A stretch of 64,000 nt of DNA from the NCBI RefSeq assembly GCF_964355755.1, contig NC_092676.1:20132288-20196287 (forward strand), given 5' to 3'. The stretch comes from Antedon mediterranea. Taxonomy: Eukaryota; Echinodermata; Crinoidea; Comatulida; Antedonidae. The translations under genes and the position numbers were made by a program. Of the stretch, positions 1 to 64,000 are shown piece after piece; within the stretch, counting starts at the first letter, position 1; every line of letters starts with the position of its first letter. The notes under the pieces are model-generated. The model saw only the letters and a list, made by a program, of their open reading frames with translations. It made no database searches and was not told the DNA's origin.

Positions 1-96
1 TTTGAAGTGTTCAATAAACAGTTCTTAATTTTCAACAATCACTTAATCTGTGGTAGAATTAATATAAAGGGGAAGGAATTAAATACTTGATCTATC

Positions 97-262
97 CACC
101 AATTTCAGTGTTCTTTTCTTACTCAATTTTGCCTGCTGTACACAGTAGATCTATGTTACTGCTGCTGCACTAAAATGAATATATCTGATTACAATTTTCA
201 TGTACCTACTGTATAAAAGAAAATGATGATATTAATATTATAATAATTCTAGGCCTAGAAAG
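97..262. repeat. Dispersed repeat, copy 1 (pair with 17881-18035)
   Basis: This stretch shares long near-identical blocks, in the same order and orientation, with 17881-18035. Shared words include CCACCAATTTCAGTGTTCTT near the start and CTGTATAAAAGA further in. It contains no ORF. The two copies are about 17.8 kb apart, which points to a non-autonomous interspersed repeat. The class is not recognised. Confidence 0.6.
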
Positions 263-750
263 ATACAGCTACTTAAAAAGCCATAGCCTTACAGTATGGG
301 TTCGAGGCTCACTCGCTCCATGCTTGTGGTGGTACAAGTCTCCTCGGATAAGGACTATAAACTGTAGGTTATCAAAGAGAATCCACTTTAAAGAACCATG
401 GTATGTACACAAAATTCTCATGTGCACTTTAAATACATCTTTCGAGATCATTAGCGGGTTACTCTGGTGCCAGTGTGTCTTAGCTTTTGTGATCTTAGGT
501 TTCGTGACACCCGTCAAGACGAATTAGCGCTGTAGTTTTCAACACCGACATGGTATAACCAGGGAAGAGATCCTTGGGGAAGAAGTATATAGTTGAAAAG
601 TGTAACGGTGCATTGAGACAATATTGCGCTATATATAAACAGTAGGGACAATAAAAAATACGACGGTTAGGGGAGGACGACGAATATCCTGTGTTATGCT
701 AGAGCGTAAAATCATATACAGTCAACATAGCCGTTTTATTAGTTACGCAC

Positions 751-833
751 CCTTCTTGTGCAAAGACGATGACCCGCTGCAGTATCTCTCTCTCTGAATC
801 ACTTGCCTCAAACACCGCTTTTACCACAGCCAT
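751..833 (-). CDS. Possible first coding exon of an unrecognised gene
   Basis: On the minus strand an ATG at 833-831 has a good initiation context (AAAATGG) and opens a 27-codon frame beginning MAVVKAVFEASDSEREIL and ending at VIVFAQE. A GTGCGT donor begins at 750, leaving phase 2. The composition is more GC-balanced and codon-like than the surrounding AT-rich DNA. If real, the gene runs leftward out of the window or into unresolved exons at 1-700, where I could not identify a partner. I do not recognise the family. It may be a chance short ORF. Confidence 0.35.
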
Positions 834-2258
834 TTTAACCCAATAAAAATGTTATTTCATTAAACAATTAAATTGGAAGTTCAATAGTTTTGAAAATTTC
901 ACATTTAAGTGTAATTTGAACTGTATATTTAAGGTTATTTATACATTATTTCTAGTCGTTCTTAACGTTACCGTCCTCAAAAAGTTAAGACGACGGAATT
1001 TCACGCTAAGCTCTACCCACTTTGTTAAAGCTCATGCATAAATTATTCATGAGCACCGTCTTCTGGCTTCCCGTCATGTTTTGTAAAGTCCTTATTAACA
1101 TAAAAAGAGTAAGTTTAAGGGTAAATGTACCAATTAGCGGTTAATCAAATAACAAATCAAAGTAATTAAAGTATTGTTATGTTGTACATGGATAATATAG
1201 ACAAACTTTTCATAATAAATGTTAATATTTTTAAAAAGTGATAACAAGTTTCACCTAAAAGCCTGAGAAATAAAGAGAAATATTTTTTTTAATAATGTTG
1301 ACCTACTGTATGACTTTTTATTATTATTCATCATTGAAGTATTATTCAGTTAAATAAATACTTAAATAAAAGCTTTAAATAATCAACAAGATATAAATAA
1401 ATTTTAAATAATAAGCAAAATATAGATTCAAATAGTTTTATCCTAAGTTTAATGCGACGATTATTTGTTTCTTTTCTGTAAAGATTTTATGGCCAGATTA
1501 TTTCAAAAAGTTATATTTATTAATATTTTGAAAAAAATATCTATCTATCCCATAATAAAATCTGGCCATGAGAAACTTTTCAGCGTGATCATTTCGAGCG
1601 TTTCAAAATTATTCAATTGGGTGGGTTGTAATCAAACCAAAATTGTAAAAGTCGAGCTCCTTGAAAATTTAAAGTTATTGAATGCTCTCCTCTTATTTCA
1701 TTATATGAAGATCTGGTCAAGGTCAAAAGGTCAAACATTTATCAGTCTCATTTTCATTTTGATATTACATCATATCTAAAAATTTGAATAATGTGGGTCG
1801 CATAATTTCATCTACACTGTATTGAACCTGTTACAGCTCTTCAGAATGTAAGGGGACCTTCATATTATTATTGAAGGTGCTGTACAGTATTGTATTTGTA
1901 GATATGAAAATTAAAGTAATATTGCTATTGTAAATATGTCATACATTACTAAATAAAAAATAAATTACATGCCATTTTCGCTTAGCGAACATCTTATTAT
2001 AGATATATTATAAATTGTCAATGTCCTGTATGTCATGAACTTTTCACCAATCGGAAGTCCAGATGGTACGCATGCATACACTTGGGAGGTATAAACTGAT
2101 TTCCCCGACTGAAAATGGTCTACGCTTGCGGACACACCCCTCCCATCACCCAAATAAAGGCAAGACGGAAAACTTTTTTAAGCCTCTAGGCCATGTTTCC
2201 AAAGTGTAAGATGCAATTTTTGAAGACCTGCAGCTTTAGTTTTAAAAATTTTCTTATC
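834..2258. other. AT-rich stretch, nothing recognised
   Basis: No convincing coding exon, RNA gene or repeat family is visible. The open frame at 1465-1779 has extreme AT-driven codon use (Ile, Phe, Leu, Lys) and no family signature, so it is not called. Confidence 0.5.
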
Positions 2259-2648
<390 letters not shown>

Positions 2649-2739
2649 ACAAGAGGCAACGAACATTAAAGCCCCATTCCCTACGTTTTTTAGATCTAAT
2701 TTAAGATCACAAACTATATTTAATGTAAAAATAATACTA

Positions 2740-3467
2740 TATGGTCCTATTGCGATAACCTTCTAAGACTAAAGAAATGGTTGTTGATTTCCGTAAATCA
2801 CTTAATGTCAAATATCCAATATTTATTAATGGTATATCAGTTGAGTTTGTAGAAGAATTTAAATTCTTGGGTATTTATATTTCAAATGATCTGAAGTGGC
2901 ATATTAACACACGTAACATTATTAGAAAGGCCCAAAGAAGAATCTACTTCCTACGTAGACTTAAATCATTTGGTATAAACTCTGAAATAATGTCGTCCTT
3001 CTATAGGTCAGTTATAGAGAGTGTAATAACGTATTCTTTAACGGTATGGTTCGGTAGCGCTACCGAATATGAAAAGCGTGACCTAAATAGAATAGTCAAG
3101 ACCGCATCGCGTATAATTGGATCTACACAACTGCCTTTGGAGAACATATTTTCGGATCGTCTTCTGAAAAAGGCAGTGGCTATCAAAGATGATCATTTTC
3201 ATCCGGCCTCTAGTATGTTCCAGTTGATGCGCAGCGGTCGGCGATTTCGTTCTATTAAGGCCAATAAGGCACGATTTACAAATAGTTTCTTTCCAGGATC
3301 TATTAGAGCCTTAAATATGATGTAGACTTTTTTTTGTAATGTTCTTGTTTTTTTAGTTCGTGTTGTGTCCGTTGGATATTGTGCTCCGCCAACAGAGCAA
3401 ACAGAATTTCTATGTTTTTTCTAAAACAAATGATAATAAATGATACTTGACTTGACTTGACTTGACT
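2740..3467 (+). mobile_element. 5'-truncated non-LTR retrotransposon (RT C-terminal end and 3' tail)
   Basis: A 182-codon frame (2777-3325) encodes the C-terminal part of a LINE reverse transcriptase. It contains FKFLGIYISNDLKW, a QRRIYFLRRLKSFG block, an SVITYSLTVWFGSAT block and a terminal SGRRFRSIKANKARFTNSFF region. These are typical of CR1/L2/Rex-type elements common in marine animals. The frame is intact to its stop. A short 3' UTR follows and then a (TTGAC)n tail at about 3448-3467, the expected retroposed 3' end. The catalytic FADD region is missing, so the copy is dead. The exact clade assignment is inference. Confidence 0.85.
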
Positions 3468-3634
3468 TTTTCGTCTTTAAACGGTTAAAAATGTGAAAAA
3501 TAAGCCGATTCTAATAATTATAGCGGCCCGCTATAAATCCCAAAATGCTTTGCGCGCGGATTGATATTTTTGTTTTTCACCTGTAATTCGCCCACTTTTC
3601 GATCGATCGTGAGGCCAAAACAAATGGAAGACTC

Positions 3635-3980
3635 CTAACTTTTCAGCGAAAATACCGGGTTTTCCCCAATTTGTATCAACGGAGTCTGGCAAAAATAGAA
3701 AGACAATTAATGCAGCAACTATACAACGTCAGACTAGGTATATAGCTCGCGTACGATGTTCGTACGTTACCGATGTTTACCAGCTAGGCCTACAAAACTA
3801 AGCCTAGCTAGGCTAGGCCTAAGACCGTCCACGAGAGGTCGATCGCCGCGAGCTACTTAGGTAGTGCATTGTTTCTCACTTTTTATCATAATTTACCATA
3901 AAACGTACATTTAAGACAAGGAATGACATGGTTTAATGTTTTTAAAGTGATATATATGTATTATTTTCCAAAAAACTTCC
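3635..3980. repeat. Dispersed repeat, copy 1 (pair with 54085-54410)
   Basis: About 330 bp is closely similar, in the same orientation, to 54085-54410. Shared words include TTCAGCGAAAATACC, GACAATT-ATGCAGCAACTA, GAGCTACTTAGGTAGTGCAT and ACATTTAAGACAAGGAATGA. Differences are scattered substitutions and small indels, including an extra GGCCTAGC-rich insert here. No coding content is seen and the class is unknown. Confidence 0.75.
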
Positions 3981-4003
3981 AAAATTGCAGGGAAGGGGTC
4001 GTT

Positions 4004-4060
4004 AATTCTAAACCGCCCGGTGATATACTGAAATTTAATTAATTAATTTGAAACATATAT
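4004..4060 (-). mobile_element. Fragment of tRNA-derived SINE (3' body)
   Basis: The sequence from AACCGCCCGGTGATA through TTAATTAATTTGAAAC matches the body of the SINE copies at 26898-27082 and 27262-27426, in the same orientation. Only the part farthest from the tRNA head is present, and it is followed by a TA tract. Confidence 0.6.
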
Positions 4061-4067
4061 ATATATA

Positions 4068-4300
4068 TAACACTCAGCCTCAACCATAAAGCTGGTCATA
4101 GGAAATAGATAAATAGATAAATAATATAGATAAATTTCTGACTATATTGACTGAAGCTTTAAAGCAAATAAACTATAAAATACAATATATATACAGTATA
4201 ACGCTCAGCCTTAACCATAAAGCTGGTCATAGGTACTTATAAATTTCATTTCATATTTTGAAGTACAATAAGTGCATTTCCGGGACCTAACAGCTCCATT
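4068..4300 (+). repeat. Tandem pair of the CTCAGCCT interspersed repeat
   Basis: CTCAGCCTCAACCATAAAGC occurs at about 4072 and a near copy at about 4203. The first carries the same ACTATAAAATACAATATATA tail as the copy at 2259-2372. The head matches at all three places. The same tail also appears alone at about 4486-4508, before another TA tract. Confidence 0.55.
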
Positions 4301-4507
4301 TTAGCTCAGTCACAACCATGATAGGGACTTATATATTTTAATAATATGACGTATCAGAGTGAAAAATTTATAAATTCTAGTTATATCAATTAGTATCACT
4401 AATGCAACTTGTATTCCCATTACAGGAATATGGAAATGTACAGTATTTAGGATATATATGGTTTTATTTTCTTATTGAAAGGAACTAAACTATAAAATAC
4501 AATATCA

Positions 4508-4508
<1 letters not shown>

Positions 4509-4596
<88 letters not shown>

Positions 4597-4600
4597 ATAT
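4509..4600. repeat. (TA)n microsatellite
   Basis: About 90 bases of TA repeat with one interruption (TATATTATAT). It forms the left border of the large inverted repeat. A second, shorter TA tract (5063-5097) lies just beyond the right arm. Confidence 0.95.
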
Positions 4601-4712
4601 AAATCATACTGTAAATTATAGAAACAGTGCTCATATTCGGAACATGATCTCATAATCGCGTCGAGCATAGCTCATTGGCGAAAGTTCCGTATTTTTTAGT
4701 TGTATGAAAAAA

Positions 4713-4784
4713 TGTCTCTGGCTGGATTCGAACCTGCAACCTCTCGCTTACAGGGCGAGTATCATACCACTAGGCCACAGAGCC
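4713..4784 (-). tRNA. tRNA-Thr(UGU)-like gene or pseudogene, left arm
   Basis: This is an exact mirror copy of the right-arm unit at 4841-4912. It has box A TGGCCTAGTGG, box B GGTTCGAATCC and a T6 run immediately 3' on the minus strand (about 4707-4712). The anticodon stem is perfect, but the acceptor and T stems each have one mismatch and the D stem is poor. It is therefore probably a tRNA-derived sequence rather than a working tRNA. Confidence 0.5.
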
Positions 4785-4840
4785 ATGTATGGTATTATCA
4801 CAGATTATTATCACAGATAATCTGTGATAATACCATACAT

Positions 4841-4912
4841 GGCTCTGTGGCCTAGTGGTATGATACTCGCCCTGTAAGCGAGAGGTTGCAGGTTCGAATC
4901 CAGCCAGAGACA
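4841..4912 (+). tRNA. tRNA-Thr(UGU)-like gene or pseudogene, right arm
   Basis: The 72-nt unit has 6 of 7 acceptor pairs (GGCTCTG with CAGAGAC), a perfect anticodon stem CTCGC/GCGAG and loop CCTGTAA (anticodon TGT). The T loop is TTCGAAT on a stem with one A-A mismatch. Box A (TGGCCTAGTGG) and box B (GGTTCGAATCC) match Pol III consensus, and TTTTTT follows at 4913. Oddities are C instead of the invariant T at position 33 and a weak D stem, which argue for a pseudogene or SINE head. A covariance-model scan would settle this. Confidence 0.5.
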
Positions 4913-5059
4913 TTTTTTCATACAACTAAAAAATACGGAACTTTCGCCAATGAGCTATGCTCGACGCGATTATGAGATCATGTTCCGAATATGAGCACTG
5001 TTTCTATAATTTACAGTATGATTTATATATAATTTACACAGTGCTACGCAACATCATTG

Positions 5060-5062
<3 letters not shown>

Positions 5063-5097
<35 letters not shown>
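5063..5097. repeat. (TA)n microsatellite right of the inverted repeat
   Basis: A short TA tract follows ATTGATTTATA. With 4509-4600 it brackets the inverted repeat. Confidence 0.9.
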
Positions 5098-5101
<4 letters not shown>

Positions 5102-5270
5102 TGCGGCCAGCTACATGCTGGTCGTACGAAACAAATTTGTAGTGATTAAAACAATAAAGTAACCAAGTTTTCTGCTGTTATTTTATTTATTTATGCTCTA
5201 CCTTGGTATTGAGCACTCTATCCTAACGGTCTGATAATTTCAACCTGAATATATATATATATATATAAAT

Positions 5271-5790
5271 TTCAGAGTTATTGCAATAGACCACGATGTC
5301 AAATGGAGCGACAAAACTCGCAAAGACAAAGAAAACCACTGGGAAATACAACTTAAAACCACAAAACCTTTTGGACTTAACATTAGGAACATACTCCCAG
5401 ATCGGTAAAATTATTCCATTGAATACCAAAATTTAAGTTTCAATATTAACCACCATAAGCTGTTTTTTAGTTTCATTCCATATTGTTTATTTCTATACCA
5501 AGCTACCTTCTTTGTTTTCTATTCTTATTCACCCACCATTCACCACCCTCTCTCCTTTTGTTGTATTTCTTTTATTCCTGTCCACCCAGGCAGCACTTGC
5601 CAGTTCTTATACTATGACGTTATCCAAATTCCTTCACTTGCACTGATGAAGGGCTAGTGTTGCCCGAAAGCTCTGCTAACTTTTCTAGCTGTTTTACTTT
5701 ATCGTTTTGATTTAGTATTTCACTTTTTTTTTGTATCTCCATTGAGATCCAGCCACTGATACCCACAGTATTGTAATTTTTTCAGTAATT
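5271..5790 (+). mobile_element. Penelope-like element remnant (GIY-YIG C-terminus and 3' flank)
   Basis: On the plus strand the frame ending at TAA 5406-5408 contains DHDVKWSDKTRKDKENHWEI followed by LKTTKPFGLN. This matches the C-terminal end of the GIY-YIG nuclease domain of Penelope-like elements (W-x(3)-L-x-T-x2-P-x-GLN pattern). The reverse transcriptase core is absent. About 230 bases downstream is a CTGATGA...CGAAA block like the hammerhead motifs that such elements carry in their terminal repeats. The copy is 5' truncated and inactive. The assignment rests on short motifs, so confidence is moderate. Confidence 0.65.
5643..5680 (+). ncRNA. Hammerhead-ribozyme-like motif
   Basis: CTGATGA (5643-5649) is followed by a GGGC/GCCC hairpin with loop TAGTGTT, then GAAA (5666-5669). 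A short GC-TCT-GC stem and TA, as in a cleavage-site UA, come next. Imperfections are an extra A between CTGATGA and stem II and no clear stem I pairing. It may be a decayed ribozyme of the Penelope-like element. Activity is not implied. Confidence 0.45.
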
Positions 5791-8700
5791 TGCCTTTGGA
5801 TTTATATTTGGTGGAATCTTTATTTGACACTTAATATCTTTACATACCTAATTTCAAAGAATGCTATATCGTCAGTTCATATTTCAATAGACTGTATGGC
5901 CTCCACGATCAAGTGCAATTAATTAACTTTATTAATAAATCATAAATACCTTAGCATGTAAAAATAGCACATGAATTATATACTGTAATAACATATCTCA
6001 TGTAGCGTAGAAGGAAAAACTGCTAATACATGTTATTAATAGGATACATATAGCAATTTTGTTGTAAAAAATGTTGAAAATTAATGTTTTAATAGTCGCG
6101 TCAAACATTGCATTTGCCGTCATATGTCGACGCGAACGTACTAGTTGACGCAATACACGCATTTCTGACGAATTGTACATTCTCGAGGCTGATCGATTAT
6201 TTAACTTTTTTACACCAAAATCACCTCAGTATATAGCATGGAGTAAGAATTTACTCCATGGTAAAATGCAATTAACACCCTAAACATATCCTATTTTGTA
6301 TAACTTACACTTTATAATGGTAGGGCTTGGTCATAACTGATAGGGCTTAGTATTTTTAGGAGGAACATAAAGGTATTCCCACATGATTGTCACATGGTCT
6401 CCCAGGAGGACTCCCATCTCTAACCAGACGAGAACCGGTGTTTCAACGTGGTAAAGGGGGGGGGGTAAAAGGCCTCCTACTACAAGTAAATGCAGAATAA
6501 CAGTCTATCTAGCCTGGCCTAGTTTATTATTAACTATTGTTAATTAAATTCAATTATTTTGATCATATTGAGTGTCATTTTACCTGCCTTTTTTATTCCT
6601 GATTGATGATAAAATTTTTGATAGAGATCGTGCTGCAGACAGTCGCTCACGTGGTATGTATGCCAGCAGGCGGCGGGCTGTCCGCCAGGCGAACATTTTC
6701 TCGGCGATACCATTTTTTTTAGAGGGAAGATAGCTGTACTTTGTTTCTGTAAGTAAATTGCGTTATTAAGAGTATCTTTTCCTACTAGAGTTGCGTCGAT
6801 GTTTGGGTTTGCGGGCGAAGAAGTGTTAACTTTATGGATAGTCTGAATACAGACTACTATGACATAGGGTTCAGTACTTCATACAATGTTTAGTTCTTAG
6901 ATAAATACATACTCTCTGTAAAAAGACGACCATAACACAAATACACACTTTATTCAGATATTCTGTTACCAAATAACAACTTTTGTGTTGTGTACAGGTA
7001 TTATACTGTATATTGAACTACTGTTGTTGGCATAAGATGATCCTTAATATTTAAACCCTAGAGAAGGACTGGAGGTCAATACGGTCATTTTTACAGTAAA
7101 TCTGTATAAAATTATGATTTAGTTACCATGATTTTCTGGTTTATTTACATCATTGCATTGTTACTGCTACCTGTTTAATATACAAAATAGGGAAACAGAC
7201 TCCTTATTATACTGTATGTACACTATTGTGCTAAATAATACCTAAATAAATACATTTAAAACCAGATTTAACATCAAGTAATTATTTGTTGCGCGTTTAC
7301 AAAATTTACTGTTTGGAATAAATTTTTGTAGCAACGATTAGTTTCTTGTACTTGGTTTTCACTTGGGTACAACACAAGGAGGTAAGCCCTCTGTAATTTG
7401 ACCAATCATGATGCGATGGAAATTCTGAACTGTCGCTTGTGATGCGCCCTCATCGTATCGAATCCAAATAAGAACCAAGTTTTAAAGAAAAACAGAAACT
7501 TTAGAATTAATTTAAATGCATGATGACTAAATTACCTTCCCTGTGGTACAGAGGTAAACTGCTTCCAGCTCACCACTTGTGAAGGTAACTTATATTAAAC
7601 TACTAATATAGATATATAAAATACAATAACAATTAATAACTACATAAAACTATAAAAACTGAATAAGAAAAATGCTATTAAAATAGTGTACACTAAGGCA
7701 TGACCAGATTTCATGATTAATTGTACATACTAATAAATAAAAGGTATACTTTAAAAATTTACTATTAAAGCACAGCAATTATAGTTATCTATTTTAGCTA
7801 ACTTATATTATGGGTACATTTCTCCCAAACACAAGAATATTTGTAAGATCTAAATACAAATAAGATCCAAATACATAAATATTTGGAAAACCAGATTCTT
7901 TAGAAAAAAGAAAAGCATTAGCCAATCAAGGTTGTTTGGTATCGGGATGGTTGACTGTATTATATCATTAAAAGGCTAGCAATACTTAATGCTCTGTCTA
8001 CATTATTGAACTAGTTTGCATTTTTTGACAATTTTTTAGACTACTTCTTTCAAATTACCTAGCAAATTTCTGGAGTTTACACACAGTATGTTTAGTATGC
8101 ATCGTGGTCTGTGTAAAATCCAGAGTTTCAGCTAGGTCTTTGGTTGTAGACCAAAATTAGTAAACAGATAAATATTTTGGCACATATGGCGTTTCATACA
8201 TATAATACTTGAGCTCACATTTCAGATAAAAATTGAAACGCTGATTGGTGGACTAACATAAAAAATACAATAACTGCCAAACTTTTATCTTTTTACTACT
8301 TTGAGTCTAGAACCTAGACTACTAGGCAATGTGAAAGCGGTATTAATGATTACATTTTAACTATCTTGAAATCGTCCAGTACTGTGCACAACACATGAAA
8401 TTAACATGTGGAATGGACACTCAGGCTAGTCACATTCATACCATATTTTTATATATATCAATCATTGATTTATACTTTTTCCTCCCTCTCTTGTAAACTT
8501 ATATTGCATTTGCTAAAATTAAATAACCTAATATACAATTTCACCCTAGATAACTTCCACCACCACCACCCCAATCCCTAGTACTGCCACAACCACACAA
8601 TCATCAATTATAAATACCTATTTCCCAATAATATAAAATGTATTTAAAAAAATTATTGCTTAAAATTCAACATTGTCATATGAATGTTTTCTCTACAGTA

Positions 8701-9503
8701 CATATATGTTTTTCAAGATTCTTATCAATACAATATATGGGAATATCATTTACTTTTTTATATTATAATATATATTGTATGTAGAAATACTCTGTTTTTA
8801 CAAATGACTGGCTTTTAGGTTTCGTATTAATATGGTCAGAAAACTTCTGGAGCGGTTATCACTTTAAAAAAACGGCCAGTGCAACAAGTAAATTACTCAA
8901 TACAACAAGAACACAAGATTACAATTTAGGAACTGGTCGTCTTATGGCAGTAAAGGCATGGGATTCATTACATTATACAAATAATAAATGTTTCTGAGGT
9001 GAATGGTGAGAATATTTCATGAGTTTAAAGAATGAAATATTCTCTCCATTCAACCAATACAAAATTTCCCTAATTAATCAACTACCTCCATCTTGAATCA
9101 TCGTCCAAGGCTAGGCCAGGAGGCTAGGCCATTAAAAAGGGCAGTGCTTCAATTTCTTACGTAGAGTAGAACAGTTATAAATGGCAAGCGGTACATATTG
9201 AATTTCAACCTCGCATATCAGAAAATTATCACCATAAATATCACCATTATATCACCTTTCCATTAAGTAGAACTTATACCAAAAGGTACATCTGTGATGC
9301 ATAATTAGCAAATTAAATGGCAAGGATACATTGAGGTATGTTACTATAAACATAATCCAAATTAAATATATATACTGTATTGGTAAAAGTACTATTACAA
9401 TAAGCATACAAGCTTTTTTATCAAATAACCTCTGTTCTGCTAAGCATAAAATCAATTTTGCATCACATACACAAACATCCTAGCTACTCAGTTTATATGA
9501 ACT
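5791..9503. other. Long stretch without recognised genes
   Basis: This is AT-rich DNA with no exon showing family similarity on either strand. Small items seen are a poly-G run (about 6457-6466), a short inverted match of 8163-8215 to 23981-24030 that indicates a shared interspersed repeat, and several LINE-like AATAAA-rich tails. The short open frames here look random. Confidence 0.5.
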
Positions 9504-9633
9504 TAAGCTCGGTTTACACTATCAAACTAGTGTGATGGCCAAAATATGGTAGTGATATGACATCATCATGTTCATATATTTGGCACATCACATTTTTTGT
9601 CACATAAAGTTTGATAGTGTAGACAGAGCTTAA
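9504..9633. mobile_element. MITE family A (TIR AGCTCTGTCTACACTATCAA), copy 1
   Basis: The terminal inverted repeats read AAGCTCGGTTTACACTATCA and, at the right, GATAGTGTAGACAGAGCTTA. The interior has the family words ATATGGTAGTGATATGACATC and GGCACATCACATTTTTTGTC in part. TA dinucleotides flank both ends. It lies 320 bp beyond the stop codon of the zinc transporter. Confidence 0.85.
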
Positions 9634-9952
9634 GTAATATGGTACATGACATTGGTTAAAATACTATATCCTTATTTTTATGAGAATACATAATTATTAT
9701 TTATTTCATCTCGTAATAAATGGTTACGAGATTATTGTGAAATATGAGCCTAGCGCGTGCGCGGGTACAAGCAGATTTCTGGAACGTTTTAATAAATGAA
9801 CTGCCAGTACATAAAGGCTAGTATTACATACAGTATACCTCTACAGTAATTAGTGACTTTTCTAATTTACCATTTAAACACTGGCACTGGAGAGGTAGAC
9901 CAAGTAGGGGATGACCAGTAGGGTTTCACAATGCATTAAATATTATTTGTGA

Positions 9953-12900
9953 CTATAGACCTAGATCAATATACCCACTGAATAATGTTAGTACAAGTAT
10001 AATAGCAAATCCAAGCAGTAAGCCAACGTTCTGAAGGAGAAATATTGAAATGTTGGTAGGAGATAGACTTGGATCATCGTCAGATGAATTATTTATTTCT
10101 GGAAGCTGTGAATGACAAAGAAACATATTGTTTAGAACTCTAAATTCAACAATGTTTATTTTGTTGCAAATAAAAATTAGAATTTGGAATTCTAAGTTAA
10201 GAGACAATCTATATTTCAACATTCAGAGACATTTTTATTATTTCTTTATACTGAGTGACCTCTTCAGTCAAAGACTGTTCTCCCACAGGGTCCATATATG
10301 ATTAGTATCTGTGTGTGACAGTGGCTGTGTGTATTGTTGTCTTACAATTTATTGTTTCATTAATATAAAAATAATCGCTTAAATGTTGTGGGTCTTGTCA
10401 CGAAAAGAGCATCAATCAATATAAATTATTAAAACAAAAGTAAAGCATGCATTTGTACCTACCATGTCCACAAGTGATATATACAAAAACATACCACCAG
10501 CCAGAGCAAATATCCACTCCCCAGCTTCTGTAAGCTCACCCAGTAGAATGCCGATTGCAAGGCCAAAGTAACAAGTTATTGCTGAGGCTAGGTTTGCCAT
10601 CACAGCTTGCCTTACTGTCAGACCTGATTTTAATAATATAGCAAAATCTCCTACAAATAAAAGAACGCAGAATTTTTTACTGGAACATCAAGTCAAAATA
10701 AATGAGTTAAGCTCTACAAAATCAAACTAGTTTAACGAAAAAATGTGTGATGTACCCAAATATAGGAGTGATATTCGATAATATGGTAGTGATGACATCA
10801 TCATTACATTTTTTTGTCACATAAAGTTTGGTAGTGTAGACAGAGCTAAAGATTCTAGTTAGTATAGTACAGTAAAACCCAGTACCTAATTCATGTGGAA
10901 ACTCCTCACATATAACTGCTATAGAAATACTAATTCCACTAGCAATGGAGTGCGTGAATGATGCGCCAATAGCCAAGCCGTCAATAAAGTTGTGCAGGCC
11001 ATCGCCGAATGCTATCATGTAAGCCACTGAGGCAATTGCTTTCTTTGTGGAACTGAAGTCAACCTCTGCATGCTCATGTCCACAAATAGGCTTGTTATTT
11101 CCATTACCATTCATCTGAAAAAGAAGGTTATTATAAGTGATGATATATAATAAGTAATATTACAACAGTAGAAATGTAATATTTATATAGCGCTTTAAAC
11201 AATCAGCAGATTGTCCCAAAGAAATAAAAAATAACAGATTAAAAGATATTGATAAAGATAAAAAACTATTAAACCGCTCCGAGAGTGCATACCTCCGCCT
11301 ACTGTAAAATTCTCCTACATAAGATTTCTCTGGGAAAATATATATATATATATTTGTGTTTGATTTAGGCTAATTTCGCTACAAGCATGTGTATGCGAAT
11401 TTGGTGTATGGTTATGTAACAAGCCTTTCAATTAACAATAGTTTCAGTTGACTAACAATAGAACAGCAGTGCCAAAAACAAACGGGTGAATTTAAAAAGA
11501 AATAGTTTTTTATCAAAAAACTTGTAAATTAAATCAAACCATGTTTTAAAATTACAAATCACAAATATAACTCTTGCCTCTTGTACAAAAATGAAGTTTT
11601 TTGGACAAGTATTAGTAGTAGAGAAAATGCAATTTCAGTTTACTTGTAATACTTTAAGACTGCTCGCCGGCTTTTGAAAATTCTGTCCTATCTTTTAACA
11701 CTAGCAGGTCTGAAAATTAAAATTACTAAAATTGGTCCAGAATTGGGACCGTGATAGTGTTGACAGAGCTTAACAAATACCTGTAATGGTGCAAGTTCCT
11801 CTGCATTTTTTTCATTTGATAGCGATACTTTGTGTATCCCAGTTCCATTGCAAGGCATGGTCACATGATTACCTACTGTACGCATCTGGTTGTCTTCTAT
11901 CAGTTGAGGTGTATAGTGATTAGATACATTCTTATCCATTGGTATTGTTGAAACCTTTTCTAGACTACCTCTAAGCTTTTTCTGTGGTATATGAATATTT
12001 AGTAAATCATTAAGAAATAAATACTGTCTATATTAAGTCAATGCTAAACTTTGTCTTATAGAGGTTAGCTTATTGACATAGACATTGACATAGACATACT
12101 TTATTGTCACATAATAATTGTAAAATGCGAGACTCAGCTCCCTGTTACATTCGTAAAAACATCAATACAATTCGATACAAGTCAAATACATTGTAGGCCT
12201 ATGTACAGTTTATTAAAAGTAATTGGAGAAATTATCTTACAAATTGTTTGTTAAAGAGACGAATTGAGGAGGAATAAAGGAGTTGTTAAACCTATTTGTT
12301 TTTGTCAAAGGATGATGTAGTCTACCAGATCTGCACATAACAAACGAACTATGCAAGGGATGGGCAGAATCGGACATTATGACTTTGGCTTTAGCCAACA
12401 TCAATTCGATACACATGCTATCTAAATCCTCAGATTTGGTACCAGTAAAGTGAATTATAGATCAAGGGAGCACCTTTAGAACCCAAGCATGTGTCTACTT
12501 AATAAGAGTGTCCTACAAAATAGGGGTTGGCTATACAGTATTGTTGAAGCATATATTGTTCCACATTTGCTTCACAATAAGTGTTCCCTTAATAGGTGTC
12601 TCCTTAATGTGATGCCCCTTAATAGAGATGCCCCTTAATAGAGATGCCCCCTTAATAGAGATGCCCCCTTAATAGAGATGCCCCCTTAATAGAGATGCCC
12701 CCTTAATAGAGATTCCCCCTTAATAGAGATGCCCCTTAATAGAGAGGCCCCCTTAATAGAGATGCCTCTTAATAGAGATGCCCCCTTAATAGAGATGCCC
12801 CTTAATAGAGATGCCCCCTTAATAGAGGTGTCCTTAGAATAGGGGTGTCCTAAAGGAGGAGTTCTACTGTATTTTGATGTCCTAATGTCCCAGTGAGCAG

Positions 12901-15900
12901 TGATACACACTCTTGTTCCTTAATGTTTCAGGATCCAAATCGGTTTATTAGGTACTCGTTCTGAAAATGTGTAAACTATTTAATATCATATTTAAAGCTC
13001 TGTGAACACTATCAAAAAGTATATGCCCAAATATGGTAGTGATATGACATCATCATGTACATATAACTATGGGCACATCACATTATTTTGTCACATAAAC
13101 TTTGATAGTGTGAACAGAGCTTTACATACTTTTTTTCTTCCCACTGCTATGATCTTCAAAATTCTTTCAATTAAAAAGAAAAGGTAGATTCCACCTAGAA
13201 TTGTCATGTTCTTCCAAACAAACATTTGACCTTCTGTGTCCACCGTCATCCCATGGGCCTATAAAAGAATACGTTAATCATTGAATAAAACAGCGGTTAT
13301 GCAAAGATTTGGAAGGATAGGATATTTTTACTTATTTCAGAAGGTGTGACATATATAGTGCAATAGACAGATACAATAACTAAATACAGAAGAATCAGTA
13401 ACTGAAGAAAAACAAAAACACAACCAAAGAGGAGATAATTATGTACTGAAATTGTTTGTTTATTAAGGCCACCAACAGAATTTTAATTTGAAAAAACAAT
13501 CAAACACAGCTGTAACTTAAGTTAGTTACACCTGAGCTTGATTGTTGTTTCAAATCAAAAATTGATGAAGCAAGGCAATCTAACAACAGCATGCTGAGCT
13601 CCGGAGATCAAAGGGTTTATCTTTTGCTGCAGCACGATCAGTTCCAGACACCGTGTGTACAGTATTGTATTTGTTGCACATAGACAAAGGACTGTTACGA
13701 GTTCCTATCTTGGCAAGACGTGCTCATTGTCCTGTTGTTAGATTAACTTGGTTAAAGACAACATTTAACATATTTAATAAAATTATAATTGTACCACAAT
13801 TTTACCCACCTCTGGTATAAGGCTTAAAACAGCATTCGCAGCTAAGGTACCCACAGCTAAACACACTAGAAACATTAACACCTTTTTATAAAGTCTTTTG
13901 TTCATTAATGGAACAACGCATATACCAAGTACAGCACCAACGTTTATTATCGTAACAAACAGAAATCCAAAGCCCCATACTGTTGACAAAAAGCAATATA
14001 ATTGATATAACTCTTAATCAAATTTCTCTTTAAAGATGTATTGTCCTCCAAAAGCATGAAAAATAAGATTAATAAGAAAAGACTTTGAATAGGTCAACGG
14101 GAACTATACATTTTGTATGTTTATGCAATTAAAATTATTATAATAATTTTATAAAATAATTTTACTATATAAAATAAATAATATTATTACAGTGCAGGTA
14201 CAAAGAGTAGTAGAACTACTCTTTTGGGCACCCTATTATTAAATTTTGTTAGGTCTCGAAAGTGTCATACTAGTCTACAACCAGTAGGCCCTAGTATCGC
14301 CTGATAGTGTCTTATAATATAAAATATTATCAAGTAAATGGTAACATTATATTTAATGTTATTGTGGAATTTAATTGTACGTTTTATACATTTTTAATGT
14401 AAAAAACTGTCAAAATACTGATTAGGTTTATTGCAAAACTGAAGATGGCCCTCTGTGATAAGTGATATTTTATTGTTGTTGATGCATTGTGACGAATGAA
14501 AACAAAAAATGATTTTAACTTGTTTCTGGAAAGAAAAAAATATATATAAGTTAAATTTACCACTAAATCACTTTACATCATTTTATATCATAAAACCCTA
14601 CCTGACGTACAATAGTATTCATTTATTGGTGGTCAAACTTACACAGTAAAATATTTACATGGTTTGAAATTATTTATAGTTAAAAATTCACATAAAAATA
14701 TAAAAATGAGTTAAAAAGGTTAAAATTTGGTAAAACACGTCATTTAAAATATGTATGACCGCTTAATAGGGATTCTGCATTAATCAGTGAATTATTTAAA
14801 ATCATAGTTACTATATCCTTTTCATTTGGCAAAGTTATGACAGATAATTGTTTTGTAAACTGAATATGAAACAATTAAAAAAAATTATTTATGGAATTTT
14901 AATTTGGAGTATAGTAGTTATTGACATTTTTACGATGGAATGTACATATCAATCAATTTAATTAAATAATTCAAAATTAAATTAAAATAATTATTTACTT
15001 AAAAATGTAGAGTAGAACTACTTCTTTGGGACACACTCTATTATTTATGGCGACGCACTGTTGGGTCTTGAAAGTGTCCTATTAATAGGCTGGGGTCCTA
15101 TTAATCATTTGAAATTAGCACTGCTGACTCTTATGGCAGCCCGTGCATTTAGTATCTGCCTCAGACGTATTGGCCCATGCCTTTCCTCTGGTCAAGATGT
15201 GCACTGGACGAGAGAAACCCTTGATCAATGATAGGACCAATCAAGGCGCTTTAAACAGTCCTGGCTTAGTTTCACCAATTATTTATATGATTGTGAAATT
15301 AATTGATATTGTCAAAAAAGTATGTATTGTAGATAGTTACCTTATTGTAAATGTGTGTGTACTATTAAAGTAAACTAGTGTTTTAGTTTGTCTTTGAATT
15401 ATTATAAATATTATATTCTTAATGTTCTCTACTGAACCACTTCGAAAATCAATGAAAGTGTTATTCAGCATAAAGACAGAATAAATAATCAGCGAATCAT
15501 TAAAAATTAAAATTATGCTTTACCTTTAGTGAACTTAAGTTACAATTGAATTAGGTAATTGTTTTGTAAACTGAATATGAAACAATTTAATAAAAACAAA
15601 TTATGGAATTGTATTTTGGAGTACAGTAGGTTATTGACATATTATACGATGGAATAACAATTTACATATTTATCCCTCATACACCTGTTGTTCGCACACA
15701 AAGTATATGGAATTAATCTTGTAGGATTATTAAAGCTAAGAACGATATTTTTACCAAGGCCATCACAACAAAAAAATATAAAAATGTTTGGTTATTATTG
15801 AAAAATGCAAACATCCAACAACACATAATCTTGTTTGTTTTAAGAATAACCACAAACACATTGATTTTTTCCGAATGAATTGACAACAATTAGTCTTTAA

Positions 15901-17808
15901 TAAACAAATATTGCTAATGAATAGAAGAATTATTAATTAATTATATACGTACTGTATACAGGTTTGGCATTCATCATTAACTGCAATCTAATTTAATAGA
16001 AAAATTTCAAAAGCGGGCATTGCGCATAATTTTGAGCCCACATTACGTTAGCTATGAATTAGCCCTAGAGCACGTAGGTTTGCCTTCTTTAAAGTCCCGT
16101 AGAGAACAAATACTTCTCAAGTTTGGTAAGAGTCTTTTAAAATCTACCAAATTTAGAAATATGTTACCAGCATATAAATCTGATAGGCATTCAAGATCGT
16201 TAAGGAGCAATACTAGTTCAAAGTTGGATTCTTGCAGATGTCGTACTGAAAGATGTCTACTATTCCGCACTTAGCACGAATCCTTTAATGTATAATGTTT
16301 AGATCTACTATGATGTATTTTACTTCTCAGTTTATGATTGTAATCCAACCTTTTCAGCTCTTGCTGCTGGTTGGAATTTGATGTTTTTTATACCTTAATA
16401 AATAAATAAGTGTATTAGAATGAAAAGAAGACACTGTACTGTATGAATGAAGAATGAAAGCTTGAATGAATTAATAACAGATGAGAGAAATAGATGGATG
16501 ATGAATATATTTTGCAAAGAATAAATTAAGAATAAAATGAATGAAGAATGAAATAAATGAAAATGAATGAAGACTGGATGAATGAAGAATGAAATAAATG
16601 AAAATGAATGAAGACTGGATGAATGAAGACTGAAATAAATGAAAATGAATGAAGACTGGATGAATGAAGAATGAAATAAATGAAAATGAATGAAGACTGG
16701 ATGAATGAAGAATGAAATAAATGAAAATGAATGAAGACTGGATGAATGAAGAATGAAATAAATGAAAATGAATGAAGACTGGATGAATGAAGAATGAAAT
16801 AAATTAAACTGAATGAAGACTGGATGAATGAAGACTGGATAAATGAAGAATGAAATAAATGAAAATGAATGAAGACTGGATGAATGAAGAATGAAATAAA
16901 TGAAAATGAATGAAGACTGGATAAATGAAGACTGGATGAAAAAATTGAAAGAAGAATGAAATAAATGAAAATAAATGAAGACTGGATGAATGAAGACTGG
17001 ATAAATGAAGAATGAAATAAATGAAAATGAATGAAGACTGGATGAATGAAGACTGGATGAATGAAGAATGAAATAAATTAAACTGAATGAAGACTGGATG
17101 AATGAAGACTGGATGAATGAAGACTGGATGAATAAAGAATGAAATAAATGAAAATGAATGAAGACTGGATGAATAAAGAATGAAATAAATGAAAATGAAT
17201 GAAGACTGGATGAATGAAGAATGGATGAATGAAGAATGAAATAAATTAAACTGAATGAAGACTGGATGAATGAAGACTGGATGAATGAAGACTGGATGAA
17301 TAAAGAATGAAATAAATGAAAATGAATGAAGACTGGATAAATGAAGACTGGATGAATGAAGAATGAAATAAATTAAACTGAATGAAGACTGGATGAATGA
17401 AGACTGGATGAATGAAGAATGAAATAAATGAAAATGAATGAAGACTGGGTGGATGAGGAATGAAAGAATGAAAATGAATGAAGACTGGAATGAATGAAGA
17501 CTGGATGAATGAAAATAAATGAAAAATGGAAAGAACAAATAAAAATAAATGAAAAATGAAAATAATTGAAGAACAGAATAAATAAAAATGACAAGTACAA
17601 AAATGAATAAATAAATGAATGAAGAATGGTTGAATGAAGAATAGATGAATGGAAATAAATGAATTAATAAACAGAGAATGAATGGTTGGTATACTGAGAT
17701 GCAGAGGAAGAAATATGTTCACATTTTATTGGTTAAGTGATGATGCTTATTACCTTCAAGGGCTGAGGGTCCTTCTGTTGTAGCATTGCCTGTCATATTG
17801 AAATTCTT
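9953..17808 (-). CDS. SLC39A14-like: ZIP-family zinc/metal transporter, SLC39A8/A14-like (5' end missing)
   Basis: Seven exons join in phase: 17808?-17754, 13979-13810, 13258-13130, 11981-11781, 11114-10886, 10650-10463, 10105-9953 (stop TAG). The product is a multi-pass metal importer. Visible landmarks are [19 protein letters not shown] (first membrane segment), [21 protein letters not shown], the metal-site motif [13 protein letters not shown] and EEFPHELGD, then [17 protein letters not shown] and a last segment ending [15 protein letters not shown] instead of HEXPHE is the hallmark of ZIP8/ZIP14, which carry zinc, iron, manganese and cadmium. The cytosolic loop exon (11981-11781) lacks the His cluster of vertebrate ZIP14. 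The acceptor of the 17808 exon is uncertain, and the upstream signal-peptide/ectodomain exons were not found. All other joins keep frame with consensus sites. Confidence 0.92.
10707..10850. mobile_element. MITE family A, copy 2
   Basis: The left end GAGTTAAGCTCTACAAAATC and right end GTAGTGTAGACAGAGCTAAA are recognisable, with family interior between. It is intronic in the zinc transporter and ends 35 nt from the splice donor of exon 11114-10886. Confidence 0.8.
11279..11330 (-). mobile_element. Terminal fragment of CTCCGCC-ended repeat
   Basis: CGAGAGTGCATACCTCCGCC followed by TACTGTAAAATTC is the reverse complement of the right terminus of the element at 28353-29507 (GTAGGCGGAGGTTTGTACTC). 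Only this end is present, inside a zinc-transporter intron. Confidence 0.6.
11751..11772. mobile_element. MITE family A, terminal fragment
   Basis: Only GTGATAGTGTTGACAGAGCT plus TA remains. It ends 8 nt from the splice donor of exon 11981-11781. Confidence 0.6.
12070..12420 (-). mobile_element. LINE 3' fragment (CR1/L2/Rex-like RT tail)
   Basis: The minus-strand frame ending at TAA (12239-12237) encodes [19 protein letters not shown], then [20 protein letters not shown]. This is the SHPLH...SGR...KTNRF-NSF end of LINE reverse transcriptases, related to the fragment at 2740-3467. A 3' UTR and a (CTATGTCAATGT)n-like tail follow to about 12073. It lies within a zinc-transporter intron. Confidence 0.75.
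12595..12855. repeat. 17-bp tandem array (CCCCCTTAATAGAGATG)n
   Basis: About 15 imperfect units of CCCCTTAATAGAGATG with 16-18 bp period are present, edged by looser GTGTCC/CTTAATAGG units from about 12500. It lies in an intron of the zinc transporter. Related words (TGTCC, AATAGG) also appear in the 29.7-31.4 kb array. Confidence 0.9.
12993..13124. mobile_element. MITE family A, copy 3 (5 nt from a splice donor)
   Basis: The ends TAAAGCTCTGTGAACACTAT and GATAGTGTGAACAGAGCTTT are complementary. The element begins five bases into the intron after exon 13258-13130, so the donor GTATG runs directly into TAAAGCTC. Confidence 0.85.
13600..13742. repeat. Dispersed repeat, copy 1 (pair with 21876-22050)
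   Basis: Shared blocks with 21876-22050 include TCAAAGGGTTTATCT, GTATTTGTTGCA and GTTCCTATCTTGGCAAGAC, in the same order. Both copies sit in introns of minus-strand genes. The class is unknown. Confidence 0.65.
14000..15995. other. Zinc-transporter intron, no further exon seen
   Basis: This AT-rich intronic sequence lies between exons 17808-17754 and 13979-13810. A short duplicated segment (around 14830-14900 and 15555-15640, words TAATTGTTTTGTAAACTGAA and ATGAAACAAT) is visible. No coding match is seen. Confidence 0.5.
15995..16412 (+). mobile_element. Non-LTR retrotransposon 3' end with frameshift
   Basis: The frame [18 protein letters not shown], then [20 protein letters not shown] and RTERC, is the C-terminal tail of a non-LTR reverse transcriptase. 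The final residues [10 protein letters not shown] and a stop continue in another frame, so a small indel separates them near 16253. The 3' UTR ends in TTAATAAATAAATAAG. It is 5' truncated, intronic in the zinc transporter, and of a different clade from the fragments at 2740 and 12070. Confidence 0.75.
16440..17680. repeat. 41-bp minisatellite (ATGAATGAAGACTGG units)
   Basis: The core from about 16550 to 17545 has a 41-bp higher-order unit. The unit alternates ATGAATGAAGACTGG with ATGAAGAATGAAATAAATGAAA, itself built from an AATGAAG 7-8-mer. The degenerate edges reach 16440 and 17680. Long minus-strand frames rich in FIHPVFIH are artefacts. It is intronic in the zinc transporter. Confidence 0.95.
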
Positions 17809-17880
17809 CTTGTTCGTCAATCAGTGGGTAGAGTTTATAATGGAAAAGGTATTATTGAGTCTGAATGTGTAGAGTTCTTT

Positions 17881-18035
17881 CCACCAATTTCAGTGTTCTT
17901 ATCTTAATTTTGCTTGCTGTAGGTCTATTGTTGCTGTTGCACTACCATTAATATATCTAATTATTAAAATTGTGTACTGCAGCTGTATAAAAGACAATGA
18001 GGTATTATTACAATATAATTCTAGGTCTACTACTC
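17881..18035. repeat. Dispersed repeat, copy 2 (pair with 97-262)
   Basis: It carries CCACCAATTTCAGTGTTCTT and CTGTATAAAAGACAATGA in the same order as the copy near the left edge. Confidence 0.6.
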
Positions 18036-18779
18036 TGGAGTAGGCCATAGGAAAGACACAATTATAGAACCCACTTAATGAGAAAGACACATGAGTTTAA
18101 AACATATCTAGATAGTCAACCTACTGGTACTATTAGTCTGTAGTAGAAAGGGGTTCCTACTATAAGTAAACACGTCCGAAGTGAGCCTGGTGGGCTGCCA
18201 CATACTAAATATTAATAAACGCCAGATTATACTACTATACAATTTATGTTTTGTGTGTAGGCCTACTGTAGTGTAGAATGTCTTTTCAGATATTTTTAAC
18301 TTGATGATAGATAGGCCTACATCTGTCAATAAACATAATAATATTTTGTAATGTTATGGCAGATACTGTCCTGATGATAATAAAAGGCCTAGCTAGGCCT
18401 ACAAAAATAAATGAATGTATTGTATAAAGGAGTAATAGAAATATACTCTAGGCCTAATATGATACAGAATACAGAAATTTATTGGTTCAAAAAGGAAATT
18501 CATTTCGTTGACAAGCGCAAACAATTAAATATAAAAAGTCACGAATACAAAAATACAAGTGTGATAAAAAGATCTTATAAAAATACGAATAAACATCAAA
18601 CATAGACAAAAATATAAAAATACTATATCGTAACATATAAAAAAATATATGATATTGATAGATCCAGGTCCTAACTAGCGGTTAATGATCGATCACCATC
18701 GGCTACTATTCGATTTAGTTAGGCCTAGCCTTTTAGTATGTAGCCTAACTATACTAATAACAGAGATAAACTAGCTAGT

Positions 18780-18910
18780 AAGGGCCTCTCTCGGATCATA
18801 CGTGGCTAATGCACCACCGCCGGTTTCTGTGTTGTTTACTACTACGCACACATGCGTTTTGGTTTTTGTTTTGAGTATGAAAACGCCACCATATCGCTGA
18901 CGTCACAGCT
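18780..18910 (-). promoter_or_regulatory. Possible promoter with CRE palindrome
   Basis: A perfect TGACGTCA lies at 18898-18905, within a locally GC-richer island about 1 kb upstream of the first traced exon of the minus-strand zinc transporter. It could mark that gene's promoter. No TATA box or first exon was confirmed, so this is inference. Confidence 0.3.
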
Positions 18911-19737
18911 ATCATTTGAATAAAATTACTTTTGTTCTCTTTTGTTTCTCTTTTTGTAATAAAATATTTAATTAATTAATTCATTTAAATTTGAATAAGT
19001 GTGCATAGAATAATTATCTGCTTTAATTTTAAAATTCAGATTGAATTATTTTCTATACATAATTTCAACTATCTGGTAGTTTTTCACGTTACGTTAATTA
19101 TTAATTAGGCCATATAAATATTTTTGAATAGATAGCAAACAATTAAATTATTATTTAAATATCATTATTCATAATATATTAACAAAACAGACAAAATACT
19201 TCTATCAAAACGTTTAGTAACAATATAGTTTATTATTTAAACACAAAGAAATAAATCAAATCAAATCAATATATATGAAATAGACACATTTTAATCTTAT
19301 AATTCTTTTTCATATCATCAATTTCGACACAACATTATTCTAAAAATAAACCAGTTATTTTAAAACAACGATGATTATGATCACATGACTGAAATGATAC
19401 TTAGATTTAATGATCTTATCGTTTTGAAAACCAACATAACGGTATTCAATAACGGAAAATAATGCCCAATAACGATATCAAGTAATCCGATAACGATAAA
19501 CGTAGCCTACTATATCGGATAATGACGAATGTTTTAACACATGGTAGGCTACCTACAGTAACCCGTAACTACCACATGGTCAACTTCCCGATCACGCGGG
19601 GCAATTATGAGTTTAGTGTTGTAGATGAAAATAGGCCTATTTATATCGTTACGACTAATCGGTTTCTATAAATGAAAAAATAAAAAATCTGACACGCCAT
19701 TTCTAGGCAGTAGACAGCAACCAGCAGGTCATCGTAT
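18911..19737. other. Intergenic AT-rich stretch
   Basis: Nothing coding is recognised. The region separates the Ly6-type gene's stop codon from the possible zinc-transporter promoter. Confidence 0.5.
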
Positions 19738-22403
19738 TTAAGAGAATCTTGCAAGCAAAAGAACAATGGCGTTGGCAATCAAGGTGAAGAGACCAACACT
19801 AGGGCTGATGGCTCCAGATGCTGGGTTTTCCATGTCATTACAAAAATGATGATTGCAGCATTTGGTTGCAAACTTTTCGGGTGGATTACCTATAAACAAA
19901 ACAAGCATTTTATTTTAAAATTTCATATCTAATAAACAACATACCTTTCAATTATTGCTTATTAGATTTAGCATATAATATATATTTCATATTATTTCAA
20001 GTAAAATCAAATACGGGTTTAATGTTGCCATATATATATTTCTAAGGGCTTCTTTCTACTAAAACATTTTAAAATAACGGTTTTCCGTGAATATCGGTTT
20101 TGTTTAAAAAAAAAAAAAAAATTGAACCTTATTTCAAGTAAAATCAAATACGGGTTTAATGTTGCCATATATATTTCTAAGGGCTTCTTTCTACTAAAAC
20201 ATTTTAAAATAACGGTATTCCGTGAATATCGGTTTTGTTTAAAAAAAAAAAGATCGCATTGAACCTAAAAATTGCTTCAAAAAAACCGTTTTTAAAGACC
20301 GGTATTTGACGATAGAAACCCGGAATAAATTGGAGTTTTTAAAACAGTATTTAAATATCGGTTCTTTTTATGTGGACCCGTGATTCTGTTGGCAAAATAT
20401 ACCGTTCTTTCAACCGGTATTTTAAATCTGCATTCTCTTGCTCAACAGAAATAGGCAATACACTTCAACATAATGGCCTGTTTCTGCTGAGAGATTAATA
20501 CGGATTTAAATACCGTTGTTCTAAAATACGGTATTTTCTTGCCAAGTAGAAACGAGTCCACATAAAAGGAACCGATTCTGAACATGGTTTTTAAAAACCC
20601 ACATCGATTCCATTACCGGATTTAAAAACTGCCTTGAGCAAATTTATAAGAAAAAACGTTCTTTTGGGGGTTTCAACATCAACATGCCCAACGTTATTAT
20701 AGGAAGCTTTTGGTTTGTGACGGGACCGTCGATGATCAAAGTTCTTCAGTTAATTATTGTGCGCATACACGACATTAGAACGTTTTCTCTATCCATATTT
20801 CGGTATCCATATTTCGGTTTCTAGGTCCAGGCGACAGACCGACGACACTGACCTGTCGTTGTCGGTCCGTTGCGCACAACGAAAGCTCTCTAGTATTAAC
20901 ACGGCCGTCGGACGAATTGTAAATAATTTATAGTTACCGTCAATGGTAAGGTTTCTCCTCATGGCTTCTTCGTCATTGTATTCGAATATTCCGCTCATAC
21001 ACTCGTTGTTACATCTCCTTATAAAATAATGATTGCCCTCGTAACTCATTTTTGTTGCCTAAAAAAGAATCAATCATTAAAATGTACCGTATTAATTGTT
21101 AATTAAAAATTAATTATCATACTTTGAATATGGCGATTTTGCAGTTTTAATAAATTAGTTACTTCAGAAAAAAAACCGAAAATAATACTTATAAAAGGAT
21201 GAAAAAAAAAACTAATTTAACCAAAACCATTGTCTGACAGACAATTTCACTGACAATTATTTGCTGTTGTGACATTAAAATGTTAAATGTAAATAATTTT
21301 TTCGGGGGAAAAATACATCTCTAAGATTTTATTATAACATTATCAACAAGTACAGTCAGTCCGACTTGAACGACCGCCGTTTACGTTATCCAATAAAAAG
21401 TACTATTAAAAATACATGCCTATCTAAATCATAATACTACCCGAGAATTACTTGCGAATTTTTTTGCAAGTATTCTCAAATGTACTTAGTTTGAAATACA
21501 AATTACGTCAGAGTAGGGAAAAACTCCCTGACGCAAAGCTACTCCACAGTAGTTTAATACAATTACAAACACCTTCGTCGCTATAAACCCGTTAATGTTC
21601 AGCTTTCCTATAAAATTAAATACCATCCCGATAATATTTTGGATGAAAATTATAAATACTGTCACAAAAATGAAATAATAATTTATTCTAACACGTACTT
21701 CACAATATCCGCCTTCGCCTAGAGAACAGTTTTGTGATTTCTCTGGATGTCTGTGGCATTCAGAGTCGTCCAAACCATGACAATGGTAACACAGCGGCTC
21801 TGGAATAAAGCAACTATCGGTAGTTAAAAATGTTACATGTTTTACAATAATCTCTACAATAAAGTTACTTTTTTTCTTCAAAGGGTTTATCTGTGGCTGC
21901 GACACGATCGGTTCCACGCCCTTAACAGACACCGCGCGCTAGAGAATAATGTATATAGTACAGCACTGTTGGTATTTGTTGCAGCCAGATATAAGATCAA
22001 AGGACTGTTACAAGTTCCTATCTTGGCAAGACAAGCTCATTGGCCTGTTGTTATGCTCTGTCTACACTACTAAACCTTATGTGACAACAAAACGTGATGT
22101 GTCCATTGGACATGATGATGTCATATCACTACCATATTTGGGCATATCACTACCATATTTGGGCACATCACACTTTTTTTGTCAAATTAGTTTGATAGTG
22201 TAGACAGAGCTTAAGATTACCTTGATACAACCATGGACCAACATATCTATAGGCCCATGATGTAGGCCTAACGAATGATCTCTAACGCTTTTGTGGTACG
22301 TACCTCCTTTATATTCTTCTTCATGGCTGCTCTCTCCTCCTTCTGTGGGCTCCTGTGCAAATGCGACAACCGCAAGGGCAAGTACGAATACAAACAGCTT
22401 CAT
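19738..22403 (-). CDS. Ly6/uPAR-type three-finger protein, secreted and probably GPI-anchored
   Basis: Four exons join in phase: 22403-22304, 21799-21699, 21058-20938, 19889-19738, giving 157 residues. The signal peptide is MKLFVFVLALAVVAFA, followed by a short acidic linker (EGGESSHEEEY). The LU domain follows with ten cysteines in canonical order: CYHC, SEC, NC, YC, RRC, NEC, then CCNHHFCN. CCx4CN is the diagnostic end of Ly6/uPAR domains. A hydrophobic tail (VGLFTLIANAIVLLLARF) after a small-residue stretch fits a GPI-attachment signal. All splice sites are GT-AG and phases match (1, 0, 1). I cannot name an orthologue. Family members act as receptors or receptor modulators at the cell surface. 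Confidence 0.9.
19992..20255. repeat. Tandem duplication, 137-bp period
   Basis: Two copies run from TTATTTCAAGTAAAATCAAA to a CGGTTTTGTTTAAAAAAA tract, starting at 19992 and 20129. They are nearly identical. The duplication lies in the last intron of the Ly6-type gene, directly beside the fold-back element. Confidence 0.9.
20256..20660. mobile_element. Fold-back element (long imperfect inverted repeat)
   Basis: The left half contains TTCTTTTTATGTGGACCCGT and ACCGTTCTTTCAACCGGTAT. The right half contains their complements in reverse order (AATACCGTTGTTCTAAAATA and GAGTCCACATAAAAGGAACC). Arms of about 190 bp are diverged. A half-copy of the family is at 44525-44690. No ORF is present. Confidence 0.75.
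21876..22050. repeat. Dispersed repeat, copy 2 (pair with 13600-13742)
   Basis: It matches the copy in the zinc-transporter intron and lies immediately beside MITE family A copy 4, in intron 1 of the Ly6-type gene. Confidence 0.65.
22052..22213. mobile_element. MITE family A, copy 4
   Basis: The ends TATGCTCTGTCTACACTACT and GATAGTGTAGACAGAGCTTA are complementary. The interior contains a direct duplication of CATATCACTACCATATTTGG. It is intronic in the Ly6-type gene. Confidence 0.85.
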
Positions 22404-22663
22404 CTTGTTGCTTATAGTTGCTTAACTATTCACGGAAAAAAAAAAATATGTGTAACTTTTGAACCCACATTCTAAGTAAAAAATTGTCATAAAAAGATTT
22501 TTTTTAATGTAACGGCACGCCTTGGTGCAAGCCGCAATATAAGATAATATAAAAAGAATACTGTTACGTGCTAAAACAAAGAGTCTTTCAAAAAAGTTCT
22601 CCTTTAAAGCAATGCTACGGACTCATCCATTAATATAGTTTGATAATTAAAAATCGGACTTAC

Positions 22664-22736
22664 CAAAATTGTTTGATCCAATAGATGTCTTGACTACTGA
22701 GATAGTGAGCGGTGGTAACACACCCCTGCCTTTTAT
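22664..22736 (-). promoter_or_regulatory. Likely 5' UTR exon and TATA-like box of the Ly6-type gene
   Basis: On the minus strand ATAAAAGG (22736-22729) lies about 30 nt before a probable start site. A strong GTAAGT donor begins at 22663. A matching acceptor TTTTCCGTGAATAG lies at 22426, just 5' of the ATG exon. This gives a non-coding first exon of roughly 40 nt. It is inferred from signals only. Confidence 0.4.
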
Positions 22737-22739
22737 TGT

Positions 22740-25590
22740 GCGAGATTCCGCAAGTCATCATCATATTCAACACCCTTTTATACCAATATTTGTCTTAAAA
22801 CTTCTTCTGTAGTTTCGTGTTTCCCTGGAAACACTGTTAAATAAGGTCTTTGGTCCAAAGCGGCTCAGATCTTGTTTTAGTAGTAAAAGTAGATTATGTA
22901 AACAGCGTTCCCGCATTTCCATTGGATACCGTAGTTTATTGTAGTATGATCATGACGTCAAAGGACAGAAGCAGGACAAAAATATGATGGGTGCAAACTT
23001 ATTCTTAAAATAAATTTGCCACATGTGTCATATGCCTTGCTTTGGAGAGGCATGAAGTGACGGATCCATGATTTTGAAATAGGGTGGGGGGGGGGGGGGC
23101 TAAAATTTGTAGGTGCCAAACTGAATTTATTGTCCTTATCTTTTGCATTTCACAGGGCCGGCTGCAACCCCTCTCCCCCTTGAATCCGCCTATGGCATGC
23201 AGGAGTCGAGAGGGAGGGAAAAAGGTGTCCACTCTGAGTGGGGTATGGAGTCCGGGCTTCATGCTATGTAACAAGCCAGAGATATGTAAATACAAGTACG
23301 AATGTATTCAGCTGATTGTTGTTATTTTGTAATTGTTTTCAGAAGATTATAGACCATGCTGTTGGATCGGAAAATGATGAACCTAAAAAAACCGCGTCAA
23401 TGGTCAAAAAGGCACTTTATCACGTACAGTACGCCTAAAAATTATGTTTGGATTCATTTTATAATTTCGCTTTGTGGTATACTTAATCTCCGACACCCCC
23501 TACCCCATCTCACCCACTTACATTACCTATCGTACCTATTTTCCACCAGTCTTCCATCACACACGTCTTTAACCCGTACCACCACGTCACATTATTTGTA
23601 GTCACCCATGAAAAAAATTCAAAAGCCAGAGGTAAAGGTCCGTTGCTGTTTTGGGTGTTTCCAAATCAATGGAAGGATTATATTCAATATTATTATAAGG
23701 AGGCGAAGAAGGTTTGTGTATATTTACTTAATTAGGCATTGAGACACGAACTGGGTAACACTGATCTTACATAATAAAGAACTACAATAGCTGACCTATA
23801 GCATATATTTTTCCCATAATACACAGTTGGTTATAAAGAGATATGCCTAGTCATTTTGACGTACATCTTAATATTTGTTACCACTTTGGTTAGACTTGCC
23901 CCAAGTCTGTATTATCTTTTTTTTTTATTTATTTGTTTTTATTTCGACCGCGATTTTTGTCTGAAAATACAAAATCAAGTAGTATACGTATGAAACGCCA
24001 TATGTGCCAAAATATTTATCTTTTTACTAATATTAAGACAAAACTCCGTCTGGAACCCAGACTACACTTTGGTGATCCATCACGTCGTGATTGGTTAAAT
24101 TACTTGGGAACCAAATAGAAGTGTGATCGAGGTAACGTAGTCGGGAACCTCTGACTATAAAAACGTACGGACAAGCATAATTCTCCAAATAGTCGCATAA
24201 GAATGAAATGAGGCTCATTTTTGGCAGAACAACATCCCGAAAATGCTATAGACAATAATTATAACTGTAATACTTTTATTGAAGAAAAAGTTACTATCAC
24301 CTATTCTCTTCTCCTTCTTTGTTTTTTTAAAGTGGTCTTTAAATGGAGGAAACTGTTGAGCTGGGTCAATTCAAACTGTGGTCTTTGTTCTCTAATTAGA
24401 GGGACTCTAAAATTGAAGAGAGTATAATGGTATAGGTTGTATATCGGTCTTTAATTGTAGCAGGGAAGAGTGAATCCCTGATTGGAGCGAGTCTTTATTG
24501 GAGGGAGACCTGTATATGTATTAACTAGTATTTTTCACACTAAAAGACAACTCAAATCATTATTATTATTAATTTATACATTTGGAAACTACAGTTGAAC
24601 CTCGTTGAACCATACACCACCCTTAACGGCCGCACTTTCAAAAGGAAGCCAGTTTGTTCTTCTTATCTAATGAGTGCATTTGCATTTTACCTCTCGTAAC
24701 TTTTTTTTTTAAACTAAACATTAGATTTTTTGTATAATAAATTACCTCCCGTAAGCAGCTACCTACAAAATTTGTATTGACTTTTGAAAACAAAAATACA
24801 ATTTTGATACTCATTGCGCTTTATATATTAGCTTTATTCGAAGCGGTTTTAAAAACATTTCTGTGGAGAACATTCCTGTGTTTTTCAGGTGAGATTAGAA
24901 CACTACAGAGATTTTGATCGACCATTTATCATAATGATAAAAGCTTTTAAAATGTGTCTGAAAATCATAAATGATACCAAACCACCTGATCATAAACAAT
25001 AACATACACTTAGCTGGAGAATTTAGAGGTCCGTAGAACGCCGACAAATATCGTGCATAGCTGGTCATATAGGCCTAATACGTGATTTTGACCCTCTATC
25101 GGCAGAACCTCTCGTAAGCGATCACTTATAGTCCCATAAGCGACAACTTTTCCCGGTCCAACTGTATACATTATTAATATTCTAGCCCTAAATACAATTG
25201 ATATTTTATTTCAATAAAGACATTAAAATAAAGATACTGAATTACGCTTCATTGTTTTTGACTATTCATAGTCTTAACTTGTGTAATTAGAAAGTAGGCC
25301 ATATATCATGACATTTCTTCAGAATTATTTGGTTATTTTTATTGGTTTTTCCGAAGTTCAAATCTTTTGAATGACTAATGTCATTTTGCGTATTTTAAGA
25401 AAAAAAGCATTTTTAGATTTCATATATTGCATAAGTAGAGTTACAAAACAAAGTTGATTGCGAAACAGCAATGACATCATTTATATTTCACTGCAATCGT
25501 TCATTACGTGGGCTTTTACAAGTCCTATTCTTATACATGTAACTTCCACTACTACCTTCTCTCGGGTTTTAGTGAAAGTAACATCAATGT
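22740..25590. other. Intergenic region, no gene recognised
   Basis: A poly-G run occurs at about 23085-23099. A segment at 23981-24030 is the inverted match of 8163-8215, so both belong to an interspersed repeat. No exon is supported on either strand. Confidence 0.45.
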
Positions 25591-25666
25591 GAACGGAAAC
25601 GGTGAATAATACATGTAGGCCTAAATAGGCCTGCTAGTTTTAACAAAATAATTAGTCATTCGGAAA

Positions 25667-26253
25667 AAATGGCATGAAGAAAAATGGGGATTTGTAGAGG
25701 CTAGATTGGGGGTGGGGGAGGGATGGGTTCAAGATTAAAGTTTCAAGATTCAATTTATTGTCACATAACATAACATACATGAAATTTATTTTCCTGAGCT
25801 TAGAAACATAGATACAATACAATTTAAAACACAATATAAAAACGTAACACCTTAACTAATTATCTTGAATTAATGTACATTGTATAGATGACAAGTATAT
25901 AGAAAAAAAGAGTCTCTAAAATGGTTGGTTTTAACTTTGCATTACCGAATTCTACCATTAAAACAATACTATTTAGTGGATGAGTCACATCTTTTTATCC
26001 ATCTATTATCCATTCTAATTTATTAAGAGCCGTTTTATCACAAAGATTACATATACTTTCAATTTCTACGCCAATTATTTTACATTATCAAGGTACTGTT
26101 TGGTTTTCATTATTATTACATTTTTATTATTATTGTTATTTTATTAGCATAATTGTAATGTGGTTTTAGTAAATTTGATTGTAGAACGCATATTCATATC
26201 GAGGTGTTCCACTGCTACAAAAGTGTGTTCAAATAAATTATTATTATTATTTT
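25667..26253 (+). mobile_element. Retro-insertion with target-site duplication ATTCGGAAA
   Basis: ATTCGGAAA occurs at 25658-25666 and again at 26254-26262, and the 168-bp repeat unit resumes across the gap. The insert ends in AATAAATTATTATTATTATT directly before the second copy, a non-LTR style tail. Near its left end, ATTCAATTTATTGTCACATA looks like the 3' end of a LINE in reverse orientation. This suggests 5' inversion or a composite insert. Confidence 0.7.
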
Positions 26254-26897
26254 ATTCGGAAACAAAGATTTCTAAGACCTAGTTAATAGGCCTCAGTTAA
26301 ATGAAAAATCTTAAAACCATTATTCACCAAACGGTGAATAATACATGTAAATAGGGCCTACTAAGTTTAAAAAAAAAAAAGACATTCGGAAACCAAGAGT
26401 TCTAATAGACCTAATTATAGTTCAGTTAGAATAGTGGGAAGTTAAGTTAATAGGCCTATACAGTCAAATGAAAAATCTTAAAAACCATTATTCACCAAAA
26501 GGTGAATAATACATGTAAATAGGGCCTACTAAGTTTAAAAAAAAAAAGACATTCGGAAACCAAGAGTTCTAATAGACCTAATTATAGTTCAGTTAGAATA
26601 GTGGGAAGTTAAGTTAATAGGCCTATACAGTCAAATGAAAAATCTTAAAAACCATTATTCACCAAAAGGTGAATAATACATGTAAATAGGGCCTACTAAG
26701 TTAAAAAAAATTACACATTCAGAAACCAAGAGCTCTATTAGCCTCCTAAACTTTAAATAAAATAAATTCTTAGTTTTATTGTATATTATTATATATATAT
26801 ATATATATAATATATTAAAATAAATAGACATTCGGAAACCAAGAGTTCTAATAGACCTAATTATAGTTTATTATAGTTATATAATATATTATATATA

Positions 26898-27082
26898 TAA
26901 ACACAACAGGCATAGAAATAAATTCCAAACCGCCCGGTGATACACTGAAAATTATTTAATTAATTTTTGAAACGATAAAGATGAGGAAATCTGGGAGAAT
27001 GAGAAGAAGTCGCCCCAACCGAGACCCGAACTCGGACCGTCTGCTTGATATGCAGTTGCCCTAACCATTAGACCACTGGGGC
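26898..27082 (-). mobile_element. tRNA-derived SINE, full-length copy
   Basis: The head (27082-27011) folds as a tRNA: acceptor GCCCCAG/TTGGGGC, D stem GTCT/GGGC, anticodon arm ACTGC-ATATCAA-GCAGA (anticodon ATC, one end mismatch) and T arm CCGAG-TTCGGGT-CTCGG. No T-run terminator follows. A body of about 110 nt (through TTTAATTAATTT, TATCACCGGGCGGTTTGG) ends in a TA tail. A second copy lies at 27262-27426 and a fragment at 4004-4060. Confidence 0.85.
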
Positions 27083-27261
27083 TTTCATTGTTCTTTAACT
27101 CGATCGGATAACGACCCTTTAACATTCTCGGCGTGGTACGGTTGGAACACAACTAGTCCTCAGTTGTACGCACGCGCACCAGAGATCAAATTGATACGCC
27201 CTCATCTATAATTCAGTATATTTATTCACTAAGCGGGATCTCGAGAGATACTTATATATAT

Positions 27262-27426
27262 ATATAAACACAACAGGCATAGAAATAAATTCCAAACCAC
27301 CCGGTGATACACTGAAAATTATTTAATTAATTTTTGAAACGATAAAGATGAGGAAATCTGGGAGAATGAGAAAAAGTCGCTCCAACCGAGACTCGAACTC
27401 GAACCGTCTACTTGATATGCAGTTGA
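27262..27426 (-). mobile_element. tRNA-derived SINE, 5'-truncated copy
   Basis: It is nearly identical to 26898-27082 from the TA tail through the T arm and part of the anticodon arm. It then stops at GATATGCAGTTG, where the 168-bp repeat resumes. It has the same orientation as the first copy. Confidence 0.85.
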
Positions 27427-27499
27427 CAGATTAGTGGGAAGTTCAGTTGAAAAGCCTACAGTCACATGACAAATCTTTCAAAAAAATATCTAATTATTG

Positions 27500-28350
27500 G
27501 AAATATTAGGCCCTACAGTAATTATCCGATACTATATGCCACGGAAATATAATAGTCTTATAGATCCCATTGGCTCCGTCGACCAATGGGATATATTCTT
27601 TTTTTTTATCGGTTACAGCCATCCATTGAGATCATTTGAAGTATTAGAAAGAGAAGAGTACCTAAACATTCAAATTATTATCGACTGTCTTTAAAAAGTA
27701 ATTGTTGATTTTACATAATAGCAACCATTAATTTTTTTGCAAGAGGGTAAAAAAAATAACGGACTTGATCAGCTTCAATATTTATCATTATCAATTTTTT
27801 TAATCTGGCATTAAATATCCTGATGCTACTTATACTGCCTCATTGCTGATATGAATGTGAACACGTATACAGAAGAATATATACTTGTTAAATTATACGA
27901 CACCAATGATAATGTAAATTTGCCATCACGTGACAAACTATGTTATGCGTTCGAGTTGAGCTACAGTATCAGCAGCGAGTGAATGAAGCGGAGGATCTTA
28001 CAAGTATGTAAGTACTGTATATAGTGTATTGTTATGCATTCGCAGACACGTCACAATAGGCCCAATAAGCACCAATAAGACCGTGCATGTAATAATAACG
28101 TATTGACGTTTAGGATTATTATTTGGCTTCATATAGGCCTTACAACTTCCACTCACATAACATCCTGTGGGTTTTTGTGGAAGTAGTAATATCCATCCAT
28201 GAGGATGGAAAGAAAATATACGGAAATGACCAAGTTTAAAAATAAACTCAAAGGATAAAAATACTTTCTCTTCTTCGTCAAGTTAAATCGTGTGTGTTGG
28301 AGAATTCGGAAAAACCAAATGTTTTGATTAATTCTAAATGTGTATCATTA
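27500..28350. other. No recognised gene or repeat
   Basis: This is AT-rich sequence. The short frame at 27497-27694 has no recognisable motif. Confidence 0.4.
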
Positions 28351-28370
28351 TTACCTCCGCCAAGGAGGTT

Positions 28371-28935
28371 ATAATGCTTTTGTTTCATCTCGTCTGGACT
28401 GTAATAACTCGCTTCTGTACGGCCTACCAACTTCTTATCTGTCTCCTCTTCAACGAATCCAAAATTCCGCCGCAAGACTTATCACTGGCACTAAACGACA
28501 TGAACATATTTCTCCCGTTTTACGTGACTTACACTGGTTGCCTGTTGATCAGCGCATTCGTTTTAAAATCCTGTTGCTGACATATAAGGCCATCAACGGA
28601 TGTGCTCCAGCCTACATATGTGACATCATTACTCCGTCAACCAACTCTTCGCTTCGTTCATCCAGCAGACTTCTTCTAAAACCTGGACCCCGTTCCAGAA
28701 CTCGGTTTTACGGTGATCGTGCTTTCGCTGTCGCAGCCCCAAAACTCTGGAACACTCTACCACTCGAAATACGCTCATCAAAATCTGTTTTCACATTTAA
28801 AACTAAACTCAAAACTCATCTCTTCAGAGAAGCATAATCGCACGCTACTACTTGCACTGATCTTGGAAAACACAGCGCTTTGAAACCTTTGTCTCTTGCG
28901 CTTTATAAATGTTATTTATTATTATTATTATTATG
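28371..28935 (+). mobile_element. LINE 3' end (CR1/L2-clade RT C-terminus)
   Basis: The frame to TAA at 28835-28837 encodes SRLDCNNSLLYGLPTSYLS, IQNSAARLITGTKRHEHI, LRDLHWLPVDQRIRFKILLL and GDRAFAVAAPKLWNTLPLEI. This is the well-known C-terminal domain of CR1/L2-type LINEs (LHWLPV, GDRAF-AAP-LWN-LP). It is followed by a short UTR and a TTATTATTATTA tail. It is 5' truncated, and the upstream Met in the frame belongs to the neighbouring repeat. Confidence 0.85.
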
Positions 28936-28949
28936 TTTTCACTCCTGTA

Positions 28950-28995
28950 TGTTTGTGTGTGTGTTTGTGTGTGTGTGTGTTTGTGTGTGTGTCTG
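28950..28995. repeat. (TG)n microsatellite
   Basis: TG repeats with periodic TTTG interruptions, between the LINE tail and the repeat interior. Confidence 0.9.
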
Positions 28996-29739
28996 TGAAC
29001 AGCCTGGAGGCCACAGTTTTTATCCGATTCTAACCAAATTTGGACACAATGATCTATGCCCAAAAAGCTCGGACGAGTTCGAATTTGATGGGGAAAGGTC
29101 ATAGGTCAAGGTCACAACTAACAAAAAACTATTTTACTGCCTAGAGACCACAGTTTTGATCCGATTCTCACCAAACTTAACCACAATGATCAATGACACA
29201 TCATATAATTGTGGTTAAATTTTGAAGGGTCAGGGTCAAAGATCAAGGTCCACAAAAAAAAAAAATAAATAGAAAAATAATAAAAAAAAAAAAACCCTCA
29301 GTGGGACTTGAACCAGCGATCTCAACTGTGAGAGGCTGGATACATAACCATTACACCACACTGTCATCCACAACTTTGTAGTGTGCAGTTAATATATTTA
29401 CACATAGACCTAATAAAAAAAATGTAAAAAAAAAATATTCAGGGGGAATTTTATGTAGGGGAATTTTACAGTAGGCGGAGGTTTGTACTCTCGGAGTACC
29501 CTCTAGTTTTTTATGTTTCAGATGTTGGGAATTAAAAAAAAAACACACAAAAAAACCAACATATAAATGCATACAAAAAATAACAGCTGCTGCTCCCACA
29601 GAATAGCTTTGATCGTTGCAGAAAGAAACAAATAGTCATTTTATTATGGCTGTTAAATGTTATGGGAAGGGGGGAGGGGGAATAAAGCCTGTTTATCCCC
29701 TGCCTAAATCCGCGCCTGACCTGCATGGGGTGTTACTTG

Positions 29740-31360
29740 AATATAGGTTGTCCCGAATACTGCATTTCCCCTGGGTGTGGGTGTCACCTGCATGGGGATG
29801 TCACCTAGGTTGTGCTACATTTTCTCATCTCACAGGAAATACGTGTCCTTTAATATGGGTGTCAACTGAATGGGGATGTCACCCGGAATAGGTTGTCCCG
29901 AGTATTACATTCCCCCTCGTAGGCCTATCAGCATCACAGGAGTTAGGGTGTTCCTTGCATGGGGTGTCACCGATAGGGATGTCACCTAAATAGGTTGTCC
30001 CCAATATTACATTCCACCTCGTAGGCCTAATCAGCATCACAGGAGTTAGGGTGTCCCCTGCATGGGGTGTCACCGATGGGGATGTCACCCGAATAGGTTG
30101 TCCCGAATATTACATTCCCATTCGAGGCCTAATCAGCATCACCGGAGTTAGGGTGTCCCCTGCATGGGGTGTCACCGATGGGGATGTCACCTGAATAGGT
30201 TGTCCCGAATATTACATTCCCCTTCGTACTAGGCATAATCAGCATCACAGGAGTTAGGGTGTCCCTTGCATGGGGTGTCACCGATGGGGATGTCACCTAA
30301 ATAGGTTGTCCCGAATACATTCCCCCTCGTAGGCCTAATCAGCATCACAGGAGTTAAGATGTCCCCTGCATGGGGTGTCACCGATGGGGATGGCACCTGA
30401 ATAGGTTGTCCCGAATATTACATTCCCCCTCGTACAGTGGCCTAATCAGCACAGGAGTTAGGGTGTCCCCTGCATGGGGTGTCACCGATGGGGATGTCAC
30501 CCGAATAGGTTGTCCCCAATATTACATTCCCCCTCGTAGGCCTAATCAGCACCATAGGAGTTAGGGTGTCCCCTGCATGGGGTGTTACCGATGGGGATGT
30601 TACCCGAATAGGTTGTCCCCAATATTACATTCCCCCTCGTAGGCCTAATCAGCACCATATGAGTTAGGGTGTCCCCTGCATGGGGTGTTACCGATGGGAT
30701 GTCAACTGAATAGGTTGTCCCGAATATTACATTCCCCCTCGTACAGTAGGCCTAATCAGCATCACAGGAGTTAGGGTGTCCCCTGCATGGGGTGTTACCG
30801 ATGGGATGTCACCTGAATAGGTTGTCCCGAATATTACATTCCCCCTCGTACAGTAGGCCGTAATCAGCACCACAGGAGTTAGGGTGTCCCCTGCATGGGG
30901 TGTCACCGATGGAATGTCACCTGAATAGGTTGTCCCGAATATTACATTCCCCCTCGTACAGTGGCCTAATCATCACAGGAGTTAGGGTGTCCCCTGCATG
31001 GGGTGTTACCGATGGGATGTCACCTGAATAGGTTGTCCCGAATATTACATTCCCCTCGTACAGTAGGCCGTAATCAGCACCACAGGAGTTAGGGTGTCCC
31101 CTGCATGGGGTGTCACCGATGGGATGTCACCTGAATAGGTTGTCCCGAATATTACATTCCCCCTCGTACAGTAGGCCTAATCAGCATCACAGGAGTTAGG
31201 GTGTCCCCTGCATGGGTTGTTACCGATGGGGATGTCACCTGAATAGGTTGTCCCGAATATTACATTCCCCCTCGTACAGTGGCCTAATCAGCACCACAGG
31301 AGTTAGGGTGTCCCCTGCATGGGGTGTTACCGATGGGGATGTCACCTGAATAGGCCTTCT
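29740..31360. repeat. Minisatellite, ~103-108-bp unit, about 15 copies
   Basis: Each unit contains AATAGGTTGTCCCGAATATT, ACATTCCCCCTCGTA, GGCCTAATCAGCA, CAGGAGTTAGGGTGTCCCCT and GCATGGGGTGTCACCGATGG. The AGGTTGTCC word recurs about every 105 bp from 29745 to 31243. Units differ by small indels (for example CGTACAGTAGGCC versus CGTAGGCC), giving sub-families. The final unit decays into GTGTCCCCAGAATAAG. No coding potential is seen. Confidence 0.95.
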
Positions 31361-31379
31361 TAATTAGTTACAACGGAAA

Positions 31380-32420
31380 GTGTGCCCTTAATAGGAGTGT
31401 CCCCAGAATAAGTTGTCATGACTGTTGAACAGATATTTCCCCGATCGTTTTACATGTTACTTGTTGATGGATAAAAGTGGTAGTGTGCCACAAAAGAGAA
31501 AAAAGCAGTTGTAAAATGTGAAAAAAAATTCACTGAAAAAGTTAACGTATAAGATAGCTATATTTTGATTGACTGGATCAGGTTTATAAACCGACACGCA
31601 CCGGTATATGCTACTAAACTTTAAATTTAAATTTACTTTAGATATTATATGTCGTAGATTGAGATTCTCTCCTATATAAGTATAGGGAAGAAAAAGTAAA
31701 TCTATATATAGGTCCAAAGGCAAAAATAATATTTATTTGCGGTTTTATAGACAAACGTTAGGCCTACTCCGAAATACGGGGCACCTGGATATACTGGAAA
31801 AGCACTATGTGCTAAGCCATGCATGTATTATATCACTGAGTGTATTGAGTGTATTATTATATCAATTGATACCACATCCGTCACAGACTGGTAGATAAAC
31901 ACCAGGATTCTGATTGGCTGGCTTTCGGAGAAAAGCATTCGTTCTGAGTATTAGCATGTTTCGAAGAACCTAGACAAATATTAATTCAATATTGATTACA
32001 TAAAATTAAAAAAATGAAATTAATTTATGTTATTATAATTTACAGGTAAACAGAAGACTTATATTACGTTTGCAAAGTTAAAAGATAACGTAAATATGTG
32101 AAAATATACACATTTGATCATACGTAGGCTGCAAGAACTCGTAATCAATTGTCAACGTCATCAAATTGAGGGGGCTATACAAGAGATCGAACTGATACGG
32201 GGAAATCCATAAATATATTTCCGGTTAAACAGCTATTTCATTGTACATTCCTGGTTTCTAGCGAATTTCGTAATAGCTGAAATTACCAGGGGCTTATAAG
32301 AAATCGTCTGCGAAGCTCCAGCCTATTAGCGGCGCTAGACTTTCAGCGGCATTCATTCAAAACTGTGGCTCGTTCGAGGTAGGACGTACTATATATCTTT
32401 CAAAACATTTCTACTGCCGT
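31380..32420. other. 5' flank of the zinc-finger gene, no exon seen
   Basis: This is AT-rich until about 32280, then GC-richer (GCGGCGCTAGAC, GGCTCGTTCGAGG) just before the candidate first exon. It may include the promoter, but no TATA or initiator motif is clear. Confidence 0.4.
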
Positions 32421-32424
32421 CAAG

Positions 32425-35400
32425 ATGAAAATTAAAAGAAAACTGTTCAAGGTAGGTGTTTTTCTTTTCAATCACTTTCAGGTATACATGGCATTCTAAT
32501 TATCATTTGGTTTTTTTCTACTCATGTAACTTTAAAATGTTTTGGCCGGTTCTTAATATTTAATAATGTGTCACAAAGATCTTCGTAAAAGTATTTTCTT
32601 TAAATTTAGGCCTATTTAAAATACAATATTATAAATCAATTAATATATAGATCTATATACAGTATCATTATTTTTAATTAAAATTATCTTCGTAAAAGTA
32701 TTTTATTTTTCATTTTTAATTTGTATTAAAATTTTAATTTATTTAAATATAAAATTGTAAATCAATTAATATATAGATCTATATATTAATTATCATTAAT
32801 TTTAATTAAAAATATTGCGTATGGAATCTGCTTTTCCATATTCTCATCATTAAAATTATTACGGTCTTTTATGGTGGTGATGTTGATAGTGTAAGGAAAG
32901 TGGTAGGAAGACAATCAACGGATGATGATGCTGGTGATGATGAAGTTGGTGATGGTGCCAAATGCTGATAGAGTGTGATGATGATGATGTTTGTTGGTGA
33001 TGATTGGTGGTAGTGATGCTGATGGGATGGTTGGTGGTGGAACTAAGGTGATGAAGTTAACAGATGATAGAAGTGATGGATGTGGTGTGGGTGATGGTGA
33101 CTGGTGGTGATAGACAATGGTGTCGATTAATGTGCCATTATTGGTGTTGATGGTGGTGGTAGTTATGATGGTGATGATGAGATGTTTTGGTGCAGATGGA
33201 CAATGGTGTCGATTAATGTGCCATTTGGTGTTGATGGTGACGATGAGACGTTTTGGTGCTGATAGACAATGGTGTCGATTAATGTGCTATTATTGGTGTT
33301 GATGGTGGTGGTAGTTATGATGGTGACGATGATATGTTTTGGTGCAGATGGACAATGGTTTCGATTAATGTGCCATTATTGGTGTTGATGGTGGTGGTGG
33401 TTATGATGGTGATGATGAAGATCCGTCGATGACAATGATGATGATGATGATGATGATGACAATATCCCTAACTCTTCGATCTTATAATGTAACATATGTT
33501 ACCATTCCATTGTTTTAAGACAACAGTCCATTGTATATTGGTTAGATCAAGTTACGTTTTTCGAACATAACCCATAATAAATGAAAATGAGCACTAAACT
33601 AAAATATTTTTTATAACCCCTATTTTTTCATGTTCTTTGTTTGTCAATGTTGTTTTTTATAGACTTGTTGTCTAATAAAGCAGCTGGCCCAAAGTGGTTT
33701 ATTTACGTTACATAACCAATACAATAACTTATCTATATTTAATTTTATACCAGCGTGTAATGCAATTAGGTCTATAGACAAGTAAAGTAAAAACACTAGT
33801 TTTATCACTAGAGTATTTTAGCAACACAAGGCAATATGCAATATTGTATAATTCTAGACCAAATGCTACAAAGTTCACTTAGTGAATTAGAAAACATTTG
33901 TTGTTGGATTAAGGCGATTCACATTTCTGAACTAGTTGTTTATACAGTTCAAATTAAATAAATGAAATAGATAAGATCGTATATTTTAATTTGTTTGAAT
34001 ATAGAGATCCGCTTATAGTTTTATTAGGATTGCAATGGCTATGTTCTATGGTAGAAAACTTTGCCATTGTATGACACTTACCGCCATACAATTTGGTTTC
34101 CACTTTTTGGACGCAACGCAACGACGTATACGCAACGCAAGTGAGTTGACCAATCATAATGCTATAGTAGATCATTCATCCCGTTGTGATTTGTCAACAT
34201 TCTTGCGGAGCGTTTGTTGAGAACTAAACTTTGTTCCGTCCTTAATGATGTTCTTTATCTAATTTTTAGAAGAATTTTCTTAAACAACATTATAGGCTCA
34301 TCGTAAATTACCGGCTTCTAACAGAGAATACAATACGTTAATACAATGCCGGAAAGTAGCCGACAGTATAACACATGTTCAAGGGCGGATATTAAATTGT
34401 CAAATTTATTTTAATAACTGTAGGCCTACTAAAAAAAAAGAATATTATTGTTTATATGCCAAGTAAACCTAATAGTGATAAAGAAAAACGCCTGTCTTGT
34501 TAAGCATGCAGCACGCCATTAAAATGCATGATGTAATTAACATTTCATTTAATTCAGAAATAAATGATATGGTTTATTTTTATATTAATGTGTATATGTT
34601 GTATATAACGTCACAGTAAATATACACGTTACATCTGTATGTGTTGTACTTTGAACTGAGCGTCGATATATAGGCTACATACCAACGGTAATACATCCAT
34701 CATACTTGAGATGACATTTGAACAATTGTTATTACTTTTTTATTAATATTCTATTATTTATTCAGTATTATTTGAAAGAATACTATTATATAATAATAAT
34801 CAATTGGGCAATTATGCAAAGCCTCAATACGCTGAACAAAAGAATTAAAAAGCGGAAAAACTAAGTGAAAAAAAAAGAGTTCAAAAGTTATATAGGCTTA
34901 AACAATTCTAACTGCAATAATTGATTAGCCGCGCCGCGTCCATGGTGTAAATGATGCTAAATTAATTGTAATCATAATTTCATAAATTGCCATTTAATTC
35001 CAGTTAATTAGTTTTATCCTCAGTCAGAAAATATAAATTTAAGAAATTTGAAAGTATTTGGTCTACGATTTTTTTAAACTAAAATGTCGAGTCCGAGAAG
35101 AAGACATAGACCAATGATTAGAAAATAAATAGACAGCATTCAAGGAGATGGAAGGAAACGATATATTAATAATTAACTAATATTAGACAAGAGATTAATT
35201 AACTCGTCACTATTGTCATTATGGCACTTATGAAGTTATATCTCTGTCGCCGGAATATCCCTTGTAACATGACTGAAAATGATTATTTCATGACAAGAAC
35301 AAGTGGGGCTAGACACCTACCTTGATTCTGCTATGTACCCGTAAGGTATCCATAGGCCTCGATGTAGAAAAAAAACTAAATGACCAAAAACAAAACCATT

Positions 35401-38400
35401 TTAATCATGGATTAAACCTATTCATTTTAAAAGAACGTATACAATAACAATCGTAATAAAACAGGACGGTTCCGGCACTTACTTACTTTTTAAATGTATA
35501 TTAAGACGATATACATAGTAAACACTTAATAAAGGGGATCTTACTCTACGGAGATTCCAACTAAAAAAATATAGCGATAAATGGCGGCCGATAGGGGACA
35601 GAACTTTACAACATCAATTCTTAGCCTATACCTTCTTGCTTTATACGATATGGAGATGCTAAACATTTCATGAGTGCCATTTGCATTACATGAACAAAAG
35701 TCAATCCTAACAACATCTGAAGAATAGAGTGTTTAAACAAAGGAACATTAGCATTCGTTCTTTGTCATAAACATAAGTGTTCATAATTAATATTTCATAT
35801 CATTTACATTAAGATCATTGATAACAAAACCCATTAATTTTATTGATGATCTCAATAGACGCAGGATAAACAAAAAGAGAAATTATCAACAGGACATTTT
35901 TATTGCAGACTTAATTGAACCAGGGAGTTGTTATTACTAATTACTAATAACAACTCCCTGATTGAACATAACATAATTAGCCTATAATTAGTAATTATTA
36001 AAAAAAGGTACAAAATAATATTAAAAACACTGATTTGAACAATAATAATTACGAAAGAAAACTGACAATCTTATTAAAATAATAACAAACACATTTCAGA
36101 GGATAAGATAGAAATCATTCTGTTTAATTTAAAAAAAGATAAATAGGCCTACTGTTTATTTTTCTTGTAGGCCTAAATGAAAACGAATATCTTTTTAAAA
36201 TTCATACAAAAAACACCAAAATTAATAAAATTAAGAAAATAGCCAACACAAAGTTTCCATATTCCATGTACTGGAAGTAATAAACTGAATATCTTCTTTT
36301 TTAAGAAAAAAATATATAAATAATCATGTTAGAAAAACACTATCGCTTTTTGATGATGAACAACTCTAAAATGTATATAGGAAATGGTTTTTTTTATTTT
36401 GTATCTATTATGTTGTGTTTATTGTTTTATGTTTTTATGTAAAAGGGTCCTGCGAAAACAGAAGTGTAAAATTCTCTATGCAGGATCCTTGCAATCATTT
36501 ATGCTATGAAACTGTATTTATAAAGGATGAGTAAATAAATGTAAATATTGTTATTATATATGTTGTTATTATTTAATATTATTAAAGTATACCTATAAAG
36601 AGTGAAATTTCACTCTTTTCTTAGTATACTAAAACAAGACTTAATTTAATAATGTGTTTTAAAATGCTTTTTCCAAGCCAAGTTTTTATAAACGTGTAAG
36701 CCTAAATAACAATTGTATATAATCATTTTTATTGTTTTTTGGTTAGGGGAGGAGGAGATCGTGTAGGATAGTGCAGTGGCACACCTTTTCTATGTTTTAA
36801 ACACAAAAGATTGCTCTAGTAAAACTTTTCCTTTGATTTACGCATTACAACTTACTGTGTAATAAGTAATAAGTCTTACTTTTCTTAACTTAAATAATCA
36901 AAATTTTAAAACAATTCTTGTTTGTTCAATTTCAAATAATCCTTATTTAGTATTTAGTTATTGTTAAAAGAATTATTTTATCGAAATGGCTATAGGCCTA
37001 GACCTATACAGTCTCCAATGTACTGTACTTTGTTTTTATTTGAATTTATTTGAAAAATCATCATAAAAAATACATACAAAGTTATAAAATTATACAGAAA
37101 TACATTTATAGAAGATTTTTCCTAAAACTGTTTTTCCTTAATTGTTCTTAATTAATTTATTCCAGTTTATTATTTTTTTCTAACTAAATGTGATGGTTCT
37201 GTCTTTTTGTTTTATAAAAAGAACACATCTTTCTATGTTTCTTTTAAATTTTGTGTTGTTTAATTGTAATTTTACTGTAAATGCGAAGTAAGAAATATAA
37301 TACATTTTTGGCAAACTAAAAAAATGGAGAATTTAAACTTATATTTTTACATTAAAATTATGAATAATTCTTATATTTTAAGTATACGTATTAATTTTAG
37401 CCTCTGCTAGGCCATAAATTATCACCAACATGCCGGCTTGTATCGGTCGTACCCGGTTGCGGGCAGACGGAATATTGGCTAGCGGTACGGTACTCAAAAA
37501 TTATATGATTTATCCATGGTGTACAAATGTATACAACATGAATGTACCAATAACAAAAATATTACCATCTGTTTATAATAGTATTTTAGCTTTATTATAA
37601 CTTTAATATTTGTAGAAATTATTTCTAAAGACATGAATGTTTAATAACTGACCTATTACAATGTAATGCTCCATATATTTGATGCCTAAATTGAACGATT
37701 AAAAAAACCAAATTACATGAAAGTTAAGCATTGCAACTGTAAGAGTTAGTCTCTTCCAGATAAGATTCCCATTTGAAGTTACAGATCTTACGATAAATTT
37801 AAAATTGAGAATTTCTTAAACACCATTTTAAATAATAACTCACGTAATCTTACGTATTTTAAAAATCAGTACAACATTTTGTAATTTTTTCACAGCGCTA
37901 TAGAATTTTGAAACAAAGTTGTTTGGATTTATGAAAACATAACTATGTAGGTTTAAACAATATCCTTTGTTTTTGTCAACCTTCAACTTGTATTCTACCG
38001 GCGTGTTCGATACCAAGATGTCGACATATTAACAATCAGTGGACCGGCGGTATATTATATAGTAACAATTGCAGAAATTGTTCTAATGTTATTTGTTTGT
38101 AATGTTTTATTCTGAATAAGTGAAATACGGTAGAAAGTTAAACGTAAAACAATCTTGGATGAAACCATAACTTCGATGACAGAGATCTATCGGAGGTTCG
38201 GAAGTCTTTTGTCAGTGGGCGATGACACGGAGGTTTGTAGACATGGAAGTCAGAATATTAGAGCCTAGAAATATAATATTATTTCAGAACGTTGCATATC
38301 GGAAATTACAATATTTTGTTAATAATTCCTAGTCTTTGGACACAAACGATTATGATGGACATATTAGGTATATTATGGTGCCTTAATTGCTGTTCTATAT

Positions 38401-40294
38401 TCTATTGAACATTTTACTGAGAGTCATTTAACCAGATACGTTTTTAGTACCAGCAGTAAGTGAGCTAGGCTCATATGTAATATTACTGTATTTTCTCTGC
38501 ATTGTTTCGACATAATGTGTCCCTTTTCTATACGTTATACAGTCCTATAAATACCAGTCAATTTTTCTATAGGCTCACAATCTTTATTCCCGCCAGTTTT
38601 CAACCCCAACATTCTTATTTGTGTTCATTACCGGATATGACAAATTGTAATCTGAGCCGGCATGCAAAATAATTAAAATTAAAAAAAAATAATAAACAAA
38701 GTTGTATGATTATTACAAAAACAATATAAAACGGCGTTTTTAAAAACTTACTTTAGGTCTTAAGAGGCATTGTATATACTTTTTCAATTCAATAAATATT
38801 TTATCTATTGAAGAACAACATCAGTGTTCAACTTTAAACAAAAAGGGGATTTAAAACAGTTTTTCTGAAGCTTAATGCCACAATCGAAAATGTTCTACAT
38901 CACCAGCCAAAGTAGAATTCTTTCTTTATTTAAAGATCTATTGTCCCCAAAAACATGACAATAAAGATTAATAAAATCAGACTTTGAATAGATTATTTTG
39001 TAGTTTTAATAAATCAATCACTTCCGTAGAGAAAAAAACTGAAACAATAACATTTTCACATTATAAAATGACAAAATAAATGGTTAAATTCAACCAAAAA
39101 CCTATTGACTGGCAGCCAATTTGACTATTTTTTTTGCTTTAAATTACACTTTTTTAGGTAAATACATTTGGTTTTTCTATCCAATTTTTGGTCAAGGTGA
39201 ATGGCATATTAAAAAAAAGAATTATTTTTTCAGGGAGACAATATATATTGAATTGTTTTGTATTAAAAGTTAATAAAGTTAGTTCCTATCAATACAGTTT
39301 TGCAGTTCAGCTAGCTACCGAATGTAATGTTATTTAACCCTTGTTTACGGTTCTCATCGGGCGTATTAGGCCGCCCATATTTGTTGAGTGAAAGTGAAAA
39401 CTATAGTCCTTTGGAAACATATAGTAAAGCCTTGTCTACACTATCAAACTTTATTTGACAAAAAGTGTGATGTGCCCAAATATGATGGTGATATGCCCAA
39501 ACATATCATGTCCATATTTGGGCACATCACATTTTTTTGTTACATACAGTTTGATAGTGTAGACAGAGCTTAAACCTACTCAGTGTTTATTCGCCATGAA
39601 AACCTTTAATATGCAGTATAAACATTAATAAATTATATGTATATATAATTATACATAATAATAATGTTTAAACTGCAAAGATGAGATACGCTGTACTGAA
39701 CAAATATTTACAATGTATTTGAAAATGCCAACTTCTATTTACTAATGATTGGTAGGTAAGATAACACCTTAATATTACGTACAATTCGAAATTTCTTTAA
39801 CACAAATATACATTTTTTTTTAGACAATTATGGCAATTCCACCTTGTCAAATTTGCAAGATAACTTTAACCTCGCCAGCACATGCAGAGCAACATTATAG
39901 TGGAAAGTCTCACCAAAAAAGGTTAAAGGTTGTGGAAAATTATAAAACAACCGGAAGTGACGTAAGCACAGACTATTGTAGAATCTGTAATGTGGCCTAT
40001 AGCAGCGAAACACAACGACTAGATCACGAGAAGGGACAGAGACATATTAACGCGCTTAAAGTAAAAGAAAACATTGAAGATGGCGTCATTCTTTACTGTG
40101 AATATTGCCAGGTTCAGTTTACGAATATATCTCAAAAGAGAGAACATTCAGTTAGTTCACGGCATATAAGGAAAGCACAGAACCCAACCGAACAACCTAG
40201 GAATATGGACACCCCTCAAGTATTAATGGAAGAGGCACACGCGCAGGATAATATTGGACAGATAGAAAGTAGTGAGGATAGGGCCGATTCGTGA
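32425..40294 (+). CDS. Triple U1-type C2H2 zinc-finger protein
   Basis: The main exon (39824-40294, after acceptor TTTTTTTTAG) encodes three zinc fingers, all CX2CX12HX5H: CQICKITLTSPAHAEQHY, YCRICNVAYSSETQRLDH and YCEYCQVQFTNISQKREH. The 13-16 spacing with HX5H and basic linkers marks U1/matrin-type fingers (as in JAZ/ZNF346 and ZMAT proteins), which often bind dsRNA or RNA hybrids. The tail is acidic (EEAHAQD, ESSEDRADS). A tiny exon at 32425-32451 (MKIKRKLFK, donor GTAGGT) joins in phase 0 and gives 165 residues with a basic N-terminus. That join is inferred across a 7.4-kb intron. Otherwise the start is ATG 39830. AATAAA signals lie at about 40362-40378. Confidence 0.75.
32870..33465. repeat. 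GATGGTG-rich array with ~85-bp higher-order unit
   Basis: Degenerate GATGGTGGTGATGAT repeats contain a longer unit with AATGGTGTCGATTAATGTGC and TGGTGTTGATGGTG, seen at about 33116, 33206, 33269 and 33355. A (GAT)n run ends it at 33440-33460. It lies in the long first intron of the zinc-finger gene. Confidence 0.9.
35914..35967. repeat. 40-bp perfect palindromic insert with 7-bp direct repeats
   Basis: CAGGGAGTTGTTATTA (35921-35936) is exactly complementary to TAATAACAACTCCCTG (35945-35960), with an 8-nt loop. ATTGAAC flanks both sides (35914-35920 and 35961-35967), as a target-site duplication would. Confidence 0.75.
36585..36631. repeat. Loop-less imperfect palindrome
   Basis: AGTATAC...AAGAGTGAAA meets TTTCACTCTT...GTATACT with few mismatches and no loop. 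Confidence 0.6.
39425..39573. mobile_element. MITE family A, copy 5
   Basis: The ends TAAAGCCTTGTCTACACTAT and GATAGTGTAGACAGAGCTTA are complementary, with family interior between. It lies about 250 bp upstream of the zinc-finger exon. Confidence 0.85.
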
Positions 40295-42480
40295 TTTCAA
40301 AAGCACCGACGTAAAAGGACAGTAACAATGATATTTGCCATTGAAAACTTATCACTAACTCAAATAAATAAAAATAAATAGCACGCTATTATTGTATAAC
40401 GATCATTGAAAATAATATTTTAATTTGAAAAAAAAATACCAGTACTGTATAATAACATAATATGCATTACTATAGATTATTCTGTTAAATTATAATGATA
40501 TAATTAATATCGTATATTTATTATATTTTATGAAATTAGATATAATAATTGATGCAAATCGACTATGGGATTACATAGGCCTATATTGTAGAACTTCATT
40601 CTTTTTGTTATAAATAACTAAATTTTGGTTCAAAATAAAATACTCTTTCTCACAGCTTATTCTTTGACACACCTTCATATCCACCCGATTATCGGTGCTG
40701 TATCTAGATGAATAGTTAGTAACACAATTATCACGTGTGTTTCACATGTATATTATATATTATATACTATAACCATGATACAGGCACCACAAATATTATA
40801 ATATGTTGAGATACATACTGATAATCGGGGACCATATCTTCTACTTTAATTTGTCGCAGGTTTTTTTCTCGTTCGTGAGGGTAACTCACTCTTATTGCAT
40901 GTAAACAGATAAAATAAGTAATAAAGATATCTATAGATATTTTTTGTTAAAAAAAAAAAATAGAAGTTAATTTATTATTGTAATATACTATATGCCAATG
41001 ATTATGTAAATATATTACCGTATATGGTAAGGTAAATCTTTTAAGACTAAATACACTAAAACCTATACGGCCAGAAGAATATATTACTATTAAAACAAGT
41101 CCAGTAACCGTCAGTAACTAAAACCACTTACATGTTCTTATGTTTGTTAGTATGTAGTTTCTAGTTTAACTTTAGTTTTAAACTGTTGTTTTCAATTTTT
41201 TTTAAAAGAGTTTTTATAACTGTTGAGATATTGGGCATTATGGACAATACTATAAATTGGAACAGATTATGGAAATCAATAAAGAAGGAATCCACTGAAG
41301 GAAATAATAATTTGTTTGTTGCTTTTTAAACTTCTCATTGGAATTTCCAAAGTCGATACTCAATCAACTCTAGGCCTACTTGTACAAGAATAGAATCGGG
41401 GACATTGCAATAAGGGACGTGAAAACTTTTTTAAAGATCTCTTGGTTAGTTGACAATTTTCTAAATGTCGCCCTCTATAACATTCTGTAAAGGACTCGGA
41501 GATCCTCAGGAGTTTTAGAGACTGATCGATTTTTAGGAGAGGAAGTACAATTGGAAATGCTGAAATCGTATGAAAATATAAATATGTATTAAATGTATTT
41601 AACATTTCTGCAATACCTTAAATCAGTGAAGAAAAATGATTTTAGACACAATCAATCCACACATTAGAACTGGTTGAGTGTAGTCTACTACTGTAGCCTA
41701 TTAAAACGTTACGTCATTCTGTTCTATCACTAATTATAAATACCATATTAAATATTATCAATACAAAATTCCACACTAAAATCATTAAAAACAAATCAAA
41801 AAGTATATTACCGTACTGTATTGTGATAAAACAGTTCAGGCTGTATGCGTACCAACCGGAAGCGCGAACCGGAAAAGCGTATTGTTACGCGAGCAAAGTA
41901 GGTCAAGTTCGGAAATACGCGAAGGTTACGCGCACACGCACGCGCTCCATGGATTATAAAAACAATGATACGGGAAATTCCCTTTTATTATTTTTACTAC
42001 TGTATAATAGTTAATACCATAGTCAATTAAATTAAATAGAAATAAGAATCTAATTAAATCCAAATTAATTGAAATTCATGAAATATTTCTGATATAAAAT
42101 TTATATTTAAAATAATTTTAAAATAGAAAATTAAATTAAAGTACAATTGTTTTCTTTAAAATTTTCTTATAACTGGCACCCGGGCTAAATTAATTCACAT
42201 AGGCCCTAATAATAATAGGCCTACAGCTACACTATTTTTTTTATCACGATTTAATTACACAATTGAATTTATACTCAGTCAAAATGGAGCCTTACTTCAT
42301 ATAGTGCTAGTGATATAATAGTATGTGAGATAATGAAATAAATGTTTTCTTTTACAAATGCATGTTTACAGTAGGCCTATAATATTAATTTCTAGCAAAT
42401 AGTAGTTCATACCACTTTTTCCCGCCGTGAAATCAGTGACCATTCGTACTTCAGTAGCAAAATTCTGCGAAAACAAAATC
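40295..42480. other. Intergenic, zinc-finger gene to FoxN1/4
   Basis: It holds the zinc-finger 3' UTR and poly(A) signals, then an imperfect inverted pair at 40690-40840 (CCCGATTATCGGTG versus ACTGATAATCGGGG) that may be a small MITE. No exon is supported. The GC-richer frame at 41823-42014 shows no family motif. Confidence 0.4.
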
Positions 42481-42519
42481 GTTCCCCACCCAATAACAAA
42501 GGTAGGCCATTTAATGCAA

Positions 42520-42650
42520 TCAGCCAATCAAAAACGTGTATACAATTATGTCATTTGCCGTTGACCAATCAGCATTGTCTCTTTAAATGCCACTAACCTT
42601 TTGTCCTATCTAACGGTCGTAGTAGATTCCATTTTTACTATCATGGACCT
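42520..42650 (+). promoter_or_regulatory. FoxN1/4 promoter candidate with two CCAAT boxes
   Basis: CCAAT occurs at 42524-42528 (AGCCAATCA) and 42565-42569 (GACCAATCA), about 40 bp apart in the same orientation and 360-400 bp upstream of the start codon. Paired CCAAT boxes suggest NF-Y binding. The exact start site is not determined. Confidence 0.5.
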
Positions 42651-42927
42651 GTCTGTTGAAAATAATAGTCTCCGATTCTTTATTCGTTTTGCTATGAGAA
42701 TGAGCTGGAATTTATAATCAAGTTTATTGAAATAATCTGAATTATATTGTGCAGCTGTTGGTAGGTGGAAGTTATTATAATATCATATGGATTTGTAGAA
42801 ATTTGACGTAGTAATTTAACGTGTTCTGTTTACACTCGCTGGGAAATTTTGAAAAAAAATACTCCCGACTACTCACTCAGCTGTTTCCGAATCCAGGCCC
42901 CCTACGTACTGTACGCGAATATTCAAA

Positions 42928-45900
42928 ATGGAGTATTATGATTCTCAAATGAGCGATGTTTTTGACGCTGAGGTAAGGACTGAAATGGATCAAATATTAA
43001 ATTCAGCTCAGTTAAATTCTACATCAGCAACCACAGAACTTCATTTTAATGGAACGGTGGATTCTGTTGTTGATCTATGCAACTCAAATGATGTTGGAAG
43101 CGACTCAACGGAACTGATCAACTTTTCTTGGTTGCAAAACGGAATAAACGGTTCTTCAAACAGTTTAGATTTCTCGCAGCTTTCTTCGGCCATCGATACC
43201 CATAATTTATTAGTAAATCCACAAACAGGTTCGCCTATATCTCTGGATTTTCTTGTAGCTCAACAACAACAGCAGCAACAACAACAACAACAATCCCAAC
43301 CACAACAACAGCAGCATCAAACTGTACGCAGTGCATTGGAAGCACAGAATTATGCTCAGCAACAAGCAAGTCAACAAATTCTCAACAGCCAAGTTCCTTA
43401 TCAACTACAGCAACATTTTATTCAAAATTCAAACATTCATGTTATCCAAAACGGCACGGTGCAAACCGTGAAGCATACAAAGATCGAACCGCAACCCTCG
43501 GATATAAATTCACAAGAAAAAGTGTATCCAAAACCAGCATATTCGTACAGTTGTTTGATAACTATGGCACTAAAAAATAGTAAAACCGGATGTTTACCCG
43601 TTAGTGAAATATATGCATTTATGTGGTGAGTATTTACCTTTAATTTTTTTTTTCTGTTTTACATTGTTTAAATGAAATATAACTTGTTGAAAATTGTATT
43701 TATCATTGTATCTAATTATTATTTTATTCGTTCATTTGACATGAAGTAGGCGTAAAGTAAAACTCTCACAATATTAATGATATATTTTCATTTTGAAAAA
43801 TGTTGCATCCAATTTGTTTTCAGCTCCCAAAATCTGACCCATTCTTTGGTTAAGTTTGGGGAAAGATACCTGGAATACCCTGATGATGACATTGAGTGAC
43901 ACATCCTAAAATCAATACATAAAATATGTTAGTGATGTGTGTCATCCAAACTGAATTACAATTTTGTCATGAAAAATATTAAAATTTCAAATTACCAAAT
44001 TTTAATATAGCAAAATTTTAAATTTTTAACCATAACACCCTCTATTTTCAACAATGAAAAAAAGGGAATTCCCCTAATTTATTCTTGTTTAACCGATCAG
44101 GATCTGGTTGGATAAGTTTTAGCACCCATAAATTCATGACTGGTTTATTATAACTATAAATACTGTGTAGAGAGGTTTAGATTTAAATGGTCATCTTTTA
44201 ATTAAATTGTGATCAGGAAGCAATATCAATTTATTAATAACCACACCCCTCACAATCAATTTACTATGAAATGAAATATGAATTATTAATAATTCAGTAC
44301 ATAATAGATAATAAAAAAAAATATTGATTAATATTTGATTTTTTCTTACAGTGAGAATTTTCCTTACTTTAAAACAGCACCTGATGGATGGAAGGTTTGT
44401 ACTTAAATTTCATTTTAATTTTTTTTTAATATGAATTAATTTAGCTTCAATCAATTATTAATTACATATTACTTGACAGTATATTGAGGGTCTATTTCTA
44501 TTGAAAAATACCATTTATAAAAAGATTGCATTGCAGCTCAAAATTGATCCACAGAAACCGTTTTTAATCCCGTATTTAATGATTAATTGGGGTTTCACTC
44601 GATACTTTTTATGTGGACCCATTTCTGTTGGCAAAAAAATATTGTTCTTTTAAAATACGGTACTGTATTTAAATGAAATGCGCCCTTGTTATTTTTTTTT
44701 TTTTGAAATAGTGTTTTTAACAAAAACTCTCACTTTAGTATTTTGCTTATGTTTTTCAACATTGTGATTTTGTTTCCTTGAAGTTGTGAAAATATTTTCT
44801 ATGAAATGGGATTGCGTTTAAAATATTACCAAACCTAACAATTAAAGATACTAAACAAATTGCAGTACACATTTAACAACAAAAGATCACTTAAATTTTG
44901 TCATACTAATAACATCTGCATGTTCCACCCATCTAAAAATGTCATCTTACACCCCCACACCCTACACATATTAGTACGTCGACGTGGACTGTATACCACC
45001 CTCCCTCCCCCAATCCCCTTTCAAAACAAATTTAAAACATATAGTACTTCAAATAGGATCATAAAATTAGTATAAAAAGGATTTTATTTAAATTACAGTA
45101 AGTTCAATCAATTTTTAACACGCTGTAACTACTTTGAAAAACATTTTGTACTGAAAATAATTTTTTTTTTAATTGGTTAAAAAAATATTGACAACAATGA
45201 CATGTTCTTCAGGACAAGTGTACAAATATAGTGATGTATGAGGTATTGAATTGTTGGCAATGTAAACAATAGTAATGCGTGTTAATAAAGTCATTAACCC
45301 AATTAGCCAGGAGCTGATGTAAAGGCTGTACTATTAAAGGTCAATTCTTGCATCTGTCTAGTTATTTATTTATTGACACTTTCTTGACAATAATATTTCT
45401 GCTTGTTCTGAGTAAATTTAAGTAATACATTAACTGTATACATTTTATAGAAACAAATTAAATAATAAATATTCTGTGTACCTGAGTATTTATAGTAAGA
45501 TTACTAGTTTGTTTGTTCATAACAAAGCATGTGCAAATGCACCCTTGTTTTCTTGAAATTATAGTTTAAATTTAATAATTAATATTTAATAATATTTAAT
45601 GTTTTTCTAAAATTTTTGGCTGACAATTTACAACCACCCAATCCCAGTAGCTTTGTTAGGGATGCAAAGGGACCTCTATAAAAAGTAGTACTTTAATAAT
45701 TCATAAAATTGTTTATTTTGATATTGTTTTCATAATACATTTATTACAGTATATGGATTTTATTACAAATATGGATTTATTCAAACTTTATCCATCTTAT
45801 AAACCCAACAGTATTCGCCATGTCTCTCTCTTCAATATATATATACTATAAATACACCCTTCTTAATGAATTATTTTGAGTAGTAACGGAAATAGACAAA

Positions 45901-48900
45901 TATACTACATTGAACACAATCTAGAATTACATATTGTATTTAGGGAAATGAAAATTATATGCTGGAACATAGCCATGACTACTGAAAACTGTTAACGATC
46001 AAAATAGAATAAATGAAACAAATAATATCTGAAAATGTAAGTAATTTATATTAATTCATATTTACTTGGAACATTTTCATTTAAATAATTTGATTAATCT
46101 GAATTTAAAAATAGAAAATACTTACAATAGTATCGTGGTTACAAATTATTAATTTTAATTAAAATTGACAGTACTATTAATTAATCTATTTGACATTGTT
46201 TATTTAAATTCAGATAAATTATGGCTCATTATAAACTAACAGTAACTCCTTAAAGTTTTCATTCACAATATTATTATAATTTCTTTGATTAATAACTTGG
46301 TTTTAAACATTTAATCTTAGTATCATATTTGTAGAGGAAAAATATTAAAATTATTAGCATAAACTTGATTACTATAATAATTTGGTAGTTGGACTAAAGT
46401 ACATTATGTGAAATTGAGAGGAAATCCTTGTGTCAACTTTATTCGCAATGACATTGTGTTGTCAACAATAGCCATATAAAATGGATCAATTAATGTGGAA
46501 ATGTCTTATCAATATTCCATGCATATGCCATATTTTTTTATTATTGTATGTAGTAGTAATTTCCTTATAGACATGTCATAAAAATAAATGTTATCTGATA
46601 TTAATATGCCTGGGCAGGTATATTGAGAAAATTGCTGATTAAAAAACAATTAAAACCATGATAGACTTTCAATTGGTAATAATGTGTCATTATTGACTGA
46701 TTGGTTCCACCCACAAATAAGTCTTTGTCGTAAAATTACTAATTTTAACCACTCCTTCCCTGCCCTAATTTTCTTTTATTCTTAACTCATCTACATCTCT
46801 TAACAATAGATGATTCAACCCTTTGTTCACTGGCCTATGGAATGTTCCACTGACTGAAGGTTGGAAAACAAAAAAAAACCTATAATTATATCAATCACCT
46901 TTGACCTAATCCAGGTGCCTGTTGCTGATTGGTCAAATCCCATGTGAGCTATGACTCATTTAATGATATCATGCAAATATAGCTTTCTGATTGGTTGAAA
47001 TGTATTCTTCCATAATAACACCTGCTCCTATTATTTTGTTATTGATCTATATTTGTGTTCATTGATCCGTATCATGTGTAGTAAAAAATAGTAAAACAAG
47101 TGCATTGTCGTCGTCGTCGTTGTACAGTAGTATAATTATGTAGATTAAGGTCTGCATGATTCATGAAAAAGTCATAGCAAATTCATTAATTATGATAATG
47201 TATAAAAAATAAGAATCTATAATATAATGGAAATGAAGGCATTTTTTGGTACAATACATGCAACTTATGTTTTGTATTAAAATGACTAAAAGTTATTATT
47301 TAAGTTATGATTTTAAATGTATATTTTTTGATTATTTACCTATTACGGTATATGTATAAATAATAAAATAAAAACAGTAATTTAAAATATATATAATAAG
47401 TCTGCTCTAAGCAGGGATAGGTCTAGGGGTGGGGTTAAAACAATTAAGGAATGGATAATTAAATAAAACAGTACATAACATACTACTATTGTTTAAATAT
47501 CCAGATGATTTCTTGGGGAAGTTCAGCTGGGTGGAAGGCCTTAATATAAACTTGAAACTTTAGGTGGATGATTGCTCCTACAGTACTTTGCTGAATATTT
47601 GTCACACTATCATTTTACCCTGAACTAAGCCTAGTGCATTATGGAAGTTGGTGTAATTTGCCCTAACCTACCGGAAACAGAGAGTATGGTGGGTTTGTTA
47701 ACCCAGAACATATCATTATTATAGAAAACATATCAGTTATGAAAAATGATAAAACCAGGTGTGAATAGGACGATCTATTGAGTTTAACCAACCAGAAAAC
47801 ATGCATCAATATTTAACAAGGGAATTGAATATAGCATCGATTATTCAACATTGTTCTTATTTATTGATTTTATGATAATTCTAATTATTACCTCACAAAC
47901 AATTAATTATTGAAGATGAATTATAAAAATAGAAAATTAATTGTGACTATAATTATGATGAATTATTATTTTAATAATAAATTAATTAATAAAATATAAT
48001 ATAAGCCTCTAGGATGTTCTGTGAGAAGTTGAAAATGATAATATCACTAATTTGTGGGAAAAATAGCTAAAGCCTGAGACATTAAATTAATTTGTTTCTA
48101 TTACTAAATGCATAAAAGTAGGGCAGTCCGATTAAATTTCATAACAAAGTGCGACTCTCTAAATAAAAGTTGTAGTAGGATGCTTATTGTGATAACAGTG
48201 TTTATAAAAACTTTTAGGCCCTCCGGCATTTGGCCTTGTACAGCAATACTGACCATCAGGAGTGTGCCTTCCATTCATATACAACAATTCATTCAATATT
48301 CATTGAGTTTTATTACCATTGACTATTGTGAAACTTTATGAATGGACTGTTATTAATTGAGGTTATTCCATTTAATAATGGGGAAAACAAACCTTCAATG
48401 AATATTTAATAGACTGGGTTGAAGAAATTGGGTAATCCCACCATGATATAGAGCTTCTTAAATTGCTCTATCTATCTGACCAATGACACAAACTTACTAA
48501 ACAAAATTACATCAATAATATTAATAAATTGTCGTTTGTTTTTCCTTCAGAATTCTGTAAGACATAATTTGTCCCTCAATAAATGTTTTGCCAAGATTGA
48601 GAAACCACAAAGCAGCTCAGGTTCCAGTAGAAAGGGGTGTCTATGGGCCTTGAATCCAGATAAGGTTGCCAAGATGGAGGAAGAGGTGTCAAAATGGACC
48701 AAGAAAGATCCAGCTGGAATCCGTCGTGCCATGGCCTGTCCAGGTTAGTTTACACTTTAACCTTAACAGTAACTTTGAAGTCCCACTGAATAATTCCCTC
48801 TTATTATGGACCAATTGCCTGTGTTTGAGTTAAGCACAAAATCTTAGCACTTGATTCTGAAAAAAGACCAACCCTATATCCATTCCATCCCAGTTCAAAA

Positions 48901-49927
48901 CTTTTTACAGGGCTTTTTTTATGATTTCCTCCAAAGTGGCTCAATCCCACACTGGACTTTAAATGAAGAAGTTACATATCTGTGGCCGATTCTTCTTAAA
49001 TTATATGAAGGTACATAGTTGTAATTGTTTAACATTGTTAATTAGTTTTTTGACTACTAAATTGTTGAACTTCTTGTCTTTATAGAGGATCTACCTAGCA
49101 TAGAAAATGGAACGAAAGGTCTTCCCGGCGCTTCTCCTAATAAGCCTAAACTAATGTCCAAACCAAGAAATAACAGCAGTGATACGGTCATAATGTCCAC
49201 TCCTGAACTGACCACTACGTGTGCTCCAGCCATAACGACTCTTGCCAATGACTATTTGACCACGGACATTCTGTCTTTGGATACTCATTTGGATCTTGGA
49301 TATAATGTAAGTTTATCCTTTATTATTTACTTGTTATAAACTTCTTTAAGTACACTCTATTCTCAATAGTAATATCAGGGGTATACATTTTCATCCATTT
49401 CAGATTGGATATTAAAATGTAAAGGCTAGTTTTATTAGAATTAAACAGCATTACTTGTTACTTGTAGATATAAGATTAGCAGCATATGATGGGTTAGTTA
49501 TATCTACTAAATAATAGTAATATCAGGGATGTAACATTTTCATTCATTTACACTGTTTTTAGTCTCGTAAATCACACAAGCATATTAGTGTTGGGCTACT
49601 ATACCACCTATTTATGCCCAGTTCCAGTTACAATTTTTTTCTATGTTTTCACAACCCTAAAATATAGACAATATTCAATGCTGAAATGTATTATATTAAC
49701 AATACATTTATTTTTTAATGATGTTACAGGACAACATCTTGGACAACATGAACTACGACACATTGAGCATGGAACTGCCAGTAACGTCAGCGTACCCCGT
49801 CAGTCTAACCGCCGCCTTCCTCGATGCATCCCCGGTCAAGGACAGTTCACATGGTCTACATAGTGGACTCGACTCACAGTATTCATTCAGTAGCCCTAGT
49901 AGGCCATCGGTCACTGCTTACATGTGA
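42928..49927 (+). CDS. FoxN1/4: Forkhead transcription factor FoxN1/4
   Basis: Five exons join in phase: 42928-43625, 44352-44394, 48551-48743, 49086-49306, 49730-49927 (stop TGA), giving 450 residues. The forkhead (winged-helix) DNA-binding domain spans about residues 199-297, with [60 protein letters not shown] and [13 protein letters not shown]. This combination is diagnostic of the FoxN1/4 subfamily, regulators of neural progenitors, epithelia and thymus in vertebrates. The N-terminal half is Gln/Asn/Ser-rich with a polyglutamine run at about residues 112-132, coded by mixed CAA/CAG. The C-terminus ([27 protein letters not shown]) is acidic-hydrophobic, like the family's activation domain. 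The forkhead box is split by two introns, the second about 4.2 kb. The gene is nuclear, and the start ATG 42928 is the first in frame. Confidence 0.95.
43256..43320 (+). repeat. CAA/CAG tract coding polyglutamine
   Basis: Mixed CAACAACAGCAG codons encode a Gln run broken by SQP. It lies inside FoxN1/4 exon 1 and is a candidate for length polymorphism. Confidence 0.9.
44525..44690. mobile_element. Half-copy of the fold-back family
   Basis: The words AAACCGTTTTTAAT, TACTTTTTATGTGGACCCAT and CTGTTGGCAAAA match the left half of the element at 20256-20660. It lies in FoxN1/4 intron 2. Confidence 0.7.
44700..48540. other. FoxN1/4 intron 2, remainder
   Basis: No coding sequence is recognised. A short GTCGTCGTCGTCG run (about 47107-47120) and a GGCCCTCCGGCATTTGG block typical of interspersed repeats (about 48219) are present. 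Developmental enhancers could lie here but cannot be seen without cross-species comparison. Confidence 0.4.
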
Positions 49928-50980
49928 CAATGAAGGCACTGGTCTAATTGAGGACCAATAATTTAACCAAAGAATCTCTGATTACCAACTCAAAATCGGA
50001 CTCATGCAAACATATTTAGGTTTAGCTTTGGTTTTAAGAAACAGAACAATCGGAAGATTTTATTTCTTTTTGGTTCTCAAATGTACAGTAAATCACGTTG
50101 TTACATTTTATCATTTAAAGCACTGTCCCTTTTCTTGTTTGTTTGAGTAATAATAAAAACTATAAATAACAAATACTTTTATTCAGTAAAGATACTGTTG
50201 GTTTCAAATATTTCACCATCAAATATTAAGGCTCCCTAAACCAGATGCCAAACCAGAAATTCTCTAAAAATCAGACTTCAAGAAAAACCAGAAAATGTTG
50301 TATAACCAGATGCCCAGCAAACTGAAAAATCTACAAGCATAACAACAGAATTAACAAAAGTGAGAAAATATTCCAAAACCATATTATTTTACAATCAGAA
50401 AACATTCTGAAATGAAATGAGACTTTCTGAAAAGTAAAGATATCGAAATGAAAAGCATATTTATTTCAGAACCAGCTGAAACATGTCTGGTTTGTTGGGA
50501 AATTTTCTTGTTTTTTCTGCTAAATTAGTCTTTCCTCAATTTTGAGACTGAGATATTTTAAAGACAAATCAAACTGAAAATAAGTATATTTTTGTAGAAG
50601 ACGACTGTGGGAAAGGACAGATGGGATATTAAAGGATAGTTTATACTAGATTTTAACAGCATTACTTAACTTACTAGATAAGAAAAACAGAATATGCTAG
50701 GTTTAGTTAACTTTTCAAATACTGCTCAAATACAAAATTAATATTGCAATAAATATAAGTGTTTATATTTAGTTTTCCTACAAAATACCTTGTAAATAAT
50801 CACAATTTGAATCATTTTTAGCATTTAACAATCTTTCAAAACATTCCTTAGACAGTGACATGACAGAGGGGTCCAAGGTATGTTGTAAGGGCTACATCAT
50901 TCATGCTACAGTACCTGAATATATCATCTGTGTTAAAACTAAACATCTCTACACCTACGGCAACTGTCCTGTGCTTCCTA
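49928..50980 (+). other. FoxN1/4 3' UTR and downstream flank
   Basis: Non-coding AT-rich sequence follows the stop codon. Several AATAAA-like signals occur, and the true poly(A) site cannot be chosen. Confidence 0.5.
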
Positions 50981-51118
50981 ATGCTCTATCAAACTAGGTT
51001 GAAAAAAAAGTTTTATTTGTCCAAATATGGTGGTGATCACCAAAAGATGGTAGTGATATGACATCATATCTATATATGGGCATGTCACATAAAGTTTCAT
51101 AGTGTAGACAGATCTTAA
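50981..51118. mobile_element. MITE family A, copy 6
   Basis: The left end ATGCTCTATCAAACTAGGTT is shortened. The right end CATAGTGTAGACAGATCTTA is diverged. The interior has family words ATATGGTGGTGAT and GGGCATGTCACATAAAG. Confidence 0.75.
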
Positions 51119-52485
51119 GGCCTTTTGTTATACCACTCTATGGCGTGGTACATAAAGGATCCCCTTTATAACGGTTACATCGTTTAGGCCATCAGTTAAA
51201 TTGGCTGGCTATAAACGATAAATATTCTTCATTATTACAGTGTGGCCCATGAGCAGGGTGTCCCTTTTCACCAAAAATATTACCCTGGACCCTTTGTTGT
51301 ACCACTGTGACAGTGGGTGTGTTTAATACAGTGATTGGTTGGGACCTGAACAGCACCCTTTTGTAATTAGCAAATTGGATAGTACTACGTGTATATCATC
51401 TATGCAGTTTGGTATAGAATTTTGTGAATTCAGAAAACCTGTACAGGTATTGTACAGTTTTCAGGTACCCTCAAATTGTTGATAATTGAAAATTACAGTA
51501 CAAGAAAATAACTAAATCAAATTTACTAGTATTTTAATTTATAATGAAATCTGTATTCTTACCTGTCATACTTGTACCAATAATTAACTTAATAATATTT
51601 ATTAAGCTGATTCTTCAATAATTAACTTAATATTTATTAAGGTGATTCTTGGTTGCCTGTTGGCATTAATTCTGTTCTGTATAAACTGTAATTTCAGGCT
51701 ATTTAAATCCATTTTCCCAACATAAGTAAAATTTTATGTTTTATGTTTGCATTAAAATTACTTGAATAAAAACAATTGTATAATAAATAATAAAATTGTT
51801 ATTTTGTTATTCATACTGTATACCATAGTCACAGATAATCTTAAAATAGAATTTATTATAAGAATACATACTTTGAACAAATCTATGGTACTCAGGATGC
51901 AAGAAGTATGTTAATAATATAAAATATAATGATTTATATTTGTGTGTGAGTGATAACTGTAAATATTGTAGACATGCTGTAAATAATAAATTAGAGTGCA
52001 TACAAATCTATTGTAATAACATGATTATATAGTCACTCTAACTACAAATCTAAGATGTGTGTAGGTAAATATTGATTCATTATGTATTATAAATCATAAG
52101 TGGTAATAATTCATATTTCTTTATTCAATGAGTTATGACATGTTGCAGTGTTGCTCATCAAAGCAGAAGATATGATTTTTACATAGATTTTAAATATTCG
52201 GTAAATATCAATATGGATCAAAATATTATTGTGAACACAGTTGATACAGCGAAGGAATATAAGGTTTGGAAAAAATATTTTATTTCATTTGTTGACACTT
52301 TGAACGCTTATGCCATAATCTTATGAAAAATGAAGAGTTGCTGACCCCCAAATGTTCCCCCTCGCCAAGCAGGTTCCCCCCCCCCCCCACCCTTGCCCGT
52401 TCCAATTATAATAAATATATATTGTACTAAATGCTTTATTGAACTGTACATACAAAACTAATACCATAATAGATAAATCTATTTT

Positions 52486-52526
52486 ATATTTGACATGTAT
52501 ATAGAACTTTTATACATGTCAAATAT
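52486..52526. repeat. Perfect 16-bp-arm palindrome
   Basis: ATATTTGACATGTATA (52486-52501) and TATACATGTCAAATAT (52511-52526) are exact complements with a 9-nt loop. Confidence 0.8.
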
Positions 52527-53504
52527 ATTTTACAATTATTACTACCTTATTGCTACATTAGAATGGGATTTCTGTATTGAAATGTTCTTCCACATTTCAG
52601 CTATTTTAGTATATATCCATTGTATGGTAATAGAAATATATTAATGGTAGTAAAGAGTGGAAGGTGAAACATATAGCACATTATGTATTTTAATATTGCA
52701 CATAATAAAACATGAAACAGTACACATATTTGGTGCTTTGATACATAGTATTCAAAATCTTGTTACTTTTCCTTGAAATACATATTTTTGATGTAAATTA
52801 TTAAAATTACTAGGTGTATGAATTAGAGGTCGTGTGACATGAATATTGGGTTATACCTCAAATAATTGGTAAAAACATTATAATGTTGAGTGCTAATATA
52901 TTGGATGAAATATTACAATATTTTATATGCTTTTTATAACACTTTATTTATGTTTTTTGTTGTAAATTACCATTGAGGTTTTTGTGATAAAAGTACATTT
53001 TTAATGACTAATTTTGAAAGTTTTGTGAATCTTGAATAAATAATGTATTGTGGAATTCTCACAATTTTTGTGAAAAATAGTTAGGTAGACATATCACAGA
53101 ATTTTTGAAAAATGAAAGAACAAAATTTAATCATGTTTTAATAAGTATCTAAGATTATGACATTGCCGCCAGTTTTAAAATTTGTACAAATATTTTTTTT
53201 ATACAAAATAAAATAATGAATTCCTAATATTATATAGATTATTGACAATGAAATAAAAAAAATGTATTAGGAAGATTTAAAGTAAATTAAATATGTATTT
53301 TTAGGGTTTTTGTGTCACCGGTCTTTCTGAGAGGATGACAGTGTTTGTTAGGCTTACAATCCACTGGGACTGGTCTCTGATGGGTACAGTCTTAATTTGT
53401 GGCAATGTACACAATATCTACAGCATATAATGCATTTAATGTTCAGTATTATACTTAAGACAATTTGTTTACTCTTATTAATCAAATTCTGTAGATTCAG
53501 TGTA

Positions 53505-53552
53505 TGGTCTAGGATTAAGATACTATCTTGATACCATCTAAATCCTAGACCA
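53505..53552. repeat. Imperfect 21-bp-arm hairpin
   Basis: TGGTCTAGGATTAAGATACT pairs with ATCTAAATCCTAGACCA across a TCTTGA loop with a few mismatches. It could be a tiny MITE. It is too short for a typical pre-miRNA. Confidence 0.55.
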
Positions 53553-54084
53553 AAATGAAGACTTCCCATAGTACGTTAGTAGAAAGCTCTAATACCATGT
53601 TAATAGCTAAAATGCTGCCCACATTTTACGATCATAACTCAAACAGTATACTTTATTTTGATGATGTAATTGTTCGTACTATATCAAAATTGTCATTTAA
53701 ACTGCTATGTTAATTTCTGAAACGCCTTTAACATTATATTACCGTAATGTATTTAATTCTGTTATGTGTTCTTTTGTACTATTTGTATGTAGATTGTAAT
53801 ATTCAGTAATTGATAAGTCCAGACAAGTTGACTCAATGTATACAATTTTTTTTATCTTAGATTTTGTTGTATATGATCATTGTGTATAGTTATAAATGAA
53901 GCATTTGATGTAGAACTGTTGTTTTTTATACGTGCCGCATGGGATGCAACTTTTATAGATCATTCTCATATGTTTTTTTTCTACCTTGAGATCATGAAGG
54001 AAACAAATAAAAATCATATTTCTGCTTCAAAAAGTAATTGTTTTTTTTTTTGCGGTTACCAATTAGCATATTTGATTGGGACGT

Positions 54085-54410
54085 TTCAGCGAAAATACCA
54101 GGTTTTCCCCAATTTGTTTTAACGGATTCTGATAAAAACAGAAAGACAATTCATGCAGCAACTAGACAACGTCAAGCTAGGCCTATAGCTAGCGTACGAT
54201 GTTTGTACGTTACTACTGTTTACCAGCTAGGCCTACAAAACTGAATTAAAAGATTAAAGACTGTCCAGGAGAGGACATTTGAAGCGAGCTACTTAGGTAG
54301 TGCATTGTTTCTCTTTTTATCATAATTTAACATAAACATACATTTAAGACAAGGAATGACCTGGTTTAATGTTTTTAAAGTAATATATATGCATTATTTT
54401 TACAAAACAT
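54085..54410. repeat. Dispersed repeat, copy 2 (pair with 3635-3980)
   Basis: It shares TTCAGCGAAAATACC, GAGCTACTTAGGTAGTGCAT and ACATTTAAGACAAGGAATGA in the same order with the copy 50 kb to the left. Confidence 0.75.
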
Positions 54411-55516
54411 CTACAATTATAGAGAATGGGGCTTCAACATTAACTATTCAAATGAAGTACCACCACAAGTAAAAATTGTGGGTGGGGTTACTGACTTAAT
54501 ACACCATACTGCTTATAAATAACCAAGTAAAATCTCCCCAGGAAATCCATTGAATTATAGTTCTGAGATGGAAATTCCACATAGCTAGTTCCACTGAATT
54601 AGTTATAGTGGGTTGGGAATTCCACTAAACTAGTTAGGTGGAAATTGCAATTCCAATGAAAACAATGTACAGGTGCTCTTGCAAAAAAAAAATAGTATAA
54701 AAATTTGTCTTGTTTACAATCCATTTAATAAATATTCTTTGTAACACAGAAATACTACAAAGATATGAACTATGTATCAAACACCTAATACAACTCTCAT
54801 GCTGTACATCTACTGGAGTTATCTAGGAGGACGGCCAGGTGCGGGCAAAAAAATTCTATTGATCATACATTCCAATTCATAGTTGCACACATTTTGTAAA
54901 TAGAGAGGCATTTTAAAAAGCTATGAAAAATAAACGGTGTGGTAAAAAATGTTATCTGATGACTAAATATAGGTAATATAATAATACATTTCTGACATTT
55001 TTATTCAACTTCAGATTTTTATTTTCAAGCTATAGCAAAAATTATCCACCGTATATCCACCATCTTTTTTCACCGTCTAGGGAGTCACCAGACATGTTAT
55101 TACATTAGGTTAACTACCTAACTACTGATAAAAAGTCTTCCTGGTTTTTATGGAAGAATTTTGCCAAATTTTGTATTTGACCATATTAAGTGAAATTCAT
55201 GTTTTTTCGTCTCGATTTCTGTTACAAATATTTTATTTATGTACAATTATAAATCAAATATTAAATTTAAAATTCATGCCTGTACCTGGGCTTTAAGTTA
55301 AAATGAAAATAGAATACATAACATGAAGATGGTGTGGAAAACAATACAACTATTATAAATATATGGTATATAAATAAAGGAAGTATATGATATATCAGTG
55401 ACTTTAGTAAAACAAAAATTAACAATGCAAGATTTAAATGTAGAATAAATATAGGAAAAATATAAATGTTATTATATAACAAAGGACAAAGATAATGTCA
55501 ACAAAAAAATTGGAAA
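54411..55516. other. Intergenic, between FoxN1/4 flank and LRRC72
   Basis: This is AT-rich sequence with no supported exon. A short local near-repeat of CCACTGAATTAGTTATAGTG / CCACTAAACTAGTTAGGTGG is visible at about 54590-54650. Confidence 0.4.
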
Positions 55517-55576
55517 TCATCATGTCTATATATGGGAACATCACATTTTGTTGTCGCATAACGTTTGATAGTATAG
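55517..55576. mobile_element. MITE family A, partial copy
   Basis: It retains CATCATGTCTATATATGGGA, ACATCACATTTTGTTGTCGC and GTTTGATAGTATAG. The left half is missing. It lies downstream of the LRRC72 stop codon. Confidence 0.65.
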
Positions 55577-55901
55577 TAAAAAAAGTTACTAAATAATGTA
55601 TACTATATGAACAATATATGGAAGATGATTGTTATAATCCTGTAGTATATTATATAATAATGGAAGATATAATAATGCACCAATATGATAGTAAACACAC
55701 TCTTTTAATAAATAATATATGGTATGATATAATAAAATTATTGTAGAAATAAATACCAAAGAGGTAGAAGATATAGCAACCTTTTTGAAATCTACTGTAT
55801 ATTATCTGAGGCAACAATCGTCTCAGATATTAAATAATTACTTAATGTACAATCAAGGGAAAATAGGGACTCCACTTGTTTTGTGCGTTGTTACATTATC
55901 T

Positions 55902-58781
55902 TCATCTGAACTGTACAGTGATGAGTTCTCCTTTCGTTTCATCTTCATTCTGTTTTACGCCAATTCGACGTTCCTGCGACTTCGGTATTTTTGACCAATC
56001 TATTGTCGAGTATTGCATCACTGAACGCCTCAATGCACGGTCACCTTTGGAGGTGTCGCTAAGGTCATCTTCACTAAAATAAAATTTATATTAATTTAGT
56101 CTTTGATAATTATGTGGGATAATAAGTAATGTTTATAATCATCTAGCCTAATATTTATAAATAAAATAAATATACTCAAATATAAAGATTTCAAATCGTA
56201 GTCAACAACAATTAGTATTATAGTTAAGCTAGCAAAACTATCTTGTAAGATAAAAACACAACAAATTACACTGCAAGATATGTACAGTGTATAAAGGTTT
56301 AGAAAATATACTTTGATTTGAAAAAATCACAAATAGAAATACTACTACTTTTACTAACAATTTTTCACGATTATCCCATGTTTCATTATGCAAAATGTTC
56401 ATTCCGCTGTGTGATGACAAGCCTGTGTTAGCCTGGGGTCTTGGAGGGCCTAGAGGCCATCGGCGTCCAAATGAGATGGTGTCTAGAAGAGCTTGACGAT
56501 CTTGGTTGTAGTACTGAACTGCAGTATCACGCTCTTGTTTCAACACCTCTGAAAGATAAACAAATGGAAATATTTTCTGGAAAAGTATTCATTGCCAAAC
56601 TGCGTCAGATCTAAAAGGCCCACCCTTAAATCTACTATAGACACAATTTCTCTTATACATAGCTCTGTCTACAGTATCAAACTTTATGTGATTGAAGAAC
56701 TTTGATTCATAGCAAAAAGTGTGATGTGCCCATATATGGACATGATGATGTCATATCACTACCATATTTTGTCAAATCACTACCATATTTGGGCACATCA
56801 CACTTTTTGTCAAACTAGTTTGATAGTGTAGACATACCTTTATTGATATTATTGAACCCTATATGCTATGAATCAACATTCTTAATTTTTTTTCTTATGA
56901 AGATATAATTTTGACTTACCGGTTCTATCAAGGAGTTGTAGAGATGGGACATAATGTATAACATAAAATCTGTATTCAGGCTCTTGTGCAACAGGGTTTC
57001 CAGACAAATCTACAATAAACAATATAAGACATATTGTATTACTTAAAAATATATGGATAGGATATGGTACTTAACTTAATGTAAAACCCCACATACATTT
57101 CTATGTCTTCAATTTAAGCTTTCCACAAGAGGAATTAATATTGAAAAAGCGCTACAGTGATAAATTAGCATGTAAAAGTGTTGTAACTTGGTACGATTTT
57201 CGCAAATATTTATGTTCTGCTTGTTAGTGTTACATTTGGTATGTACAGTACGTAATTGTGTATTATGAAGTTTGTCTATATACAGTATACAAAGTTCACC
57301 AAGTATGTTATCTACAATGAGGTTTATTTAACAAACAAGTTTATTTACTTGATTGTGCATGTATCCAATCATTGATGCCTTAATGTTAATGTGAATTTAT
57401 ATAGTGCTTTTATCAATCAGTAGATTGTCCCAAAAAAAGATTTGATTACAATGAACTAAAAAGGTGGGGTTTTAAAGAGTTTTGAAAAGTTTGATAGAAG
57501 TTGATGCTTAAATGGAATTGGGAAGATTGTTATACAGTTTATGAGTTACAACTGTAAAGATTCTTCAGGCGACTAGGTGGAACAAAATGTATAACCAAAT
57601 GTACTGGTAGTCAACCTAAGAGATCTTTCAAAGACTGACGTCTATTTAAACTTATTCGTTCTAAAGCTATGTCTACACTATCAAACTAGTTTGACCAAAA
57701 AAGTGCCCAAATATGGTAGTGATATCCCAAATATACAAATATGGATATGATATTATCATGTCCATATATGAGCACATAACATTTTTTTGTCACATAAAGT
57801 TTGATAATGTAGACAGAGCTTTATTATTTAGCTGCAACTCACTTAACACTCTGAGGTTCTGCATTGCCTTGAATTCCTTCACAGTCTGTTCTAACTTTGT
57901 CAACTGGTTGTTCTGCATCATAATGGTGTGAAGGCATGTCAGATGTCCTAGAGCACCATTGATATCAACAAGTTCATTGTCCTGCAGGTACAGTTCAGTC
58001 ATATGGTAGTTTTTAGTTAGACAGGTGATGTGACGTAACCGATTACCATTCAACCATAAGTATTTCAGATTCTTGAATTGTGATAAGTCACCATCTTTAG
58101 CTAACTTCCTAGATGTACAGAAGAAATTATGTGTGTTAATTTTCAGGTTTTTTTTTTAAGATACAGTAAATACATTTTAAATTAAACTTTATTTCAGGTA
58201 CAATAAGTAATCACTTTTATTTCAGTAGTAATCAGTTTTGAAATACTTATACATTTTACAATATGTTGGACTGTAGAATAAATGAAAAATAATAACTATA
58301 TTTGTGTATGATGTTATTATAAATTACCTATTAGCCATATAGAGCTGTGTGACATCCTGGTCTTTTCGTATGCCCTGTGACCTCATTTGCTCCTCTATCA
58401 CCTGTAATAAATATCAACAAATAATTATTTGACATTTTAAATTTATTTATTATTATAAAATGTCATTTAATTACTACTTATTTAGGCTAGCTACTATACT
58501 ACTATGGTACAGCACTAGACCAGGGCCTAGGCCTATTAGTAAATAGGCCTGCTAGTCTATGACCATTATTATAAACAATACTAAGACTACCTAGGCCTAG
58601 CTAGTAGTAGTAGGTTCGCTAGTACTCTACGTAGTAGGCCCGCATCTGTACCTGGGTTGGTAACTATGCTTAATAATTGTGTAGGGGTCTAGATTTATTT
58701 TACAGTATTATTATGGTCTCTGCTCTAATTCAATGCTTAAAATATATACAGAAATTGCATTACCTTTTCAACTTCCGCCAT
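55902..58781 (-). CDS. LRRC72: Leucine-rich repeat protein LRRC72
   Basis: Exons are 58781-58764 (MAEVEK), 58401-58328, 58108-57843, 57009-56920, 56548-56355 and 56073-55902 (stop TGA). The first five join in phase. Leucine-rich repeats run through LKYLWLNGNRLRHITCLTKN, MTELYLQDNELVDINGALGH and LHTIMMQNNQLTKLE. They end in an LRR cap, NPVAQEPEYRFYVIHYVPSL then LQLLDR. This order and the downstream ISFGRRW and C-terminal RRSVMQYSTIDWSKIP resemble vertebrate LRRC72, a poorly characterised protein linked to ciliated tissues. The last junction is out of phase: exon 5 ends phase 0 at its best donor (GTAAAA) but the final exon needs two preceding bases. A missed small exon, another donor or an indel must explain it. 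It lies downstream of the GPLD1-like gene on the same strand. Confidence 0.85.
56659..56843. mobile_element. MITE family A, copy 7
   Basis: The left end ATAGCTCTGTCTACAGTATC and right end GATAGTGTAGACATACCTTT are recognisable. The interior duplicates ATCACTACCATATTT. It lies in the LRRC72 intron between exons 4 and 5 and makes up half of that 371-bp intron. Confidence 0.85.
57662..57823. mobile_element. MITE family A, copy 8 (19 nt from a splice donor)
   Basis: The ends TAAAGCTATGTCTACACTAT and GATAATGTAGACAGAGCTTT are complementary. It lies 19 nt from the donor of LRRC72 exon 58108-57843. Confidence 0.85.
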
Positions 58782-59714
58782 GATTGCCACACGGCGTTAG
58801 TAAAGTCTTTCAATCAAATTATTACATTTTAAATCACGAAAATCACAGCAAGAAAATCGTTTGTTGTCTGTTGCTTGACAGCGTGCAAACAATAACAAAG
58901 TTTTGTAGAGGGCGCTATAATGATTTTGTCTAACTTTTTGATGTCGTTTACAATAATTATTAACGAAAAATATAGTCAAACATTCTTTTAAATTATTATC
59001 ATCTGAAATAATTACCTTTTAATTAACTTATTGCACACAAATTTTAAAGTAAATAACATTTTGTTCTAATATATATATAATAAGTATACTCATTTCTATT
59101 TATATAGTTTTTTCATTGTAAAAATATACTTTATTATTTTTCTAATTGTTGCATTGTTTTAAGTTTTATTTTCCTTCTAGTGTTGGTCTCTATTAGAATA
59201 AATTATTCATGAGGTAATGGATATACATATATATATATATTATCAATAATTAAATAAAATGTGAAAAAACTGTCCATTTATATTATAGTTTTTTCATCGT
59301 AAAAATATACTGTATTATTTTTCTAAATGTTGTTTTATTTTCTAGTTTTGGTCTCTCTTATATTCATGAGGTAATGGATACAAGTATGCAATTAACAAAC
59401 CATAATTTATATATATTATCAATTATTTAAAAAATTGTGACAAACTTTGAAACTGGTTTCACATTTTGTTTATAAAGTGCTTGATATCTATAATTAAAAA
59501 TCTATTAATTCAAAATATAATTTTCAGTACAAAATATAAATCAATAAAATAAAAAATAAAATTTGTAAAAAATTAGCAAGCAATTTGTTAGCATATTTAT
59601 ATATTTAGAAATTTGCATATTTTTGTAAAGCACAGGTGGTACTGAGCAGGAGTATGATATTTTAAACTCACTGCCCACCCAACATCAATTGAAATCCCAG
59701 TATGTTATCTTAAT
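58782..59714. other. Intergenic, LRRC72 promoter side and GPLD1 3' flank
   Basis: It contains a diverged tandem duplication (about 59090-59230 and 59280-59395; shared words AAAAATATACT, TTTTTCTAA and CATGAGGTAATGGATA). No gene is recognised. Confidence 0.5.
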
Positions 59715-62700
59715 CTATTTAACCGTAAATAAGTACAGTGCGCCTGCGAGTCTGCTGCCAAAGTTACTACCCACTGCCGACACGACCAGCGCTGTAGAGT
59801 TCTGTAAAGTAACAATCATCACAATTAGCAGAAAATCCTGCAGCAGGCATACTACCACAATAATGAATAGTAGATAGTTATGAAAAAAGGAATTATGTGA
59901 ATATTAAAAGGAATTTGTTTCACTATAGGTAGATTCACATTAACTTTTATTAATGGTTCCAATTATCATTTTCATTTTATTTAAAATAGCTAATCAACCT
60001 AAACCTCTGTCTACACTATCAAACTAGTAACAAAAAAGTGTAATATGCCCAAATATGGTAGTGACATGACGTCATCATGTCCATATATTGGCACATGACA
60101 TTTTTTTGTTACATACAGTAGACAGAGCTATAGTTAATCACCCTAACATGATCTAGTAGAGCATGTTGAAGAAACATGATTAACCCATGTAGCTTAACCT
60201 ATTAATTTAATTTATAATTTTTATTAAGAAATCAACTAATCAGTAAATATTTCCATTACACATAACTATACAAGCTCCATGTAAGAAGCCACTTGTCGTA
60301 TTCGATTGGGAACTTTCGTTGTCAACGTAAAGATTCGTTGAGTACTTTTGTATTCGAATTGTAAATTTGTGCTCAACAGAAAGTCATTCGAATAGAAAAC
60401 GTTGACAACGAAACCTTTTTCGTTAAGAACAATCTCAACGCTCAAAATACTCCGTTAAAGAAGTACTCAACGGAAAAACTGTACTCAGCGGTGAAAGTCT
60501 AAATCGAATACGACAAATTACATAATTTCTATGTGAAAGGTTTTTAAAAATTAAGTCACAGTATTTTATATAAATGCACCTAATAAGAAAGACATGCACT
60601 GAAAAGGAAAAGTGACATAACACATGATGGACTGGAAAGAGCTGTAAATACAAATTTTGTGTGCATACATGTGAACTTGAATGTAACATGAATAAGTGTT
60701 ATTTTTATTTTCAAAATGTAACTCACTTGTATTTTCCAGCTGCCGATTCCTTTACCAAAATGAGATCCTCTCTAAAAATAAATGTTATTATAGTATAAAT
60801 AATCAACTTCCAACATCCACAATATATTACAGTATATGCAATATTCATAATAAGAAAATCAAATCAAACTTACCTCGTTTGTTGTATATGAAGTAAATGC
60901 CTGAAAAACATAAAATTTCTTATTATTATTTTAATTGATTGATTTTGATCCTATTATAATTTGTTTACTCTTGTGATATCAATTCAATCCAGCAGACTTA
61001 TTACCATGAATTACTCAAGTAGTAGTTTTTAAATAAAAATGTTGATTTGATAACACTATACCTAGGCATTTTATTTCAATATAAATAGGCCTTTAGCCCC
61101 TGCATTTATAAACTGTACATACATTAATTGAGAGGTACGGTGTTCCTTAAACAAAACGAAAATAAATATAATTTAATCACTCAATTAGGAAAGCCCAAAT
61201 AATCAAATAAAAAGAACAATACATACCTTTTCAGCTGGGCAAGGTTCCACAGCACTTGCTAGGCCATTGCACTGCATTGTCACATCACCCTTGCCAAGGC
61301 TCTCACCTCCTTTGAACACGTATACAGAACCAGTATCTCCTAAGGACAATAAATAGTAAAAGATATAAAAAGTACAGTAGTGTTACAGGTTACCGGTTTT
61401 GTTTATTTACATTAGTGAAGGATGGGGCCAACATCAAATTTTTTTGTCACTTAAAATGTTATAGTGTAGATAGAGCTTCAGATCACATAATTTAAACAAG
61501 ATGCTATTTACAAAACAATGGTTAAAACAATAATTACCTCCAAAAATTTCTTCGGTGATGTCATCAATTCTGTATGGAGCAGAAACAATCAGGTCACCTG
61601 AAAAGAAGAAAACAGAATAAAGCTCTACACTATCAAATCCCCAAATATGTTAGTGATATGCTTAAATATATATATATATGGGCACATTACATTATTTGTC
61701 ACATAAAATTTGATAGTGTGGACAGAGCTTTAGTGTTGTGGTAATATTGTGGGGCATTTCTATGTGATAGGTATGGTGGCTAAAGTTTAAAATAAAATAC
61801 AATATTCAAATCTAAAATAGAACACAAACTAGCAAGGCCCATTGTTACTCTCAATGGAGTCTATCTTTGTCTAAACTGTGTGATTTACAGACTATTTCTA
61901 TTTTTCTTAACTTACCTATTTTGTCGCCAGTAACATCATGGAATTTCGACGCCATTCCAAACCGTGCATAAAATCTGTCACCTTTGAAGGTTGCAACCTC
62001 TGGAATGGATGAAGCCTGCATCTGATGGCAGCTATCACTAGTGGCTGACATTTTGGTTAAATTCAATAGTTGTACATAACCAGCTTGATTAAAATTGCTA
62101 GATATGCCTAGAATCTTTCCTGTAACATCTACAAATAATATTAATGATGGTTAATTTTAAATATAAAAACTTTTAAACCAGCAATGAAAATGTTGTAAAA
62201 CTAATGTAGCATTTGGCCAAAGTTAACTCTAATATATCAAACTTCCTGTTTAAAGCTCTGTCTACACTATACGATGAGATACGATGTTATTGTGTCCATA
62301 TATGGGCACATCACATTTTGTTGTCACACAGAGTTTAATAGTTTAGACAGAACTTTAGTAACGCTAGGTTTGCAGTACACCACAAGTTCCAAAAAGGAAA
62401 TAAAGTGTGTTTGAAAATGTTATAACGTTTTGGTTGTTATGAAACAATTTTCTGTCAGTTGTACAGGTTTTTAACGAAACTATTAAATTAAAAGAGTCAT
62501 GTAAAGCTCTGTCAACACTATCAAACTTTATGTGACGAACATCTGATGTGCCCATATATGGACATGACATCATATCACTACCATATTTGGTCATATTACA
62601 CTTTTTATGTCAAACTAGTTTGATAGTGTGAACAGAGCTTAACTGATGCATTTATCTTACTTCCAGTATCAACTCCAAGAACAAGAATATCACTTCCATC

Positions 62701-63993
62701 ATTGTACAGGTCACCAACAGCCATAGAAGATCCCAGCTTATCAAATGCACTTTCACCATGAAGACAGAACACTGGCTCGCTGATGTTCTTCACATCGTAA
62801 GCAACAATGCGACCTACACTCTGTGTGTCATTATCGGAATGAGGGCAGCCTTCACTGTGGGTAAAATAAAGATCATAATAATTCTAATGGTAGACATGCT
62901 ATTTTTACGGCGAAATGAAGAAAAACTATTGATATAGTATATTATTCAAACTATAAGTGGACTGCGTAAGGTTTATATTTTAACCTTACAGTCAAGAGAC
63001 TAGATTAAACTTAATAGGATTTGCGAGGTGTTTTCCCAAATGATCGTACCATAAAAACGGTAATGGGCATGTTTTATAACCTTACAGCCAAGAGCCAGAA
63101 GACAGCTAGATATTCCAACTTACTTCCACAGGTGAAATTAAATTTATTATTATTAGTACATAAATATTAACATTTTTATTTATAAACCAAACAATTATAA
63201 AAATAATATTAAGCTTACACAGAACAAATCCTGTATGTGGGTTGTGACACAAACAATAATGTCCTTCCCGACTTCATTTTCTTCAACTCTATACTATTCC
63301 CAAACCAACCATAATCCTAAGTAAAACAATACAAACAGTAACGAACATAGTAACTAGCATTCTTACATATCACTTTTAATAATAATAATACCACATGTAT
63401 TATCTTTGATGACACAAAACAAAAATATGCAAATACAAAAACAATTCATCATGGATCCTAGCTAGAAGTGGATACTTGTCTCACTAGCACCCAGAACAAA
63501 AGACAAAAAGTTTAAACAAATAATGAAAAGTTATCCGAAATTTAAAGACTGAATTAAAAAGTACCTGATCGCCATTGAGTGTAATATCCATTTCAATAAC
63601 TGACATGACTTGATGACCTAAACAAATATGAACAGTAACAATTATATACTTATTTTCTCTTAGTGCATCTTAAGTCAAAGAGAGAAACCTGAATTTATAA
63701 GCAAATATTTTGTGGAGACAAGAGGGTACATAGTTATAAAGTCAGTAACTTTTCCTTCATTTAAAAACATATACAAACAATAGATATACAATAGGAAAGG
63801 TAACCAAAAACAAGCAAAAAAAAACGTATATACCTTTAATTTTGTGGTTTGCATACAGGACATTGACCATGCCTCTTTGTTGACCCCCAGCAGATGCAAA
63901 TGGTGACCCAATTAATAGGTCATTATGTCCATCTCTATTCACATCTCCAACAGTTAATGTCCAACCCAAATTATAATAATCATTTGCAATATC
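59715..63993 (-). CDS. GPLD1: GPI-specific phospholipase D (GPLD1-like), 3' half
   Basis: Ten exons join in phase: 63993-63834, 63617-63565, 63316-63219, 62854-62661, 62128-61916, 61597-61538, 61339-61227, 60900-60874, 60771-60727, 59801-59715 (stop TAG), giving 349 residues. They form the C-terminal FG-GAP beta-propeller: GWTLTVGDVNRDGHNDLLIG (calcium-type DxNxDGxxD loop), LGSSMAVGDLYNDGSDILVL, DRFYARFGMASKFHDVTGD, GDLIVSAPYRIDDITEEIFG, GSVYVFKGGESLG, and the end FGSRLAGALYLFTVK. The order and the late PCPAEKAF segment match GPLD1, a secreted enzyme that cleaves GPI anchors, rather than integrin alpha chains. The N-terminal catalytic zinc-dependent domain lies beyond the right edge. The acceptor at 63994 is close to the edge but reads TAG. 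Confidence 0.92.
59999..60131. mobile_element. MITE family A, copy 9
   Basis: The left end TAAACCTCTGTCTACACTAT is intact. The right end is shortened to GTAGACAGAGCTATA. It lies in the last intron of the GPLD1-like gene. Confidence 0.8.
60294..60517. mobile_element. MITE family B (TIR TTGTCGTATTCGATT)
   Basis: The left TTGTCGTATTCGATTGGGAA and right AAATCGAATACGACAA ends are inverted. Sub-terminal blocks are also inverted (GTTGTCAACGT / ACGTTGACAACG-like), so most of the 224-bp element can fold back. It lies in the last intron of the GPLD1-like gene, and no second copy was noticed. Confidence 0.7.
61430..61480. mobile_element. MITE family A, partial copy
   Basis: TTTTTGTCACTTAAAATGTT and ATAGTGTAGATAGAGCTTCA remain. 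It lies 57 nt from the GPLD1 exon 61597-61538 donor. Confidence 0.65.
61617..61732. mobile_element. MITE family A, copy 10 (19 nt from a splice acceptor)
   Basis: The left end TAAAGCTCTACACTATCAAA and right end GATAGTGTGGACAGAGCTTT are complementary. The left end is 19 nt from the acceptor of exon 61597-61538. Confidence 0.85.
62251..62357. mobile_element. MITE family A, copy 11 (short)
   Basis: The left end TAAAGCTCTGTCTACACTAT and right end TAATAGTTTAGACAGAACTT are present, and the interior is shortened. It shares one 532-bp GPLD1 intron with copy 12. Confidence 0.8.
62502..62642. mobile_element. MITE family A, copy 12 (18 nt from a splice donor)
   Basis: The ends TAAAGCTCTGTCAACACTAT and GATAGTGTGAACAGAGCTTA are complementary. 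The right end is 18 nt from the donor of GPLD1 exon 62854-62661. Confidence 0.85.
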
Positions 63994-64000
63994 CTATGAA

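What the first reader, a model, noticed from the sequence alone, without database searches (positions are those of the whole stretch)
4595..5030. Perfect 213-bp inverted repeat with two outward-facing tRNA-like units
The two arms are identical in all blocks compared, including unique sequence, with only a 10-nt spacer and TA microsatellites on both sides. Each arm carries box A, box B and a T6 Pol III terminator, so the locus could be transcribed divergently. If transcription read across, it would give a very long hairpin RNA. Lack of divergence means a very young inverted duplication, ongoing conversion, or an assembly fold-back artefact.
Basis: partly seen in the sequence, partly recalled or inferred. 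Interest (0 to 1): 0.8.

Follow-up and report, generated by a model that had tools for sequence, protein, structure and literature searches.

The report
tRNA-carrying Penelope-type retroelement insertion
The perfect palindrome with two tRNA-like genes is one copy of a scattered mobile element that lands in TA repeats as two opposed copies with unequal ends, the footprint of Penelope-type retroelements, here carrying a tRNA-like gene.

Summary
The palindrome is real: 215-nt arms, 100% identical, 8-nt spacer. It is not private to this place. It is one copy of a dispersed element whose 367-bp monomer carries a tRNA-Thr(TGT)-like gene.

Copies sit in (TA)n arrays, in direct tandem and head to head. 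Their outward ends are the tRNA-downstream side of the monomer, at one of two points 39 bp apart. Exact junctions of these ends with (TA)n occur at 135 and 99 sites; one test of the opposite polarity gave 1. On contigs C1-C7, 30 of 33 adjacent head-to-head pairs join one long ("tail") and one short end; 0 of 20000 label shuffles reach this.

Two start sites 30-40 bp apart, extension of both strands, AT-rich targets and inverted copies are published for Penelope-like elements (PLEs). A PLE family with RT, GIY-YIG and a hammerhead core sits beside some copies. No ORF or hammerhead was found inside the tRNA units; a tRNA-Asp(ATC) family looks similar.

Best reading: a non-autonomous, PLE-mobilised tRNA element; the palindrome is its integration product. 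New variant of a known kind. The tRNA's role and the enzyme are inference.

The parts
4594..4808 (-). Left arm: monomer positions about 216 to 4, short (tailless) outward end
4809..4816 (.). 8-nt spacer TATCACAG, part of a 13-bp direct duplication 4793-4818
4817..5070 (+). Right arm: monomer positions about 1 to 255; identical to the left arm as far as 5031, then 39-bp tail to the long outward end
4713..4784 (-). tRNA-Thr(TGT)-like gene, T6 downstream
4841..4912 (+). tRNA-Thr(TGT)-like gene, T6 downstream
4509..4601 (.). (TA)n on the left, proposed target
5063..5098 (.). (TA)n on the right, proposed target
5268..5806 (+). Neighbouring 5'-truncated PLE (family X): end of a GIY-YIG frame, hammerhead core at 5643-5669, 3' end GGATTTATAT not followed by a (TA)n array
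26889..27425 (-). Element of the second tRNA family, tRNA-Asp(ATC) at 27011-27082

Best explanation
The palindrome is one insertion of a short non-autonomous retroelement whose 367-bp unit carries a tRNA-Thr-like gene and which is copied by Penelope-type machinery. Proposed course: (1) RNA of one or several tandem monomers is made (inferred; polymerase unknown). (2) A PLE protein cuts both strands of a (TA)n array (inferred from published PLE chemistry). (3) Each cut end starts reverse transcription at one of two internal TA-rich sites of the RNA, monomer position 216 or 255, as a rule one site per strand (the paired unequal ends are shown; the step is inferred). (4) Both cDNAs stop at variable points in the 5' direction and are joined head to head (shown as structure; joining mechanism inferred). 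In the window both arms stop within 3 nt of the same monomer position and share a rare variant, so they came from one template, or one was copied from the other. That gives the perfect palindrome. The tRNA genes end up outward-facing; a Pol III transcript should stop at T6 and so not serve as the element's RNA (inference).
For: Query window:4780-5062 has 221 matches in its own genome, with 40 of 642 first-look candidates scored. Monomers follow in 367-bp steps or head to head, and most ends resolved abut (TA)n. Junctions with (TA)n: 135 short-type sites, 99 long-type, read-backwards control 0 in both; (TA)8 followed by position 217, the opposite polarity, 1 site. On C1-C7 (99 of 135 short and 66 of 99 long sites) 30 of 33 adjacent head-to-head pairs are long plus short; 0 of 20000 label shuffles reach that. 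Arms of one element are more alike than arms of different elements: 29 of 999 comparisons at variable positions differ against a permuted mean of 4.6%, 0 of 2000 permutations as low, 23 loci. The variant T36C is in both window arms and in 3 of 83 copies overall. Literature: PLE reverse transcription starts at two adjacent internal sites, matching a 30-40-bp genomic tail called unique to PLEs, and the enzyme cleaves and extends both strands with AT-rich preference (PMC11167929, abstract and passages); inverted and direct pLTRs, a 31-bp tail on one inverted pLTR, palindromes at inverted junctions (PMC3846280, passages). PLE X of this genome has RVT_1, GIY-YIG, a hammerhead core and, in several copies, (TA)n ends. 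On C1, 5 of 26 Thr clusters lie within 1 kb of an exact X hammerhead against 0.13 by circular shift.
Against: No PLE-like frame or hammerhead core was found inside the tRNA units examined, so mobilisation by PLE X is association only, and X and the Thr monomer share no significant sequence. Target-site duplications cannot be read in (TA)n. Of 165 ends on C1-C7, 99 have no head-to-head partner within 5 kb by exact pattern, and 3 of 33 pairs have equal ends. Tail-to-tail neighbours are also mostly mixed (6 of 7), same-strand neighbours are not (5 of 10), so the pairing is not seen only within head-to-head units. In the second sample 9 of 20 loci were single-armed. L012, L015, L026 and L055 have arms differing at 3-5 variable positions. 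Frangieh et al. saw no difference of start site between strands in vitro, which does not explain why pairs are nearly always unequal. The X copy in the window does not end in a (TA)n array.
Confidence: 0.8

Rival explanations
1. A SINE-like element copied by a LINE: target-primed reverse transcription at (TA)n with twin priming gives the inverted arm.
For: tRNA gene with boxes A and B, fixed downstream end, variable 5' truncation.
Against: Twin priming leaves an internal sequence at the outer end of the inverted part, whereas here both outer ends are 3' ends. T6 directly after the tRNA in 60 of 68 copies would stop a Pol III transcript before the element's 3' end. Two ends 39 bp apart, one per pair, are described for PLEs.
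Confidence: 0.1
2. A fold-back DNA transposon or MITE with a TA target duplication, or DNA circles of a satellite captured at breaks in (TA)n.
For: Inverted arms, tandem arrays, TA-rich borders.
Against: Arms differ in length and their inner ends vary over the whole monomer (25 of 30 junctions asymmetric by more than 5 nt); the two outer ends differ by 39 bp; polarity of ends is strict, 234 to 1 for the junctions tested, which linearised circles would not give.
Confidence: 0.06
3. A private local inverted duplication by replication template switching at (TA)n.
For: Perfect short-spacer palindrome, AT-rich surroundings; template switching makes such structures (PMC7954356, passages).
Against: The unit is dispersed and the same unequal-ended layout recurs. 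In that paper the longest confident event was 128 nt. The symmetric inner junction leaves room for a fold-back copying step during integration (5 of 30 symmetric).
Confidence: 0.03
4. Assembly or read fold-back artefact.
For: Fold-back artefacts occur in long reads (PMC12870357, passages); no reads could be examined.
Against: The two sides differ by the 39-bp tail and by their flanks, and many loci share the layout.
Confidence: 0.01

Closest known systems
Penelope-like elements (Penelope/Poseidon type, RT plus GIY-YIG)
   Same: Two alternative 3' ends 30-40 bp apart (tail), head-to-head and partial tandem copies, variable 5' truncation, AT-rich target.
   Different: No PLE-like frame inside the tRNA units examined, and a tRNA gene upstream of the 3' end where three neighbouring families have a hammerhead core.
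Metazoan non-LTR retrozymes (PMC7229834, PMC7761336; passages)
   Same: Short, low-GC, non-coding tandem monomers (150-450 bp in the paper; 367 and 364 bp here); PLEs proposed as their helpers.
   Different: Their defining hammerhead ribozyme was not found here; circular RNA not testable.
Helenus and Ajax TRIMs with small-RNA-gene-derived LTRs, and Cassandra (PMC10886601; passages)
   Same: A non-coding element carries a Pol III gene-like sequence in its repeat; tRNA gene predictions are inflated by copies.
   Different: Those are LTR retrotransposons; the word Penelope does not occur in that paper's text. Here the layout is PLE-type, inverted with a tail.
Head-to-head tRNA gene pairs of eukaryotes (PMC2888827; passages)
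   Same: Antiparallel tDNA pairs are documented, and the authors suggest them as a possible source of small RNAs.
   Different: Here the pair is made by integration of a mobile element (inference).

Membership tests
Penelope-like element | Own RT plus GIY-YIG frame | tested here: not met
   tblastn of four PLE query pieces against the fetched loci and window found RT or EN pieces only outside the Thr units (near them in L012, L020, L024, L047, L053, window). It is therefore called PLE-type and non-autonomous, not a PLE proper.
Penelope-like element | Two 3' ends 30-40 bp apart, one of an inverted pair bearing the tail | tested here: met
   Positions 216 and 255; 30 of 33 head-to-head pairs unequal on C1-C7; locus tables
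Penelope-like element | Inverted plus partial tandem repeat units | tested here: met
Penelope-like element | AT-rich target | tested here: met
   Ends meet (TA)n; the patterns of 64 and 103 presuppose (TA)n, so 42 and 61 are the unbiased part
Penelope-like element | Short target-site duplication | not testable with these tools
   Invisible inside (TA)n
Penelope-like element / retrozyme | Hammerhead ribozyme in the repeat unit | tested here: not met
   No hammerhead match in two Thr monomers or in the Asp region; the exact core motif was found only outside the Thr units. Rfam also missed the X core that the motif search finds, so Rfam silence alone is weak; degenerate cores were not searched systematically.
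Retrozyme | Unit-length circular RNA | not testable with these tools
   No RNA data
SINE | Pol III transcript reaching the element's 3' end | tested here: inconclusive
   T6 directly after the tRNA in 60 of 68 copies with letters there argues against it; no RNA data
Helenus-type TRIM | Two direct LTRs around an internal region with PBS and PPT | tested here: not met
   Head-to-tail arrays of the whole 367-bp unit and head-to-head pairs, no separate internal region seen; PBS and PPT were not searched

The most novel reading that the evidence does not exclude
In this genome at least two families (Thr and Asp) of PLE-mobilised tandem elements have a tRNA gene in the place held by the hammerhead ribozyme in neighbouring PLE-type families, so that tRNA processing (RNase P, tRNase Z) or Pol III does for them what the ribozyme does in retrozymes: a PLE counterpart of Cassandra and Helenus. 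Their integration as a rule uses the two PLE start sites once each, one per target strand.
Probability: 0.3. Interest if true: 0.85.

Novelty: new variant of a known kind. Interest (0 to 1): 0.68.

Why it matters
How PLEs transpose is little understood; their tail was tied to two RT start sites only in 2024 (PMC11167929). A family of hundreds of very similar short insertions in one genome shows by counting that head-to-head insertions nearly always pair one long and one short end (30 of 33), a rule that a model of the two-strand reaction must explain and that can be tested in vitro. It also suggests a route by which tRNA-like genes multiply outside SINEs and LTR elements and inflate tRNA gene counts. 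And it shows that a perfect palindrome of this kind need not be an assembly error.

Tried and rejected
Dropped: my idea that the monomer lacks TTTT so that Pol III could read through. It came from one array (L009); 60 of 68 copies have T6. Dropped: that the tRNA part is better conserved than the rest; diversity 0.0118 against 0.0092, and 65% of 72-bp windows are as low or lower. Dropped: a discrete RNA 5' end; inner junctions are spread over the monomer. Hammerhead in Thr and Asp monomers: not found. Rfam miRNA matches in L009, L012 and L013 are below gathering scores and fall on inverted or AT-rich sequence. The Thr trailer does not fold better than shuffles (z -1.31). Viral contigs: 0 matches for two arm patterns. 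Isotype: the window tRNA has 52 identical letters with recalled human tRNA-Pro (no gaps) and 53 with recalled tRNA-Thr (with gaps), so its origin is left open. The PLE loci with long open frames (L036-L038) have no (TA)8 array, so X is the candidate partner. Species not determined.

Rows dropped or set aside: one search used C1-C7 only, because the list is cut at 100 of 135; ends with variant letters, the window's own short end among them, are not in those exact lists. Two of the three equal-ended pairs are neighbours at one locus (L055; order short-, short+, long-, long+), which one inversion between two mixed units could give (inference). In some searches, L013, L016 and L024 were counted as mixed from variant end letters read; L010, L026, L028 and L052 were left unresolved. 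In one search, arms under 60 positions and loci with fewer than 5 shared variable positions were left out. In one search the mean difference of opposite arms (0.0176) was hardly below that of different elements (0.0187), dominated by L015; the per-locus test replaced it.

Full report
1. The observation. The inverted repeat is exact: arms 4594-4808 and 4817-5031, 215 nt, no mismatch, spacer of 8 nt. Twenty composition-matched random windows gave at most 17 nt. Two tRNA-Thr(tgt)-like genes lie head to head with box A and box B (by eye) and T6. Each has four non-standard stem pairs and C in place of U33; one of these pairs, at tRNA position 11, is broken by the variant T36C of the monomer that both window arms carry. 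They look like poor decoding tRNAs.

2. It is not private to this place. A search of the window's own genome (354 Mb, 18 contigs; window at C7:20132288-20196287) returned 221 matches for window:4780-5062, with 40 of 642 first-look candidates scored. Twenty loci were fetched. They show a 367-bp monomer in direct tandem and in inverted pairs; the tRNA begins at monomer position 26. ARAGORN also found tRNA-Asp(atc) units in 8 of the 20 loci (L009, L014, L016, L019, L021, L024, L027 and, as the only other isotype call, Thr(agt) in L018), tandem with a 364-bp period in L009 and L024. Such an Asp unit lies in the window at 26889-27425, with a fragment at 4002-4054.

3. The ends. Most element ends that could be read abut (TA)n arrays, and the outward ends are the tRNA-downstream side of the monomer, at position 216 or 255. 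Exact patterns for the two junctions occur 135 and 99 times in the genome, read-backwards controls 0. One pattern for the opposite polarity, (TA)8 followed by position 217, occurs once; the opposite polarity at 255 was not tested. So one side is fixed and the other variable, as in copying from RNA with 5' truncation.

4. The pairing rule. In the first 20 loci plus window, 9 head-to-head units had both ends recognised by exact letters, 9 of 9 one long and one short, and 3 more had variant end letters (L013, L016, L024). In 20 further regions, taken in order from the list, 8 were mixed, 2 equal (L055, L060), 9 single-armed and 1 unresolved. From coordinates alone on C1-C7, 30 of 33 adjacent head-to-head pairs are mixed and no label shuffle of 20000 reached this; tail-to-tail neighbours are 6 of 7 mixed, same-strand neighbours 5 of 10, and 99 of 165 ends are in no head-to-head pair. 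These sets overlap and are not independent.

5. Arms share a template. At variable positions, opposite arms at one locus differ in 29 of 999 comparisons (23 loci) against 4.6% for permuted arms, 0 of 2000 as low; 10 of the 23 show no difference, while L012, L015, L026 and L055 differ at 3-5 positions. Monomers of one tandem array often share element-specific variants, as expected if an array was copied from one monomer, for example around a circle; later unequal exchange is not excluded. Inner junctions are spread over the monomer; 5 of 30, the window included, are symmetric within 5 nt against 0.9 expected. The window is thus one of the minority whose arms stop at nearly the same point, which is why it is a near-perfect palindrome.

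6. What works like this. Frangieh et al. 2024 (PMC11167929; [quoted passage not shown] Arkhipova et al. 2013 (PMC3846280; passages) describe pLTRs of about 200 bp in direct and inverted order, a 31-bp tail optionally on one inverted pLTR, partial tandems and palindromes at the inverted junction. The 39-bp tail here, one per pair as a rule, fits both.

7. A partner is at hand. Hammerhead cores (CTGANGA...CGAAA) lie in 7 of the first 20 loci, 3 of the second 20 and the window, in families of which X, Y and Z have 3' ends running into (TA)n. Family X, about 570 bp to the right of the palindrome in the window, has a hammerhead core at 5643-5669 and the end of a GIY-YIG frame upstream. Elsewhere X shows RVT_1 and GIY-YIG above Pfam cut-offs (L020; GIY-YIG also in L042), and in L024 its 3' end meets the (TA)n next to a Thr fragment. 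The exact X core occurs 748 times, control 0. On C1, 5 of 26 Thr clusters lie within 1 kb of one, against 0.13 by circular shift. A shared liking for (TA)n arrays alone could produce this association.

8. What stays inference. No PLE-like frame or hammerhead core was found in the Thr units examined, so this is not a PLE proper and not a retrozyme by its defining feature. The tRNA begins about 190 nt upstream of the short 3' end; in families X, Y and Z the hammerhead lies about 100-160 nt upstream of theirs. Replacement of ribozyme by tRNA is the boldest reading; against it, the tRNA is not better conserved than its surroundings. T6 makes a Pol III origin of the template RNA unlikely (inference).

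9. Novelty. The listings of ten literature searches in an open-access library showed no title or abstract start about a tRNA gene in a PLE-type unit; two searches asked for Penelope together with tRNA terms. One key paper on PLE diversity (10.1093/molbev/msab225) is not held. The library is limited, so absence is provisional.

Noticed in passing
window 26889-27425 (-): A second tRNA-bearing element of the same style with tRNA-Asp(ATC), an anticodon not expected for Asp in eukaryotes (recalled), 88% like the L024 monomer.
   Followed up: partly
L024 780-3585: Chain of (TA)n-bordered insertions in a row: Asp element (three tandem units and one inverted), Thr pair, Thr fragment, PLE X. The two sides of the Asp element end at points about 70 bp apart in its monomer.
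   Followed up: partly
window 5099-5195: Truncated copy, by eye, of another hammerhead family (Z) whose core CTGAAGAGTGCGGCCAGC...GTACGAAA is complete in L017 and L019.
   Followed up: no
L037 4189-5356 / 5764-6932: A PLE coding region itself in inverted arms, 98.9% identical.
   Followed up: no
L055 482-1801: Two neighbouring units with equal ends (short/short, then long/long), as one inversion between two mixed units would give.
   Followed up: no
window 2373-2645: (AT)136, 273 bp without a mismatch, bordered on the right by an Asp-type 3' end fragment by eye.
   Followed up: no
window 42853-43629 and 48452-48748: Two exons of a forkhead gene (Pfam Forkhead), FOXN-like by recall.
   Followed up: no
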